Source: Pectinatus haikarae
GTDB taxonomy: Bacteria; Bacillota; Negativicutes; Selenomonadales; Selenomonadaceae
Direction: 5' to 3'
Length of the DNA: 64,000 nt
Assembly (NCBI RefSeq): GCF_015732185.1
Contig: NZ_WIQM01000016.1
Coordinates: 1-64,000 of the forward strand
The notes beneath the pieces were generated by a model, which saw only the letters and a list, made by a program, of their open reading frames with translations, had not been told where the DNA came from and ran no database searches. The translations under genes were made by a program, and so were the position numbers. Shown here piece after piece: positions 1 to 64,000 of this stretch. Within the stretch, counting starts at the first letter, position 1, and each line of letters starts with the position of its first letter.

Positions 1-82
1 TGTTTATTTTTCAAAAATTTATTTTCTTCTTCCAAAAATCATTTTACCTATAATTTATAAGGATTTTGTTGGTATTCATAAA

Positions 83-118
83 TTGACAGAGTTTATCTTG
101 AAATCTATTATTAATAAT
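83..118 (+). promoter_or_regulatory. Putative sigma-A promoter and palindrome before the TonB-receptor operon
   Basis: TTGACA (83-88) and TATTAT (106-111) are separated by 17 bases. A perfect 12-base AT palindrome (107-118) overlaps the -10 box and could be an operator, for example for an iron-type repressor; that is inference only. The terminator-like hairpin at 124-158 lies only a few bases past the expected transcription start, so either the promoter or the hairpin may be misread. Confidence 0.45.
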
Positions 119-123
119 GAGCA

Positions 124-158
124 AAGAAGCCTATCGCATATTATAGGTTTCTTTTTTT
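124..158 (+). terminator. Rho-independent terminator-like hairpin upstream of the TonB receptor
   Basis: An 11-base arm (124-134) pairs with 143-153 with one G-U pair, followed by a run of T. It either ends a gene lying left of the window or acts as an attenuator in the receptor leader. Confidence 0.55.
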
Positions 159-183
159 ATTATTTACAGCGGGGGAGAGCAGA

Positions 184-2313
184 ATGAATTTTTTCAGGTA
201 CAAGATTTTACTGCAATTAACGCTGATATCTTTATCTATCGGGGGTACAGCATATGCAGACAGTCCGGACTCTGTTTCACAGGTGGAGCTTCCTGCACAG
301 ACAATTATCGGTGCAAAAGAAAAGAAGGACAATGCGGCATACCATGATGGGAATGATTATAAGGAACCTGCCTATAGCCGCCTTTCCATTCCCGAAAGTT
401 CCAAGGCATCTACGGAAATGATAACACATAAACAGATAGAACGAATGCATCCTCATTCTGTTTTAGAAATCCTGCAGAGAGCCATGGGAATAAACTATAC
501 ATATCAAGGTGTAAAGGTACGTGAAACACTTCAGGACAGAGGAGGAGACAATTTAGGGCTTATTATCGACGGTTCGTATATAGTCTATTCTCAGCAAGCC
601 AGAGGCATGCTGAGCAATCTTCCCGTATCGATGATCGACTCAATAACGATTGTCAGAGACTCGACGATTCTTACACTGGGGCCGATAGAAGCTTTCAAAA
701 GTCCTACCGGTGCACCTAATCAAGGTTTTGTTGTTATAAAAACATTACAATCTGCTCAAAAGACAAGGCAGCTTTCTCTCAGTACAGGCAATTTTTCCAC
801 AAATGGCCAAAGTATACATATCGGCGATAAAACTGATAATGGTCTTTCATATGATTTTGCATTTGCTCATAAAAATTTTGGAGGCAAAAGTAATTGGAAT
901 AACGGTTATGATTACAATGCTGTTTTAGCAAAAATAGGCAAAACCACCAAAACAACAAGCAATGAATTATCACTATATTACAATGATGGCTCTTCTGAAT
1001 CGCAAATGGGCTTTGTCCGCAGCAGTACAAGTATAATTGCCGATCCAAATTATGTAGCAGAATATGATCCGGTAAAAGCAGCCATACTCGGCTATAATTT
1101 TTATAAACATTGGAGCAACGGCTCCACCACAGGCTTTTCCCTAAACTACAATAAATTGGACGGCCGTTTTACAGCAAAACATAATGGCATTATGAATAAT
1201 ACCACCGGAAAAATTTTTGCAGACGAATATAACCAGGAAGATGAGAGCGTCTACGAAGGAAGTTTATGGCACACCTGGCAGACAAAAAATTCCGTTACCA
1301 AAATTGGTATGCAGGCATTAAAATGGAAGTCACCAAAAGGTGCTATTTATTTTTACGGTTACGGTCCTTTTGATGAACAAATATACAGCGCATATGCCTC
1401 ATATCAGCAAAAGGCGGGCAGAAAACTAACGTGGGACAGTGCCGTGCGCATAGACAGACATCATGTGACCGACAGTACAGAAAAATACAGCGGCGCCGGT
1501 GACAATCCCAAACGCATTCATGATGAATGGCTTGGTTCTGCCAAAAGCATAGCATTGGGTGCCGCTTACCAAGCTGATAATACATATAAATTATTTGCAC
1601 GCACTTCTTATACAGAAACACCGCCAAACAGCTATATCGTCGGCGATAAGGTGGTTGGCGGAAAGCACAAACCGGATTTCAGCGCAGAATTTGATGATGA
1701 CAAACGCCTGAAATATGAAATAGGTGTGACCGCAAACTATACACTGGCTTTCAATACTTCACTCACAGGTTTTTATTATGATATCCAAAACGATAAAAGT
1801 GCCGTGAAACAGGGCATCGACGTCAACGGCAATTCAGCAGCATCCGCCGTAGATTCATATACCACATATACACAAAGCAATGTAACACGCAAGGGATTAG
1901 AATTATCATTTCACGGTATGCTGAATCAATATTTAAGCTACAATACCGCATACACTTATTTCACTGCCGGCAGCGACGCAAGCTCTGCGCTGGTCCCGCA
2001 TTCGCAATATACTATGTCTCTTATGTACGACAAGGATACATACTCGGGTGCATTGTCCGTGCTGCATGTAGGCACATTCAAAAACGCTCTTACCGATACT
2101 ACAAATGTAGGAAATTTCACTACAGTGAATGCCAGCATCAGTAAAAGAATAAACTCTAACCTGACAGTTTCTATATTTGGTGATAATATAACCAATCAGC
2201 ATTACGCTACCAACCATCGTGACGTCGACAGACCGGATTTTACGGGAGCTGTAAAGGGTTACTGGTACGATGTAGGTGCTTTATATGGTGTTCAGCTGGA
2301 TTACAGCTTCTAA
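184..2313 (+). CDS. TonB-dependent outer-membrane receptor
   Basis: This 709-residue protein has an N-terminal signal peptide (about residues 1-25), then a short segment (QTIIGAKEK) that may serve as TonB box. A plug domain follows (about 75-190, with VLEILQRAMGI and the usual LGLIIDG and IDSITIVRD segments), then a long beta-barrel rich in alternating aromatic residues that ends in a C-terminal Phe, as outer-membrane barrels do. A GGGGGAG ribosome site precedes the ATG. It is the first gene of an operon with an iron-complex/cobalamin-type ABC importer and a tonB gene, so it probably carries a metal chelate (siderophore, haem or corrinoid) across the outer membrane. The substrate cannot be read from the sequence. 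Its presence is strong evidence for a diderm host. Confidence 0.93.
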   Translation: MNFFRYKILLQLTLISLSIGGTAYADSPDSVSQVELPAQTIIGAKEKKDNAAYHDGNDYKEPAYSRLSIPESSKASTEMITHKQIERMHPHSVLEILQRAMGINYTYQGVKVRETLQDRGGDNLGLIIDGSYIVYSQQARGMLSNLPVSMIDSITIVRDSTILTLGPIEAFKSPTGAPNQGFVVIKTLQSAQKTRQLSLSTGNFSTNGQSIHIGDKTDNGLSYDFAFAHKNFGGKSNWNNGYDYNAVLAKIGKTTKTTSNELSLYYNDGSSESQMGFVRSSTSIIADPNYVAEYDPVKAAILGYNFYKHWSNGSTTGFSLNYNKLDGRFTAKHNGIMNNTTGKIFADEYNQEDESVYEGSLWHTWQTKNSVTKIGMQALKWKSPKGAIYFYGYGPFDEQIYSAYASYQQKAGRKLTWDSAVRIDRHHVTDSTEKYSGAGDNPKRIHDEWLGSAKSIALGAAYQADNTYKLFARTSYTETPPNSYIVGDKVVGGKHKPDFSAEFDDDKRLKYEIGVTANYTLAFNTSLTGFYYDIQNDKSAVKQGIDVNGNSAASAVDSYTTYTQSNVTRKGLELSFHGMLNQYLSYNTAYTYFTAGSDASSALVPHSQYTMSLMYDKDTYSGALSVLHVGTFKNALTDTTNVGNFTTVNASISKRINSNLTVSIFGDNITNQHYATNHRDVDRPDFTGAVKGYWYDVGALYGVQLDYSF

Positions 2314-2334
2314 AAAAGTTCAGGAGGTTTTCTA

Positions 2335-3357
2335 TTGTTCAAACACAGACAGCAATCACTGGCTTTTCTAATATTTTTCTCCATACTGCTTTGTTCTTTT
2401 CTTGGCTCCTTTCTTATCGGCAGCTACGATTTATCGTTAAAGGATCTTCTGCATATACTATGGAGAAAAATAAGCGGTCTGCCCAATAACTGGAATGAAG
2501 CAGCTGAGACTGTTATCTTCGAAGTGCGCATGCCCCGTATTTTTGCGGCAATGGGAATAGGTGCTGCCTTATCAATAGCAGGAACATCCTATCAGAGCAT
2601 GTTCCGTAATCCAATGGTTTCTCCCGATCTGCTTGGTGCCTCGGCAGGAGCCGGTTTTGGTGCAGCACTGGGTTTTTTATTCAATTTCGATATGCCGGAA
2701 ATACAGATAATGGCATTTATCATGGGAATGGCTGCCGTCTTAACCACCTATTTGATTTGTTCATTTATCAATCCGCACAGAGAATCCACTGTAGCTTTGA
2801 TTCTTACGGGCATCATAGTTTCTACGCTGTTTCAGGCTTTTATTTCCATAATTAAATATACTGCCGATCCTGATTCCAGACTGCCGGACATTATTTTTTG
2901 GCTGATGGGCGGCCTGGCAAATGTTACTTACAGTGACCTGCACTTTTTCCTCATCATGTTTTGTCTTGGTTCCGTTCCGTTATTCATGATGCGCTGGCGT
3001 CTCAATGCATTGATGTTCGGCACCGAAGAAGCATTATCGCTCGGAGTCAATGCCGCTTCTCTTCAAATGATTGTCATAATATGTGCGACTATCCTGACAG
3101 CAAGTTCAGTGGCAATAGCTGGCATAATAGGCTGGATCGGCTTGATAATTCCCCACTTGACAAGACTCATCGTCGGTGCCGACAACAAAACGGTGCTTAT
3201 CAGTTCCTGCCTTCTCGGTGCTTCTTTTTTATTGCTGGCAGATGATGCGGCGCGCTCTCTCATTTCCTCAGAGATCCCTATAAGCATTATAACATCAATT
3301 ATAGGTGCACCATTTTTCATTTTGATGCTGTACAATTTTAAGGGGCGATTATTATAG
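2335..3357 (+). CDS. FecCD-type ABC importer permease
   Basis: This 340-residue, very hydrophobic protein has about nine to ten membrane segments typical of the FecCD/BtuC family. Family signatures include VRMPRIFAAMGIGAALSIAG near residues 65-85, FRNPMVSPDLLGASAGAGFG (about 90-110) and GWIGLIIPHLTRLIVG (about 265-280). It should form a homodimeric channel for Fe-chelates, haem or cobalamin. The start is a TTG at 2335, supported by an AGGAGG site about 8 bases upstream. It sits 21 bases after the receptor gene and runs directly into the ATPase gene. Confidence 0.94.
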   Translation: MFKHRQQSLAFLIFFSILLCSFLGSFLIGSYDLSLKDLLHILWRKISGLPNNWNEAAETVIFEVRMPRIFAAMGIGAALSIAGTSYQSMFRNPMVSPDLLGASAGAGFGAALGFLFNFDMPEIQIMAFIMGMAAVLTTYLICSFINPHRESTVALILTGIIVSTLFQAFISIIKYTADPDSRLPDIIFWLMGGLANVTYSDLHFFLIMFCLGSVPLFMMRWRLNALMFGTEEALSLGVNAASLQMIVIICATILTASSVAIAGIIGWIGLIIPHLTRLIVGADNKTVLISSCLLGASFLLLADDAARSLISSEIPISIITSIIGAPFFILMLYNFKGRLL

Positions 3358-4139
3358 AACTGGCAGTAAAAAATCTTTCCTGCGGATACAATCACCATAA
3401 ATTAGCAGAAGGTATCAACTTCAATGTCACCGATGGAGACATAATAACAGTGCTGGGACCCAATGGCGTAGGTAAAACAACTTTACTCAAAACGATTATG
3501 GGTTTTATAAAACCATGCAGCGGATCAGTATTGCTTGACAACAAGGATTTATCCGGCTTACCGCGAAAATACACGGCCCGGCATATTGGTTACGTTCCGC
3601 AGGTGACCTGTCATTCTTTCTCTTTTTCTATTGAGGAAGTGGTCATTATGGGACGTTTGCCACACTTGAATGCTTTTTCCCAGCCGGGCAATAAAGATAT
3701 GCTTATTGTTGAAGATGTACTGAAAAAATTAAATATAGAGCATATGCGAAAAAGATTTTTCAGTAATTTAAGCGGCGGTGAACAGCAGATAGTAATGATC
3801 GCCAGAGCATTAGTGCAGGAACCCCGGCTCCTGATAATGGATGAGCCTACATCAAATCTTGATTTCGGCAATCAAATACGCATATTGAAAATAATAAAAC
3901 AACTGTCCCAAAATGGCATCAGTATACTTTTTACCACCCATTTTCCCGATCAGGCATTTTTATGCGACGCAAAAGTAATACTTTTCTATAAAAATACCAG
4001 ACCCGATATAGGTGATGCTGCCAATATATTATCTCCAGTCAATCTGAAAAGGGCATATGGTATTGATATTGACATAATAACAAAGAAAAATGCCGACGGA
4101 AGCATTACCAAAACGTGTGTACCGCTGTTTGGAGTGTAA
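3354..4139 (+). CDS. FecE/BtuD-type ABC ATPase, apparently with a non-AUG start
   Basis: The ATPase of the metal-chelate importer has Walker A GPNGVGKTT, Q-loop GYVPQ, signature NLSGGEQQ, Walker B LLIMDEPTSNLD and a switch His in TTHFPDQ. The first ATG/GTG/TTG in frame is the GTG at 3450, which would start inside the Walker A strand and remove about 30 conserved residues. Homologous sequence (ELAVKNLSCGY) continues back to codons ATT-ATT-ATA at 3348-3356. An in-frame stop lies at 3339, and an AGGGG ribosome site at 3341-3345 is 5-8 bases from ATT 3351 or ATA 3354. Initiation at ATT or ATA (CTG 3360 less likely) is therefore inferred. The ATA is used here. The protein is about 261 residues and overlaps the permease stop by 4 bases. 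Confidence 0.88.
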   Translation: MELAVKNLSCGYNHHKLAEGINFNVTDGDIITVLGPNGVGKTTLLKTIMGFIKPCSGSVLLDNKDLSGLPRKYTARHIGYVPQVTCHSFSFSIEEVVIMGRLPHLNAFSQPGNKDMLIVEDVLKKLNIEHMRKRFFSNLSGGEQQIVMIARALVQEPRLLIMDEPTSNLDFGNQIRILKIIKQLSQNGISILFTTHFPDQAFLCDAKVILFYKNTRPDIGDAANILSPVNLKRAYGIDIDIITKKNADGSITKTCVPLFGV

Positions 4140-4142
4140 TTT

Positions 4143-5201
4143 ATGTATAATAAAACCCTTATAAAATTTATATTCTCTGTTTTTGCTCTTTTGTTTCTGA
4201 CAATAAACATCATCGGCTGCCGAGAAAGCTCTCCTGCCGCTTCAAAAGACATATCACCTCCGATGCGTACCGTAACCGATATGTCAGGACAATCGGTTCA
4301 AATACCAATCCACGTGCAAAAATACGCAGCCGGATGGTATGCCCACAATGAAATTCTGGTAATGCTCGATCATGCTGACGGAATGGCTGCCACACATATG
4401 CGTCAGCATGATTTTCCATGGCTTTATAAAATAGCTCCTAAAATGACAGATGCATTGTCGACCTTTGGTGATAATTTTAATTTGGAAAAACTGCTGTCCC
4501 GTAAACCGGATGTTGTTTTTGATTCTACAGACAAGAACAGAGCAAAATTGGCCTCTGTAAATATTCCTCTTGTAAATTGTTATTTTGATAATTATGACGA
4601 TATGAAAAGAGCCGTGACTTTGACTGCCGATATTCTCGGCGGCCCTGCTGTCGAACGGGCAAACGACTATAATTCTTACCTCACTGAAAAAATGTCTGAG
4701 ATAAAAAATATCACCGAAAAAATTGCCGATAGAGACAAACCAAAAGTTTTGCATCTGCAATCAACAGCTCCACTGAAAGCAGACGGCCGCCATACCATCA
4801 TTGACACATGGATATCTGTTGCCGGCGGCATTAATGCAGCTGCCGAAATTGAAGGTAACATGCAGTCGGTTTCAAATGAACAGATCATAAAATGGGATCC
4901 GGATATAATCATTCTTGATGCCAGCTGTAATCCCGACGATATTTTAAATCGTGCTGCTCTGAAGAATATCAAAGCTGTCAAAAACAACAGCGTATATATA
5001 AACCCGCGCGGCGGATTCGCTTGGGACAGATACGGTATTGAGGGCGCTCTGCAGATCCAATGGGCAGCCAAACTATTTCACCCGGGCAGATATCAGAATC
5101 TGGATCTGCAGCGGGAAGTCAAAGTTTTCTACGAAAAATTTTTATGGACAAAACTTACAAACGATGATGCAGATAAAATCATGCATGGTAAAAATCCTTA
5201 A
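4143..5201 (+). CDS. Metal-chelate ABC transporter substrate-binding lipoprotein
   Basis: This 352-residue protein begins with a hydrophobic signal and a lipobox-like INIIGC with the Cys at about residue 26, so it is probably lipid-anchored in the periplasm. The body has the TroA/BtuF-like two-lobed fold pattern: VTDMSGQSVQIP near residue 43, a segment ending GGINAAAEIEG, and IKWDPDIIILDAS. It should deliver the ligand from the outer-membrane receptor to the FecCD permease. It starts 3 bases after the ATPase stop. The ligand class (Fe-chelate, haem or cobalamin) is undetermined. Confidence 0.9.
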   Translation: MYNKTLIKFIFSVFALLFLTINIIGCRESSPAASKDISPPMRTVTDMSGQSVQIPIHVQKYAAGWYAHNEILVMLDHADGMAATHMRQHDFPWLYKIAPKMTDALSTFGDNFNLEKLLSRKPDVVFDSTDKNRAKLASVNIPLVNCYFDNYDDMKRAVTLTADILGGPAVERANDYNSYLTEKMSEIKNITEKIADRDKPKVLHLQSTAPLKADGRHTIIDTWISVAGGINAAAEIEGNMQSVSNEQIIKWDPDIIILDASCNPDDILNRAALKNIKAVKNNSVYINPRGGFAWDRYGIEGALQIQWAAKLFHPGRYQNLDLQREVKVFYEKFLWTKLTNDDADKIMHGKNP

Positions 5202-5235
5202 TCGAATGTATTTTTACAGAGGTGATATTATAACA

Positions 5236-6018
5236 ATGCATAACTATCGTAAATCAGGCTGGTTAGCCTCCCTGGGAATACATTTTCTCTTTTTTTTCAT
5301 CATATCGTACAGCGGTTTTTTTGCCATTGCAAAAAATTTCAGTAAAACTCCGGATACAGAAATTTATATGGCAGATGACAAATCATCCGCAGAAAATGAA
5401 TCTAACAGCGCAGAAAGTTCCGGCTCACAAGCCAGTGCTGCTTCATCAAGCGATATTATAATTGACCGGGACAGTCTGCAAAATACTTATAATGAAAATT
5501 CAGACAGTACAACAGAAGTTAAAAAGCTGAAAATCACAAACAGCACAAAAAAATCGCCTGCAGGCAGCAATGCAGAAAAAGGACAATTGTCCTCAGGTAA
5601 ACAGGGAAACGCTATCGGTACGGGCAGTGAAGGGAATAGTTCCGATACAGGAACTGACTCAACGGCGGGAACCGGCGAAAGCAAGGGCACAAATGGCGGA
5701 AACTCAGCTGAAAATAATGAGTCTGCTCTTAAAGCAGCTATTAATCCGATACCGTTAAACGCACCGATTCCGTCTTATCCTTACTCTATGCGTTCGTCGG
5801 GCATAGAGGGAATGGTAACTGTCAGTTTTTCAGTCGATGCGCTCGGAAATGTTGAAACAGTTTCTGTACTTTCTTCTTATGGCGGAGCAGCCTTCATTGA
5901 AGCTGCTCTGACAGCAGCACGCCAATGGACCTTTTCACCTGCGCAAAATTCATCCGGACAGCCAGTACGCTGCATCATCAGCCAAACATTTAACTTTAAA
6001 ATGGAAACTGTAAAATGA
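5236..6018 (+). CDS. tonB: TonB energy-transducing protein with a Ser/Asn/Gly-rich spacer
   Basis: This is about 260 residues from the ATG at 5236, which follows an AGAGGTG site. The frame is open further upstream into the previous gene, but that part lacks a signal. One N-terminal membrane anchor (about residues 10-33) is followed by about 130 residues of low-complexity Ser/Glu/Asn/Gly/Thr sequence. The C-terminal TonB domain (about 175-258) contains YPYSMRSSGIEGMVTVSFSV and AARQWTFSPA. Classical TonB proteins use a Pro/Lys/Glu-rich spacer, which is missing here. Its place in the operon suggests a dedicated TonB for the adjacent receptor. ExbB and ExbD are not in the window. Confidence 0.9.
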   Translation: MHNYRKSGWLASLGIHFLFFFIISYSGFFAIAKNFSKTPDTEIYMADDKSSAENESNSAESSGSQASAASSSDIIIDRDSLQNTYNENSDSTTEVKKLKITNSTKKSPAGSNAEKGQLSSGKQGNAIGTGSEGNSSDTGTDSTAGTGESKGTNGGNSAENNESALKAAINPIPLNAPIPSYPYSMRSSGIEGMVTVSFSVDALGNVETVSVLSSYGGAAFIEAALTAARQWTFSPAQNSSGQPVRCIISQTFNFKMETVK

Positions 6019-6030
6019 CAGCGCAGCACA

Positions 6031-6077
6031 AAAATGACCTTGATGAAATTCAAAAATTTCATCAAGGTCATTTTGTA
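6031..6077 (+). terminator. Strong intrinsic terminator after tonB
   Basis: A perfect 20-base stem (6031-6050 with 6055-6074), a 4-base CAAA loop and trailing T residues end the TonB uptake operon. Confidence 0.9.
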
Positions 6078-6116
6078 TATTCAGGCTGATCTTCACCGCC
6101 TATATTATTCGGAGTC

Positions 6117-6151
6117 GGAGGATCAAATCAAAAATGTTGAATTGATCCTCC
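6117..6151. repeat. Inverted repeat between convergent operons
   Basis: The arms GGAGGATCAA (6117-6126) and TTGATCCTCC (6142-6151) are perfect complements with a 15-base loop. No T-run follows on either strand, so it is not a plain terminator. The interval between the converging tonB and PTS operons (6019-6232) holds two terminators and this element, and no gene. Confidence 0.6.
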
Positions 6152-6185
6152 TTAGTGGAGTAATTTGGAGTTTTATGCTGATAAC

Positions 6186-6223
6186 AAAAACTGCAGCCGC
6201 TTCAGCAATATAGATTGCTGCAG
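6186..6223 (-). terminator. Terminator of the mannose-family PTS operon
   Basis: On the minus strand CTGCAGC (6223-6217) pairs with GCTGCAG (6197-6191), followed by TTTTT (6190-6186). Confidence 0.8.
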
Positions 6224-6232
6224 TCAGATAAA

Positions 6233-7051
6233 TTACATTCCCAGAATACCGGACCAATAGCCTAAAATACCAACCGCAAATAAACCAAAAATGATCCATA
6301 TCGGATTGACTTTATTTTTCATAAGCTTAATACACATGAAAGTAAGCAGCAAAGGTATAAGTCCCGGCATCAACTGATCAAAAATAGTCTGCACAGTTGT
6401 CACCGCGGTCGTGCCATCCTGTTTCTGAATAGTGGAAATCACAATAGGCACATGGACGGAAGTCCATTTGTTTACCAAAGCCCCCATAACAAACAACCCC
6501 AGAATAGAAGCACCTTCAGTAATTTTCTGCAGGGTGTTGCCCGCTACATCGGCAATGACATCTGTTCCCTTTTCATAACCATATTTAATTCCATACCAAC
6601 GAACAAGAAGACGAATCAAGTTAAACAAAACAAAGAATAATATTGGTCCGAACAAACTGCCCCCCAGTGCGAAAGAAGCCCCCAGGGATGCTGTTATCGG
6701 CCGCACAGTTCCCCAAAAGATAGGGTCACCAACACCTGCTAACGGTCCCATCATTCCTACCTTAAGCCCGTTTATAACACCATCCGGAATGTCCTTGCCA
6801 TTGGCTTTTTGTTCTTCCATTGCCGATACCACACCAATAATCGGTGCTGTCACAAATGGCTGCGTATTATAAAATTCAAGATGCCTTTTCAAGGCTTGTT
6901 TACGTTCATCACCGCTGTACAATCTTTTGATTATGGGAATAACACCGAAACAAAATCCCAGGGCCTGCATACGTTCCATATTCCACGAACCCTGCGCAAA
7001 ATTTGAACGAACAAACGTCCAGAAAAAGTCACTCTTAGTTAATTTTTTCAT
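6233..7051 (-). CDS. PTS mannose/fructose/sorbose family IID component
   Basis: About 272 residues starting at MKKLTKSDFFW. The ATG at 7051 has a GGGGGA site about 8 bases upstream; an in-frame ATG at 7075 would lie before that site. It carries family IID features: N-terminal SNFAQGSWNMERMQALGF, the GLKVGMMGPLAGVGDPIFWG segment near residues 115-135, and C-terminal membrane segments. Together with IIC it forms the sugar channel of a mannose-class phosphotransferase system. It is the last gene of the four-gene operon, 16 bases after IIC. Confidence 0.94.
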   Translation of the reverse strand: MKKLTKSDFFWTFVRSNFAQGSWNMERMQALGFCFGVIPIIKRLYSGDERKQALKRHLEFYNTQPFVTAPIIGVVSAMEEQKANGKDIPDGVINGLKVGMMGPLAGVGDPIFWGTVRPITASLGASFALGGSLFGPILFFVLFNLIRLLVRWYGIKYGYEKGTDVIADVAGNTLQKITEGASILGLFVMGALVNKWTSVHVPIVISTIQKQDGTTAVTTVQTIFDQLMPGLIPLLLTFMCIKLMKNKVNPIWIIFGLFAVGILGYWSGILGM

Positions 7052-7067
7052 TATATTTTCCCCCTTT

Positions 7068-7874
7068 TCAATCATCTAAATCATCATCAAGATCGTTGTT
7101 GCCGCTTCCGGACGGTGCAGCAGCCGCTACCGTTTTATTATATTTGGGATTGAGCTGTATATACACTATCGCCAAGACTAAACCTATGACACCGAAAGCA
7201 ACAAGATTGAACTGAGTGAAAGCCGCTATAACAAAACCAAGGAAGAAAAAGGGCATCAGATACCCCGCCTGCATCATATTTATAACCATTGCATAACCAA
7301 CAACAACTATAAATCCGCCTGCTACCTGCAAACCGCCTGTGATGACCGGCGGAATAGCATCAAGCATTGACTGTACTGCTCCCGTGCCTATATACATGGC
7401 AACAAGGATAGATGGAATAGCCACACGCAGAGCCTGAATTCCCAGCGCGCCAAGATGGCAGATATCTATTCCCCGCAGACTGCCTTCTCTTGCGAAGCTG
7501 TCGGCCTTATGCTGGAAAAAGACTGTCAGCGTACGGCAGAGGATTGTCAGCACTTGTCCGGCAGCCGCAAGCGGCATGGCTATTGCAATCCCTGCTCCTA
7601 TGCTTTGATGTCCGGCAATAACCAAGATTGTTGAAATAACGGATGCCAGTGCCGCATCAGGCGCCATTGCAGCCCCTATGTTCATCCAGCCCAGAGCTAT
7701 CATTTCCAATGTGCCGCCGATAATAATACCAGTTGTCATATCACCTAGAATAAACCCGATAAGTGTGCAGGCAATGAGAGGTCTGTGCGTTTGAAATTCA
7801 TCGAGCACACTGCCCATTCCTGCTATAGCCGAAACAATAAAAATTGCAATAAGTTGAGCACCATTAAGTTCCAT
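7068..7874 (-). CDS. PTS mannose/fructose/sorbose family IIC component
   Basis: This 268-residue polytopic membrane protein contains the IIC pattern GDMTTGIIIGGTLEMIALGW and GAAMAPDAALASVISTILVI in its N-terminal third. It forms the translocation channel with IID. The C-terminus ends in an unusual acidic Asp-rich tail (NNDLDDDLDD). A 90-base gap separates it from IIB upstream; IID follows closely. The sugar specificity is not readable. Confidence 0.94.
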   Translation of the reverse strand: MELNGAQLIAIFIVSAIAGMGSVLDEFQTHRPLIACTLIGFILGDMTTGIIIGGTLEMIALGWMNIGAAMAPDAALASVISTILVIAGHQSIGAGIAIAMPLAAAGQVLTILCRTLTVFFQHKADSFAREGSLRGIDICHLGALGIQALRVAIPSILVAMYIGTGAVQSMLDAIPPVITGGLQVAGGFIVVVGYAMVINMMQAGYLMPFFFLGFVIAAFTQFNLVAFGVIGLVLAIVYIQLNPKYNKTVAAAAPSGSGNNDLDDDLDD

Positions 7875-7964
7875 TATAAATCCCTCCTATATCATTCTAC
7901 AAAAACCTTTATTTCAATTGATTTTCATCAACAGAAATTCAAGTATATGATCTATATCAAAATT

Positions 7965-8444
7965 TTACTTTTTCAACAGATCCATCATATCAGTCTTTTT
8001 ATCAGTATCCACCTTTCTGCATTCAAGCTCTATTCCCTTTTCATGAAGTTTCTTAAATGCCTCTTCATCTTTTTCATCGACCGATATAGCTCCGCTGATC
8101 TGACGTTTCCCTTCTTTGAAACTCATACCGCCGATATTGACACTCTTAATATCTACGCCGGCTTCAACCATATTCAGCACGCTGGTCGGATTAGTAAACA
8201 GCAGAAGGCATTTATCGTTTTCGTATTTAGGATTATTATAGACACGAATAGCTTTATCAACATTCACAACACTTGATTTTATACCGGGAGGCGCTACCTG
8301 TTTCAACAGCGTCGCCCTGATATTATCCGCGGCCACATCATCATCACAAACAATTATGCGTTCACATTTTGTTACTTTAGCCCAGACTGTAGCTACTTGT
8401 CCGTGAATAAGTCTGTCGTCAATACGAGCCAATACTATCTTCAT
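7965..8444 (-). CDS. PTS mannose/fructose/sorbose family IIB component
   Basis: This 159-residue cytoplasmic phosphocarrier has the expected active-site segment RIDDRLIHGQV near its N-terminus, with phospho-accepting His14. It passes phosphate from IIA to the incoming sugar. Its ATG overlaps the IIA stop by one base (TAATG), implying translational coupling. Confidence 0.94.
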   Translation of the reverse strand: MKIVLARIDDRLIHGQVATVWAKVTKCERIIVCDDDVAADNIRATLLKQVAPPGIKSSVVNVDKAIRVYNNPKYENDKCLLLFTNPTSVLNMVEAGVDIKSVNIGGMSFKEGKRQISGAISVDEKDEEAFKKLHEKGIELECRKVDTDKKTDMMDLLKK

Positions 8445-8887
8445 TATAAATCGTCCCCTTCTTCTTCAACATCTACTGTTACCATGCTTTTATGAAATTT
8501 CTGGACACCTGCACCGGCTGCTTCCTTCGCCTTTTCCAATATATCTATGATAGAAAATTTCTCATCAACACCAAAACGATAATTTATGATTTCCACCAGC
8601 ATAGGCAGATTGACACCGGTTACAATGCCGCATCTTTCATCATCGGCAGCAATACGGCAGGCAGCATTATACGGACTTCCACCAAACAGATCATTTAATA
8701 TTATGATACCATTTTCCATACCGAGTTCTTTTATGGCCTGTCTGTATTTACTGATCAAATCATCGGGCCCTTCTCCGGGAACCAAAGTAACGGTTCGCAA
8801 ATTATCCGGCTGGCCGCAGATCATTGTACAGGTTTTTACCAGCTCTTCTGCCAGATGTCCATGCGTTCCAACAATAATACCAAGCAT
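8444..8887 (-). CDS. PTS mannose/fructose/sorbose family IIA component
   Basis: This 147-residue protein begins MLGIIVGTHGHLAEE; His9 corresponds to the phosphorylated His of EIIA-Man (THG motif). ILNDLFGGSPYNAA is also typical of the family. It receives phosphate from HPr and hands it to IIB. It is the first gene of the operon, with a GGGGAGG ribosome site 8 bases before the ATG and a sigma-54 promoter just upstream. Confidence 0.94.
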   Translation of the reverse strand: MLGIIVGTHGHLAEELVKTCTMICGQPDNLRTVTLVPGEGPDDLISKYRQAIKELGMENGIIILNDLFGGSPYNAACRIAADDERCGIVTGVNLPMLVEIINYRFGVDEKFSIIDILEKAKEAAGAGVQKFHKSMVTVDVEEEGDDL

Positions 8888-8924
8888 TTTTTCAACCTCC
8901 CCTGCTTTTTATATTTAAATATAC

Positions 8925-8939
8925 GCAAGAATCATGCCA
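8925..8939 (-). promoter_or_regulatory. Sigma-54 (-24/-12) promoter of the PTS operon
   Basis: Read on the minus strand, TGGCAT-GATTC-TTGCG places GG (8938-8937) and GC (8926-8925) exactly 10 bases apart, as sigma-54 RNA polymerase requires. The first gene starts about 40 bases downstream. Sigma-54 control is well established for several mannose-family PTS operons in Firmicutes, through LevR/ManR-type activators. No such activator is in this window. Confidence 0.85.
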
Positions 8940-8944
8940 ACTAT

Positions 8945-9075
8945 TGTGTGTCACTTTCAAAGGACTGCTGCTGTTCTATTATTTTCGATGTATTTTATTT
9001 TTGACACACTTATTTTTGACACACATATGAGAAATATCATAATATTTGATACACTCATAAATTTATTATGACACA
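8945..9075 (-). promoter_or_regulatory. Repeated TGACACA boxes: candidate enhancer sites for a sigma-54 activator
   Basis: Boxes lie at 9002-9008, 9017-9023 and 9069-9075 (TGACACA) and 9047-9053 (TGATACA). An inverted copy TGTGTCA lies at 8947-8953. The two middle copies are part of a 15-base tandem. They sit 10-140 bases upstream of the -24 element, where bacterial enhancer-binding proteins usually bind. This accounts for most of the 300-base gap between the PTS operon and the next gene; no coding sequence is seen. Confidence 0.7.
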
Positions 9076-9120
9076 CTATTCCATATTGCCTACCGATGTG
9101 ATCATTCTATTTTTACATAT

Positions 9121-9168
9121 AAAATGACCCGTATAAGTTAGATTTTTGGGTCTGCCTTATGCGGGTCA
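9121..9168 (-). terminator. Terminator of the methyltransferase/PAP2 unit
   Basis: On the minus strand 9168-9156 pairs with 9137-9125 (13 positions, one mismatch), followed by TTTT. Confidence 0.75.
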
Positions 9169-9186
9169 GTTCAATTTTCAAGCAGG

Positions 9187-9747
9187 TTATTGCCTGCAAT
9201 AATATACAAATGCCGGTGGAAAATTGCGTAATTCAAAACTAACTTTGACTTCTGAAAATCGGCGGTGAAACATCGGATACATTTGCAGTGAATACTGAAA
9301 AGCAATGAATCGTCCATCCTTTTTAAGCTGTGTCGTGGCAGCATCTAAAATGCTTTCGCGTAAATCGGGAGTGAACATTGCAAATGGCAATCCTGAAATA
9401 ATGCAATCCGCTTTTGCTAAATTCAATTCATTAAATATGTATGACAGCTTTTCCGCCCGCCTGCCAAAAAGCATATCCGGGAAACGTACTCTCAGCTCCG
9501 CCAGCATGACCGGATCTTGCTCAATGATAACGGCCTTGCATGTTTCTTTTTTATACTGCGCAATATATTCCGTAAAAACACCTGTTCCTGCTCCCAATTC
9601 AACAATATTGCCCATTTCAGACCAAGGAAGATCTGCCAGCATTTTTCTGGTCAGGAACTTTGAGCTCGGGATAATGCTGCCAATTTTAGCCGGCTCATCA
9701 AAAAATTTTTTCAAAAAAACTATACGTGTCGCCAGCATACAAGTCAT
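9187..9747 (-). CDS. SAM-dependent methyltransferase, phospholipid N-methyltransferase-like
   Basis: This 186-residue class I methyltransferase has the SAM-binding motif I IVELGAGTGVFTEYI (about residues 48-62), an acidic loop VIIEQDP and a motif IV-like IISGLPFAMF. The pattern resembles the small phospholipid N-methyltransferase (PmtA-like)/KsgA-related group. The true substrate is uncertain. The ATG at 9747 has AGAGG only 3 bases away; an ATG at 9738 has better spacing and could be the real start. It lies 26 bases after a PAP2 lipid phosphatase gene, which supports a membrane-lipid role. Confidence 0.75.
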   Translation of the reverse strand: MTCMLATRIVFLKKFFDEPAKIGSIIPSSKFLTRKMLADLPWSEMGNIVELGAGTGVFTEYIAQYKKETCKAVIIEQDPVMLAELRVRFPDMLFGRRAEKLSYIFNELNLAKADCIISGLPFAMFTPDLRESILDAATTQLKKDGRFIAFQYSLQMYPMFHRRFSEVKVSFELRNFPPAFVYYCRQ

Positions 9748-9772
9748 ATTCCTCTCACTAAATTTTTACTTT

Positions 9773-10336
9773 CTATTTTATAACGGTTGTATTTTTCATA
9801 CATAATATTAATTTTCCCGACAAGCACCACGCAGCCGCTCCGGCTATGATACCCAAAATACTTCCGGCAAATACATCACTTGGATAATGCAAAAAAAGAT
9901 ATATACGGGAAAAACCTATCGCAGCTGCCAATGAAAGCGCCGCAATTCCCCAGTATCGTTTCATTGCACTGAACATCACTGTCGCTGCTGCAAAGGAACC
10001 GAATGTATGCCCTGACGGGAAGGAAAAATTATTTACATTAGGAACATGCACCAGCATAGGCATCCATGGATAATCAATACAGGGCCGCACTCGCATCACA
10101 GCGTGTTTCAAAATTCCGTTCCCCATAATAAGACTGAACAGCAATGCCATAAAAACCCCCACACCAGCACGTCGATATTTTTTTATGCCAAGCATAACGA
10201 TACCGGTTAAAATCCATACTGCACCGAAATTGCCCAATTCAGACAGTCCTATCATAACAGGCGACAATAGTCCTGTCACTAGATGATTCTGCACCCAAAA
10301 GATGGTTGCCTGATCCAATGAAACGATCCATTCCAT
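9773..10336 (-). CDS. PAP2-family membrane phosphatase
   Basis: This 187-residue integral membrane protein carries the three PAP2 motifs: KHAVMRVRP (KX6RP), FSFPSGHTF (SGH with catalytic His) and SRIYLFLHYPSDV (SRX5HX3D). Such enzymes dephosphorylate undecaprenyl pyrophosphate, phosphatidylglycerol phosphate or lipid A. The context next to an OmpR-type two-component system suggests regulated envelope modification. The start has a strong AGGGGAAG site. TTTAAAT direct repeats upstream (about 10380-10400) may be regulator sites. Confidence 0.88.
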   Translation of the reverse strand: MEWIVSLDQATIFWVQNHLVTGLLSPVMIGLSELGNFGAVWILTGIVMLGIKKYRRAGVGVFMALLFSLIMGNGILKHAVMRVRPCIDYPWMPMLVHVPNVNNFSFPSGHTFGSFAAATVMFSAMKRYWGIAALSLAAAIGFSRIYLFLHYPSDVFAGSILGIIAGAAAWCLSGKLILCMKNTTVIK

Positions 10337-10459
10337 TTCTATTCTTCCCCTTTCATGTACTATTTTAAGTATAAATCGCAGATTTAAACAAAATTTAAAT
10401 AGACCGAAAAGTTTTTATAAAAAGTTCCGGACCGATCAGCGATCTTTTTTGACTGCATT

Positions 10460-11152
10460 TTATTTGCGGAATCGATATCCCGCCCCCCACACTGTTTCAA
10501 TATAAATAGGCTTGGACGGATTTTGTTCGATTTTATCCCGTATGCGATTTACATGTACCATAACCGTTGCCGTATCTCCTGCTGCATCCAGCCCCCAAAC
10601 ACGTTCGAATAATTTTTCTTTACTGAATACTATTCCCGGATTTTCCGCCAAAAATGACAAAAGTTCAAATTCACGGTGAGGAAGTGTGATTTCTTGCTCC
10701 GCTAAAAATACACGATGCGTTTCTAATTGAATTTCCAGATCTCCCGACTGCAGGATTTTTTTCTGCTCTTTTCCATCCATGCCTGTCAGTCTTTCATAGC
10801 GGGCAATATGGGCCTTCACTCGAGCTACAAGCTCACTCGGACTGAATGGCTTAATCACATAATCGTCAGCCCCCAATCCTAATCCGCGTATTTTATCGAT
10901 ATCTTCGTGTTTTGCTGATACCATGAGAATCGGCGTATTCTTCACCTTGCGCACCTCGCGGCAGATTTGAAACCCATCGATTCCCGGAAGCATAATGTCT
11001 AAGAGCAATAAATCATACGTATCTTCTACTGCTCTCTTTAGACCGCATTTTCCGTCATAAGCAATGACGACTGTAAAATTACTTGCTTCCAGATAATCGC
11101 GTTCCAATTCAGCTATAGCTCTATCATCTTCCACAATCAATATTTTCTTCAT
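10460..11152 (-). CDS. OmpR/PhoB-family response regulator
   Basis: This 230-residue protein has a receiver domain (about 1-120) with acidic pocket VEDD, phospho-acceptor Asp52 in LLLLDIMLPG and KPF at the end, followed by a winged-helix DNA-binding domain (about 135-228; LLSFLAENPG, VMVHVNRIRDKIE, GYRFRK). It is partner of the histidine kinase gene immediately upstream, whose end it overlaps by 29 bases. A GAGAGGGG site precedes its ATG. Its targets may include its own operon and the PAP2 gene. Confidence 0.95.
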   Translation of the reverse strand: MKKILIVEDDRAIAELERDYLEASNFTVVIAYDGKCGLKRAVEDTYDLLLLDIMLPGIDGFQICREVRKVKNTPILMVSAKHEDIDKIRGLGLGADDYVIKPFSPSELVARVKAHIARYERLTGMDGKEQKKILQSGDLEIQLETHRVFLAEQEITLPHREFELLSFLAENPGIVFSKEKLFERVWGLDAAGDTATVMVHVNRIRDKIEQNPSKPIYIETVWGAGYRFRK

Positions 11153-12632
11153 GTTTGTCCCCTCTCACAATTGGCAGGAGCATGCAAATAGTCAGTCCAC
11201 CGCCGGGTGTCTGCTCCGCCCATATTGTCCCCTTCAATCCCGCAACGATTTGCTTTACAATAGCCAGCCCCAGTCCGCTGCCGTTTGCCACATTGGCTCT
11301 GGCCGGATCTGTTCGATAAAAGCTGTCAAATAATCGGGACAGATCCTTACCGGTCACACCAATTCCGTCATCTACAAATGATATCTTTAAATTTTCCGCC
11401 TGTCTACTCAAAATGATCTGCACGCTGACAGTATCATTTTTTTTGTATTTCAGGCTATTTTCCAACAGATTCTCCACTACACGCTGAAACTGCAATCGGT
11501 CGATCCCAACGATCGTCTGCTCCTCTATTCCCCGAAACTCCAGCTTCAAACCCCGTTCATACATTTGGTCATAACTTTCGGCAATAAAGTCTTTAAAATA
11601 AAGACATATATCTACTTTTTCCAACCGGAAAGGTACCCGTCCCAAATCGAGCTTTGAAAAAAGGAACAGGCTTTCCACTAATTTTTCCATGCTGCATGCT
11701 GTATGATATATCATTTCTGTATAGTGCTTCTGCTTCTCCGGTGTACGTGCAATACCATCAAGAATACCGCTTGCATAACCCTTTAGAGAAGTCAGCGGCG
11801 TAGAAAGATCATGCGAAATTCCGGCGATAAGTTCTTTGCGATTCACTTCATATTTTTCCTTTGTCTCTCTTGCTCTCTTGAGTTCATGCCGCATACGGTC
11901 AAAGGCCTGACAAGTCTCTCCCAGCTCATCCTGCGTACTGACATTAAGTTGTACCTCCAAGTTTCCCTCTCTGATTTCTGCCGCCGCATAACGCAGTGTT
12001 TCTAGCGGTTCAAGAATCTGCCGGGACAGTATCCTTGACAGATAGCCGCCAAAAAAAATAATGATCGCCATAGATACACCTAATATGGTAAACAACAGCA
12101 GCTCCATCATTTCTTTCGCGTTATTTTCTGGAATGCTGCCTTTTGCCAGAAATGGTGCATTTCCAGCTGCCATGATGGTCATACCACTGCGCGGTGAAGT
12201 ATAAGAAAAGGTAAAACTTTCATCATCCCATAACATTGTTGACTGACTGCTGCCGCATTTCTGCCTGACTGTAGCCTGCAGCCATTCACTGTCTACCTTA
12301 TCTGTGACATATATTACTTTGCCGTCTTTCATTACCAAGGTATTAATACCTTGTGCCTCCAATATATGGCAGTCCTCCAGCATCTCTTTCAATTTTTGGG
12401 CATTTCTTTTTTCGGCCTTAACACGAAGAGAGCTCACCGCAAATTGTATAGAAAGTGCCGGCCCTTTTTCCGGCCACAACATTGCCAGTTCACTTTTTTG
12501 CTCCGTTCCGGTAAAACGAAGTCCTACAAAAATTACTGCACCGATAATCCCCAGCAGACACACAGGAACGAAGACCATCATAAAATTTACAATGAGCAGC
12601 CTTTTTTTTATAGAAATATCTCGTACTTGCAT
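11124..12632 (-). CDS. Membrane sensor histidine kinase
   Basis: About 502 residues from the ATG at 12632 (AGAGGAT site 8 bases upstream); the ATG at 12656 is less likely because that site lies inside its reading frame. Two membrane helices (about 15-40 and 175-200) bound an extracytoplasmic sensor of roughly 130 residues. A HAMP linker follows (RILSRQILEPLETLRYAA), then HisKA with GISHDLSTPLTSLKGY (phospho-His) and HATPase_c with NLLENSLKY, DDGIGV and GSGLGLAIV. It acts with the OmpR-type regulator downstream. The signal is unknown. Confidence 0.94.
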   Translation of the reverse strand: MQVRDISIKKRLLIVNFMMVFVPVCLLGIIGAVIFVGLRFTGTEQKSELAMLWPEKGPALSIQFAVSSLRVKAEKRNAQKLKEMLEDCHILEAQGINTLVMKDGKVIYVTDKVDSEWLQATVRQKCGSSQSTMLWDDESFTFSYTSPRSGMTIMAAGNAPFLAKGSIPENNAKEMMELLLFTILGVSMAIIIFFGGYLSRILSRQILEPLETLRYAAAEIREGNLEVQLNVSTQDELGETCQAFDRMRHELKRARETKEKYEVNRKELIAGISHDLSTPLTSLKGYASGILDGIARTPEKQKHYTEMIYHTACSMEKLVESLFLFSKLDLGRVPFRLEKVDICLYFKDFIAESYDQMYERGLKLEFRGIEEQTIVGIDRLQFQRVVENLLENSLKYKKNDTVSVQIILSRQAENLKISFVDDGIGVTGKDLSRLFDSFYRTDPARANVANGSGLGLAIVKQIVAGLKGTIWAEQTPGGGLTICMLLPIVRGDKHEENIDCGR

Positions 12633-12668
12633 ACCAATTATCCTCTTTTCTGTCATCCTGTTTATCCG

Positions 12669-12718
12669 TTATACTGGATTATACTGGATAATTCTAAACA
12701 ATTCCTAACATCCTAAAA
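12669..12718 (-). promoter_or_regulatory. Kinase promoter with tandem direct repeats
   Basis: On the plus strand TTATACTGGA occurs twice in immediate tandem (12669-12678, 12679-12688). The next 30 bases, read on the minus strand, carry three related TTAGGA/TTTAGA half-sites spaced 10 bases apart (about 12690-12718). A TATAAT -10 hexamer lies on the minus strand at 12683-12678, and the half-sites cover the -35 position, where no consensus hexamer exists. This is the classical layout for activation by an OmpR-family regulator, probably the one in this operon. Confidence 0.55.
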
Positions 12719-12743
12719 ATTTCTCATATTTTTATATGGCAAA

Positions 12744-12782
12744 ACAAAAAAGACGCCCAATAATAATTGAGCGGCCATCTTA
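12744..12782 (-). terminator. Terminator of the urt-ure gene cluster
   Basis: A minus-strand hairpin (about 12782-12766 with 12762-12750, a few mismatches and G-U pairs) is followed by TTTTTT. It lies about 80 bases past the ureD stop. It sits between the urea cluster and the kinase promoter on the same strand. Confidence 0.75.
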
Positions 12783-12861
12783 CAAACTCTGCCATAGAAA
12801 AATTTTACTACAACATAATTATCAGTATTTATCATTCCTTGATCAATTCTTCAAAATCACT

Positions 12862-13680
12862 TTATACCTGATCTATTTTTAAAAGTTTTTTTATTGAATC
12901 TATAAAGTTTACTAAACTCTGTCCCGAAGACGCAAAAGATTTTATACATAAATATTTATTTTCTGTACAGCTCACACCACCGTCAAGTTCCTTATGCATA
13001 TCAAGAAGCTGCCGTATTTTTTCTGTCAAACTGCTGTCAGCAGCAGTAAAATTGAAAAGAAGAATTGTGGCCAGATGCGTATATCCCTCATAGCTGCCAA
13101 ATCCGTTTAAATTCTGTTGTGCCGGCAGATAACGGGAATTTTCAAAATAACATATATCATTACCCTCATAAATTTTTACTGAGGCACTGTATTTTTTATA
13201 AAGAAACCGCTCATCATATGCCGTTCTGCCGCTGCTCAATATTTCGCTGAAAAAAAGCTTTGATGTATTATCTGTGAGATGTATTACCGTATCACTGGTA
13301 AATGCCGAATCGGCGAAGGGAATAACAGGCTGCGGCACATAAAAAAGAAGTGTATCCTTTTCCAAAGTAATCGTGGTGCTGCGCCTGCCTTCACCATCAA
13401 TCATTTTGTGAATTTTTTCATAAGACTGTGCTGTCAACTCCACAGTCGTGCCTTTTTTTAGATATATATCTATATCCTGACGATCGCCTGCCATAATTCC
13501 TGCCGAAGCGCTGAGGATCATGAAACGTGCAGCTGTATTAGAAAGAAAAGGCTGCATTACTTTAAACGGTGCTGTAAAATAAACATCCTCCAGGATAGTT
13601 TTTTTCTGTTGGCGGCAGAATTTCAAATTCAGATGTGATATTTTACCATAAGCACTGCCACTTGGTTTCTGTTCAGGCAT
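12862..13680 (-). CDS. ureD: Urease accessory protein UreD
   Basis: This is about 272 residues from the ATG at 13680; a TTG at 13686 is the alternative start. UreD (UreH) features include ISHLNLKF near the N-terminus, [26 protein letters not shown] and [14 protein letters not shown]. It scaffolds the UreDFG complex that inserts nickel and CO2 into apo-urease. It is the last gene of the urease set; its start overlaps the ureG end by about 8 bases. It is more divergent than the other accessory proteins, as is normal for UreD. Confidence 0.9.
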
Positions 13681-14281
13681 CTTCAAGCAGCGCCTCGTGC
13701 CTAATCCATGCTATGACTTTATCTATACCCTGGTTTTCGCGTATATTTGTGAAAAAAAAGGGTTTGCTGCCGCGCATTTTTTCTGAGTCACTCTTCATTG
13801 TCTCAAGATCGGCTCCAACATATGGCGCCAAATCTACCTTATTGATAATCAGAAGATCTGATCGCATAATACCGGGCCCACCTTTACGGGGAATTTTGTC
13901 ACCTTCGGCCACATCAATGACAAAGATGGTTTTATCGGCAAGTTCCGGACTAAAGGTAGCAGATAAATTATCACCGCCGCTTTCAATGAAAAAAATTTCA
14001 ACATCGGGGAATTTCTTTTCCATTTCTTCGATCGCTTCAAGATTCATAGATGCATCCTCACGAATAGCTGTATGCGGACAGCCACCTGTCTCCACACCTA
14101 TTACCCGTTCTTTTTCCATGACGGAATTTTTAATGAGAAATTCCGCATCTTCCTGTGTATAAATATCATTAGTAATAACACAAATGCTGTATTTATCTGC
14201 CAGCTTGCGTGTCAATGCCTCTATCAGTGCTGTTTTACCCGAACCGACAGGACCTGCTACCCCGATTTTCACATAACTCAT
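13673..14281 (-). CDS. ureG: Urease accessory GTPase UreG
   Basis: This is about 202 residues beginning [17 protein letters not shown] (ATG at 14281 with GGGAG upstream). It has P-loop GPVGSGKT, the metal-binding segment [15 protein letters not shown] with the conserved Cys-Pro-His, [16 protein letters not shown] and the base-specificity motif [16 protein letters not shown] hydrolysis by UreG drives nickel delivery to urease. It lies between ureF and ureD. Confidence 0.97.
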
Positions 14282-14298
14282 AAAATCATCTCCCTGCT

Positions 14299-14988
14299 TC
14301 ATGACATATACAGACGAGAATATAATGCCTCGTGCTGCATTGATCGAATATCGAATCCCGGCGTTGACAAACAAAAATCATCTATTGACAGCAGTTGAAG
14401 CATGCCTAGCAGCCGCGGCCAATGCAGACTGCAGCTCCGCAAGAGCTGCTGACCGGCAGTCTGGCTGAGAGGTACGCTTTTCACACATGTATTTACAAGC
14501 CCCGCAGCCTGTGCATACATATAATGAAAAAGACAGTCAGACAAAACTATTCCTGCTGCTGCGCAGAATACGCCGTAAGCTGCCGGATGTATATGCCGGC
14601 AGGAACCAGCAGCATATTGCTCAAAAACTTCATTAATTGATGACAACGGCAGTGCGTGTATCGTTTTTATAAACCTCGATCCCAGTTTGACGGCGGCCTG
14701 CCGAAGCTCAGAAGGTGCCCTGGCTGCCAAAAAAAGTTTTTCCAGTAAAAAAACCCCTTCCAAATCATGCGCCAATGCCCGTTCATAAGCCAGCCTGACA
14801 GCCAGCATGTCACTGTATAGAAAAGACGAAGACATATACTGCATCAGCCATTCCTTCACACTTTTATCATCACATATCAAGCCCCGCTGTATATATGTTT
14901 CCAATCCGTAAGAATGAACATAAGCACCGATGGGAAAAAGTGCATCATTTATCTGCAGCAGTAAAAATTGACGATCTGTTTCATTCAT
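14299..14988 (-). CDS. ureF: Urease accessory protein UreF
   Basis: About 229 residues beginning [20 protein letters not shown] (ATG at 14988 after GGAGAG). The all-helical UreF pattern [20 protein letters not shown] is clear, and the C-terminal half keeps family spacing. UreF bridges UreD and UreG and controls the fidelity of urease activation. The start overlaps the end of ureE by 8 bases, which suggests coupled translation. Confidence 0.93.
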
Positions 14989-15496
14989 GTTCGCTCTCCG
15001 TTGCATGTGCATGAGACACCGGCACATGCACATGATTGTGTCCTGCAGCTGCGCAAATACGCTGACGATCATCAAGACGTCTGTTTTCAACAGCAAAATG
15101 AATATTCAATTTGTGCAGTAATTCTTCAAACGGATGATCGTAGGGGATAAGAAAATTTTCACTGTCCGGTACATAATAAAACGGAGAGTGGCGGTTTCCC
15201 GTTTCATAGCATAATGTGATCATTTCCATTTTCGTGACACGCGATACAATGATGCATTTGCTGGGAATAATATCAACAGTAACAGCCTCACCATCAAATA
15301 CAGCCAAAACATCTCCCTGGCACAGCCCCCGGCTTTGTTCTTCGGCGGATAGACGCACAGCGATATCGCGTCCTTTATCACTAAGCAAGCGATGAATTTT
15401 CTTTTTGCTGTCATACCATTCAATACTGACTTTATCAACAGTCATGTTCTTAAAATATCCATCTCTGATATTTCCCTTTATATGCTCAATAAGCAC
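14981..15496 (-). CDS. ureE: Urease nickel metallochaperone UreE
   Basis: This 171-residue protein starts at a GTG (15496) with AAGGA upstream. The N-terminal domain carries substrate-protein binding features (LLSDKGRDIAVRLSAEEQSR). The C-terminal domain resembles the metal-binding fold, and the tail is His-rich ([19 protein letters not shown]), as expected for Ni2+ storage and transfer. It lies directly after ureC and overlaps ureF. Confidence 0.93.
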   Translation of the reverse strand: MLIEHIKGNIRDGYFKNMTVDKVSIEWYDSKKKIHRLLSDKGRDIAVRLSAEEQSRGLCQGDVLAVFDGEAVTVDIIPSKCIIVSRVTKMEMITLCYETGNRHSPFYYVPDSENFLIPYDHPFEELLHKLNIHFAVENRRLDDRQRICAAAGHNHVHVPVSHAHATESEHE

Positions 15497-15516
15497 CTGA
15501 CATCCTTCTTTCCTCG

Positions 15517-17235
15517 CTAAAATAGGTTGTACAGCTGTGCCAATGCCAGTTTTTCAGCCGGTTTGCTGACTAAATGAATTCCGTCAACATGCACCGCATA
15601 GGTTTCGGGATCAACATCTATATGCGGCGTAGCATTATTAAGCACCATATCTTTTTTACTGATGGTTCTGCAGCCATGCACAGGCAGTATCTTTTTTTCC
15701 AAATGCAATTTCTCCTGAATGCCATTTTCCCATGCCGCTTTGGATACAAACGTTATGCAGCCGGTGTATCTTGCTTTTCCGTCCGCACCAAACATGTGGC
15801 GATAGAAAACCGGCTGGGGTGTGGGGATAGATGCATTCGGGTCCCCCATTTTAGCTGCTGTGATCATACCGCCCTTTATGATCATTTCCGGCCGTACACC
15901 AAAAAAAGCCGGATTCCATATAACCAGATCAGCAAGCTTTCCTTTTGTGACTGAACCCACATATTCAGAAATTCCCTGCATTATCGCAGGATTTATCGTA
16001 TATTTTGCTATATACCGGCGAATACGAAAATTATCATTTTCACCGGTTTCTTCCGGCAGAGGTCCTCGTTCTTTTTTCATTTTATCAGCTGTCTGCCATG
16101 TGCGTGTGATTACCTCTCCGACACGCCCCATTGCCTGCGAATCTGAACTCATCATACTGAAAATACCCATATCATGCAGAACGTCTTCAGCCGCAATTGT
16201 TTCCGGACGTATTCTTGAGTCGGCAAAGGCAACATCTTCCGGTATACGGCTGTCAAGATGGTGACATACCATGAGCATATCCAGATGTTCATCAATAGTA
16301 TTTACAGTAAAAGGCATCGTCGGATTAGTGGAAGAAGGCAGAACATTGCCGGCTCCGGCAGCCTTTATAATATCAGGTGCATGACCGCCGCCAGCCCCTT
16401 CCGTGTGATAGGTATGGATTGTTCTGCCCGCTATGGCCTTAAGCGTATCTTCAACGCAGCCTGCTTCATTCAAAGTATCGGTATGTATGGCGGTTTGCAC
16501 ATCATACTTATCCGATACCCGCAGGCAAGCATCGATTACAGCCGGCGTTGCTCCCCAATCTTCATGGATCTTCAATCCCATCGCTCCCGCGAGTATCTGC
16601 TCCTCTAAAGGACGAATACCGGAACAGTTTCCTTTTGCCAAAAAACCCAAATTCATAGGATATTCCTCAGCAGCCCGCAGCATCTGCGCGATATTCCAAG
16701 GTCCGGGTGTACATGTAGTGGCATTAGTTCCGTCGGCGGGACCGGTGCCTCCTCCTATCATCGTAGTAATGCCACTGTAAAGAGCTGTATCTATCTGCTG
16801 GGGACTGATGAAATGAATATGCGAATCTATTCCTCCGGCAGTGACGATCATCCCTTCGGCGGCAATGGCTTCAGTTGAAGCTCCAATTGTCATTCCTGAA
16901 GTGACATTGTCCATGATATCGGGATTGCCTGCTTTGCCTATCCCGGCAATTTTCCCGTCCTTAATGCCTATATCGGCTTTAAATATACCATATGCATCAA
17001 CGATCACTGCATTTGTGAGAACAAGATCCAGATCACCGTCACAGCTGAGAGTATTTACTGATTGCCCCATACCATCGCGCAGCGTTTTACCGCCGCCGAA
17101 TTTCGCCTCATCACCATAATAAGTGTAATCCTTCTCAACCTCCAGAAAAAGATCTGTATCGGCCAGACGGACTTTATCCCCTGTTGTCGGGCCAAACATC
17201 ATTGCATATTCTGCTGCGGTCATTTTTCTACTCAC
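15517..17235 (-). CDS. ureC: Urease subunit alpha (catalytic)
   Basis: This 572-residue protein matches the full family length. Visible catalytic features are the nickel ligands in [11 protein letters not shown], the Lys in [12 protein letters not shown] that is carbamylated to bridge the two Ni ions, [28 protein letters not shown], the mobile-flap region [14 protein letters not shown] and the Asp ligand region [14 protein letters not shown]. It hydrolyses urea to ammonia and carbamate in the cytoplasm. The start overlaps the ureB stop by 4 bases (ATGA). Confidence 0.98.
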
Positions 17236-17612
17236 AAGTTTTCCTCCTTATGAATAAAACAAAATTTTTCAGCTTTATCCAATGCCAAACGGTAAGTATC
17301 TTCATTCACATGACCGCAGGTCAAGGCATTAAAACCAAAAATACGTTTATTTCCGCCTATGCAGACTAATTGTACCGATTTCTTTTCACCGGGTTCAAAA
17401 CGCACCGATGTGCCCGATGGAATATCAAGACGCATACCAAAAGTCTTCTTTCTATCGAAGGCAAGACAGCGATTAACCTCAAAAAAATGAAAATGGGAGC
17501 CAACCTGTACAGGCCGATCCCCTGTATTGCTGACAATAACGGTTTCCGTACGTCTATTTCTGTTTAACTCTATATCTCTGTCAGCAGTTATGATTTCTCC
17601 TGGAATTATCAT
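17232..17612 (-). CDS. ureB: Urease subunit beta
   Basis: This 126-residue protein begins [17 protein letters not shown] and has [35 protein letters not shown] and [10 protein letters not shown], all diagnostic of the urease beta subunit. It is a structural partner of UreC in the (alpha-beta-gamma)3 enzyme. It lies 14 bases after ureA and overlaps ureC. Confidence 0.98.
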
Positions 17613-17626
17613 ATTCGCAACCCTCT

Positions 17627-17929
17627 TTATTGTATAGGATTATGTATCGTCACCAATTTTGTACCGTCAGGAAAAGTAGCTTCTATCTGCACTTCATGGA
17701 TCATCGAAGGCACCTCTTCCATAACATCGCTGCCGGTCAGTACTTTACGGCCTGCCTGCATCAGTTCTGTTACTGTCCTGCCATCCCTGGCCATCTCAAG
17801 TAATTCCCTGCTGATATAGGCTATCGACTCCACGTAATTCAGCTTGACACCGCGTTCTTTACGCTCTTTTGCCACAGTGCCGGCATAATGCAGCAATAAT
17901 TTTTCCATATCTTTTGGTGCTAAATGCAT
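17627..17929 (-). CDS. ureA: Urease subunit gamma
   Basis: This 100-residue protein begins [17 protein letters not shown], with [22 protein letters not shown] and [19 protein letters not shown], the complete gamma-subunit pattern. Three separate small and large subunits (not a fused UreAB) match the usual bacterial arrangement. It follows urtE by 21 bases, joining the importer genes to the urease genes on one likely transcript. Confidence 0.98.
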
Positions 17930-17950
17930 GACATACTTTCCTCCTGATCT

Positions 17951-18649
17951 TCAAATAGCAATTTTATGCTGAATATCTTCCTTATTCATGGCACTGACAA
18001 GTCCCTGCGCAATAATGGCACCTTTATCCATAACATAATAGTCATCAGCAATTCCAAATATAAACTCTAAATATTGTTCTACAATCAAAATCGTATATCC
18101 TTCCTTTTTAAGCCGAAGAATTACTCTGCCTATATCCTTGATTATTGACGGCTGGATTCCTTCAGTAGGTTCATCGAGCAGCAAAAGTTTTGGATGAACG
18201 GCAAGGGCTCTGGCTATAGCGAGCTGCTGCTGCTGTCCGCCGCTGAGATCGCCCCCTTTACGGGTTAGCATTTCTTTTAAAACAGGGAACAGCTCATAAA
18301 GCTCCTGAGGGATGCCGCCTCTCCCTCCTTTTATTTCCAGACCAAGCTGCAAATTTTCCTCAACCGTCATATGGGGAAAAATATCCCGTCCCTGCGGTAC
18401 ATACCCAATCCCTGCCCGTGCACGAAAATAGGTAGGCTTATCAATGATTTCCTCATTATTTAAACAAATACTGCCGCAAGGTGTATGCACCAGACCCATA
18501 ACACTTTTTAAAAAAGTACTTTTGCCGACACCGTTTCTGCCCAAAAGACACACTATATGTCCTTGCTGCACATTGAGGCAGACATTTTTCAATATAACAC
18601 TTTCGCCATAATAAGCTTCTAAATTATTTACCTCAAGCACAATTTTCAC
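17951..18649 (-). CDS. urtE: Urea ABC transporter ATPase UrtE
   Basis: About 232 residues from GTG 18649 (GTG 18640 is also possible; an ATG at 18673 lacks a good site and lies deeper in urtD). It has Walker A GRNGVGKST, Q-loop YVPQGRDIFPHMTVEENL, signature LSGGQQQQLAIARAL and Walker B LLLLDEPTEGIQPSI. The ENLQLGLEI and EGIQPSI wording is typical of UrtE/LivF. It overlaps urtD and precedes ureA. Confidence 0.94.
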   Translation of the reverse strand: MKIVLEVNNLEAYYGESVILKNVCLNVQQGHIVCLLGRNGVGKSTFLKSVMGLVHTPCGSICLNNEEIIDKPTYFRARAGIGYVPQGRDIFPHMTVEENLQLGLEIKGGRGGIPQELYELFPVLKEMLTRKGGDLSGGQQQQLAIARALAVHPKLLLLDEPTEGIQPSIIKDIGRVILRLKKEGYTILIVEQYLEFIFGIADDYYVMDKGAIIAQGLVSAMNKEDIQHKIAI

Positions 18650-19388
18650 CGCCTCTTCCCAAATAAACATCAATTACTTTAGGATTTTTCTGCACCTGCT
18701 CCACACTGCCTTCATCCAAAATATGTCCTTCATGCATAACTGTTACCTTACTGGCAAATTCACGCACAAACTCCATATCGTGCTCAACAACAATTACTGT
18801 GCAGTGCTGAGCAATTTTTCTTAAAAGTTCACCTGTTTTTGTTGTTTCTCTGCGCCCCATACCGGCCACCGGTTCATCAAGAAGAATAAGCTGCAGATCC
18901 TGAACCAAAAGCATGGCGATTTCCAGCCATTGTTTCTGCCCGTGTGAAAGATCAGCAGCTTTTTTGCCGGCGCAATTATTTAAATCTACCAAAGTGAGTA
19001 CTTTATTTATTTTTTCCTGCTGTGCCTCGGTAATTTCACTAAAAAGAGACGCTGCAATACCGCGTTTTTTGACAACTGATACTTCCATATTTTCATATAC
19101 AGACAAGCTTGTAAAGACCGAGGGAACCTGGAACTTACGTCCAATACCTATATTTACCAGCTTATGTTCAGGATAATGCATAATATTTTTATCGCCGTTG
19201 AAAATTATAGAGCCATGCTGCGGATGCACACGTCCGCAGATGGCATCCAATAAAGTCGTTTTACCTGCACCGTTTGGTCCTATAAAAAAACGAACCTCAC
19301 CTTTTTGCACACTTGTGGTAACACCGTTCACTGCACGAAATCCATCAAAGGATATTATAAGATCCTTTATTTCTAAAACTGTTTCCAT
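18633..19388 (-). CDS. urtD: Urea ABC transporter ATPase UrtD
   Basis: About 251 residues from ATG 19388 (GAGGTG site). It carries Walker A GPNGAGKTT, LSHGQKQWLEIAMLL as a UrtD/LivG-type signature, LLDEPVAGMGRRET and switch VVEHDMEFV. The GMGRRET wording is characteristic of UrtD as opposed to LivG. It pairs with UrtE to energise urea uptake. Confidence 0.94.
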   Translation of the reverse strand: METVLEIKDLIISFDGFRAVNGVTTSVQKGEVRFFIGPNGAGKTTLLDAICGRVHPQHGSIIFNGDKNIMHYPEHKLVNIGIGRKFQVPSVFTSLSVYENMEVSVVKKRGIAASLFSEITEAQQEKINKVLTLVDLNNCAGKKAADLSHGQKQWLEIAMLLVQDLQLILLDEPVAGMGRRETTKTGELLRKIAQHCTVIVVEHDMEFVREFASKVTVMHEGHILDEGSVEQVQKNPKVIDVYLGRGGENCA

Positions 19389-19396
19389 AATGCACC

Positions 19397-20479
19397 TCAA
19401 TTTACAGACGGCGCTTTTTCTGCCGTTTTATCTTTTTTTTCACGCCGGATCGCAATGCGTCCCGCGTATTTTTTGACTATTCCAACAAGACCTTCCGGCA
19501 TGAATATAACCACCGCGATGAAAGTCAATCCTAAAAAATAGGACCATACTTCAGGAAAAGATTCACTGATGCCGCTTTTTAGTCCATTTACAAGAATTGC
19601 ACCGATGACTGCACCTATAAGTGTGCCTCTGCCGCCTATGGCGACCCAGATGACCATTTCAATCGACGGCACTATGCCCATTTCTGCGGGTGAAATGATG
19701 CCGACCTGCGGAACAAAAACCGCACCGGCGATCCCGGCGATCACAGCGGACGATATATAAACAAATATTTTGTAAACAGCAGGATCGTATCCGGAAAAAC
19801 GAACCCGATTTTCACCGTCCCGGATCGCTATCAAAATTTTGCCAAAACGATGACCGATCAAAAAACGACAATAAAGATAGACGATAAATAACAGAAATAC
19901 AGCTGCATAATATACTAAATATTTAGTATTGTCTGCTGCCAGAGGCAGACCGAACATCGTTCGAAAACTGGTAAGACCGTTTGTTCCTCCGGTATAAGCC
20001 TGCTGTCCGATAAAAAGCACCACAAAGATCAACGACAATGCCTGCGACAGGATGGAAAAATATACACCGCGGATACGATTTTTAAATGTAAGATACCCTA
20101 TAACAGCTGCCAGAAAGGCAGGAATGAGCACAATAAAAATAAGTGACAAAGGATTGGAAAACGGCGCCCAGATAGCGGGAAGTTTTTCCAGTCCGCTCCA
20201 TGCCATAAAATCGGGCAATTTACCATGGGCAGCCTCCAATTTAAGGTACATACCCATAGCATAAGCCCCAAGGCCAAAAAACACTCCGTGCCCCAGACTT
20301 AAAATACCCGTATACCCCCAGATCAAATCAATCCCCATTGCTAAAATAGCATATGAAATAAATTTGCCGAGAAGATTTATTCTAAACACAGATAAAAATA
20401 AAGGAGCTGCCAAAAGAAGCAGGACAATTACGAAAAAAACTTTATTAGATGGTGTTTTCAGAAATGTTTTCACAGACAA
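19397..20479 (-). CDS. urtC: Urea ABC transporter permease UrtC
   Basis: This 360-residue polytopic LivM-type permease starts at TTG 20479 (AGGAGAG site 6-7 bases upstream). It has YAILAMGIDLIWGYTGILSL, GHGVFFGLGAYAMGMYL, FTGGTNGL-like QQAYTGGTNGLTSF and the EAA-like VFVPQVGIISPAEMGI and IGGRGTLIGAVIGA segments. It forms the membrane channel with UrtB. Confidence 0.94.
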   Translation of the reverse strand: MSVKTFLKTPSNKVFFVIVLLLLAAPLFLSVFRINLLGKFISYAILAMGIDLIWGYTGILSLGHGVFFGLGAYAMGMYLKLEAAHGKLPDFMAWSGLEKLPAIWAPFSNPLSLIFIVLIPAFLAAVIGYLTFKNRIRGVYFSILSQALSLIFVVLFIGQQAYTGGTNGLTSFRTMFGLPLAADNTKYLVYYAAVFLLFIVYLYCRFLIGHRFGKILIAIRDGENRVRFSGYDPAVYKIFVYISSAVIAGIAGAVFVPQVGIISPAEMGIVPSIEMVIWVAIGGRGTLIGAVIGAILVNGLKSGISESFPEVWSYFLGLTFIAVVIFMPEGLVGIVKKYAGRIAIRREKKDKTAEKAPSVN

Positions 20480-20496
20480 GTGGATCTCTCCTTTCT

Positions 20497-21405
20497 CTAT
20501 TCATCCAATGAACGGCTGTTAATAGTAAATAACCCCTTAGGACGCCACTGCAGAAATAAGATGACCAATGTAAACACCAAAACTTTGCCCAGTGTGGCAT
20601 TCGTCAGAAATTCTAAGGTAGTATTCCCTGTACCTATCAGAAATCCACCGGCTATCGTTCCCCATAAACTGCCTACCCCGCCGAGAACCACCACCATAAA
20701 AGTATCTACTATATAATTGGTGCCCAGTGTGGGCCCTATTGACCCCAGCAGTGTCAACGCGCAGCCCGCTATTCCAGCCAGACCAGAACCGAATGCAAAT
20801 GTGCAGGCATCTATTTTCCGTGTATTTATACCAAGACTGGCAGCCATAGCACGGTTTTGCATAACTGCACGTATTTTTCTCCCATAATTACTGCGGTACA
20901 TTAAAAAATATATCGCTGTCATACAAGCTATGACCAGCAGCATGATAAAAAGGCGCTTATACGGCAGCTGCAGCCCCGGAAGAACCAGAAGAGCACCGTT
21001 CAGCCAGCTTGGACTTTTCACATCCACATTAGGCGCACCAAAAATACTGCGTGCCAGCTGCTGCAATACGAGGCTCACGCCCCAGGTAGCCAGTATACTA
21101 TCTAATGCTCTGCCGTATAAATGACGTATAATCAGCTTTTCCAACACCCAGCCGAAAATACCGGCCAGAAAAAACGAAGCAGGGATAGCCACAAAAAAAT
21201 ATAAGTCAAAAATTGAAGCCGGCAGATATCGGCTGAAAATGTTTTGTATTATATAAGCTGCATAAGCACCGATCATTATAAACTCACCATGAGCCATATT
21301 GATAATTTTCATAAGACCAAAAGTTACTGCCAATCCCAAGGCTGCCAGCATAAAAATCGAACTGACACTAATGCCGTTGAAAACTTGAAGAAAATAAGTA
21401 TTCAT
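20497..21405 (-). CDS. urtB: Urea ABC transporter permease UrtB
   Basis: This 302-residue LivH-type permease shows GLAVTFGLMKIINMAHGEFI and MIGAYAAYI near the N-terminus, ATWGVSLVLQQLARSIFG mid-protein and FMVVVLGGVGSLWGTIAGG towards the end. It lacks the long N-terminal extension that some UrtB proteins carry. It is separated from urtA by an 80-base gap holding a hairpin terminator. Confidence 0.94.
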   Translation of the reverse strand: MNTYFLQVFNGISVSSIFMLAALGLAVTFGLMKIINMAHGEFIMIGAYAAYIIQNIFSRYLPASIFDLYFFVAIPASFFLAGIFGWVLEKLIIRHLYGRALDSILATWGVSLVLQQLARSIFGAPNVDVKSPSWLNGALLVLPGLQLPYKRLFIMLLVIACMTAIYFLMYRSNYGRKIRAVMQNRAMAASLGINTRKIDACTFAFGSGLAGIAGCALTLLGSIGPTLGTNYIVDTFMVVVLGGVGSLWGTIAGGFLIGTGNTTLEFLTNATLGKVLVFTLVILFLQWRPKGLFTINSRSLDE

Positions 21406-21434
21406 ACCTTCTACTCCTGTATCCGTTTAAGTTA

Positions 21435-21476
21435 ATAAAAATAAAGCGGTATATCCTAAAATACCGCTCTATTTTT
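21435..21476. terminator. Hairpin terminator between urtA and urtB
   Basis: AGCGGTAT (21445-21452) pairs with ATACCGCT (21461-21468) with an 8-base loop. T-runs lie on both sides (TTTATTTTTA on the minus strand). Placed inside the operon, it probably lets part of the transcripts stop after urtA, so that the binding protein is made in excess. Confidence 0.75.
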
Positions 21477-21484
21477 TTATTCAA

Positions 21485-22738
21485 TTAGTCAGCCAAATCC
21501 TTTGCCCAATCATATGTTTTCAAATATGGATCCGGGCGCACAGGCTCCGGTGTACTCCAAACTTCCTTGATCATTCCGTCAGGCTGAACTTCACCGATAC
21601 GGACCGTTTTCCAAAGGTGTTGATTTTCCCCTTCAATTTTAACGTTTCCTTCAGGTGCTTTGAATTCTATCCCTTTAGCTGCTTCCTTCACCTTGTCAAC
21701 ATCTGTGGAACCGGCTTTTTCCACGGCAGCGGCCCATAAATATACTGCATCATATGCTGCTTCTATCGGATCGTCTGTTACACGATCCTGTCCATAACGG
21801 GATTTATAATTGGCGACAAAAGTCTTGTTTTCCGGTGTATCGGTCGTTTGATAATAATTCCACGAAACAAGCTGTCCTGTCATGTTGTCTGCACCGATGC
21901 CGCGGACTTCTTCTTCGGCGATGCTGACAGAGCAGGTAATAAGATCCTTGGAAGTTATCCCCGCATCTTTAAGCTGTTTGAAGAAAGCTACGTTGCTGTC
22001 ACCATTAAGTGTATTAAAGACTACGTCAGGTTTTTCTTCCTTGATCTTATTGATAATGGTACTATAATCAGTGTGTCCCATCGGTGTATATTCTTCACCG
22101 ACGACCTGACCGCCCTCGGACTTCAGCTCAGCTTTGATTATCTTATTGGCTGTACGCGGAAATACATAATCAGAACCAATTAAAAAGAACTTTTTGCCCT
22201 TGTTTTTCACCAGCCAATCAACTGCCGGTACGATCTGCTGATTAGGCGCTGCACCTGTATAAAAAATATTCGGAGACGATTCCATACCTTCATATTGCAC
22301 CGGATACCACAAGAGTCCATTATTGCTTTCAAATACCGGTAATACTGCTTTCCGGCTGGCAGATGTCCAACAGCCAAAAACTGTGGCCACCTTGTCCTGC
22401 TGCAAAAGCTTCTTTGCCTTTTCAGCAAAAACTGCCGGATCTGATGCTCCGTCTTCTGTTACAACTTCAATTTTTTTACCTAACACACCGCCCTTGGCAT
22501 TAATTTCATCAATAGCCATCATTTCCGCATCTTTCACGGAAACTTCACTGATTGCCATAGTACCGCTCAACGAATGAAGAACACCTACTTTGATCGTGTC
22601 TTTGGAATCACCTGCACTGCCGGAACTGTCTGAGGCTTGAGAGCTGCCGCAGCCACTCAAAAAAGCTGATGAAACAAAAAGAGCTGTCAGAGCAAAAATG
22701 ACGCTTTTCTTCATTTTTGGCAAAAATTTTATTTTCAT
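21485..22738 (-). CDS. urtA: Urea ABC transporter substrate-binding lipoprotein UrtA
   Basis: About 417 residues from ATG 22738 (AAGGAG site). It has a signal peptide with lipobox FLSGC (Cys at about residue 30), a Ser/Gly linker, then the type I periplasmic-binding fold: [55 protein letters not shown] and [20 protein letters not shown]. The last two segments are characteristic of urea/short-chain amide binding proteins and separate it from branched-chain amino acid binders. It is the first gene of the urea operon. Confidence 0.95.
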
Positions 22739-22762
22739 ATGATTTCTCCTTCTGGTCAGCAA

Positions 22763-22817
22763 TAAAATAAAAAGACACCATGATATGCCCATCCCCAATG
22801 CATATCACAGCGTCTTT
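22763..22817 (-). promoter_or_regulatory. Terminator-like attenuator in the urtA leader
   Basis: As minus-strand RNA, 22817-22800 and 22788-22771 form an uninterrupted 18-pair stem (four G-U pairs, 11-base loop), followed by a long U-rich run, about 25 bases before the urtA ribosome site. On the plus strand the same G-U positions become mismatches, so the structure makes sense only in the urtA direction. The next gene upstream is on the same strand. The hairpin may therefore end the transcript of the response-regulator gene, act as an attenuator for urtA, or both. Confidence 0.65.
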
Positions 22818-22940
22818 GCTGCCTGCCGTATTGTTTTTATTACAATATCAGTTTAGCAACTTTTACTGCTGAAAAAAACCACAAAAAAAAGTTATTTTCC
22901 AGTAAAAAAACGATAATTACATATTTTGATGTAAAAGTAC

Positions 22941-23687
22941 CTATTTTTTATTATCAATATTTTTTTTATATTCACCCGGTGTCATTTTTGCATATAATTT
23001 AAACAGGCGGCAAAAATAATCCGGACTTGCATAACCAAGACGCTCACTGATCTCATAATTTTTATATTTACCGCTGCGCAATAAATATTTTGCATGTTCC
23101 ATTTTCATTTTTGTCAGATATTCATTAAAATTTTCGCCTAATTTTTGCTTAAAATATTTTCCGGCATAATCGCGGCTGATAGAAAATTCTTGGGCGAGAC
23201 TTTCTAAAGTGATACTATCTTCAATGTGGTCCAGAACAAAGCGGCAGATTTTTGCAGCTATTCCTTCTGTATTTATTTCATATTTTGCGGCTATTTCCCT
23301 TTGAAGATATTTTTCACTTGTTAAATAACTGCACACACGCTGCAATAATAATCTAAGCTCATTATCAGCAGGCGGTTTTGTCATATAATCGAATACCCCC
23401 AGCCGTATTCCCTGCTGGGCATATTCAAAATTACTGTAGGTACTTAGAAGAATGACACAGCTGTTGATTTTTTTCTGCCGTAATTCCTGCAAAAAGGACA
23501 GTCCGTCCATTCCCGGCATTCGTATATCAGTTATAATAAGCTCGACCTCTTTATGTGTCAAAAACTGCAGCGCCTCCTTTCCGTCGGAGGCCTCTCCGGC
23601 CACGCAAAAACCGGATGATTTCCAATCAAAACGTCTTAATATATATCTCTCGGCACTGTCATCATCCACCAGCAATACCCGGTACAT
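22941..23687 (-). CDS. AraC-type response regulator (REC plus two HTH)
   Basis: About 248 residues from ATG 23687 (ATG 23699 is also possible). The receiver domain has VLLVDDDSAE and phospho-acceptor Asp in LIITDIRMPGMDG. An AraC-family DNA-binding domain forms the C-terminal 100 residues (ITLESLAQEFSISRDYAG, ISERLGYASPDYFCRLFK, PGEYKK). The start follows the stop of the hybrid kinase by one base, so the two are translationally coupled. It lies immediately upstream of the urtA leader on the same strand and is a candidate regulator of urea uptake. Confidence 0.93.
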   Translation of the reverse strand: MYRVLLVDDDSAERYILRRFDWKSSGFCVAGEASDGKEALQFLTHKEVELIITDIRMPGMDGLSFLQELRQKKINSCVILLSTYSNFEYAQQGIRLGVFDYMTKPPADNELRLLLQRVCSYLTSEKYLQREIAAKYEINTEGIAAKICRFVLDHIEDSITLESLAQEFSISRDYAGKYFKQKLGENFNEYLTKMKMEHAKYLLRSGKYKNYEISERLGYASPDYFCRLFKLYAKMTPGEYKKNIDNKK

Positions 23688-23688
23688 A

Positions 23689-26337
23689 TTACAACTCATC
23701 CTTCCTATTTTGCATCTCGTTGCTCAACAATACTGCTGCTGCGGGGAAATCATATATATTTACTTCCTGCCATAAGCGCGTATAAAAATTTTTCCCAAAA
23801 ATACCGCATAAGACCGCCTTCATTCTGCGGCAGGATTCCTTCGCCGTGAAATCACCGCTTTGCAGCATTTGGAGAAGTTTATGCGTATCGGCGGCAGATG
23901 CATTTGGCAAGGCGGCTATTGGCGAAACTTCCTCTGCCTGCCTCCGTAAATATTTATCAATCTTTTCCATTGAATTGATAAATATTCCGATAAAATTATT
24001 GACTGTCCCCTCTGTTCGCTCTTCTTTCAGCATATCATAAAGATCCGCTGCCGCCTTATAAAGTCCGTTAGCTCCGATATTTCCTGCCGCTCCCTTCAAT
24101 TCATGCAGACACTCAAAGGCCCTGGAACGATCTCCCCGCAAAATACATTTCTCTATTTCTTCAGCATCATTTTGGTGCTGAAGATAAAACAAAGAAAGTA
24201 CCTTTTTATATACGGATGTCTTTCCACTAAGCTTTTCAATTACACTCTGAGGATCAAAAAATACGTCAGTTATCGGGACTGATGCCGGTAAAGCAGTTAC
24301 AGGTATTTTTAAAACAGCTGATAATATTCTTCCCAGTTTATCCAGCTGCAATGGTTTTTCCAAATATCCAGCCATCCCGGACGCAAATACCTTTTTCTGA
24401 ACATCTCCAAAAACATCCGCAGACAAGGCTATTATTGGTGTATCAATATTTTTTGAGCTTTTCTGTATACATTCTGCCGTTTCATAACCGTCCATTATCG
24501 GCATCCTGATGTCCATCAATATGAGATCATATTTGTCCGCCGCAGACAATTCGATCGCTTTTCTTCCACTGTCGGCTATCGTCACCGTGAAGCCGAAATC
24601 AACAAGTATTTCCTCTGTCATATACAGATTGACTGTATTATCTTCCACCAATAAAAGTTTAATATTGTAAAATTTTATATCAGGTACTGCTTCCTTTTCC
24701 TGTAGTACAGATTTGCCTGCACGCTGCACCGGAAAAGTCAAAATAAATGTCGATCCGGCACCCAATTTGCTTATTACTTTTATATATCCATTCATTAAAA
24801 ATGCAATCTGCCTGCTTATGGCGAGTCCCAGTCCCGTACCGCCAAAGCGGCGGGAAGTGGATATGTCAGCCTGTGTGAAAGCTTCGAATAAATGTGTTTG
24901 AGCATCTTCTGCGATACCGATTCCGCTGTCTGCAATAGACATTTCTACCCATTCTTCCTTTTCCCTGACTATTGAACTGACCTTAAAATGAATAAAGCCG
25001 TGTTCTGTAAACTTTACTGCGTTGGCCAAAAGATTCAGTGCAACTCTTTTTAAACGGAAAGCATCACCAAGAACGATTTCCGGTACTGATTCGTCAATCT
25101 CTAAAGAAAAATCAATTCCTTTTTTCTCCGTTTCGACATTGATCATATTGTATATATCTATCAATGTTTTTCTAAAATTGAACGGAGTCACTTCTAACTC
25201 TATCTTTCCCGATTCTATTTTTGAAAAGTCCAGGATTTCATTGACAATATCCAATAGATTCTGAGCTGCCAGCCCAATATTGCCGGCATAGGCCGAAACT
25301 TTTGCTGAAAGTCTTTGTTTTTCCATCATATAATGATAACCGATAATAGTATTCAGAGGAGTTCGTATTTCATGGCTCATATTAGCCAAAAATTCACTTT
25401 TGGCTGCATTGGCTTTTTCGGCATCTTCCTTTGCAATGATCATGCGTTTTTCGGTTTCTCTGCGTTTTTTTAATTCTTCTTGAAAAGACAAATACAGTGC
25501 ATTGAACACATCCGCCAGAATACAGAGTTCTTTTGTTCCTTCTGCCCGCAAAGAAAAATATTGCTGGAAAGAAAATATTTCCAATTTTTTTGTATAGTGC
25601 TGTATAGGACGCGTAATATACAATATAAATATGCGCATCAGACCCAGAATTTCGGCGATTATTATACAGGCAAGAACTACCTGCAGAATAAAAGCACGAT
25701 AAAGATTCTGACGAGCATTCAATAGTTCATTTTCCAGACGGCTGTTCATTGCCTGCTGGAAAGCAGCTATAGGCTTCATGATATGTTCCTTGCTTATATC
25801 ATATTTATTGTCAAACATTATTTCTACAGCCTTTGCTCTTTTCTCTTTATCCGACAGAAGGACATCACTGCTTTCCAGCTTCTTGCTGGCTACCGATACG
25901 GGCATCATATCTTCAGATATATGCTCCGCCTCCAACACCAGCCGCATGGAGCGGCGTTCTGTTTCCACAAGTTCGTCAGAATACTTTTTTGCCTCTTCCA
26001 ACAGGGCTAATTCATCTTCGGGAGCATTAGCTGAATGCATTTTTTCAATTACATAATCTCTTGTACGTGTCTGTTCTATTTCCCGCCAATAATTTTCCAT
26101 ATGTATTCGATCACCCGTTACGGCATATTTTCGGCCTTCAGCAGTTAAATAATCTGAAGCTTTTGCTAAGGATTCCCCTAATTGCTGGAACATTATCCGA
26201 TGTTCTTCGGCTGTTTTTTCCGCGTTTATATTCATTTTCATATATATGCTGCTGACAGCAAGCAAGGCTGTGATCATGAAAAAACTAATTACCATAAAAC
26301 GGCTCAGCCATGCTTGCGTCATAATAAAATTCTTCAT
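23689..26337 (-). CDS. Hybrid sensor histidine kinase (sensor-HisKA-HATPase-REC-HPt)
   Basis: This 882-residue protein has a TM helix (about 12-32), a mostly helical extracytoplasmic sensor resembling CHASE3-like domains, and a second TM (about 215-235). HisKA follows with [10 protein letters not shown], then HATPase_c ([27 protein letters not shown]), a receiver with LLVEDNTVN and [13 protein letters not shown], and a C-terminal HPt domain with His in [14 protein letters not shown]. This forms a full phosphorelay ending in the AraC-type regulator downstream. A GGAGG site precedes the ATG. The signal is unknown; the neighbouring urea genes suggest nitrogen or urea sensing. Confidence 0.93.
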
Positions 26338-26360
26338 GCAAACCTCCGTTTATAAAAATG

Positions 26361-26397
26361 TGCAAAAAAAAACCCGACCGGGGATGCGGTCAGGCTT
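26361..26397 (-). promoter_or_regulatory. Terminator-like attenuator in the hybrid-kinase leader
   Basis: As minus-strand RNA, 26397-26387 pairs with 26380-26370 (11 pairs including G-U, 6-base loop), followed by about nine U residues. It lies 24 bases before the kinase start. The gene on the other side is divergent, so no upstream minus-strand gene needs terminating here. A role as leader attenuator is inferred. Confidence 0.6.
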
Positions 26398-26521
26398 CAT
26401 TGCCAAAATCTATTTTTATATTATAGTCCAATTATTGCAAAATAACAAATATCTTATTTCTCATTTCTTGCAGAAAAGGATTAATATGTTAAAATAATAG
26501 CTAAAAAGAAAAGGTGTTTTT

Positions 26522-27616
26522 ATGTCAATACCATATGAAAAACAAATTCTTATAATTGATGATTCTCCCGAAAGCATTGAATTGGCAAGCTGCATTCTCA
26601 AACGATCTGATTTCACGATCCGTGTTGCCAAAAGCGCACAGTCAGCTTTAAAATTATTGCAATTCCAAATACCCCATATTATTTTACTTGACGTAACTAT
26701 GCCGGAAATGAATGGATTTGATTTTTGTCAGCTGTTAAAAAATAATGTTGAATATAAAAAAATCCCTGTTGTTTTCTTAACAGCCAGCGATGACGAAGAA
26801 AGTATAAAAAAAGCCTTTGCTATAGGTGCACAGGATTACGTTACTAAACCCTTTAAACCAGCCGAACTGATAGCACGTGTCAATACACAGCTCAAACTCA
26901 TGCAAAGAACCGAGGATCTGGAGAACGCATATAAAAGTCTCGACAGTTTTTCCTATTCTGTTGCTCATGATCTGAAATCTCCATTGCTTTCCATAAAACG
27001 CCTTATAGATTTTCTGCTGCAGGACTGTAATGGAAAATTTTCATCGGATGAAAAAACTCTTGCGGTAAATATACAGGAAAAAACCCGTGAAGTCACTGCT
27101 ATTATTGATCATTTATTAGAATATTCTCATGCCGGCAGCAAAGAAATAAGCATCAACAAAATAGATACCAATAAAATCTTTTTTGAAACCTATAATGAAC
27201 TGCATACATTGGAACCATCCAGAAAAATATGTTTTCATCTCGAAAAGCTGCCTTCTATAGCAGCCGATCCAATCCTCTTCAAGCTTTTATGTCAAAATAT
27301 TTTATCCAACGCTCTGAAATACACAAGAAAAAAAGATCCCGCCATAATACGAGTAACATGCCGCCAGACAGAAAAGTATCTGGTTTTTTCTGTTACAGAT
27401 AATGGTGCCGGTTTCGATATGCGTTATGTAAAAAAACTATTTCATGTATTTGAACGTCTTCATTCCGCCCGAGAATTTGAAGGCAGCGGCGTCGGTCTGG
27501 CCATCTGCCAGCGCATCTTGCAAAGACAAGGCGGCACGGCATGGATCACGGGAAAGCCTGATAAAGGTGCCTCTTTCTTTTTTTCTCTGCCTTGCAAGGC
27601 CGCTGACGAATTATAA
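26522..27616 (+). CDS. Receiver-histidine kinase hybrid (cytoplasmic)
   Basis: This 364-residue protein has no membrane segment. A receiver comes first (about 7-125; LIIDDSPES, phospho-acceptor Asp57 in ILLDVTMPEMNG, KPF), then a HisKA-like dimerisation helix with SYSVAHDLKSPLLSIKRL (His149) and HATPase_c (NILSNALKYT, DNGAGFD, FEGSGVGLAI). It resembles phytochrome/CheY-kinase-like cytoplasmic kinases. It is transcribed divergently from the hybrid kinase-regulator pair, so the three may form one signalling network. No partner regulator is attached. Confidence 0.92.
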   Translation: MSIPYEKQILIIDDSPESIELASCILKRSDFTIRVAKSAQSALKLLQFQIPHIILLDVTMPEMNGFDFCQLLKNNVEYKKIPVVFLTASDDEESIKKAFAIGAQDYVTKPFKPAELIARVNTQLKLMQRTEDLENAYKSLDSFSYSVAHDLKSPLLSIKRLIDFLLQDCNGKFSSDEKTLAVNIQEKTREVTAIIDHLLEYSHAGSKEISINKIDTNKIFFETYNELHTLEPSRKICFHLEKLPSIAADPILFKLLCQNILSNALKYTRKKDPAIIRVTCRQTEKYLVFSVTDNGAGFDMRYVKKLFHVFERLHSAREFEGSGVGLAICQRILQRQGGTAWITGKPDKGASFFFSLPCKAADEL

Positions 27617-27632
27617 GCTCTACTTTATCCGC

Positions 27633-27668
27633 AAAAAAATAAAACGCCGAGATATTTATCTCAGCGTC
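27633..27668 (-). terminator. Terminator of pyk
   Basis: On the minus strand an 11-base stem (27667-27657 with 27654-27644, one G-U) is followed by TTTTATTTTTTT. It may also serve the convergent kinase gene weakly. Confidence 0.85.
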
Positions 27669-27706
27669 AGTACACTTCTTTTGATCACATTTATCAGAAC
27701 TGAAGA

Positions 27707-29122
27707 TCAAATCGTATGAATACGGATTGTGCTTGTATTTCCTTCAGCAAATTTCACACCGGAGGTAATAATAGTTTTATCGCCCTGTTTTACGATTCCC
27801 CTTGCAACGGCTGCAGCTGTTGCTGTGACGATCATTTCCTCTACATCATCCCAATCAGAGCCTGCAATAGGCACTACACCCCAACGAAGATTTAAATGAC
27901 GCGCTACTTTTTCATTTGGTGTATAAGCAATAATAGCTGCTTCCGGACGATATTTTGATACCACTTGTGCTGTATAACCACTTTCGGTAGGAGCAATAAT
28001 GGCCTTAGCATCAAGTTCATAAGCCATCTGTACCGTTGCATGTGCAATGACATCTGTAGTTGTTGATTGGCGGGAAAAACCCTTATTGATGAAGATATGT
28101 TTATATTCAAGCGCTGATTCAACACGTCTAGCAATAGAATCCATAACTTTAACTGCTTCTACAGGATAGTCGCCGTTAGCAGATTCACCGCTGAGCATTA
28201 TTGCGTCAGTACCATCAAAAATAGCATTAGCAACATCGGAGGCTTCAGCACGAGTTGGGCGCGGGTTTGTAGTCATTGTTTCAAGCATTTGTGTCGCAAC
28301 AATAACTGGTTTGCCTACTTTGTTGCATTTTTTGATGATTTCTTTCTGAATAAGAGGAACATCTTCAGCAGGAATTTCTACGCCGAGATCTCCGCGAGCC
28401 ACCATGATACCATCTGAAGCCGCTATTATTGAATCAATATTCTTGACACCTTCGGCACATTCGATTTTTGGAATAATTTCCATATGACCGCTGTGATCTC
28501 TGATCAAGCCGCGTATTTCTTCTACATCATCAGCACGTTGTATAAAAGAAGCTGCAACAAAATCCATATCATGCTTAATACCGAAAATTATATCATTTCT
28601 ATCCTGTTCAGAAATAGCGGGCAGTCCGAGTGATACTCCTGGAGCTGCTGCACGCTTGCGTGTGCTCATAGGCCCATCATTGAGAATCGTCGTAACTATA
28701 TCTTTACCGGAAATTTCATCTACACGGAGACCTACAAGTCCGTCGGAAAGGAGCAGAATATTACCGGGTTTAACTTCTGCGTAAAGATTTTTGTGGTTGA
28801 TGGCTACATGAGTTTCATCACCAGGTTCATCACTGTTGGTGATGGTGAATTTATTGCCTTTTTTTAAGAATACCTTACCGCCGGCAAAATCGCCTAAACG
28901 CATTTCAGGCCCTTTTGTATCAAGGACTAAAGAAATTGTTTTGCCCAGTTTACGAGCAGTCTGCTTTACTAAATTAATGCGTTTTTCATGTTCTGCATAA
29001 TCACCATGCGAGAAATTAAAACGGGCAACATTCATTCCATTATTGATCATGTCCTCAAGAAGCATATGATCCTTGTCCACATTAGGACCCATGGTACATA
29101 CTATTTTTGTTTTTTTCAACAT
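27707..29122 (-). CDS. pyk: Pyruvate kinase
   Basis: This 471-residue protein has the short-form length, without the extra C-terminal PEP-utiliser domain seen in Bacillus. Family motifs are KIVCTMGPN, ARFNFSHGDY, VLDTKGPEMR, IIPKIECAEGV, GIMVARGDLGVEIPAEDVP, TRAEASDVANAIFDGTDAIM and SGESANGDYP. It catalyses the last ATP-yielding step of glycolysis. It has its own promoter and terminator and is separated from the other glycolytic genes. Confidence 0.97.
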   Translation of the reverse strand: MLKKTKIVCTMGPNVDKDHMLLEDMINNGMNVARFNFSHGDYAEHEKRINLVKQTARKLGKTISLVLDTKGPEMRLGDFAGGKVFLKKGNKFTITNSDEPGDETHVAINHKNLYAEVKPGNILLLSDGLVGLRVDEISGKDIVTTILNDGPMSTRKRAAAPGVSLGLPAISEQDRNDIIFGIKHDMDFVAASFIQRADDVEEIRGLIRDHSGHMEIIPKIECAEGVKNIDSIIAASDGIMVARGDLGVEIPAEDVPLIQKEIIKKCNKVGKPVIVATQMLETMTTNPRPTRAEASDVANAIFDGTDAIMLSGESANGDYPVEAVKVMDSIARRVESALEYKHIFINKGFSRQSTTTDVIAHATVQMAYELDAKAIIAPTESGYTAQVVSKYRPEAAIIAYTPNEKVARHLNLRWGVVPIAGSDWDDVEEMIVTATAAAVARGIVKQGDKTIITSGVKFAEGNTSTIRIHTI

Positions 29123-29176
29123 AAAACCCCCACCTAATTAAAATATTTCTTCCCATTTTTATAATACTGCATGTCT

Positions 29177-29205
29177 ATTGTAACATAAATTATCATACAT
29201 ATCAA
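29177..29205 (-). promoter_or_regulatory. Sigma-A promoter of pyk
   Basis: On the minus strand TTGATA (29205-29200), 17-base spacer, TACAAT (29182-29177), about 55 bases upstream of the pyk start. Confidence 0.7.
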
Positions 29206-29232
29206 AGCAGTAATATGCATCCGTAAAAACTT

Positions 29233-29268
29233 AAAAGAGATGCATAGGAAATATTTCCTGTGCATCTC
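29233..29268 (-). terminator. Terminator after the GGGtGRT-protein gene
   Basis: On the minus strand GAGATGCA...TGCATCTC arms (29268-29237) form a near-perfect stem followed by TTTT. Confidence 0.85.
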
Positions 29269-29280
29269 CGTCATTTTTAA

Positions 29281-30279
29281 TTATTTCGTATGTTCCTCAA
29301 CAGCAACTGCCACAGCCACACTTGCCCCAACCATAGGATTGTTGCCCATACCGATCAACCCCATCATTTCAACATGTGCGGGAACTGAAGAAGATCCGGC
29401 AAACTGTGCATCAGAATGCATGCGGCCCATAGTATCAGTCATGCCATATGAAGCAGGACCTGCACCCATATTATCAGGATGCAGCGTACGGCCTGTACCG
29501 CCGCCGGATGCTACAGAAAAAAACTTTTTGCCTTTTTCGATACATTCTTTTTTGTAGCAGCCTGCTACAGGATGCTGGAATCTTGTCGGATTAGTAGAAT
29601 TTCCCGTAATGGAAATATCTACATCTTCCTTATGCATGACAGCAACACCTTCCTGAACACTGTCAGCTCCATAGCATTTTATCATACTGCGTACACCGTC
29701 TGAATAAGCGATTTCTTTAACAACATTAAGTTTACCTGTTGCATAATCATATTGTGTCTGCACATAGGTAAAACCATTGATACGTGAAATAATTTGAGCA
29801 GCATCCTTGCCCAGTCCGTTCAGAATAACGCGCAAAGGTTGTTTTCTGACACGATTAGCCTTTCCCGCAATACCGATAGCACCTTCAGCTGCAGCAAATG
29901 ATTCATGACCTGCCAGAAAAGCAAAACAGCTTGCATCTTCTGATAAAAGCATGGAAGCCAGGTTACCATGTCCCAGACCCACTTTTCTGTGATCAGCGAC
30001 AGAACCAGGTATACAAAAGGACTGAAGCCCTTCACCAATAGCCTTAGCTGCTTCTGCAGCTTTTGTGCATCCTTTTTTTATAGCAATAGCAGCACCAACA
30101 GTATAGGCCCAACATGCATTTTCAAAACAAATAGGCTGAATGCTTTTCACTATTTCAGCAACATTTATACCTTTTTCGTCGCATATTTTCTTAGCTTCTT
30201 CTACAGAGGAAATGCCATATCCACTTAAGACCTTATTTATTTTATCAATACGACGTTCATAACTTTCAAATAATGCCAT
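29281..30279 (-). CDS. GGGtGRT-family protein, function unknown
   Basis: This 332-residue soluble protein contains the motif SGGGTGRT near residue 266, from which this conserved family takes its name. Several Cys residues lie at CFENACWAY, KKGC, FCIPGS and GCYKKEC. The protein is rich in Gly/Ala with GHGNLASMLL and AGHESFAAAEGAIGIAG segments. Its role has, to my knowledge, not been established. It follows the NifU-like gene by 29 bases in a two-gene operon with its own promoter, so a link to Fe-S clusters or another metal-sulfur cofactor is inferred. Confidence 0.85.
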   Translation of the reverse strand: MALFESYERRIDKINKVLSGYGISSVEEAKKICDEKGINVAEIVKSIQPICFENACWAYTVGAAIAIKKGCTKAAEAAKAIGEGLQSFCIPGSVADHRKVGLGHGNLASMLLSEDASCFAFLAGHESFAAAEGAIGIAGKANRVRKQPLRVILNGLGKDAAQIISRINGFTYVQTQYDYATGKLNVVKEIAYSDGVRSMIKCYGADSVQEGVAVMHKEDVDISITGNSTNPTRFQHPVAGCYKKECIEKGKKFFSVASGGGTGRTLHPDNMGAGPASYGMTDTMGRMHSDAQFAGSSSVPAHVEMMGLIGMGNNPMVGASVAVAVAVEEHTK

Positions 30280-30308
30280 ACTCTTTCATTCCTTCCCGTT
30301 CCCTTTTA

Positions 30309-31004
30309 TTATTCTTTACGCGGATCCACATATTTTGCGGCTTCTGCAAATCTGCCGTAGGACCCCTTGGCCTTATCCATAGCTTCCTGAGCAGACGTGC
30401 CCTTACGAATCATTTCCATCATTTTGCCAAGATGGACAAATTCATAACCGATTATCGCATCGTCTTTATCCAAGGCGATTCTGGTAACATAACCTTCAGC
30501 CATTTCCAGATAACGTGATCCCTTTTTAAGAGTACCATACATGGTCCCTATTTGACTTCTGAGGCCTTTTCCCAAATCTTCAAGCCCTGCGCCGATAGGA
30601 AGACCACCTTCTGAAAAGGCTGTTTGTGTTCTGCCATAAACAATTTGCAGGAACAGTTCACGCATAGCAGTATTGATAGCATCGCAGACCAAATCCGTAT
30701 TGAGTGCTTCTAAGATCGTTTTTCCCGGTAAAAGTTCTGAAGCCATTGCCGCTGAATGTGTCATACCTGAACAGCCAATCGTTTCTATCAATGCTTCCTG
30801 AATGATGCCGTCTTTCACATTTAATGTTAATTTGCAGGCCCCCTGCTGCGGAGCGCACCAACCAACACCATGTGTCAAACCGCTGATATCTTTTACTTCC
30901 TTAGCCTGCACCCATTTACCTTCTTCAGGAATCGGAGCGGGACCATGGTTTTCGATACCTTTGGCAACACATGTCATGTTGCTGACTTCTTCTGAATAAA
31001 TCAT
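30309..31004 (-). CDS. NifU/IscU-like iron-sulfur cluster scaffold protein
   Basis: About 231 residues from ATG 31004 (AGAGGA site). The central part resembles the NifU N-terminal scaffold fold: GWCAPQQGACKLTLNVKDG, ETIGCSGMTHSAAMASELL, PGKTILEAL and DLVCDAIN, with Cys at the expected ligand-like places. It has an extra N-terminal segment and a helical C-terminal extension compared with IscU. No cysteine desulfurase gene is nearby. It is paired with the GGGtGRT-protein gene. Confidence 0.82.
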   Translation of the reverse strand: MIYSEEVSNMTCVAKGIENHGPAPIPEEGKWVQAKEVKDISGLTHGVGWCAPQQGACKLTLNVKDGIIQEALIETIGCSGMTHSAAMASELLPGKTILEALNTDLVCDAINTAMRELFLQIVYGRTQTAFSEGGLPIGAGLEDLGKGLRSQIGTMYGTLKKGSRYLEMAEGYVTRIALDKDDAIIGYEFVHLGKMMEMIRKGTSAQEAMDKAKGSYGRFAEAAKYVDPRKE

Positions 31005-31043
31005 ATCTGTATTCCTCTCTTCACTGTAATAATCCACTAAACA

Positions 31044-31072
31044 ATAATATATTTATCCGACTTATATGTCAA
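31044..31072 (-). promoter_or_regulatory. Sigma-A promoter of the NifU-like/GGGtGRT operon
   Basis: On the minus strand TTGACA (31072-31067), 17-base spacer, TATTAT (31049-31044). The start codon lies 40 bases downstream. This makes the pair a separate transcription unit inside the glycolytic region. Confidence 0.8.
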
Positions 31073-31089
31073 GATGAACATACTGACAT

Positions 31090-32613
31090 TTAATCTATAA
31101 GCGGTGTGCCCGTCATTTCCTGCGGTATAGAAACATCGGCAAGCTTCAGCAATGTCGGTGCAATATCGCATAATGCTCCGTCACGGACATTTTTTATTTT
31201 ATCGGAGACAACAATAAACGGAACAGGATTGGTAGTATGTGCCGTGAAAGGTTCATTTGTTTTTGCATCGAACATCTTTTCAGCATTGCCATGGTCAGCA
31301 GTTATGCAAACTGTACCTCCCACTGATTTTATGGCATCTACAAAACGGCCGACACAAGTATCAACTGTTTCTACAGCTTTTACAGCGGCAGGCAGAATGC
31401 CTGTATGTCCGACCATATCACCGTTAGCATAGTTCAAAATAATAAAATCATATTTTTCCGATTTTATTGCATCGACTACCTTATCAGTAACTTCACCAGC
31501 ACTCATTTCAGGCTGAAGATCGTATGTTGCAACCTTTGGAGATGGCACCAAGATCCGGTCTTCACCCTCCAGAGGCTGTTCAACTCCGCCATTGAAAAAG
31601 AACGTTACATGCGCATATTTTTCTGTTTCAGCAATTCGCAGCTGCTTATAACCATTGCTGCAAATAACTTCCCCTAATGTATTAGTCAGCTTTTCAGGTT
31701 TGTAAGCTATTTGGGCATTTATCCCTTTTTCATACTGCGTCATTATTGCAAATGACAATTTCACCTTGCTCCCGCGATCAAATCCATCAAATTTTTCATC
31801 TGTAAATGCATGCGTAAGTTCGCGTGCCCTGTCAGGCCGGAAATTGAAGAATACCGCCCCGTCTCCGTCTTTCATGCCTTGATACGTTCCTATGACAGTA
31901 GGGATCACAAATTCATCAGTTTTTTCATCCGCATAAGACGCATTTATGGCATCAGCAGCATTTTCTGCCTTATTGCCCTGAGCCTTGGCAACAGCCTTGT
32001 ACGCCTTTTCAACACGGTCCCATCTTTTATCACGGTCCATGGCATAATAACGCCCGGCGATGGTGGCAATACTGCCTGTGCCAATTTCCTTAAGCTTGTC
32101 TTCCAGCTGAGATAAATAGCCTGCAGCGCTTGAAGGAGGCACATCCCGACCATCCAAAAATGCATGCACATATACATTTTCTATGCCGCTTTCTTTTGCC
32201 AATTCAATTAGCGCGTATAAATGCTGCTGATGACTGTGCACTCCGCCGTCGGACAAGAGTCCCATCAGATGGAGAGCTCCGCCGGATTTTTTCACCTGTG
32301 CCATGACATCTAAAAATACAGGATTGGCAAAAAATGTTTTTTCACGGATAGCCTTGGTAATACGTGTGAGTTCCTGGTATACTACCCTTCCGGCTCCCAT
32401 ATTCATATGCCCTACTTCTGAATTTCCCATCTGTCCGTCAGGAAGACCTACCGCCTCACCTGAACAAGCCAATTGAGCATAAGGGTAATTTTTAAAGAGC
32501 TTATCTATAACGGGGGTTTTTCCTTTTGTCACTGCATTATTAGGATCATTAGCAGTCCCTATTCCCCATCCGTCCATTATAATAAGAGCAACCGGATTTT
32601 TGAGTTTTGACAT
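31090..32613 (-). CDS. gpmI: 2,3-bisphosphoglycerate-independent phosphoglycerate mutase
   Basis: This 507-residue alkaline-phosphatase-superfamily enzyme has metal-binding MDGWGIG, GNSEVGHMNMGAGRVVYQ with the catalytic Ser, HAFLDGRDVPPSS, AGRYYAMDRDKRW and ITADHGNAEKMFD. It interconverts 3- and 2-phosphoglycerate using Mn2+. It closes the gapA-pgk-tpiA-gpmI cluster, 29 bases after tpiA. Enolase is not in the window. Confidence 0.97.
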   Translation of the reverse strand: MSKLKNPVALIIMDGWGIGTANDPNNAVTKGKTPVIDKLFKNYPYAQLACSGEAVGLPDGQMGNSEVGHMNMGAGRVVYQELTRITKAIREKTFFANPVFLDVMAQVKKSGGALHLMGLLSDGGVHSHQQHLYALIELAKESGIENVYVHAFLDGRDVPPSSAAGYLSQLEDKLKEIGTGSIATIAGRYYAMDRDKRWDRVEKAYKAVAKAQGNKAENAADAINASYADEKTDEFVIPTVIGTYQGMKDGDGAVFFNFRPDRARELTHAFTDEKFDGFDRGSKVKLSFAIMTQYEKGINAQIAYKPEKLTNTLGEVICSNGYKQLRIAETEKYAHVTFFFNGGVEQPLEGEDRILVPSPKVATYDLQPEMSAGEVTDKVVDAIKSEKYDFIILNYANGDMVGHTGILPAAVKAVETVDTCVGRFVDAIKSVGGTVCITADHGNAEKMFDAKTNEPFTAHTTNPVPFIVVSDKIKNVRDGALCDIAPTLLKLADVSIPQEMTGTPLID

Positions 32614-32642
32614 ATATAAATAACCTCTTGCCTAATCTATTA

Positions 32643-33395
32643 TTAATTAAAATTTGCAATACGCGCAAAGTCGGGAGCTTTTAAGGAAGCCCCGCCCACT
32701 AAAGCACCGTCAACATTAGGTTTCTGCATGAGTCCGTCAATTGTAGTCGGTTTTACACTTCCGCCATATTGAATACGTACTTTATCAGCGGTCGTCTGAT
32801 CAAATTGTGCAGCAATCGTTTCACGAATAACAGCGCATACTTCTTCAGCCTGTTCAAAAGTAGCTGTTTTTCCTGTACCAATAGCCCAGATAGGTTCATA
32901 TGCTATAACAGCCTTAACAACATCGTCAGCTGTCATTTGATTCAGAGCTGCTTCAATCTGTCCTTTGACAAATGTATTCGTCGTGCCAGCTTCACGTATT
33001 TCCAAGGTTTCACCGCAGCAGATAATCGGCACAAGACCTGCCGCTAAAGCTGCTCTGGAGCGTTTATTTACCCCTTCATCTGTTTCGCCGAAATATTCAC
33101 GGCGTTCTGAATGACCTATAACGACATACTCGACACCGATTTCTTTCAACATATCTGTAGAAATTTCACCGGTGAATGCACCGCTTTTTTCCCAATGTAC
33201 ATTCTGCGCACCTACATGAATATTGGTGCCCTTAGCAGCTTCCACAACAGCTGCAAGTGCTGTATATGTTGGGCACACAACTATATCAACCTTACTGTTT
33301 TCCTTCACCAAGGGTGCTAAATCCTTAATTAATTGTTTTCCTGCGGCGATTGTATTGTTCATCTTCCAATTGCCAGCTATTACTGCCTTGCGCAT
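32643..33395 (-). CDS. tpiA: Triosephosphate isomerase
   Basis: About 250 residues beginning MRKAVIAGNWKMN (ATG 33395, AGGTGG site). It has catalytic Lys in NWKMN, His in VVIGHSERREYFGE, Glu in AYEPIWAIGTGKTA and the phosphate-binding YGGSVKP and GALVGGASL. It interconverts dihydroxyacetone phosphate and glyceraldehyde 3-phosphate. Confidence 0.98.
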   Translation of the reverse strand: MRKAVIAGNWKMNNTIAAGKQLIKDLAPLVKENSKVDIVVCPTYTALAAVVEAAKGTNIHVGAQNVHWEKSGAFTGEISTDMLKEIGVEYVVIGHSERREYFGETDEGVNKRSRAALAAGLVPIICCGETLEIREAGTTNTFVKGQIEAALNQMTADDVVKAVIAYEPIWAIGTGKTATFEQAEEVCAVIRETIAAQFDQTTADKVRIQYGGSVKPTTIDGLMQKPNVDGALVGGASLKAPDFARIANFN

Positions 33396-33479
33396 AGTAA
33401 AAACCACCTTTTTTCATATTAATAAAAAAATTTCCGATTTGATTATCGAGCTAACAGGATAAGTTTATAAGGCACAACA

Positions 33480-33514
33480 AATTACTAAAACAGACATAAG
33501 CCGCTTTAGTAATT
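33480..33514 (-). repeat. Inverted repeat in the pgk-tpiA spacer
   Basis: A perfect 10-base stem AATTACTAAA/TTTAGTAATT (33480-33489, 33505-33514) encloses a 15-base loop. No T-run follows, so a role in mRNA processing or stability is more likely than termination. The 147-base spacer holds nothing else recognisable. Confidence 0.55.
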
Positions 33515-33542
33515 GTTATCCCTAGTATTTCACTGCATTATA

Positions 33543-34727
33543 TCAAAGATCTGCAATTGCTTCAATGCCAGGCATAGGTTTTCCTTCGAGGAATTCTAAT
33601 GTAGCGCCGCCGCCTGTCGAAATATGGCTGATCTTATCAGAAAGACCTGTTTTTTTCAACGCAGCAATAGAATCACCACCGCCGACAATACTCACGGCAC
33701 CGGATTCTGCGACTGCCTTAGCAACAGCTTCTGTTCCTTTAGCAAAGGCATCAAATTCAAATACACCCATCGGCCCGTTCCAAACAACAGTTTTTGCATC
33801 TTTTAAAACCGCAGCATTCATTTTACAGCTTTCAGGACCGCAATCCAGTCCCATCCATTCAGGATCTATTTTGTCGACAGGCACAATTTTAGTGGCAGCA
33901 TCCGCAGCAAATTTATCAGCAATTACCACATCTGCAGGCAATAATACTTTTACACCTTTTGAAGCTGCTTTTGCCAAAAGATTTTTTGCAAGATCAATTT
34001 TGTCTTCTTCGCAGATGGATTTGCCGATATTATATCCTTGTGATGCAAGAAAAGTGTAAGCCATACCGCCGCCGATAATAATTGTATCGACTTTTTCTAT
34101 CATATTAGAAATAACACCTATTTTATCAGAAACTTTTGCACCACCAATAATGGCTACAAAAGGTTTTTTAGGCGCAGCAAGTGCCTGCCCAATAAATTTT
34201 ATTTCTTTTTCTACAAGAAAACCGCTGACGACTTCAACATATTGGGCAATACCAACATTGGATGCATGTGCCCGGTGAGAAACGCCAAAGGCATCATCAA
34301 CTGCCACATCAGCCAGGGATGCCAGCTGTTTTGCAAATTTCGGATCATTTTTTGTTTCTTCATTATGGTAGCGAAGGTTTTCCAATAAAAGGACCTCGCC
34401 GGGTTTTAATGAAGCTGCCGCTTCTTCTGCCGGTTTGCCAACGCAATCTTCAGCGTATTTTACTTCTTTTCCCAAAAGCTCAGAAAGTCTCTTCACTATA
34501 GGTTTAACAGAAAGTTCAGGAACGCGCTGACCTTTAGGACGACCAACATGGCATGCCAAAATAAGGGCAGCATTTTTTTCCAGCAGATAATTGAGCGTAG
34601 GAAGTGTGGCTCTTATTCTTTTATCATTGGTGATATTTTGATTTTCATCCATAGGAACATTGAAATCCACACGGATAAATACTTTTTTGCCGTTTACATC
34701 AATATCTCTGATTGTCTTTTTATTCAT
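33543..34727 (-). CDS. pgk: Phosphoglycerate kinase
   Basis: This 394-residue protein has the family length. Motifs are VFIRVDFNVPMDENQ, LACHVGRPKGQR, LLLENLRYHNEETKN, DDAFGVSHRAHAS, IIGGAKVSDKI, VVWNGPMGVFEFDAF and GGGDSIAAL. It makes ATP and 3-phosphoglycerate. It has a GGAGG site 8 bases before the ATG and follows gapA by 75 bases, which include a strong hairpin. Confidence 0.98.
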   Translation of the reverse strand: MNKKTIRDIDVNGKKVFIRVDFNVPMDENQNITNDKRIRATLPTLNYLLEKNAALILACHVGRPKGQRVPELSVKPIVKRLSELLGKEVKYAEDCVGKPAEEAAASLKPGEVLLLENLRYHNEETKNDPKFAKQLASLADVAVDDAFGVSHRAHASNVGIAQYVEVVSGFLVEKEIKFIGQALAAPKKPFVAIIGGAKVSDKIGVISNMIEKVDTIIIGGGMAYTFLASQGYNIGKSICEEDKIDLAKNLLAKAASKGVKVLLPADVVIADKFAADAATKIVPVDKIDPEWMGLDCGPESCKMNAAVLKDAKTVVWNGPMGVFEFDAFAKGTEAVAKAVAESGAVSIVGGGDSIAALKKTGLSDKISHISTGGGATLEFLEGKPMPGIEAIADL

Positions 34728-34752
34728 TTCAATCCTCCGCTAATCATAAAAT

Positions 34753-34778
34753 AGGTCCGGCCTATTAAGGCCGGACCT
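34753..34778 (-). terminator. GC-rich hairpin in the gapA-pgk spacer
   Basis: A perfect 10-base GC-rich stem AGGTCCGGCC/GGCCGGACCT (34753-34762, 34769-34778) has a 6-base loop, followed on the minus strand by ATTTTAT. It is a weak terminator or 3'-end stabiliser that would raise gapA transcript over the downstream genes. Confidence 0.65.
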
Positions 34779-34802
34779 TATTAGGCATAAGGCCGAACAA
34801 TA

Positions 34803-35816
34803 TTACTTCAGTTCAGCAAAGTATTTGATTGTACGAACCATCTGACTTGTGAAACTGTTTTCATTATCATACCATGAAACGACCTGCACCTGTGTATTGC
34901 CGTCTTCCATAGGAGCAACCATTGTCTGTGTAGAATCGAATAATGAACCGAATCTCATGCCGATAACATCGCTTGATACGATTTGATCTTCAGTGTAACC
35001 GAAAGATTCAGTTTCAGCAGCTTTCATAGCCTTATTGATGTCTTCAACAGATACTTTGCCTTTTACAACAGCTACCAAAATAGTTGTCGAGCCGGTAGGA
35101 GTAGGAACACGCTGTGCCGAACCGATCAATTTGCCGTTCAATTCAGGAATGACAAGACCAATAGCTTTTGCGGCACCGGTGCTGTTAGGTACAATATTAA
35201 TAGCAGCAGCACGCGAACGGCGGAGATCGCCCTTACGCTGAGGACCATCCAAAATCATCTGGTCGCCAGTATAAGCATGAACTGTCGTCATAATACCGCT
35301 CTGGATAGGAGCCAATTTGTTCAATGCATCAGCCATAGGGGCCAAGCAGTTTGTGGTGCAGGAAGCTGCGGAAATAACAGTGTCACTTGATTTTAAAGCC
35401 TTATGGTTTACGTTGTAAACGATGGTAGGAAGATCACTGCCAGCCGGAGCAGAAATAACAACTTTCTTAGCGCCTGCTTTAATATGTGCTGCAGCCTTGT
35501 CTTTCGAAGCGAAAAAGCCTGTACATTCAAGCACTATATCAACATCAAGATCTCCCCAAGGCAATTCTTCAGGATTAGGTTTTTTGTAAATAGTGATTTT
35601 CTTACCATTTACAGTAATGGAATCTTCGCCAGCTTCTACAGAATCAGCATATTTATATCTGCCCTGTGTAGAATCGTACTTCAAAAGATGTGCAAGCATT
35701 TTAGGACTTGTCAAATCGTTAAGTGCAACAACATCATATCCTTCTGCGTCGAACATCTGTCTGAAAGCGAGACGGCCAATACGACCAAACCCATTAATAG
35801 CAACTTTAACTGCCAT
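34803..35816 (-). CDS. gapA: Glyceraldehyde-3-phosphate dehydrogenase
   Basis: This 337-residue protein has NAD-binding [13 protein letters not shown], catalytic Cys in [49 protein letters not shown] and [16 protein letters not shown]. Asp-type residues after the Rossmann beta-2 strand (ALNDLTSP) fit NAD rather than NADP use. It is the first gene of the gapA-pgk-tpiA-gpmI cluster, behind a roughly 150-base structured leader. Confidence 0.98.
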
Positions 35817-35840
35817 TGTAAAAATACCCCCTAAAATTTT

Positions 35841-35920
35841 AAAAAAAGTTTTCTGGAATTTTCCAGAATATGTTGGCTGAATAACCCCGCTGCTAAAAGA
35901 CGATCAGCAGCCTTATCCAG
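35841..35920 (-). promoter_or_regulatory. Structured gapA leader (two hairpins)
   Basis: The first hairpin in the RNA pairs 35920-35906 with 35894-35877, with GCTGCT/AGCAGC as its core. The second is TTCTGGAA/TTCCAGAA (35868-35851), followed by AACTTTTTTT, which looks like a weak terminator. They occupy the space between promoter and ribosome site. Alternative folding for attenuation is possible but not shown. Confidence 0.45.
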
Positions 35921-35972
35921 ACAAACGACAAATACCAAACTGCCAGAAACTCCAACAGTTTTATCACCATTT

Positions 35973-36002
35973 ATGATACAATAAAAACCCATTATTTGTC
36001 AA
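35973..36002 (-). promoter_or_regulatory. Sigma-A promoter of the gapA operon
   Basis: On the minus strand TTGACA (36002-35997), 18-base spacer, TATCAT (35978-35973), about 155 bases upstream of gapA. Confidence 0.7.
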
Positions 36003-36135
36003 CGTTTTTACTTGTAAATAGAGCAGTTCGAACCGATCGAAAATTGTGAATAAGCGTTATTATCTGTCATGTAGTTTAGCCGCTGCCCGCCTACAAAATT
36101 CTCTTTATGCAGATGCAGCCGCGTATTGCAGAATT

Positions 36136-36176
36136 TAATAAAAATAAAATCAGCAAATTTCATCCGAAATTTGCTG
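36136..36176 (-). terminator. Terminator after the SCIFF maturase gene
   Basis: A perfect 12-base stem (36149-36160 with 36165-36176, 4-base loop) is followed on the minus strand by TTTTATTTTTATT. The interval 36003-36285 holds only this and the gapA promoter region; no gene is supported. Confidence 0.85.
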
Positions 36177-36285
36177 ATCAATACTCCGTAAGTCAATTTC
36201 TTATTCTTCACCATTAAAATAGTTGTGTGGCAAATTATACAGAAAAATTAAACAAAATCAACTGCAAATTTTATTCAAGTACAGA

Positions 36286-37647
36286 TTAATGACTGTTTTC
36301 CATAGACATTAATGCCTGAACAGCAATCGCACATTCCAATCTTTTCTTCTGCAGTTCGCATCCCAGTTCATAGGGTTTATATATATCATTGTTGAAAAGA
36401 TCGGCGTTGGCATGACAGCCGCCGCTGCAGAAATATCTTGCCCAGCAGTCACGGCACTTATCTTTATTCAGAACATGGCAATTTCTGAAATGCTGTGGGA
36501 TTTGTGTGCTGGTGACGCCCTCGAATACATTACCGAGCAAATATTTTTCGCGTCCGACAAATTGATGGCAGGGGTACATATCGCCATTTGCCGCCACAGC
36601 ATAATATTCATGCCCGGCGCCACAGCCGCTTAGCCTTTTTGCTACACAGGGACCATTATTAAGGTCTATATTGAAATGAAAAAAGAAAAATCCTCTGCCC
36701 TCGCGGCGATACTGCAGATATGTATTTACCAGCTTATCATACTCTGCAAATATTTGCGGCAGGTCGCTTTCAAGTATTGCGTAATCTTCATCCTTGGCAA
36801 TAACGGGCTCAATAGACAGGATGTCAAAACCCTCATCGGCCATTGAAACCACATCGTTGGTAAAATCAAGATTATATTTGGTATAAGTACCTCGCATGTA
36901 ATAATTTTCATCGTTTCTTGATTTGACTAGCTTTTTAAAATTAGCCACTGCCCTGTTATAAGTATCATGTCCGCCGGCATCCGGGCGCATATGATCATGT
37001 ACACTTTTTCTTCCGTCCAGACTTATGACTACGCTTATATTATTGTCATTCAGAAATTTTATATTCTCGTCATTCAACAGTATGCCATTTGTCGTCAAAG
37101 TCAGCTTGAATATTTTGCCTGCCTCTTTTTCTCTTTTTCTTACATATGCTGTTATATGTTTCACCAAAGGCATGTTTACCAGCGGTTCTCCGCCAAAAAA
37201 ATCTATTTCACAGTGTTTTCTGCTGCCGCTATGCTCTATTATATATTCAACTGCCGCTTCGCCTACCTGTCTATTCATAAGCTGCCTGTCAGCACCAAAG
37301 TCTCCTGTATCGGCAAAGCAATACTTACAGCGCAGATTACAATCATGCGCTACTAAAAGACACATTGATTTAACAATGCCCTTTTCAGAGAATACTGGCG
37401 GCACGGTAATATCCGGCGCAAATAATTGTTCGGCTTCTATTAGCTGATGCAGTTCTGACAATGCCTCTTTTATTTCCAAGGGTTTGTAAATATTCATATA
37501 TTTATTTATTACGTCATCATCATTTTTGCCGTCAAACACATCCATCATATCGGCGATCATTTTATCAACAGCGTGGACAGCTCCGCTGTTCACATCAAGC
37601 AGAAAATATACATCTTTATAGTGAAACTTGTGGATATTTTTATTCAT
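36286..37647 (-). CDS. scfB: Radical SAM/SPASM thioether maturase of the SCIFF peptide
   Basis: This 453-residue enzyme has an N-terminal peptide-recognition (RRE-like) part (about 1-95), a radical SAM core with the Cys triad CNLRCKYC and FFGGEP, and a C-terminal SPASM domain with many Cys (CGAGHEYYAVAANGDMYPCH, CHVLNKDKCRDCWARYFC, GGCH). This matches the SCIFF maturases (CteB/ScfB) that form Cys-to-alpha-carbon thioether links. The substrate gene is immediately upstream, separated by a partial terminator. Confidence 0.94.
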   Translation of the reverse strand: MNKNIHKFHYKDVYFLLDVNSGAVHAVDKMIADMMDVFDGKNDDDVINKYMNIYKPLEIKEALSELHQLIEAEQLFAPDITVPPVFSEKGIVKSMCLLVAHDCNLRCKYCFADTGDFGADRQLMNRQVGEAAVEYIIEHSGSRKHCEIDFFGGEPLVNMPLVKHITAYVRKREKEAGKIFKLTLTTNGILLNDENIKFLNDNNISVVISLDGRKSVHDHMRPDAGGHDTYNRAVANFKKLVKSRNDENYYMRGTYTKYNLDFTNDVVSMADEGFDILSIEPVIAKDEDYAILESDLPQIFAEYDKLVNTYLQYRREGRGFFFFHFNIDLNNGPCVAKRLSGCGAGHEYYAVAANGDMYPCHQFVGREKYLLGNVFEGVTSTQIPQHFRNCHVLNKDKCRDCWARYFCSGGCHANADLFNNDIYKPYELGCELQKKRLECAIAVQALMSMENSH

Positions 37648-37669
37648 TGACAGATAAATCCTTTCTTAC

Positions 37670-37700
37670 ATTAAAAAAAGGCTGCATACACAGCCTTTTT
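37670..37700 (-). terminator. Partial terminator between the SCIFF peptide and its maturase
   Basis: On the minus strand an AAAGGCTG/CAGCCTTT stem with a 6-base loop is followed by TTTTTTT. It would give more peptide than enzyme transcript. Confidence 0.85.
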
Positions 37701-37715
37701 TAGACTAAATGAAAA

Positions 37716-37859
37716 TTATTGCTTTTTTTCGCAAACTTGATTGCCTACCGTGCAGGACGTCTTGCACGCAGACTGACATGAAGCCTGGCATTCACCGCAG
37801 CCGCCTGTTTTTAAGGTGCTTTGCAGATATGGTTTATTGACTGTCTTAATATGTTTCAT
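37716..37859 (-). CDS. scfA: SCIFF ribosomal peptide precursor (six Cys in about 45 residues)
   Basis: This 47-residue gene is easily missed because of its size. It has ATG 37859 with AAGGAGG 8 bases upstream and a TAA at 37718-37716. The N-terminal leader begins MKHIKTVNKPYLQSTLKTGG. The core contains exactly six Cys in the family spacing (GCGECQASCQSACKTSC, then VC). This matches the SCIFF family, whose core is converted to a thioether-bridged peptide by the adjacent radical SAM enzyme. The biological role of SCIFF products remains unknown. It is transcribed from its own promoter. Confidence 0.95.
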   Translation of the reverse strand: MKHIKTVNKPYLQSTLKTGGCGECQASCQSACKTSCTVGNQVCEKKQ

Positions 37860-37901
37860 GAAAAAGCCTCCTTATTATATCAATAATCAATAACATTATA
37901 T

Positions 37902-37930
37902 ATTGTATAATTTTTTTACCTTTCAATCAA
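37902..37930 (-). promoter_or_regulatory. Sigma-A promoter of the SCIFF operon
   Basis: On the minus strand TTGATT (37930-37925), 17-base spacer, TACAAT (37907-37902), about 40 bases before the peptide start. No clear terminator separates it from the gene upstream, so read-through from that operon is possible. Confidence 0.65.
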
Positions 37931-37950
37931 TATCTACGCTGAAAATATAT

Positions 37951-39129
37951 TTATTCCTCGGGCGCCAATATAATATTGACGGGCAAATTGGATGCTCCGG
38001 GAGGTGAATATTGAAACAGGACATTATCTCTTATCTTATATATTCCTAAATCAGCATAATATGCCTGACGCTGGTTTTCACCAAAAAATGCACGTTCTGA
38101 AGGAGTCGGCAGCACATTGACACTTACATTGTTATTTATTTGCGCCGTCATAGCCCCGGCATAAACACCGCCCAGCGGTTGAAGATAATAATGGACTTTG
38201 CCCATTCCTCCTGTCGGCATATTCAAATAATAAAGCACTCCATAATTGCCATAATTTTTGACCGTACTGCCATCCGTTGCATCAATGCCTGTCAGATATG
38301 CATCGTCCTTGTCATCGGCAACAGTGAAATATACGGCACCATCTTTTTCAGGATTGTATCTTCGTTCTCCCTGCAGGACACGATCCATATTTTGAAAAGT
38401 ACCGCGCAGCCTGCTCTCATCTTTGAGCAAAACCGGTGCCGTTTTTATAAAAGCATAGGGATCGGCATCCATCGGCAGCATCATCACCGTTATCTTGACA
38501 GGAGCTGCTGTCTCGAAATCATATATGCCGCAAACCAATTCGTCCTTTTTAATTACCATGCGATTTGTTCTGTTTTCTAATATTTGAGAGCTTTTTTTAT
38601 CAATAAGGACATCTCGCGATGTCTGGTATCCGAAATACCGCAGCTGTGAAGTTTTTCCCACATATAAATAATCTGCGCTCGGTCCTGCCTGAGCAGAGCG
38701 TGTAATATGAAAATCCGCAGCATTTGTTCTACTTTCATTTGTCAGCATAACAACTACTTTTTTATCTTCATCGGTACCATTTACATGATAATAATACAAC
38801 CGACCTTTTCCGCTGACAGTATCTTCATACAGTATACCATCCTGATATACTGTCTCCGGACTGTCAGAAAAAATAAGCGTTCCTTCTTTATCAATACGCT
38901 TCACAGGCCAGGCCGTCATTTTATCTATTTGCGATTTAAAACTTGCCGCGGAATATTTTGCCTTTTCATCTGATGTTTGTGAGTTTGCTTTTATGGAATA
39001 TTCCCTTGTTTTTTCTACCGTATTCTTTGCATCTTCTTTGTGGCGGGCCTGAACTGTACCGCAGAAAAGAACACTGCCAACTGCAATGGCTGCAAAAGTC
39101 GATAATATTATTTGTTTAAAAAAATCCAT
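37951..39129 (-). CDS. Exported protein of unknown function
   Basis: This 392-residue protein has an N-terminal signal peptide (about 1-28, ending near VQARH), then a Lys/Glu/Ser-rich region and a mainly beta-type body with many short hydrophobic strands. Recognisable pieces include KVVVMLTNESRTNAADFHIT and YNYGVLYY-like NYGNYGVLYYLNMP, but I do not recognise the family. The gene starts 16 bases after the deacetylase and ends the whiA-linked gene set. Secretion to the periplasm or outer face and a link to envelope polysaccharide are inferred from context only. Confidence 0.75.
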   Translation of the reverse strand: MDFFKQIILSTFAAIAVGSVLFCGTVQARHKEDAKNTVEKTREYSIKANSQTSDEKAKYSAASFKSQIDKMTAWPVKRIDKEGTLIFSDSPETVYQDGILYEDTVSGKGRLYYYHVNGTDEDKKVVVMLTNESRTNAADFHITRSAQAGPSADYLYVGKTSQLRYFGYQTSRDVLIDKKSSQILENRTNRMVIKKDELVCGIYDFETAAPVKITVMMLPMDADPYAFIKTAPVLLKDESRLRGTFQNMDRVLQGERRYNPEKDGAVYFTVADDKDDAYLTGIDATDGSTVKNYGNYGVLYYLNMPTGGMGKVHYYLQPLGGVYAGAMTAQINNNVSVNVLPTPSERAFFGENQRQAYYADLGIYKIRDNVLFQYSPPGASNLPVNIILAPEE

Positions 39130-39145
39130 TTTTCCTCATAAATTT

Positions 39146-39934
39146 CTATATTTTATTTTGTTTTATATTAAATTCAGTATAAAGTTTGCTTTTCAATATC
39201 CTTAACTTGAAATCCAGCATGCCCAGTTTTGATCTCGGAATATATGTCCTTTGCAGCCGATAAGCATCCGTAGCAAAAGTATTGATTCCCGGATCGCCTG
39301 TAACAGCGCCCAGATAACCGTCTGCACGGAGATCTGTCTGTGCCGTGTCATTATAGCTTCCATTCGGATAAGAGAAAAAATATATTGTTTTCAAACCTTT
39401 CCATTCCATTAACAATTTTGAGAGATGAATTTCATCATTTATTTTTTCCGGCTCAAGTGATGCTAATGGTATATGATTAGCGGTATGGCTGCCTATCTCC
39501 ATATTTACCAGCTGCATTTCTCTCAGCTGATCCCAAGTAAGATAACCTTCCAGCCCTATGCTGTTTGTTATAATAAAAACAGTCCCTGTCATATTATTTT
39601 CAGCTAAAATAGGCATAACTTCAGTATAATTATCCTCGTAACCGTCATCAAAGGTTAAAATCACTGACTTATCCGGCAATTTATCACCATATTTCTTAGC
39701 TCTTATAAAATTCATAAGACTGATTGTCGAATATCCCTGCTCAGACAGATATTCAATTTGTTTTCTGAATTCTTCCGTGGATATTGTATATTCATCATCA
39801 TCAACATCATTTACTCTATGATATTCCAGAATGAGGATATTATTTTTATCCTCACCGGAAAAATATATGGCAACCACTCCAAATACAAGCAAAAAAACCA
39901 GCCCGGCAATTATAAACCAACGTAGTGACTTCAT
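39146..39934 (-). CDS. Membrane-anchored polysaccharide deacetylase (NodB-type)
   Basis: This 262-residue protein has one N-terminal membrane anchor (about 5-25) and a NodB homology domain with ILEYHRVND, metal-binding VILTFDDGYEDNY (catalytic base and metal Asp), SHTANHIPL (His-X3-His) and FFSYPNGSYND. It probably removes acetyl groups from peptidoglycan or another surface polysaccharide. It overlaps the whiA stop by 4 bases. Confidence 0.9.
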   Translation of the reverse strand: MKSLRWFIIAGLVFLLVFGVVAIYFSGEDKNNILILEYHRVNDVDDDEYTISTEEFRKQIEYLSEQGYSTISLMNFIRAKKYGDKLPDKSVILTFDDGYEDNYTEVMPILAENNMTGTVFIITNSIGLEGYLTWDQLREMQLVNMEIGSHTANHIPLASLEPEKINDEIHLSKLLMEWKGLKTIYFFSYPNGSYNDTAQTDLRADGYLGAVTGDPGINTFATDAYRLQRTYIPRSKLGMLDFKLRILKSKLYTEFNIKQNKI

Positions 39935-40878
39935 CCTTTTTCACATTCCTTCAATCGAAGTGCCATTGCCTCCAGTTTGCGCAGACGATGATTGACTCCT
40001 GATTTACCTATGCCAAGGATTTGTGCCAATTCACTTAATGAAGCATCAGGATATTCTATCCTCGTCCATGCCGTCTTTTTCAAAGCTTCCGGCAGTATTT
40101 TCATTTTTGAATCGCCCAGCAGATTTTTCATATTCTGAACCTGACGTACCGAAGCTTCTATTGTTTTTTGCAGATTTGCCGTTTCGCAATTTACCAGACG
40201 ATTGACTTGATTGCGTACTTCCTTTAAATTACGCTTGCTTTCAAATTCTTCAAGTACCTGCTCTGCCCCAATCATACGCAAAAAACTTATAATCGCTTCA
40301 CTTTCCTTAATATATAAAACGTAATAATCCTTTCTTGCAGTTTCCCCTACAGGAAAGTTAAATTGATTCAGTAATATTAAAAGCTGACGTGAAAATTCAT
40401 AATTACTGGTGGAAAGTTCTAAATGATAACCACCATCCGGTCTGTTTACAGATCCTCCGCCAAGAAAGGCTCCGCGAAGATATGCTTCCTTACAGCAGTA
40501 CTTGCTGAGGAGGTAGCTGTCCCTGCCCATATTGAATCCGTCGTCATTAATAAATTTCATATTTCTCAGTAATGCGTCTACCGCGGGTGAAGGTATCACT
40601 CTAATAATATATCGATTATTTTTTTGCAGACGGCGCGATCGTTTTACTACAAGTTCTGTGTTGATCTCACCCACACACAAACCTTTTATAAAAGCTAATG
40701 CCCTCCTGGCCACAGCTGCGTTTTCCGTTGAGAAATTAATACCCAAATGATGTTTCGCGCTGAGAATGAATGTACTGTCCATACGCAAAAGCGAAGCCAG
40801 TTCCGCAAACAGACAGCATAGACTGGTTTCATTAAAATGGGACAGTTCGTTTTTTACTTCTGTAGAAAAAGACGGCAT
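39931..40878 (-). CDS. whiA: WhiA regulator/DNA-binding protein
   Basis: This 315-residue protein has an N-terminal degenerate LAGLIDADG homing-endonuclease-like domain (SFSTEVKNELSHF, AYLRGAFLGGGSVNRP) and a C-terminal helix-turn-helix (LSELAQILGIGKSGVNHRLRK). In monoderm Firmicutes it affects cell division and chromosome segregation. It lies in the conserved rapZ-yvcK-whiA order, 13 bases after yvcK. Confidence 0.96.
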   Translation of the reverse strand: MPSFSTEVKNELSHFNETSLCCLFAELASLLRMDSTFILSAKHHLGINFSTENAAVARRALAFIKGLCVGEINTELVVKRSRRLQKNNRYIIRVIPSPAVDALLRNMKFINDDGFNMGRDSYLLSKYCCKEAYLRGAFLGGGSVNRPDGGYHLELSTSNYEFSRQLLILLNQFNFPVGETARKDYYVLYIKESEAIISFLRMIGAEQVLEEFESKRNLKEVRNQVNRLVNCETANLQKTIEASVRQVQNMKNLLGDSKMKILPEALKKTAWTRIEYPDASLSELAQILGIGKSGVNHRLRKLEAMALRLKECEKG

Positions 40879-40891
40879 GTGTTCACCCCAT

Positions 40892-42208
40892 CTAATACTT
40901 TTTTTTGCGTCTTCTGTTATCTGTTTTCAAACCATAGGCCATCTGCATAATATTATGGGCAAGTTTCTCAGAATCATGATGAATGACATTGGTTTCATTT
41001 ATAAGATCTGCTTTCACAAAGCCAACACCAAGTTCATGTATTTCATCCTCATCGATTATAACTGGATATTGTCCTTTTTGAGCATAAAACTCTTGCAGTG
41101 AAGGTGAAATCGGCTTATTATTTGCCAAAACATAGTCTACACTGCCAATGCCCGCATGCTCTAAAATAGCCTTTACATGCATGGAAACCGTATAGCCGTC
41201 TGTTTCTCCCGGCTGAGTCATAACATTGCATATGTATATTTTTATTGCTTTGCTTTTTCTGACAGTTTCAGCCACGTTGTTGACGAGCAGATTCGGCATA
41301 ATACTCGTATACAAGCTGCCTGGGCCTAGGATTATAGCTTCAGCATTTTTTATTGCACTTATCGCAGAGGCAACCGGCTCGACCTGTCTGGGAAAAATAT
41401 GTACGCGTTTAATTTTTTTGTGGACAAGCGGTATCTGTGATTCTCCCTCTACTACTGTACCGTCCTGCATCGTGGCATCTAGCCTTATTTTAGCCGTGCT
41501 TGCAGGAAAAACGCGCCCTTTTACCGCTAAAACCTTACTTGATTCCATCAGTGCTTTTTCCACATCACCCGTTACCTGAGTCATTGCCGCTATAAATAAA
41601 TTGCCAAAACTGTGCCCGGCAAGCGCACTTTTCCCTTCAAAACGATATTGAAATAATTTCTCCATAAGCGGCTCTGTATCCGCAAGCGCTACAAGGCAAT
41701 TTCTGAGATCGCCGGGCGGGATTATGCCAAATTCACTGCGCAGTCTGCCTGAAGATCCGCCATCATCGGCAACAGTAACAACAGCGGTTACGTTATTTGT
41801 TGCCTCCTTTAAACCACGCAGCAAAACAGAAAGCCCCGTTCCTCCGCCTATAACTGTTATCGCCGGACCCCTGTCTAATTTTCTTTTTTCGTAAATTAAA
41901 TCGACCAGCTTTTCTGAGCTGTCCGGAAGCAAAACAGTAATTATGGACCTTATCGTCATTCGCATGGCTACAAGCATTATTACAAGCCCTATGAGAGCCA
42001 CCAAAAAACCAACTACATTCGTTATCGTATAGTTATACGTCCCGGTGGCAGTATAAACTATACGGAAGATAAACTCCTCCACTCCATCAATATATTTGTA
42101 ATTAAAAATAATAGTAAGGCCTATGCTTATCAAAAGCACGCCTATCGCAAACAAAAACAGCCACCGTTTGAAACGCATACCTGGGTAAAGCCATTTTAAA
42201 AGATGCAT
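40892..42208 (-). CDS. yvcK: YvcK/GlmR family protein (gluconeogenesis and cell-wall precursor control)
   Basis: This 438-residue protein has two N-terminal membrane helices (about 15-35 and 60-85) preceding the cytoplasmic YvcK domain: VIGGGTGLSVLLRGLKE, VTVADDGGSSGRLRSEFG, PPGDLRNCLVALAD, NLFIAAMTQV and GPGSLYTSIMPNLL. The protein binds UDP-sugars and steers carbon to the cell wall in Bacillus and Listeria. The membrane-anchored form is longer than the Bacillus protein. Confidence 0.95.
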   Translation of the reverse strand: MHLLKWLYPGMRFKRWLFLFAIGVLLISIGLTIIFNYKYIDGVEEFIFRIVYTATGTYNYTITNVVGFLVALIGLVIMLVAMRMTIRSIITVLLPDSSEKLVDLIYEKRKLDRGPAITVIGGGTGLSVLLRGLKEATNNVTAVVTVADDGGSSGRLRSEFGIIPPGDLRNCLVALADTEPLMEKLFQYRFEGKSALAGHSFGNLFIAAMTQVTGDVEKALMESSKVLAVKGRVFPASTAKIRLDATMQDGTVVEGESQIPLVHKKIKRVHIFPRQVEPVASAISAIKNAEAIILGPGSLYTSIMPNLLVNNVAETVRKSKAIKIYICNVMTQPGETDGYTVSMHVKAILEHAGIGSVDYVLANNKPISPSLQEFYAQKGQYPVIIDEDEIHELGVGFVKADLINETNVIHHDSEKLAHNIMQMAYGLKTDNRRRKKKY

Positions 42209-42232
42209 AAATGCATTGCCTCCATAATAATG

Positions 42233-43135
42233 CTATTGCAAATGCTCATAAACGTCATTTTTCATTAAATCGCGATGCTCTAAATTGGCCAGGTATCCTC
42301 TGTTCTTCAATAAATCAAATAAATGTCTGGCAATGAATACCGATCTGTGCATTCCACCGGTGCAGCCAATGGCTATGACTAACTGGCTCTTCCCTTCCTT
42401 TATATATTGCGGTATGAGAAAATTCACCAAGTCATCCAGTTTTTCCATAAATTGCTGAGTTACAGGCCATTTTGCTATATATTGAGCAACCTCCGGCACT
42501 GCACCGCTTTTATGGCGCATTTTTTCTATATAAAAAGGATTGGGCAGAAATCTGACATCCAAAACCATATCAGCATCGAGCGGCATACCAAATTTAAAAC
42601 CGAAAGAAAGAATATTTATATTCATCTGATCAACATAAGCATCACCAAACAATCTGACTATTTTTTGCTTTAGTTCCGTTTTAAGCAGCGCTGATGTATC
42701 AATTATATATGTGGCCTTATTACGGACACCAGCCAGACGTTCGCGCTCCATGTTGATTCCTTCACTGATTCTCGAGCTTGGTGCCATGGGATGGCGCCGT
42801 CTTGTTTCTTTATATCGTCTTATTATAACCTCATCGGACGCCTCCATAAATAACAGCTCGAACGCCTTGTTTTCTTCATCCATCTGCTTTAAGACATGAA
42901 CAAATGTATCAAAAAATTCGCGGCTTCTTGTATCAACTACGAGCACCACCCGGCTCACATGTCCCGCCGAGTGCATGCAAAGTTCAGCGAATTTTGGTAT
43001 AAACACCGGTGGAAGATTGTCCACACAAAAATATCCCAGATCTTCCAGATTACGACAAGCCTGTGTTTTACCACTGCCGGACATCCCTGTGACAATTATA
43101 AGGCGAAAGTCTTCTTTCTGCTGCAATATTTTCAC
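42233..43135 (-). CDS. rapZ: RapZ/YvcJ nucleotide-binding RNase adapter
   Basis: This 300-residue protein has Walker A VTGMSGSGKTQA near the N-terminus, a Walker B-like LVVDTRSREF, ETRRRHPM and a C-terminal domain with DVRFLPNPFYI and AIGCTGGMHRSV. The start at GTG 43135 is the longest option; TTG 43126 has better ribosome-site spacing. In E. coli the homologue controls glmS through a small RNA; in Bacillus YvcJ affects competence. It is first in the rapZ-yvcK-whiA set. Confidence 0.96.
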   Translation of the reverse strand: MKILQQKEDFRLIIVTGMSGSGKTQACRNLEDLGYFCVDNLPPVFIPKFAELCMHSAGHVSRVVLVVDTRSREFFDTFVHVLKQMDEENKAFELLFMEASDEVIIRRYKETRRRHPMAPSSRISEGINMERERLAGVRNKATYIIDTSALLKTELKQKIVRLFGDAYVDQMNINILSFGFKFGMPLDADMVLDVRFLPNPFYIEKMRHKSGAVPEVAQYIAKWPVTQQFMEKLDDLVNFLIPQYIKEGKSQLVIAIGCTGGMHRSVFIARHLFDLLKNRGYLANLEHRDLMKNDVYEHLQ

Positions 43136-43169
43136 TTCCCTTCATTAAGCATAATAAATATACAACAGC

Positions 43170-43997
43170 CTATTTCAGTATATATTTATATATTGCCTCT
43201 GCTACGCCATCATTATCATTTGTTCCGACCAGATAATCACATACTGACTTAATATTATCAGCAGCATTTCCCATCGCTACACTTTTTCCGGCAGCTTCAA
43301 GCATTGGCAGATCATTATTGGCGTCGCCTATAGCCATCACTTCATCTATTCCAAAACCAAACTGTTTGGCCAGGATATACAGTGCATTAGCTTTGCTTAC
43401 CGCAGGATTTATTACTTCAATCAACCCTCTTTTTGACTTGACCAGCATCACTTTTCCCGCAAATTTCTGTGTGAGTTCATAAATCATAGAATTTTCTTCC
43501 TGAATTTTTTCCTCCACATCTTGTTTTCCATATTCTGCCGTGACCAACAGCATTTTAGCAACATTTTCATTTTTACGGCCTAACTCCTGCCAGCCCACAG
43601 TCTCCCCCTTAATGCCTGTACTTCTTTCATAATCTGCGGAACGTTCCAGATAAACCGGAAAAAATAAAGCATCATTGCTGTTTACCTGCAAATACCATTG
43701 CTTATGCTCACAATAAGCCACAAACTCTTGCACTGCCAATGGATTTATATACTGCTCACTGTAAACTTTACCGGACGTAGATTTTATCAGCGCACCATTA
43801 TAAGTTATGAGCGGCACATCGATCCCTGTCTGCCGCGCGTACTGCACTGCAGATGAATACATTCTGCCTGTAGCAAAAGTAACTATTGTACCCGCATTGA
43901 CAGCTTCCTTTATAGCCGCGATATTTTTTTGAGAAATTTTATCATTGCTGTCCAACAACGTACCATCTAAATCAGTAGCAAATAATTTTATTTTCAT
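43170..43997 (-). CDS. Cof-type HAD-superfamily phosphatase
   Basis: About 275 residues beginning MKIKLFATDLDGTLLDSN (ATG 43997). It has HAD motif I DLDGTLLDS with nucleophile Asp, motif II FATGRM, a C2-type cap domain and motif IV IGDANNDLPML. Cof-type enzymes dephosphorylate sugar phosphates, flavin or pyridoxal phosphates; the substrate here is unknown. It ends 34 bases before rapZ and may be co-transcribed with it. Confidence 0.93.
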   Translation of the reverse strand: MKIKLFATDLDGTLLDSNDKISQKNIAAIKEAVNAGTIVTFATGRMYSSAVQYARQTGIDVPLITYNGALIKSTSGKVYSEQYINPLAVQEFVAYCEHKQWYLQVNSNDALFFPVYLERSADYERSTGIKGETVGWQELGRKNENVAKMLLVTAEYGKQDVEEKIQEENSMIYELTQKFAGKVMLVKSKRGLIEVINPAVSKANALYILAKQFGFGIDEVMAIGDANNDLPMLEAAGKSVAMGNAADNIKSVCDYLVGTNDNDGVAEAIYKYILK

Positions 43998-44286
43998 TCT
44001 TATCCGTCCCTCACTGATCAATTTGTCTTATATAAAATGCAGAACATAAAACATACCTTTATAAAATCTTCTTCAACAATATGCACTTTAGAAATTATAA
44101 CAAACCGTTTTTTAAAAATCAAACCTGCATTAATGATTACTGCACACTTCTGCACTAATATAATCTTATAATAGTAAATTATCTATAACACTTTAAATCA
44201 ATCTATGCATTTGCGGATCAATTTTCGCAAAAAAGATGATATACCTCAGAGGATATGAAAAAATTGTATATTTTTTTGAAAAACAC

Positions 44287-44353
44287 TTGATTTTTTATAG
44301 AAATTTATTTATCATAAGAAATGTAGTTAGCACTCGTTCAAAGTGAGTGCTAA
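44287..44353 (+). promoter_or_regulatory. groESL promoter with perfect CIRCE operator
   Basis: A sigma-A promoter TTGATT (44287-44292), 17-base spacer, TATCAT (44310-44315) is followed by the CIRCE inverted repeat TTAGCACTC (44327-44335), N9, GAGTGCTAA (44345-44353), an exact match to the HrcA operator. HrcA would repress groESL until heat stress. hrcA is not in the window. The rest of 43998-44286 holds nothing recognisable. Confidence 0.95.
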
Positions 44354-44397
44354 CAAAAATATAAATGTAATTTAGTTTTTATAAGGAGGAACATACA

Positions 44398-44679
44398 ATG
44401 ATTAAGCCATTAGGCGACAGAATTGTAATCAAAGTTTCTGAAGGAGATATGAAAACCGCAAGCGGTATCGTATTACCGGATACAGCAAAAGAAAAACCGC
44501 AAAAAGGTGAAGTTGTAGCTGTTGGCTGCGGTAAAGTCCTTGATAACGGACAAAAAGTTGCTCCGGAAGTAAAAAAAGGAGATAAGATCATTTTCTCTAA
44601 ATATGCCGGCACAGAAATCAAGGTTGATGGTGTAGACTATTTAATCGTACGCGAAAGCGATATACTTGCGATAGCTTGA
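44398..44679 (+). CDS. groES: Co-chaperonin GroES
   Basis: This 93-residue protein begins [13 protein letters not shown]. It has the mobile loop ([20 protein letters not shown]), GEVVAVGCG and a C-terminal beta strand. It caps the GroEL ring. A strong AAGGAGG site precedes the ATG. It is CIRCE-controlled. Confidence 0.98.
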
Positions 44680-44699
44680 TTTTAGGTTATTTTCAATAA

Positions 44700-46358
<1,659 letters not shown>

Positions 46359-46378
46359 TACGGATCGTATAATGATTG

Positions 46379-46420
46379 AAAGCCTCACGGAAATTTATTG
46401 AATTTCTGTGAGGCTTTTTA
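46379..46420 (+). terminator. Terminator of groESL
   Basis: A 17-base stem (46379-46395 with 46401-46417, one G-U) is followed by T residues. Confidence 0.92.
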
Positions 46421-46560
46421 CTATAAATTTGGCTGTTAGCTTCTCTATATTTTTACTTCAGCCAGATAATCACACTAATCTTTTGCCGTATCCTTGCATA
46501 TTTAATTATCTTTTGATAAAATCAATACCAGTAGACCTTATATTTTACAGGTGGCATATT

Positions 46561-46800
46561 ATGGAAAATAAACTTACAATTGATATTTATGGTGAACAAT
46601 ATCCCATAAAGGGCGATGTTGATATTGAATACATGAAGGAATTAGCCGATTTGGTCGATGCAAAGATGCGTGAATTAGTGAAAAAAAATCAATATTTACC
46701 TATTCAGCGGATAGGTGTTCTTGCTGCGCTGCATTTGGCTGATGATTATTCCCGTTTAAAAAAAGATTATGATGATTTGATTAAGCTGCTTGATAAATAA
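46561..46800 (+). CDS. zapA: Cell division protein ZapA
   Basis: This 79-residue protein begins MENKLTIDIYGEQYPIKG, from ATG 46561 with AGGTGG upstream. The frame extends further left, but that stretch overlaps the groESL terminator. It has the ZapA pattern: a short beta segment, then a coiled coil with VDAKMRELVKKN, IGVLAALHLADDY and a Lys/Asp-rich end. ZapA promotes FtsZ bundling at midcell. Confidence 0.9.
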   Translation: MENKLTIDIYGEQYPIKGDVDIEYMKELADLVDAKMRELVKKNQYLPIQRIGVLAALHLADDYSRLKKDYDDLIKLLDK

Positions 46801-46816
46801 GTTTATGGGAAAATGA

Positions 46817-46847
46817 GGCGGTATGGATTTCCATGCCGTTTATTTTT
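46817..46847 (+). terminator. Terminator after zapA
   Basis: CGGTATGG (46819-46826) pairs with CCATGCCG (46831-46838), followed by TTTATTTTTG. Confidence 0.7.
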
Positions 46848-46900
46848 GTTTGCGTTTGCCAAGCTGTATTCTTAATATTTATTATTTTGGAGGTATTTTT

Positions 46901-49414
46901 TTGGTTGAATTACTAGCTCCTGCCGGAACATGGGAATCTTTGAAAGCAGCTGTAGAAAGCGGTGCTGATGCCGTCTATTTATCAGGGAAGACTTTTGGCG
47001 CACGTGCTTTTGCTGATAATTTTAATAAGAAAGAGTTACAAAAAGCTGTTGATTTTGCGCATATGCGCAATGTAGCAATACATGTGACAGTAAACACGCT
47101 GGTAGATAACAGCGAGCTGTCTGATCTTGCCGATTATCTCGTTTTCCTTTATTCCATTGGTGTTGATGCAATTATTGTTCAGGATCTTGGCGTAGCGAAA
47201 ATAGCCTGCTCCGTTGCTCCAAAACTGACTCTTCACGCCAGTACCCAGATGAGTGTCAATAATCTTGACAGTGTAAAAATGCTGGAAAAAATGAATTTCA
47301 GCAGAGTGGTCTTGGCCAGAGAGGTCAGCCTCGAAAATATAAAATTTATATGTCGGCATACGCATATTGAAATAGAAACTTTCATCCACGGCGCTATCTG
47401 TGTATGCTATTCAGGACAATGTCTCATGAGCAGTATGATAGGCGGCAGAAGCGGTAACAGAGGCCGCTGCGCACAGCCTTGCAGACTTCCTTATACTCTT
47501 GTTGATGAAAAGGGAACGGACCTTTTACAGAACGCGGATGCCGGACAATATCTGCTCAGCCCGCGCGATATGAATACTTTTGATATTATTCCAAAGCTTA
47601 TTGAAGCCGGCATCTCATCCTTTAAAATAGAGGGACGCATGAAAAAACCGGAATATGTCGCAATAGTAGTGGATGCCTATCGTAAAAAAATAGATTCTTA
47701 TTATAAGTCTGTTTCTTTTCAAGAAAAAGAGGTAAAAAAAGAACTCAGCCAAATATTTAATCGTGATTTTACAACTGCATATTTATTGGATCGGCCCGGC
47801 AGAAAAATGATCAGTGACAGCAAACCCAATAACCGTGGTTTACTCATAGGCCGTGTCCAAAAATACGATAAGCAGACATATATTGCCGACATAAAACTTA
47901 CCGGAGATTTGAATAAAGGCGACAAAATTGATTTCTGGGTAAAAATCGGCGGACGTGTAAATACTAATGTAACGGAATTAAAAATCAGCGGTAAAAATGT
48001 AGAATCTGCACATAATGGCGAAATAGTCAGTATAAAATTACCGGGACACGTTCAAGAACACGATCGTGTGTTTAAAATTCTTGATTCCAAGCTGAACGAA
48101 AAAGCAAAGGCTTTTTTCAACAGCAGTGATCCCGTGCGCAAACTGCCGCTTGATATCAAAATCACCGCACATATCGGCGAGGCGGTGAAAATTGATATGA
48201 CAGACGGCGATGAACTGAATAGCAGTTACACTGCTGATTTTATCGCTGAAAAGGCCTTAAAAAGACCGCTTACTTACGAAACAACCATAAAACAGATGGA
48301 TCGTCTGGGCAATACTATTTACTACTTACGTAATTTAGATTGCGATATTGATGATTCTGTGATGGTGCCAATGAGTATTTTAAATGACATTCGCCGTCAG
48401 GCAGTGAATATTCTTGAACAAAAACGTTTGCAGCGATTTATTCCACAGGAAACAGCCATATCCGATACATGGAAACAATCGCTGCTGCCAGTGAGAAACC
48501 GTGAAAAGCATGCGGTAAAATTAGTTGTGGCAGTTGATAATATCAAAAAGCTGAATGCAGCTTTAAAGGGCGGCTGCGACGGGGTGTTATTCGGTGGTGA
48601 CTCTTATAGTCATCAGAGTATCACTGAGGAAGAATACACAAATGCCGTTTTGCTGTGCAAAAATGCAGATACGCCGATTTATCTCTCCATGCCTCGTATA
48701 TTGCGGCAGGAACAGTCCGGTGTCGCAGAAATGTTTTTCCGGAATCTTTCTGCTGAAAAGTTTTCCGGAATTTATGTGCACAGTATCGGTCAAATAGAAC
48801 ATATACAAAATTTATGTGCTCAATATGATATAAAACTGCCCATCTGGACAGATTACTCAATGAATATCTTCAACAATGCCGCAATAAAGTTTTTACAGGA
48901 ACAGAATATATCCGGCTGCATGCTGTCCCCTGAATTGAATATGCAGCAAATAAAAGCTGTGCTAAAATGCTCTTCTTTGCCGCTGGAAGTATTTGTACAA
49001 GGCAATATTGAGCTTATGGTTTCCGAGTATTGTTTGCCCGGCAGTTTTCTTGGCAGTCTGGACACAGGAAAATGCAGCGCACCGTGTGCCAGCGGTAAAT
49101 TTTATATAAAAGATCGAAAAAATGAACACTTTCCCGTTGTCACTGATCAATTTTGCCATATGCATGTGCTTAACGGCAGAGAACTCGTTATGCTGTCACA
49201 TGTACCTGATTTATGTGAACTTGGTCTGGAGAGATTGCGCATAGACGGCAGATATATGAACAGCACCAAATTACATGAGACCGTAAAGCTTTACAGGGAA
49301 GTTATTTCTAAAGGCAAATATCATAAAATATTTCAGAATGATCTCGTTGAAAATATTGAGGGAACTAATTTTACACGTGGTCACTTTTTCCGCGGCATTT
49401 TGAGCAACGATTAA
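46901..49414 (+). CDS. U32-family peptidase / RlhA-like protein with C-terminal extension
   Basis: About 837 residues from TTG 46901 (GGAGG 7 bases upstream). The N-terminal U32 domain has VELLAPAGTWESLKAAVESG, ADAVYLSGKTFGARAF, LHASTQMSV, ETFIHGAICVCYSGQC, and GRSGNRGRCAQPCRLPY with the Cys cluster seen in this family. A middle domain and a second U32-like half follow (about 540-837), with Cys in APCASGKFYI. Members act as collagenase-like peptidases or, as RlhA in E. coli, in hydroxylation of 23S rRNA C2501. The double-domain length fits the RlhA/YdcP-like group. Confidence 0.88.
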   Translation: MVELLAPAGTWESLKAAVESGADAVYLSGKTFGARAFADNFNKKELQKAVDFAHMRNVAIHVTVNTLVDNSELSDLADYLVFLYSIGVDAIIVQDLGVAKIACSVAPKLTLHASTQMSVNNLDSVKMLEKMNFSRVVLAREVSLENIKFICRHTHIEIETFIHGAICVCYSGQCLMSSMIGGRSGNRGRCAQPCRLPYTLVDEKGTDLLQNADAGQYLLSPRDMNTFDIIPKLIEAGISSFKIEGRMKKPEYVAIVVDAYRKKIDSYYKSVSFQEKEVKKELSQIFNRDFTTAYLLDRPGRKMISDSKPNNRGLLIGRVQKYDKQTYIADIKLTGDLNKGDKIDFWVKIGGRVNTNVTELKISGKNVESAHNGEIVSIKLPGHVQEHDRVFKILDSKLNEKAKAFFNSSDPVRKLPLDIKITAHIGEAVKIDMTDGDELNSSYTADFIAEKALKRPLTYETTIKQMDRLGNTIYYLRNLDCDIDDSVMVPMSILNDIRRQAVNILEQKRLQRFIPQETAISDTWKQSLLPVRNREKHAVKLVVAVDNIKKLNAALKGGCDGVLFGGDSYSHQSITEEEYTNAVLLCKNADTPIYLSMPRILRQEQSGVAEMFFRNLSAEKFSGIYVHSIGQIEHIQNLCAQYDIKLPIWTDYSMNIFNNAAIKFLQEQNISGCMLSPELNMQQIKAVLKCSSLPLEVFVQGNIELMVSEYCLPGSFLGSLDTGKCSAPCASGKFYIKDRKNEHFPVVTDQFCHMHVLNGRELVMLSHVPDLCELGLERLRIDGRYMNSTKLHETVKLYREVISKGKYHKIFQNDLVENIEGTNFTRGHFFRGILSND

Positions 49415-49424
49415 TGGAGAATAT

Positions 49425-51797
49425 ATGGAACAGTCAACTCTGAAAACACTTCAGTACAACAAAATTATTGATAGACTCAGTTCGAAATCCCACACTACAC
49501 AGGGCAGAGAAATAATAAAAAATCTTCTTCCGTCGGACGACTTTGAAGATGCATGTGGAAATTTGCATTATACAGAAGAAGCCGTTGCCGTATTGCATGA
49601 AAGTGAGCCCCCCTTTGGTGGAATAGCTGACATCCGCCCGGCACTGAAAAAGGCATCTATGGGTATTGTCCTGGAAGCGGAGATCTTGGTGGATATATCC
49701 GGCACAATGTATGGCATGCGTAATATAAAAAAATTTTTCAAAGAGTGTCCTGTCGAATGCCCGGAACTTAAAAGCTGGGCGGTTTTAATAGAGATTTTGG
49801 GCCAGCTTGAAAACGAAATAAATTCTGTTGTTGATGAACATGGCTTTGTGCAGGATACTGCCAGCAACGAACTCTATCGTATCAGAGCTGCCATAAAAAC
49901 GGCAAAGAACAGAGTAAAATCGACAATCGATAATATTCTTAAAAATACCGATATGCAGAAATTTTTTCAGGAAAATATAGTTACCGTTCGCGACGACAGG
50001 TATGTTATACCCATAAAACAGGAATATCGACAATTTTTCCCGGGGATAATCCATGATCAATCGTCAAGCGGTTCAACCCTTTTTATTGAACCCCTGTCTA
50101 TCGCCGCTTTAAACAACGATATAAAGCAATACACGCTGAACGAAAAAAAAGAAATTGAACGTATTTTGAAAATAATTTCTGTAAAAATTGCCAAAAATGC
50201 TGACCTTCTGCAGCAAAATTGCCATTTTATTGCCCAGTTGGATTTTACTTTTGCTAAAGCAAAACTGGCGTTGGAAATGAAAGCCTCGTGCCCTGTTTTA
50301 AATGAAAAGCATCAAACAGATCTGCTCAAAGCCCGCCATCCTCTGCTGGAACAGAAATCGATAGTCCCCATTGATATCAAAATAGGTTTTTCTTATAAAA
50401 CACTGCTGATCACGGGACCAAATACCGGCGGTAAAACCGTCAGCCTAAAGACACTTGGCCTTCTTGCGGCAATGGCACAGTCGGGACTTTTTATACCGGC
50501 TGAAGACGGTTCTAAGCTTGCATTTTATCCGCAAATATTTGCCAATATAGGCGATGAACAAAGTATTGAACAAAACCTCAGCACATTCTCAGCACATATA
50601 ACACACATAATAAATATTTTGGCTAATGCAGGAGCAAACGATCTGGTCTTGCTGGATGAGCTGGGCTCAGGCACTGATCCTGAAGAGGGTGCATCATTGG
50701 CCATGGCTGTGTTGGAAAAGTTCATGGAAATGAATGTATCTGTGGTTGCAACGACACATTATAACGAGCTGAAAACATTTGCCTACAGCCATGAAAATAT
50801 AGAAAATGCCAGTGTCGAATTTGACATAAAGACCTTAAAACCCACATACAGGCTGCTGATTGGTATTCCCGGCGCCAGTAACGCTTTTGCCATAAGCAGC
50901 AGGCTTGGCCTTGCCGACTCAATAATCCTGCGGGCTAAACAACTTATCAGGGCTGATCATGCCAATTTTGAAAATGTACTTAACAGACTTGAATCAGAAA
51001 AACTCATTTATGAGCAGAAAAATGCTGTTATCCTCGAAAAAGAGCGGCATATATTCAGTTTAGAAAAAAAACTTATAGAACAAAAGGAAGAACTTTCCCG
51101 AAAAAAAAATCAGTCTATAAAAAAAGCTCAAAAAGACTGTTTTGCTGTATTGCGTGATACCAGAAGACAGGCCGAAACAATAATTAAAGAACTAAAAGCC
51201 CAATTCAATGACTCCGGCATAAAAAAACGTCAGGATACGATACAGGCAGCAAGAGAAAAATTACAGGCAGGGCTTGGAAAATTCAACAGAATTGAGCAGG
51301 ATATTTCGCCGGTGCAGGGAATAGCTGCTGATCCTCATAAAATAAAACCTGGGGATATTGTATTTTTGAAAAACATCCAAAAACAAGGCACTGTGGGCGA
51401 GGTCACTGGCAATGAATTTGTTATTTTACTCGGTGGATTGAAAACCACAGTTAAAGCTAAAAATTGCCTTTTTATTTCTTCCGCTCAAAAAACACCGCAG
51501 GAAACCCATCCGGTGGCAAGAAGTAATTTTTCACAAACAGACAAAACAGCCGCAATAAGCCGCCAAATTGATATACGCGGCATGATGGTATCAGATGCGC
51601 AGGAAATATTGGACAAATATATTGATGATGCCGTCATGGCCGGATTAAAACAGATCATCATCATTCATGGCAAGGGGACTGGTGCTCTGCGCAAGGGTAT
51701 ACATGAATATTTAAAAAACCACCGCAGTGTTTTTTCCTATTCTTTGGCTGACATAAATGAAGGCGGCAGCGGCGCAACTGTCGTCCAGCTGCAATAA
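49425..51797 (+). CDS. mutS2: MutS2 (RqcU) ATPase with Smr endonuclease domain
   Basis: This 790-residue protein has MutS core helices, Walker A ITGPNTGGKTVSLKTLG, Walker B LVLLDELGSGTDPEEG, a long coiled-coil insert (about 515-640) and a C-terminal Smr domain (about 715-790, IDIRGMMVSDAQEIL and IIHGKGTGALRKGIHEYL). It acts in suppression of recombination and, in Bacillus, in splitting collided ribosomes. It starts 10 bases after the U32 gene. Confidence 0.97.
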   Translation: MEQSTLKTLQYNKIIDRLSSKSHTTQGREIIKNLLPSDDFEDACGNLHYTEEAVAVLHESEPPFGGIADIRPALKKASMGIVLEAEILVDISGTMYGMRNIKKFFKECPVECPELKSWAVLIEILGQLENEINSVVDEHGFVQDTASNELYRIRAAIKTAKNRVKSTIDNILKNTDMQKFFQENIVTVRDDRYVIPIKQEYRQFFPGIIHDQSSSGSTLFIEPLSIAALNNDIKQYTLNEKKEIERILKIISVKIAKNADLLQQNCHFIAQLDFTFAKAKLALEMKASCPVLNEKHQTDLLKARHPLLEQKSIVPIDIKIGFSYKTLLITGPNTGGKTVSLKTLGLLAAMAQSGLFIPAEDGSKLAFYPQIFANIGDEQSIEQNLSTFSAHITHIINILANAGANDLVLLDELGSGTDPEEGASLAMAVLEKFMEMNVSVVATTHYNELKTFAYSHENIENASVEFDIKTLKPTYRLLIGIPGASNAFAISSRLGLADSIILRAKQLIRADHANFENVLNRLESEKLIYEQKNAVILEKERHIFSLEKKLIEQKEELSRKKNQSIKKAQKDCFAVLRDTRRQAETIIKELKAQFNDSGIKKRQDTIQAAREKLQAGLGKFNRIEQDISPVQGIAADPHKIKPGDIVFLKNIQKQGTVGEVTGNEFVILLGGLKTTVKAKNCLFISSAQKTPQETHPVARSNFSQTDKTAAISRQIDIRGMMVSDAQEILDKYIDDAVMAGLKQIIIIHGKGTGALRKGIHEYLKNHRSVFSYSLADINEGGSGATVVQLQ

Positions 51798-51817
51798 CTG
51801 CCCCATTCATAAAATAC

Positions 51818-51849
51818 CTTACAGGCAGCTGATTTCCAGAACCTGTAAG
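51818..51849. repeat. Inverted repeat between mutS2 and the PBP gene
   Basis: CTTACAGG (51818-51825) and CCTGTAAG (51842-51849) form a perfect 8-base stem with a 16-base loop. No T-run follows, so it is weak as a terminator. Confidence 0.45.
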
Positions 51850-51934
51850 TGGTAACATTGTAAAATTTATGGTATTATATCATTTGATATTCAAATTTAT
51901 TTTATATGTTCATTTTTCACTTAGGAGGGTATGC

Positions 51935-54049
51935 ATGAGCAACCGTACACAAACGCCGGCTCGTCGCTCGGGTAACGGCGGCTGGCAGAAAACAGCATCT
52001 ATTGCCGTCGTAATTTTGGTTGTCATGGTCATTGGCGTTGGTTGTGGTTTCTTGACTGCAACAATAAATACAAAACCAGACATGCTTCATAATATTGAAC
52101 CACCAGCTTCATCTCAGATTTATGATATCAATGGTAATTTGATAGAAACAGTACACGCAGTGGAAAATCGCGTTCCTGTGCCTATCGCGAAAATACCGCC
52201 TGCCCTGCAGAATGCTTTTATAGCAAACGAGGATGCGCGTTTTTATGATCACTTCGGCATAGATCCTCGCGGCATACTGAGAGCTATCTGGGCAAATCTA
52301 ACCAATAAAGAAATCGCAGAGGGCGGCAGCACCATCACACAACAGCTGGCAAAGAATGCGTATCTGACACAGGACCGTACATGGACACGAAAAATACAGG
52401 AAGTATTTTTAGCACTTCAGCTTGAGCAAAAATATACAAAAAAAGAAATTCTGGAAATGTATCTGAATCAAATTTATTTTGGGCAGGGGGCTTATGGTGC
52501 TCAAGCCGCAGCACAAACATATTTCGGCAAAGACGTATCTGAGCTTGATTTATCGGAATGTGCTATGCTTGCAGGAATTCCGCGCAGTCCTAATTACTAT
52601 TCTCCCCTTAACAATCTGGCTGCTGCCAAGGAACGCAAGACAGTCGTACTTGAACAAATGAAAAAATACGACTATATAACACAGGCTCAACTTGCCCAGG
52701 CTGATAAGGAAGAACTAAAGCTCAGCTCCGGAAAAAAACAAACGGAAGAAGATAATACTGCTTCATATTTTATTGATTATGTCACGCAATCCTTGATAGA
52801 TAAATATGGCGCCGACAAGGTATACAAAGAAGGCTTGCAGATATACACAACCATAGACATGAGTATGCAGCGTGATGCAGAAGCAGCAATGAAAAATCTT
52901 CCAAATTCACGTAAAGATCAAAATGGTCTTGAACAGCCGCAGGGTGCTCTTGTTTCAATCGATCCGCACACAGGATATATAAAGGCTATGGTCGGCGGCC
53001 GCGGCACCGACAAATTCAACAGAGCGACCATGGCTGTACGCCAGCCCGGCTCGTCTTTTAAGCCGTTTGTTTTTGCCACTGCCTTTGAAAATAACATGAC
53101 CCCGAATACGCAGGTAGATGACAGTCCTGTAAAAATTGGTTCATGGGAACCGCAGAATGATGACCGGCGTTTCCGTGGCATAGTAAATATAAGGCAGATC
53201 GCCACACACTCAATAAATGTGCCTACTGTTAAACTGGCTTATTCCTTAGGAATAGATAATGTATTGGCAACCGCTCAAAATTTGGGAATCTCTACGCTGG
53301 TTATGGACGGCAGCAAAAATGACAGAAACCTGGCTACTGTTCTGGGAGGATTGACAAAGGGCGTCACTCCGTTGGAGATGGCAGCTGCCTACAGCGCTTT
53401 CGATAATAAAGGGATATACATCAAACCAACAGCCATAATAAAAATAGTAGACCGCAACGGCAAGACCATCGAACAGCATCGTCCTGAAGAGCATAAAGCA
53501 ATAAGCGAGCATAGTGCGGATGTTTTGACAAGTGTACTGCAAAATGCAATCACCGAAGGTACGGGTACAAGAGCAAATATCGGCCGTCCGGCCGCCGGTA
53601 AGACAGGCACTACCGACAATTCGCAGGATGCATGGTTCATAGGTTATACCCCTGAACTGGTAACTGCTGTCTGGATCGGCTGTGATGACAATGCCAAAAT
53701 GCCCGGAATGTATGGAGGCACAACCCCTGCATTAATTTGGAAAACATTTATGTCTAAGGCTCTGTCAGGAACAAAAGCAACTGAATTTGCACAAAGCGCT
53801 CCTTCTGGCACGGGAACCAGTCAGATCCATACCGACTTGGATAAAGAGAAGGTTTTGCCAAAAGATAAAAATGATGCCAAAAATAGCGCGCAGTCAGCTG
53901 ATAAAAATAAAGATGACGAGAAGAATAATCCAAAGACAGACAGCAGCGCAAAAACCAGCCCAGGAACCAAACCGACTCCGGCCATGCCTCAGGAGGCACC
54001 GGCAGTTCAACCCGGACCGGGTGAACAAAGCGGAAAAGGACAAAACTAA
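51935..54049 (+). CDS. Class A penicillin-binding protein (PBP1A)
   Basis: About 704 residues from ATG 51935 (TTAGGAGGG site). It has an N-terminal membrane anchor (about 22-45) and a glycosyltransferase domain with FIANEDARFYDHFGID, GGSTITQQLAKNAYL and EMYLNQIYFGQGAYG. The transpeptidase domain has the catalytic SxxK in RQPGSSFKPFVF, the SxN in HSINVPTVK and KTGTTDNSQDAW. A Lys/Asp/Ser/Pro/Gln-rich disordered tail of about 90 residues follows. It builds and cross-links peptidoglycan. The tyrS gene follows after 16 bases. Confidence 0.95.
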   Translation: MSNRTQTPARRSGNGGWQKTASIAVVILVVMVIGVGCGFLTATINTKPDMLHNIEPPASSQIYDINGNLIETVHAVENRVPVPIAKIPPALQNAFIANEDARFYDHFGIDPRGILRAIWANLTNKEIAEGGSTITQQLAKNAYLTQDRTWTRKIQEVFLALQLEQKYTKKEILEMYLNQIYFGQGAYGAQAAAQTYFGKDVSELDLSECAMLAGIPRSPNYYSPLNNLAAAKERKTVVLEQMKKYDYITQAQLAQADKEELKLSSGKKQTEEDNTASYFIDYVTQSLIDKYGADKVYKEGLQIYTTIDMSMQRDAEAAMKNLPNSRKDQNGLEQPQGALVSIDPHTGYIKAMVGGRGTDKFNRATMAVRQPGSSFKPFVFATAFENNMTPNTQVDDSPVKIGSWEPQNDDRRFRGIVNIRQIATHSINVPTVKLAYSLGIDNVLATAQNLGISTLVMDGSKNDRNLATVLGGLTKGVTPLEMAAAYSAFDNKGIYIKPTAIIKIVDRNGKTIEQHRPEEHKAISEHSADVLTSVLQNAITEGTGTRANIGRPAAGKTGTTDNSQDAWFIGYTPELVTAVWIGCDDNAKMPGMYGGTTPALIWKTFMSKALSGTKATEFAQSAPSGTGTSQIHTDLDKEKVLPKDKNDAKNSAQSADKNKDDEKNNPKTDSSAKTSPGTKPTPAMPQEAPAVQPGPGEQSGKGQN

Positions 54050-54065
54050 TTGAGGAGGACTTTGA

Positions 54066-55289
54066 TTGAACGTATATGACGTACTAAAGGAGCGCGGCTA
54101 TATTGCTCAGGCTACTCACGAAGAGGAAATAAGAGCACTTTTGGCAAATGAAAAGGTGTCTTTTTATATCGGTTTTGATCCTACCGCCGACAGCCTGCAT
54201 GTGGGACATTTTTTGGGCATGATGGTAATGGCTCACATGCAGCGTGCAGGACATCGTCCTATCTGCCTGATAGGCGGAGGAACGGGCACTGTCGGTGATC
54301 CTTCCGGCAGAACAGATATGCGCCAAATGCTCACGGACGACATTATAGAACACAATTGCAATTGCTTTAAAAAACAACTGCAGCGCTTTATTGAATTTGA
54401 TGAAGGCAAAGCTCTTATGGTAAATAACGGAGACTGGCTGCGCAAACTCAACTATATAGAGATGCTTCGAGACATAGGTCCACATTTTTCTGTCAATCGC
54501 ATGCTTGCTGCGGAATGTTATAAACAGCGTCTGGAAAAAGGCCTGACTTTTCTGGAATTCAATTATATGATAATGCAGGCATATGATTTTATGGAACTTA
54601 ACCGTCGGTACAACTGTAAAATGGAGATGGGCGGTGACGATCAATGGTCTAATATAATTGCCGGCGTGGAACTATTGCGCCGCAAATATGAGACACCTGC
54701 ATATGGGCTGACCTTCACTTTGCTTACAACAAGTGAAGGCAAAAAAATGGGGAAAACAGCAAAAGGTGCTTTATGGCTTGATCCATCTAAAACTTCTCCT
54801 TATGAATTTTATCAATACTGGCGCAATGTAAATGATTCGGATGTAAAAAACTGTCTGTCATTGCTTACATTTCTGCCTATGGAAGAGGTAATCAGGCTGA
54901 GCAGTCTGGAAAACGAACAGATAAACGAAGCTAAAAAAGTTTTAGCCTACGAGATTACTAAAATAGTGCATGGTGAAGAAGAAGCAGCTAAAGCACAGGA
55001 AGCTGCAAAAGCTCTATTCAGCGGCCAGGGTGTTCTTGATAATGCTCCTTCCTTAAAAATATCTGCAGAAATGCTGGGCAGCAGGCTGCTGGATCTGCTG
55101 GTAGAGGCAAAAGTATTTGCTTCTAAAGGAGAGGCAAAACGTATTATTCAGCAAAGCGGCCTTTCCCTAAACAATGAAAAAATAAGTGACATTGACAGAT
55201 TGCTAACATCAGCTGATTTTTCTGATGGATTCTGCATGTTGAAAAAAGGCAAGAAAAAGCATTACCGGCTGACCCTAAGCAATAATTGA
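54066..55289 (+). CDS. tyrS: Tyrosyl-tRNA synthetase
   Basis: This 407-residue protein starts at TTG 54066 with a GAGGAGG site. The class I core has the HIGH-like [39 protein letters not shown] and a KMSKS-like [15 protein letters not shown]; an S4 RNA-binding domain lies at the C-terminus ([20 protein letters not shown]). It charges tRNA-Tyr. Only 16 bases separate it from the PBP gene, so there is no room for the T-box leader that often controls tyrS in Firmicutes. Confidence 0.97.
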
Positions 55290-55340
55290 TCAACAGCTAA
55301 CATTTGAAGCATAAATACTAATTTATATGAGGTGTAATAA

Positions 55341-56072
55341 ATGTCAGGACATTCAAAATGGGCAAATATAAAAAGGAAAAAAGGAGCAAATGATGCAATT
55401 CGCGGAAAAGTGACCACAAAAATAGGCCGTGAAATAACTGTTGCTGTCCGCATGGGCGGCGGTGACCCGATAGGCAATATGCGTTTAAAACTGGCTCTTT
55501 CCAAAGCTAAGGCAAACAATATTCCCAAAGACAATATTCAACGCGCCATCCAAAAAGGATTGGGGGCTGCTGACGGCAGCAACTACGAAGAATTTGTCTA
55601 TGAAGGTTACGGTCCGGGCGGCAGCGCCGTCATGCTTGATATAATGACAGACAATCGCAACCGGACCGCAGCCGATATCCGCCATCTTTTTTCCAAATTC
55701 GGCGGAAATCTCGGGGAAACCGGCTGTGTGGGCTGGATGTTCAAACAAAAAGCCGTTTTTCTGATAGACAAGGAAAGTTATGACGATGAAGAAGCGTTGA
55801 TGACGATCGCTCTTGATGCCGGTGCCGAGGACTTTAAAGCAGAAGAAGATTCTTTTGAAATAACGGCAGAACCCAATGATTTCGATGCCGTCATGCAAGT
55901 ACTTGAGGACAATAAAATCGACACCGTCCAGGCTGAAATAACTATGGTGCCTGATACTACAGTTGCGCTTACAGGAAAAGATGCTGACAAAATGCTCGCA
56001 CTCGTTGATGCTCTTGAAGAACACGATGATGTGCAAAATGTATATGGCAATTATGAAATCGAAGAAGAGTAA
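55341..56072 (+). CDS. yebC: YebC/PmpR family regulatory protein
   Basis: This 243-residue protein begins MSGHSKWANIKRKKGANDA, with VAVRMGGGDPIGNMRLK, NIPKDNIQRAIQKG, YEGYGPGGSAVMLDIMTDNRNRT and an acidic C-terminus. YebC proteins act as DNA-binding regulators, and some relieve ribosome stalling at polyproline stretches. The place directly before ruvC is conserved in many bacteria. Confidence 0.97.
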   Translation: MSGHSKWANIKRKKGANDAIRGKVTTKIGREITVAVRMGGGDPIGNMRLKLALSKAKANNIPKDNIQRAIQKGLGAADGSNYEEFVYEGYGPGGSAVMLDIMTDNRNRTAADIRHLFSKFGGNLGETGCVGWMFKQKAVFLIDKESYDDEEALMTIALDAGAEDFKAEEDSFEITAEPNDFDAVMQVLEDNKIDTVQAEITMVPDTTVALTGKDADKMLALVDALEEHDDVQNVYGNYEIEEE

Positions 56073-56078
56073 TCAATT

Positions 56079-56570
56079 ATGCTGGCATTAGGAATAGATC
56101 CCGGTACCGCAATATGCGGCTACGGATTCGTTGAACTTACGGGAAGCCATCTCAGGGCGATTGAATACGGTGCTATAACGACAAGCTCAAAAGCCAGGCC
56201 GCAGGATCGTCTCCTGAAAATTCACGAGGAACTTACTGCACTACTGGAAAAATACACCCCAGACGTTATGGGAGTTGAACAACTGTTCTTCAATCGTAAT
56301 GTAACAACAGCCATTCCTGTGGGGCAGGCACGCGGCATCATTCTCTTGGCTGCCGCACAAAACAATATTGATTTGGTTGAACGGACCCCGCTGCAAATAA
56401 AACAATCGGTAGTCGGCTATGGTAAAGCCACCAAAGAACAGGTAATATATATGGTCAGGAAAATATTGAACCTGCCCCATCCGCCGCATCCCGATGATGT
56501 GGCAGATGCTCTTGCCGTAGCTATTTGCACTACACATTGCATCAATAATATACTATGGCGCAATCGCTGA
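56079..56570 (+). CDS. ruvC: Holliday junction resolvase RuvC
   Basis: This 163-residue protein has LGIDPGTAICGYGFVE with the first catalytic Asp (D7), VEQLFFNRN with the Glu, ERTPLQIKQSVVGYGKATKEQ and PHPDDVADALAVA with the final Asp pair. It cleaves Holliday junctions bound by RuvAB. It starts 6 bases after yebC. Confidence 0.98.
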   Translation: MLALGIDPGTAICGYGFVELTGSHLRAIEYGAITTSSKARPQDRLLKIHEELTALLEKYTPDVMGVEQLFFNRNVTTAIPVGQARGIILLAAAQNNIDLVERTPLQIKQSVVGYGKATKEQVIYMVRKILNLPHPPHPDDVADALAVAICTTHCINNILWRNR

Positions 56571-56585
56571 TTCTAGGAGAAAAAT

Positions 56586-57188
56586 ATGATAGGCTATCTA
56601 CATGGCACAATAACTGAACTCTTCCCCGATTCCTGTTTTATAGATGTAAAAGGCGTCGGCTATCATACACTCATATCTTCAACTACACGCTCTCGTCTAA
56701 AAAAAGGGCAGGAAGCTATGGTATATACGTATCTTAATGTGCGTGAAGATGCTTTGCAGCTCTACGGCTTTTCATCGCATGCGGAGCATGATATATTCCT
56801 GCATTTGATATCAGTTTCAGGTATCGGACCAAAAGCAGCACTAAGCATTTTATCAGTGCTCTCTGCCGATAAAATTGTCTGGGCCGTACAGAACAAACAA
56901 ATATCTTTATTGACTACTGCTCCTGGAATAGGAAAAAAAACTGCGGAACGGATCATTTTAGAATTAAAAGATAAATTAAGCGATACACTCACAGACGGAG
57001 AAACTTTCAATGAAAATATTTCTCCGGAGGAAACTACGTCACAGCCTGATATTTGGACGGATGCAAAGCAAGCTCTGGCTTCTTTTGGCTATACGTCCCA
57101 GGAAATTTTCAGCACTTTAAAAAAGGCCGGACATCTCAATTCTGTGGAAGAAATTATAAAATTTGCGCTGAAAGATTTAAGCAGATAA
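56586..57188 (+). CDS. ruvA: Holliday junction DNA helicase subunit RuvA
   Basis: This 200-residue protein has the OB domain (MIGYLHGTITELFPDSCFID), GIGPKAALSILSVLSAD and TTAPGIGKKTAERIILELKDK as helix-hairpin-helix motifs, and C-terminal domain III (DAKQALASFGYTSQEI), which contacts RuvB. It starts 15 bases after ruvC. The usual next gene, ruvB, is absent; a strong terminator follows. Confidence 0.98.
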   Translation: MIGYLHGTITELFPDSCFIDVKGVGYHTLISSTTRSRLKKGQEAMVYTYLNVREDALQLYGFSSHAEHDIFLHLISVSGIGPKAALSILSVLSADKIVWAVQNKQISLLTTAPGIGKKTAERIILELKDKLSDTLTDGETFNENISPEETTSQPDIWTDAKQALASFGYTSQEIFSTLKKAGHLNSVEEIIKFALKDLSR

Positions 57189-57240
57189 ATAAAGTTCTTA
57201 TTTCAAACGGCTTCCCCGCTGAAATAAGAACTTTATTTAT
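57185..57240 (+). terminator. Terminator after ruvA
   Basis: A perfect 21-base palindromic stem (57185-57205 with 57220-57240, 14-base loop) begins at the ruvA stop codon. Its T-rich outer arm would allow termination in both directions. Confidence 0.88.
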
Positions 57241-57261
57241 CTGGAGAAAAGGAGTTATCCA

Positions 57262-58071
57262 ATGCCTGTCATCACTAGTACAGATAATATACAAATAAAA
57301 AAGGCTGCTGCATTAAAACAAAAAAAATATCGCGAAAAGGAAAAACTTTTTTTAATTGAGGGTATTCGTTTGATAGAAGCTGCTCTTTTATCCGCTCAAA
57401 TCACAGAATGCTTTTTTACCGCAGAAGCCGCCGCCAATAAAAGATGTGCAACTCTGATAAATATTTTGCGCGATAGGGATTGTCTTTTATATGAAGTCAG
57501 CAGCAATGTTTTCTTAAAGCTGGCTGATACAGATTCTCCACAGGGAATTGTTGCGACAGCAGTAAAAAAAGATTTTTTACTGGACGATCTTTCTAAGGAG
57601 AATAAAAAGTCTCCTATTTATATCATTCTTGATAAGCTTCAGGATCCTGGAAACGCAGGTACTATTATAAGAACGGCTGAAGCATCAGGGATTGACGGCA
57701 TTATCGCTATGCAGGGAACAGTTGATATTTATTCTTCCAAGGTCGTAAGAGCAACTATGGGTGCCGCCTTCCATCTGCCTATAGTCCAAAAAATCAATGT
57801 AAACGATCTGCGCCGCTTTATCACCGAAAATAATATCTGCTTATTCTCAACAGTCCTGTCGTCTGATGCACACCCTTGTTACTCTGTAAATTACAACAAG
57901 CCCGCAGCGATAATTTTGGGCAACGAAGGCGACGGCGTTTCAAATGAACTGCTGGCATTATCACATGAACATATATATATTCCTATGTACGGTAAAAGCG
58001 AATCGTTAAATGCATCAAGTGCCGCCGCAATGATAATGTATGAAATAATGCGTCAAAGGCAGTTTAATTGA
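57262..58071 (+). CDS. TrmH/SpoU-family RNA 2'-O-methyltransferase
   Basis: This 269-residue protein has an N-terminal RNA-binding segment (NIQIKKAAALKQKKYREKEK, FLIEGIRLIEAAL) and a C-terminal knotted SPOUT domain with the three SpoU motifs: LDKLQDPGNAGTIIRTAEASG, AIILGNEGDGVSNELL and IPMYGKSESLNASSAAAMIM. It most likely methylates 23S rRNA ribose; the exact nucleotide is unknown. The stop codon overlaps the -35 box of the RNase P RNA gene. Confidence 0.94.
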   Translation: MPVITSTDNIQIKKAAALKQKKYREKEKLFLIEGIRLIEAALLSAQITECFFTAEAAANKRCATLINILRDRDCLLYEVSSNVFLKLADTDSPQGIVATAVKKDFLLDDLSKENKKSPIYIILDKLQDPGNAGTIIRTAEASGIDGIIAMQGTVDIYSSKVVRATMGAAFHLPIVQKINVNDLRRFITENNICLFSTVLSSDAHPCYSVNYNKPAAIILGNEGDGVSNELLALSHEHIYIPMYGKSESLNASSAAAMIMYEIMRQRQFN

Positions 58072-58096
58072 CAGCTATTTTAATCAATGTTATAAT
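58068..58096 (+). promoter_or_regulatory. Consensus sigma-A promoter of rnpB
   Basis: TTGACA (58068-58073), 17-base spacer, TATAAT (58091-58096): a full consensus promoter, as expected for a strongly expressed stable RNA. Confidence 0.92.
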
Positions 58097-58102
58097 GCAA
58101 AT

Positions 58103-58466
58103 ATATGTTGCTATGAGTATGAAAGATAATCGCGGGTGTTTTTAGGCATCTGAGGAAAGTCCGGGCTCCGCAGGGCAATATGCCGGATAACGTCCGGCGA
58201 GGGTAACCTTAGGGAAAGTGCTATAGAAATTTAAACCGCCTGCTTGCAGGTAAGGATGGAAAGGTGCGGTAAGAGCGCACCAGCGTGCGGGTAACTGCAC
58301 GGCTTTGGTAAACCCCATATGGAGCAAGACCGAATAGGGAAGGGATGAAGCTGCCCGCTGAACCTTCCGGGTTGTGTCGCTTGAACCGGCAGGCAACTGC
58401 CGGTCTAGATAAATGATTATCACCGCTTAAGGCGGAACAGAACTCGGCTTACTGATTACTCACAGC
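58103..58466 (+). ncRNA. rnpB: RNase P RNA (catalytic M1-type RNA)
   Basis: The universally conserved parts are present in order: GAGGAAAGTCCGGGCTCC near 58152-58169, a TAGGGAAAGTG...AGAAA block (58211-58230), GCAAGACCGAATAGGG (58324-58339), TAGATAAATGATTATCACC (58406-58424) and CAGAACTCGGCTTACTGATT (58438-58457). The ends pair as helix P1 (58111-58119 with 58457-58465, one mismatch). It processes tRNA 5' ends with RnpA. The exact 5' and 3' ends are estimates. Confidence 0.95.
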
Positions 58467-58469
58467 TGA

Positions 58470-58499
58470 AATAAACTGCCGTCAGGCAGTTTATTTTTT
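58470..58499 (+). terminator. Terminator of rnpB
   Basis: AATAAACTGCC (58470-58480) pairs with GGCAGTTTATT (58485-58495) with a GTCA loop, followed by TTTT. Confidence 0.92.
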
Positions 58500-58608
58500 A
58501 TCCGCGGTTTTTTCCGATTGCTTTTGATTTAACTGCAGAATGGTGATTTTATTTACGCGAAATTTTTTCAAAAACGATATTATTATCTGATGAAGGAGCC
58601 GCCTGACG

Positions 58609-59193
58609 TTGAATTTTCTAGATATGCAAGAAAAATTGCAACAAAGTCTCAATAATAAGCACCGCTTTATACATTCACTCGGTGTCAGTGAAACTGCTGT
58701 GAAATTAGCCGAAAAATTTGGTGCCTCTCCTCAAAAAGCAAAAACAGCCGGTCTTTTGCATGACTGTGCACGTGAATTTCCCGTCCCCAGCCTTATTGGT
58801 GAAGCCAGAAAACGTAATATACCGATTGAATTTATAGATAATTATCAGCCCATTTTACTGCACGCTGCTCTGGGTGCTGCTCTGTCCAGTGAAAAGTACG
58901 GTATTGATGATATTGAAATTCTGGATGCAATAAAACTCCATACTACTGGTAAAGAAAAGATGAATCTTTTGGATAAGATTATTTATTTGGCTGATATGAT
59001 TGAACCCAATCGTCAATATGATGGTATTGATGAGTTCCGCAGGGTCGCGGAAACTGGTGATATCGATACTGTTATGATCGCGGCATTTGACAGATCTATT
59101 TCTTTTGTAATAAAAAAGGGTCAGATGGTTCATCCTCAGACTATTCTTGCACGTAATTACCTTCTTGCACAGCATATAAATCATGAAAAATAA
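58609..59193 (+). CDS. yqeK: YqeK-type HD-domain diadenosine tetraphosphate hydrolase
   Basis: This 194-residue protein starts at TTG 58609 (AAGGAG site). HD-domain metal ligands are visible in RFIHSLGVSETAVKLAEKFG, AGLLHDCAREF, HAALGAALSSEKYG and KLHTTGKEKMNLLDKIIYLADMIEP. YqeK enzymes cleave Ap4A symmetrically to two ADP. It is followed by LCP and rsfS genes, a conserved Firmicute neighbourhood. Confidence 0.94.
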   Translation: MNFLDMQEKLQQSLNNKHRFIHSLGVSETAVKLAEKFGASPQKAKTAGLLHDCAREFPVPSLIGEARKRNIPIEFIDNYQPILLHAALGAALSSEKYGIDDIEILDAIKLHTTGKEKMNLLDKIIYLADMIEPNRQYDGIDEFRRVAETGDIDTVMIAAFDRSISFVIKKGQMVHPQTILARNYLLAQHINHEK

Positions 59194-60172
59194 CAGAAGT
59201 ACACCTTCCCGCGGACAAAGGAGAAAACTCATACGCAGAAGGCGGCGTCCAAAACTCTTAAGGATATTTGTTTTTTTGCTCATACTCGCGGTTATCTGCT
59301 TTTGTATTTTTCGTGTTTTTCAGGCTTCATATAGCGGTGCCGTAAATTTTTATGCATATCTGAATGCTGCCTATTCAGACTATAGAGAAAAACAAGCTGC
59401 TGAAAAAGAGACAAAAATAAAAATCCCGGCCCAATTCAAAGATTTTGATACTATTTTATTTATTGGTGTAAACAAATCAAATTATACGGTCAATGCTGAT
59501 GCCGACGCATTGATTCTGCTCAATGTTAATCAATATGACGGTGCTCTTTCTGCATTGCTTATACCACGCAACACTTTAGTAACCATGGGCAATAGCATTT
59601 CATCTGTAAGCTCATTTCAAAATTACGGCTCGGAAAAAACTTTAGAAGCTGTTTCTTCTCTTCTCGATAAAAAAATTGACAAATATGTAATTGTAGATGA
59701 AAATGCTTTAGCATCACTGGTTGACACATTTGGTGGTATAGATTTATATGCGGGCAGTGATATGAATTATGATGATCCAGAAGGCGGTGTTTCTATACAT
59801 TTAAATAAAGGCTACCAGCATTTTGACGGAAATAAGGCACTGCAGTATTTAATGTACCGCAGCGATGATCTTGGAGATTTAGGCAGAGTTGAGCGCCAGG
59901 AAGCTTTTATAAGATCATTTTATCAACAGATATTCAATTTTAAAGCTGTTTTTTATGCCCCTGATATTGTTAATATAATAAATAATTCATTGTATACCAA
60001 TGTCGATTTCTTTACTTTCACAAATTTAAAAAACTACATCAGGATTGCTGGTAAAAACTCACTTACAGTGAAGACCTTACCCGGCAGATTTTCACCGGAT
60101 GGATCATCTTGGCAGCCAGATGCTGTACTGATACATGATTTACTTCAGGAAATGTTTAATTTTTCAAATTAA
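59183..60172 (+). CDS. LytR-CpsA-Psr (LCP) family protein
   Basis: This 329-residue protein has a strongly basic N-terminus, one membrane anchor (about 28-48) and an extracytoplasmic LCP domain with TILFIGVNKSN, ADADALILLNVN, LSALLIPRNTLVTM, DTFGGIDLYAG, LNKGYQHFDGNKALQYLMYR and RVERQEAFI. LCP enzymes attach glycopolymers to peptidoglycan; in a diderm the acceptor polymer is unclear. The start overlaps yqeK by 11 bases. Confidence 0.92.
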   Translation: MKNNRSTPSRGQRRKLIRRRRRPKLLRIFVFLLILAVICFCIFRVFQASYSGAVNFYAYLNAAYSDYREKQAAEKETKIKIPAQFKDFDTILFIGVNKSNYTVNADADALILLNVNQYDGALSALLIPRNTLVTMGNSISSVSSFQNYGSEKTLEAVSSLLDKKIDKYVIVDENALASLVDTFGGIDLYAGSDMNYDDPEGGVSIHLNKGYQHFDGNKALQYLMYRSDDLGDLGRVERQEAFIRSFYQQIFNFKAVFYAPDIVNIINNSLYTNVDFFTFTNLKNYIRIAGKNSLTVKTLPGRFSPDGSSWQPDAVLIHDLLQEMFNFSN

Positions 60173-60193
60173 TAAATTTTAACAACGAAAGGT

Positions 60194-60574
60194 ATGATTT
60201 TTATAATTAATCTAAAAGATAAAGAAATGATGACTGCATTTGAAAAAAGCTGCGTAATTGCCAAAGCAGCTGATGATAAAAAAGCTGCTCGCATTTTAAC
60301 AATGGATATGCGGGAGCTGACAACTTCCACAGATTATTTTATCATTTGTAATGGCAGATCCAATATTCAGGCAAAAGCAATAGCTGATAACATTGAAGAA
60401 CAGCTTGGTTTGTCCGGTGAACATCTGCTGCATCGTGAAGGCTATAAATCAGGTGAATGGATATTATTGGATTACGGTGATTGCGTAGCACATATTTTTA
60501 CAGAAGAAAGCCGTGAATTCTATGGGTTAGAAAGCCTATGGGGCGATGCAGGAATTAAAGAATATGAAGAATAA
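60194..60574 (+). CDS. rsfS: Ribosome silencing factor RsfS
   Basis: This is up to 126 residues. DUF143/RsfS features are CVIAKAADDKKAARILTMDM, TDYFIICNGRSNIQAKAIAD, GEHLLHREGYKSGEWILLDY and HIFTEESREFYGLESLWGDA. It binds ribosomal protein uL14 and blocks subunit joining. The ATG at 60194 has no spacing to its GAAAGG site, so an internal ATG at 60227 or 60230 is a plausible start that fits the usual family N-terminus. Confidence 0.94.
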   Translation: MIFIINLKDKEMMTAFEKSCVIAKAADDKKAARILTMDMRELTTSTDYFIICNGRSNIQAKAIADNIEEQLGLSGEHLLHREGYKSGEWILLDYGDCVAHIFTEESREFYGLESLWGDAGIKEYEE

Positions 60575-61457
60575 CGATACTGAATCAGTTAATATATTAA
60601 AACCAAGTACAGTAGCCACTTTAAAGGCAGTTCGCGAAAACGAAATGGGTGTTTTCCTGGATGCGCAGACAGGTAATACCTCCAATGATATTCTTCTTCA
60701 TAAAACACAGCAAACATCCTTGGTAAAAGTCGGTGATATGGTTAAAGTTTTTTTATATAAGGATCCAAAGGGCCGTCTCACTGCCAGTATGCGTGTTCCC
60801 CATATGAAAGAAGGACAGATTGCCAGGCTGAAAGTAATAAATCTTTCAGAAGACGGGGCTTTTCTTGACGCCGGTGCTGAGAGGGGTATATTTCTGCCGT
60901 TTGCGGGCACACGCGGTGCGTTGAAACTTGGGGACTATGTCTGGGCTAAATTATATACAGATAAATCCGGCCGGCTGGCTGTTACCATGAAAGTAGAAGA
61001 CGAGATGCGCCGTGCATCAAAGCCTGCCGCTGATACGGTTAAAATCGGCGATACAATAGAAGGCTCTGTTTATAATCTTACAGATCAAGGTGCCTTTATT
61101 TTTACTACAGAAAGATATATAGCCTTTATTCAGGAGAAAGAAATGCCGGAACATCCTCATGTAGGCGCTAATGTAACTGCCAGAGTCACATATATACGAG
61201 AAGACGGTCGTCTCAATGCTTCACTCCGGCCTATTAAAGAGAAAGCTATATATCTTGATGCAGAAACATTGCTTAAAGAAATTGCTGCCCATAACGGCAA
61301 AATTCCATATAGTGATAAAACACCGCCAGAAATAATAAAAGACCGTTTTCATATCAGTAAAGCTGCTTTTAAAAGAGCTGTCGGTCATTTATTGAAAACC
61401 AGTGCTGTCGTTGAAAAAGACGGGTGGATCATTTTAGTCGACGATCTGAAAGATTGA
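60546..61457 (+). CDS. CvfB/YitL-type S1 RNA-binding protein
   Basis: This is up to 303 residues with repeated S1-like OB domains (about 20-75, 85-140, 160-225; VGDMVKVFLYKDPKGRLTAS, INLSEDGAFLDAGAERGIFL, GDTIEGSVYNLTDQGAFIF) and a C-terminal winged-helix (DRFHISKAAFKRAVGHLLK). CvfB regulates virulence genes in Staphylococcus; its general role is unclear. It overlaps rsfS by 29 bases, or by 11 if ATG 60564 is used. Confidence 0.92.
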   Translation: MQELKNMKNNDTESVNILKPSTVATLKAVRENEMGVFLDAQTGNTSNDILLHKTQQTSLVKVGDMVKVFLYKDPKGRLTASMRVPHMKEGQIARLKVINLSEDGAFLDAGAERGIFLPFAGTRGALKLGDYVWAKLYTDKSGRLAVTMKVEDEMRRASKPAADTVKIGDTIEGSVYNLTDQGAFIFTTERYIAFIQEKEMPEHPHVGANVTARVTYIREDGRLNASLRPIKEKAIYLDAETLLKEIAAHNGKIPYSDKTPPEIIKDRFHISKAAFKRAVGHLLKTSAVVEKDGWIILVDDLKD

Positions 61458-61558
61458 TTATAATTATTTTTTTAGAGGATTTAGTATAGAATTACCGAAT
61501 TATCAGGTAATGACTCTTTTATCCGGTACCAATCCAAGTCAAATTTTATGAAAACTGT

Positions 61559-61571
61559 ATTATCGGATAAT
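61559..61571 (+). promoter_or_regulatory. Palindrome in the cheV upstream region
   Basis: ATTATC-G-GATAAT is a perfect palindrome about 30 bases before cheV, near the place where a -10 box would lie. A second, looser repeat ATTACC...GGTAAT lies at about 61492-61512. Either could be an operator; no promoter could be assigned with confidence. Confidence 0.35.
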
Positions 61572-61602
61572 AATCGTATGATTAAAAATCGGAGGTATAA
61601 GC

Positions 61603-62553
61603 ATGCAGAAACTAGAAGCGGAAGTATTGGACAGCAGCGACGACAATAAAAAAGGGATTCTTCTGGAAAGCGGCACAAATGAATTTGAAATAGTTGAATT
61701 TAATATAGGTGATGTTTATTATGGCATCAATGTGGCTAAAGTCCGTGAAGTTATTACCAGAGTGCCAGTAACAGCAATGCCATCAGCGCATTCTTTTGTT
61801 GACGGCCTTTTCACATTGCGCGGCAGAGCTATTCCGCTGGTAAGCCTGGCTCGCGCTATAAATGTGAAGGAATCCGAGGATCCTAAAAACATTATAGTTA
61901 CCGAAATAAATAATTATAATATAGGGTTTTTGGTGGACAGTGTGTCCCGTATTCACCGAATTTCGTGGAAAAATATGGAACCATCACCAGAAGTCGGCAA
62001 TGAAGCAATGATTGTCGGTGTTATAAAGATGACTGATAAAATTGTACTGCTTTTGGATTTTGAACGCATTATAGCGGAAATAAACGCGGAAATAAATCAT
62101 AAACTTTCTACCGTGGAAAAGGCAGACAGTTCGGTAGAAGCTGGCAGAAGAAAGAAGCATGTGGTTATTGCTGAAGATTCAAAAATGCTGCGCGATCTGC
62201 TCGTTAACACGCTTCACGAATCTGGTTATGAATTTGTACGTGATTTCAATAATGGTAAATCTACATATGATTATCTCCAAACGTTGAAGGATGCAAATGG
62301 TCCTATCACCGATCATGTTAATATGATCATCTCTGATATTGAAATGCCCCAAATGGATGGACATCGTTTATTAAAGCTTATTCGTGAAGATAATGTACTG
62401 GGAGATGTTCCTGTTATCCTCTTTTCCTCACTTATAAATGAAGAAATGCGTTTGAAGGGTGAACGCCTTGGTGCCACCGCTCAAATTTCCAAACCAGAAA
62501 TAGGCGAATTGATAAGCTTGATGGATGATATAGTTTTTAAAGCTAATAAATAA
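61603..62553 (+). CDS. cheV: CheV chemotaxis coupling protein (CheW-REC)
   Basis: This 316-residue protein has an N-terminal CheW-like coupling domain (about 25-170; FEIVEFNIGDVYYGINVAKV, VDGLFTLRGRAIPLVSLA, KMTDKIVLLLDFERI) and a C-terminal receiver (about 185-315; VVIAEDSKMLRDLL, phospho-acceptor Asp in MIISDIEMPQMDGH, SKPEIGEL). CheV couples chemoreceptors to CheA and helps adaptation. It suggests a motile host. It stands alone here, with a GGAGG site and its own terminator. Confidence 0.95.
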   Translation: MQKLEAEVLDSSDDNKKGILLESGTNEFEIVEFNIGDVYYGINVAKVREVITRVPVTAMPSAHSFVDGLFTLRGRAIPLVSLARAINVKESEDPKNIIVTEINNYNIGFLVDSVSRIHRISWKNMEPSPEVGNEAMIVGVIKMTDKIVLLLDFERIIAEINAEINHKLSTVEKADSSVEAGRRKKHVVIAEDSKMLRDLLVNTLHESGYEFVRDFNNGKSTYDYLQTLKDANGPITDHVNMIISDIEMPQMDGHRLLKLIREDNVLGDVPVILFSSLINEEMRLKGERLGATAQISKPEIGELISLMDDIVFKANK

Positions 62554-62576
62554 ATACATCTATATATTAAATAAAG

Positions 62577-62614
62577 AACAGGCATACTTTCACTTGTAAA
62601 GATGCTTGTTTTTC
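62577..62614 (+). terminator. Terminator after cheV
   Basis: An imperfect stem (about 62578-62591 with 62598-62610) is followed by TTTTTC. Confidence 0.7.
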
Positions 62615-62620
62615 TATACA

Positions 62621-62850
62621 CTATTTTATCATTAAATCAATATACTGCTGCGCTTGGTAAGCATCAGTCAAATGTAGATTTTTAAATATATATTCAAGAT
62701 ATTTATAAGCATCTATTTTATCTACTTTGCAGGTTCCCATTATGCTGTATAATGTATATTGTTTTTGCTCTTTTTATGCGGCCTTTTGCTTTCGTCTGAT
62801 TCATTTTATGTACTGCCAGACCTCGATGGAAATGCAAATTAAGTTGATTT
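62621..62850 (-). pseudogene. Decayed transposase C-terminal fragment, IS66-like
   Basis: Minus-strand translation ending at a TAG (62623-62621) gives LYSIMGTCKVDKIDAYKYLE, which resembles the C-terminal LYSLIGTCKxNGIDPxxYL segment of IS66-family transposases. Just upstream, homology seems to continue in another frame (LAVHKMNQTKAKGRIKRAKT), and the first frame has a stop, so at least one frameshift is present. No inverted repeats or other insertion-sequence parts were found. This is a short match by eye. Confidence 0.55.
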
Positions 62851-63016
62851 TAAATTGCTTACTGCTTTTTGTTAAGTTAATACGAAAAAAATAGTGTATG
62901 GATATAAAAGAAATATTTTTCATTTCGACATAATGAATCGGTATGATTCTTATAGATACAATGTAAAGCTTTTATATTTTATGAATAAGACACTAGAATA
63001 AAGGATTGTTTTAGTT

Positions 63017-63628
63017 ATGCTTCATTTTAAAATCAAAAATAAAATATTAATCTTCATTATTGTTATTATAGTAATATGTGGGTGTTTTTACAAAGTTTTT
63101 AATAATTTTGCTGCTTTAAAAGAAGGTAAGTTGGTTGATATACAAAATAAACCAGAGGGTGTTTCTCGAAATTCCTTTAGTCAAGAAGCAATGTGTAATC
63201 CGTATAATTTGACATGGACGGGTATTACACTTATCAACAATACATTTAAAGTGCTCCATAACCCTAAAACATCAATATCAGATATATTTGATGGCAATAT
63301 TATGAAACTTCCCAATGATGAATACTATGCAGGTGCATATACGTTACGTGATAATTTACAGTGTCCATTATTTTGGATATCGAATAATGATGAACTTTCT
63401 TTAGGATTTCAACTAGAAGGATCAGATAAAAACATTCAATCCATTTTTTCTACACTTTTTGAAAATTTAGGCGAGACTACACAAAAAGAAGAAACGGATT
63501 CGCAAAAAAAATATTATTGGCTCAATAAAATTTATAGAGGAAAAAAATATTTTATTGAATGTGATATATCTACCAACAATGATAATAGTTTATTATTAGT
63601 AGTATTTCATCCTCAAATTTATCATTAA
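63017..63628 (+). CDS. Membrane-anchored or secreted protein of unknown function
   Basis: This 203-residue protein has a Lys-rich N-terminus and one hydrophobic helix (about 10-30, with a Cys at CGC near residues 21-23 that could be a lipobox-like end). A polar body follows, rich in Asn, Asp, Lys and Tyr, without a recognised domain. Base composition is clearly more AT-rich than the housekeeping genes, and it lies next to a transposase remnant, so it may be acquired DNA. The ribosome site (AAAGGA, about 10 bases upstream) is modest. Confidence 0.65.
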   Translation: MLHFKIKNKILIFIIVIIVICGCFYKVFNNFAALKEGKLVDIQNKPEGVSRNSFSQEAMCNPYNLTWTGITLINNTFKVLHNPKTSISDIFDGNIMKLPNDEYYAGAYTLRDNLQCPLFWISNNDELSLGFQLEGSDKNIQSIFSTLFENLGETTQKEETDSQKKYYWLNKIYRGKKYFIECDISTNNDNSLLLVVFHPQIYH

Positions 63629-63900
63629 ATATAATAAATAAGGCCTCCTACATGCTCATCGACGTTGATTTAGACATATGTACCCACAAGATGTGAAAAA
63701 TACTGACCTATTTAAAACCGGTCTGTACGGCGACAGCTGGGTCATTGGCACTGTAAATATTGGAAAGTTCTGAAATTAAACAAAGGCAATAACCACCTTC
63801 TGATAGTTAATTTATGGCGGTCCAATTAACCGGAACTATCAACTTTTTTCAAATATCCACCGGAGATTTGAAAGATTATTTGTACAACCAATATGATTAA

Positions 63901-63919
63901 AAGCTACCACCGGTAGCTT
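63901..63919 (-). terminator. Small hairpin, possible minus-strand terminator
   Basis: AAGCTACC (63901-63908) pairs with GGTAGCTT (63912-63919), 3-base loop. On the minus strand it is followed by TTTTAAT. Confidence 0.5.
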
Positions 63920-63931
63920 CGAAAAGTGACA

Positions 63932-63975
63932 AAGAGGATGTGACAAAATGATTTCTCATTTTGTCACATCCTCTT
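63932..63975. terminator. Perfect 20-base hairpin near the window end
   Basis: 63932-63951 pairs perfectly with 63956-63975 around a TTTC loop. Neither side has a long T-run, so it may be a terminator for a gene beyond the window, a transcript-end stabiliser or a mobile-element end. Confidence 0.55.
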
Positions 63976-64000
63976 AAAATTGCATATATTCCTTTCAAGC

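Follow-up and report, generated by a model that had tools for sequence, protein, structure and literature searches.

The window, by which we mean the whole 64,000-nucleotide stretch of DNA that was analysed, belongs to a member of the class Negativicutes; among named relatives, Pectinatus cerevisiiphilus (88%) and P. frisingensis (82%) come closest to it. On its minus strand a small gene for a SCIFF precursor peptide is followed by the gene of a radical SAM/SPASM maturase, with a hairpin between them (Table 1). An earlier note had proposed a 47-codon SCIFF peptide gene at this place, and the proposal holds with the correction that the gene is read from the minus strand, where the 144 bases form an open frame of 47 residues; on the plus strand stops interrupt the frame.

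Table 1. Features at and around the SCIFF locus, in positions of the window.
Feature	Position	Strand	Basis or remark
Terminator-like hairpin after maturase	36148-36179	-	Terminator scan; suggested role in the text
SCIFF maturase, radical SAM/SPASM, 453 aa	36286-37647	-	TIGR03974; PDB 5wgg/5why; CX3CX2C at C103-C107-C110
Terminator-like hairpin, 12 pairs (4 G-C), 4-base loop, T tract	37674-37701	-	Between peptide and maturase
SCIFF precursor peptide gene	37716-37859	-	47 aa; leader 1-20, six-Cys core 21-43; TIGR03973 and PF13165
Ribosome binding site AAGGAGG	37867-37873	-	7 nt before ATG; sequence and Pectinatus alignment
Sigma-70-type promoter TTGATT-17 nt-TACAAT	37902-37930	-	Consensus scan 9 of 12, before peptide gene
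392-aa secreted protein	37951-39129	-	No Pfam or NCBIfam match above cut-off
Polysaccharide deacetylase (PF01522), PgaB-like part	39146-39934	-	Near whiA in many Negativicute loci

The profile search that the earlier note had asked for placed the peptide far above both curated cut-offs, with 88.1 bits against TIGR03973 (E 2.6e-25; cut-off 50) and 88.6 bits against PF13165 (cut-off 27). The six cysteines stand at residues 21, 24, 28, 32, 36 and 43 of the translation, inside about 45 residues and in the family spacing that had been claimed for them, and a radical SAM maturase adjoins on the same strand, with 68 nt from the peptide stop to the maturase ATG. The family score and the conservation together show the peptide frame to be real. 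The leader aligned weakly with the CteA leader (PDB 5wgg chain B; E 0.058), and an unrelated reductase likewise gave E 0.052.

The identity of the maturase had been made to depend on a match to the SCIFF maturase model, and the gene scored 597.9 bits against TIGR03974 (cut-off 425). Residues 5-445 were aligned with the solved CteB (PDB 5wgg, 5why) at E 3.4e-154, and the CX3CX2C motif and the cysteines of the SPASM region line up with those of CteB in an alignment judged by eye, for which we presumed the SPASM cysteine pattern. The 24 other models among the matches listed (25 of 74), which are sister families, all stayed below their own cut-offs. By these scores the locus is a genuine and correctly recognised SCIFF locus, an ordinary and well-confirmed member of the family. 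What the analysis adds is the near class-wide presence of the system, the recurring hairpin, the separation of the two genes in one genus and the presence of SCIFF where Spo0A was not found.

The expression signals bear out the strong ribosome site claimed for the peptide gene, which is kept, with small changes in L025, in the five Pectinatus sequences that were aligned. The claim of an own promoter found support too: the end of the promoter-like site lies 42 nt from the peptide start codon and its TTG and AAAAAATTATACAAT parts are common to the same five sequences, while with 25 promoter-like sites in the scan against 12.4 expected in shuffles the promoter call is weak taken alone. The intergenic hairpin, which was found by custom hairpin scripts and is absent from the listing of the built-in terminator scan, begins 14 nt past the peptide stop and ends 26 nt ahead of the maturase ATG. 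The hairpin after the maturase is the probable end of the transcription unit. A known RNA element at the locus was rejected, as no Rfam family matched at gathering scores in 35700-39300.

The intergenic hairpin had been interpreted as a partial terminator giving an excess of peptide over enzyme. Its recurrence favours this interpretation, though some relatives are without it. The criterion asked for an uninterrupted stem of 8 or more pairs (counting G-T), 4 G-C pairs among them, and a T tract. Of 40 distinct intergenics from Negativicutes, most of them Selenomonadaceae and Acidaminococcaceae, 39 had such a hairpin, against 0.32 expected from dinucleotide shuffles; this set excludes nine loci with no maturase in reach, L001 and L024 as duplicates, a further identical sequence and the intergenic of L040, which is 1420 nt long. 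Among wider Negativicute representatives the hairpin was present in 24 and missing by the same criterion in 10 of 34 (of 40 fetched, three lacked a recognised core and three belonged to the family of the window, and these were set aside), and in other Firmicutes it was present in 31 of 53 intergenics, against 0.23 expected, and missing in 22. Since the stem sequences vary between genera, it is evidently the arrangement of the hairpin that is kept and not its sequence. Control gene pairs, scored only at gaps of 40-400 nt (93 further pairs fell outside this range), gave few hairpins for yvcK-whiA (0/9), rapZ-yvcK (0/4), pgk-tpi (1/7) and tpi-gpmI (1/5). Terminators inside gene clusters are not peculiar to the SCIFF-maturase pair, because the gap-pgk pair has hairpins in 12 of 16 scored loci. 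The gap-pgk intergenics, between homologues of 34803-35816 and 33543-34727 of the window, are a possible second attenuated gene pair.

We read the locus as an operon of two genes for a ranthipeptide (SCIFF) in a Pectinatus-like Negativicute and, going by its sequence, put the probability of this explanation as a whole at about 0.88. One promoter would drive the small precursor, most transcripts would probably stop at the hairpin just past the peptide gene and the remainder would read through into the maturase, whereby the peptide would come to exceed the enzyme. For the window, read-through with the peptide in excess appears to be the simplest reading, and the recurring hairpin turns it into a testable prediction on the peptide-to-enzyme ratio. 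The maturase would then bind the leader and set a non-alpha thioether between Cys32 and Thr34 or Thr37, a linkage that we infer from CteA/CteB and Tte1186, both threonines being present here. The matured peptide would probably be processed by genes elsewhere and may serve in an ancient, general role, for which signalling seems likelier than antibiosis; this is the least certain step, and signalling as the role, drawn from work in C. beijerinckii and C. ljungdahlii, is a tentative assignment.

The hairpin could also be a full terminator, with a maturase promoter inside the peptide gene or the hairpin, so that the peptide and the maturase would be separate transcription units. A case for this comes from one genus of the same family as the window (g11), in which SCIFF was found above cut-off in 22 of 24 genomes, the maturase in 20 and both in 19; the genomes are mostly drafts, which bears on the cases with SCIFF only. 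Among the 19 genomes with both, the genes stand on different contigs in 15, about 76 kb apart in one, reversed and 3 kb apart in one, about 1.7 kb apart in one and adjacent in one, and each gene can accordingly be transcribed on its own there. A promoter would also have room in 13 of 39 intergenics, the hairpin there ending at least 60 nt short of the maturase. This distance is below 40 nt in 15 of the 39, therefore with little room for a promoter between, and only 26 nt in the window itself, where the promoter scan placed no promoter-like site on the minus strand of either the peptide gene or the intergenic. Moreover, outside g11 the two genes adjoin in the named and representative loci where both could be recognised, L040 excepted. 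We consider separate transcription units improbable for the window and retain the operon with read-through.

The neighbours of the lone SCIFF gene differ among many g11 species (loci L002, L004, L012, L016, L017, L019, L026, L028, L030, L111-L139 and L141-L144), and in the loci that were read its core peptide does not depart from the usual. Within g11, SCIFF was present and the maturase not detected in G167, G256 and G264. SCIFF and maturase are likewise on separate contigs in G299, of another genus. Species in which the pair is split or one of the genes is absent could serve as natural experiments.

The earlier note was right that a Negativicute has the system, but the system is not confined to a single member of the class. 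Among 300 class genomes drawn evenly, SCIFF was found in 279 at E up to 0.001 (221 of the 227 of good quality, 93 of 97 genera), and 278 had a maturase match at E up to 1e-80 (218 of the 227). Both genes were found in 275 genomes, SCIFF only in four (G021, G167, G256 and G264, one of them rated 99% complete), the maturase only in three (G243, G249 and G297) and neither in 18, where the assignments of G250 as lacking SCIFF and of G246 and G250 as lacking the maturase were deduced, the listings being one and two rows short; G193, a single contig rated 99% complete, has neither gene. A single SCIFF match per genome was the case in 276 of the 279 bearers, with two matches in G006, G085 and G208. 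Two maturase matches were seen in G026, G040, G046 and G127, and fragmented genomes such as G026 may show pieces of one gene. A draw from the whole phylum gave SCIFF in 244 of 299 genomes, namely in all 11 class members included and in 233 of the 288 outside the class.

SCIFF systems are widespread in Clostridia and, by the present counts, in Negativicutes. The Negativicutes were once classed within the Clostridia, and 'Clostridia' in the original SCIFF work (Haft and Basu 2011) may include them. The accessible part of a later paper describes the two-gene SCIFF cluster as nearly ubiquitous in clostridial genomes (PMC11063209), and SCIFF motifs were reported in 24 pig isolates in a paper whose accessible part also describes Anaerovibrio slackiae of the Selenomonadaceae (PMC7738495). 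Our searches of the open-access literature found no paper pairing SCIFF with Negativicutes, ranthipeptide with Negativicutes or SCIFF with terminator, and SCIFF was not mentioned among the matches listed there for Veillonella, Megasphaera, Selenomonas and Pectinatus.

The assignment of the host to the diderm Negativicutes, on which the earlier note had relied, is supported by LpxC in the window's own genome (G000; E 1.1e-90) and by the nearest loci being those of Pectinatus, but the Pfam model of LptD (PF04453) gave no match there by profile search. The LPS exporter of this genome may be divergent or missed. Independence of the system from a monoderm envelope may fairly be supposed, with LpxC in this one genome standing for the class.

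The unrooted maturase tree, calculated with 56 of 63 Negativicute rows and 28 of 56 others, places the 56 Negativicute sequences on one side of a branch and the 28 others on the other side (SH-aLRT 100). The gene whiA was found in the fetched stretch of 18 of 22 named and 26 of 40 representative Negativicute loci and in none of the 57 loci from other Firmicutes, counts that are lower bounds, many of the fetched stretches being short. The Negativicute pair often comes after rapZ-yvcK-whiA, where the 392-aa protein and the polysaccharide deacetylase may or may not be present, and some loci have gap-pgk-tpi-gpmI behind the pair. Because the maturases form one branch and the pair is often beside whiA, it looks inherited, which suggests that it was present in the common ancestor of the Negativicutes. 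Recent horizontal acquisition is disfavoured by the same one-branch placement and synteny; transfer out of the Negativicutes may have taken place and would be compatible with the unrooted tree.

The 392-aa secreted protein was found in 264 of the 300 class genomes, often directly before SCIFF, and of the 33 loci where the two genes were seen together (62 Negativicute loci were searched), 27 have them within about 204 nt of each other, a closeness that at first hinted at a functional connection. It occurs in 250 of the 279 class genomes with SCIFF against 14 of the 21 without (G250 counted among the latter by deduction), and in 31 of the 288 phylum genomes outside the class. As a required partner of SCIFF it was rejected on account of these SCIFF-less and outside carriers. 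No usable fold came from its predicted structure (mean pLDDT 74.7), for which every one of the 50 listed PDB matches had a TM-score below 0.3, and two of the five homologues scanned against Pfam had sub-threshold similarity to DUF3370.

A comparison of the peptide across Negativicutes, which had been proposed as a check, revealed a near-invariant core. The core pattern was found in 102 of 105 Negativicute loci, some genomes being counted twice (misses in L149, L176 and L186), and the 92 distinct core DNAs encode only 10 peptides (pS 0.77, pN 0.038). The other cores, from 55 of 57 loci, comprise 54 DNAs and 10 peptides (pS 0.77, pN 0.052). The pattern itself required C21, G22, E23, C24, S/A27, C28, C32 and C36, so that invariance at these positions is built in. 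Outside this requirement, Thr34, Thr37, Asn40 and Cys43 are invariant in the 102 Negativicute and the 55 other loci, that is, in all 157.

The function of SCIFF had been called unknown, which is partly outdated, since the accessible parts of two reviews (PMC8326336, PMC8102284) describe a quorum-sensing role in C. beijerinckii and C. ljungdahlii. Profile searches matched Spo0A_C in 56 of the 300 class genomes, and SCIFF is present in 54 of these 56 and in 225 of the 244 others. In the window's genus, all five genomes (its own and four others) have SCIFF and lack a Spo0A match. Sporulation is unlikely to be what keeps SCIFF in Negativicutes, because SCIFF is found in those 225 genomes. The counts suggest that SCIFF is old and nearly universal in the class, also in species without a detectable sporulation regulator. 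That it is retained across a class mostly without a Spo0A match leaves fewer roles to consider and provides organisms in which to test them.

SCIFF might be an ancient, near-essential housekeeping peptide of anaerobic Firmicutes and no specialised secreted metabolite, a doubtful proposal that draws on the core being unchanged whether or not Spo0A is there, whether the lineage is monoderm or diderm, and even with peptide and enzyme genes separated. If it were true, the peptide would be held in large excess over the enzyme by the recurring terminator, which would fit an abundant component of the cell, such as a metal, redox or envelope factor, and not a signal.

For clostridia SCIFF is reported as a sporulation or Agr-linked quorum-sensing signal, and that this should be its main role is still harder to accept here. 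In C. beijerinckii, sporulation genes went down and agr went up when SCIFF was disrupted (Chen et al. 2020, as described in the accessible parts of PMC8102284 and PMC8326336), and the transcriptome of this knockout (PMC8102284) is the argument in favour of such a role. The prevalence of SCIFF in class genomes without a Spo0A_C match, including the window's genome and four more of its genus, speaks against it as the sole role, and SCIFF was not seen to be lost along with sporulation. Nor could the link to sporulation be made in C. ljungdahlii, according to the accessible part of PMC8102284. AgrB matched in none of the 101 genomes of the family, but as the controls were likewise without match, this count is no sign that AgrB is absent. 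An antimicrobial, sactipeptide-like bacteriocin, for which the accessible part of PMC7738495 proposes antibacterial potential by analogy with sactipeptides, is the least credible of the roles considered, as it would fit poorly with an almost unvarying core and with one match per genome in nearly all bearers, and the breadth of occurrence is used as an argument against it in the accessible part of PMC8326336. A signal and a general cellular component thus remain, and we would slightly favour the signal.

Among known systems, the closest to the peptide are the SCIFF precursors of TIGR03973 and PF13165, including CteA of Clostridium thermocellum and Tte1186a of Caldanaerobacter, with which it shares length, leader, six-Cys spacing, Thr34 and Thr37 and an adjacent maturase. 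The maturase resembles CteB (PDB 5wgg, 5why; TIGR03974) over nearly its full length, in the CX3CX2C motif and in the cysteines of the SPASM region, but its host is a Negativicute with LpxC and its activity is a predicted one. It is of the same radical SAM/SPASM family as the PapB/freyrasin ranthipeptide maturases (NF047865), whose model it matches at 270.5 bits, under the cut-off of 340. With the ScfB-related orphan maturases (NF040492, the not_ScfB exception model) it shares a score of 543.8 bits, which is under the cut-off of 855, and unlike them it has a SCIFF partner. The core itself carries a difference from other SCIFF precursors: Negativicute cores mostly end in TVGNQVC, whereas most of the 55 other loci have TVANQKC.
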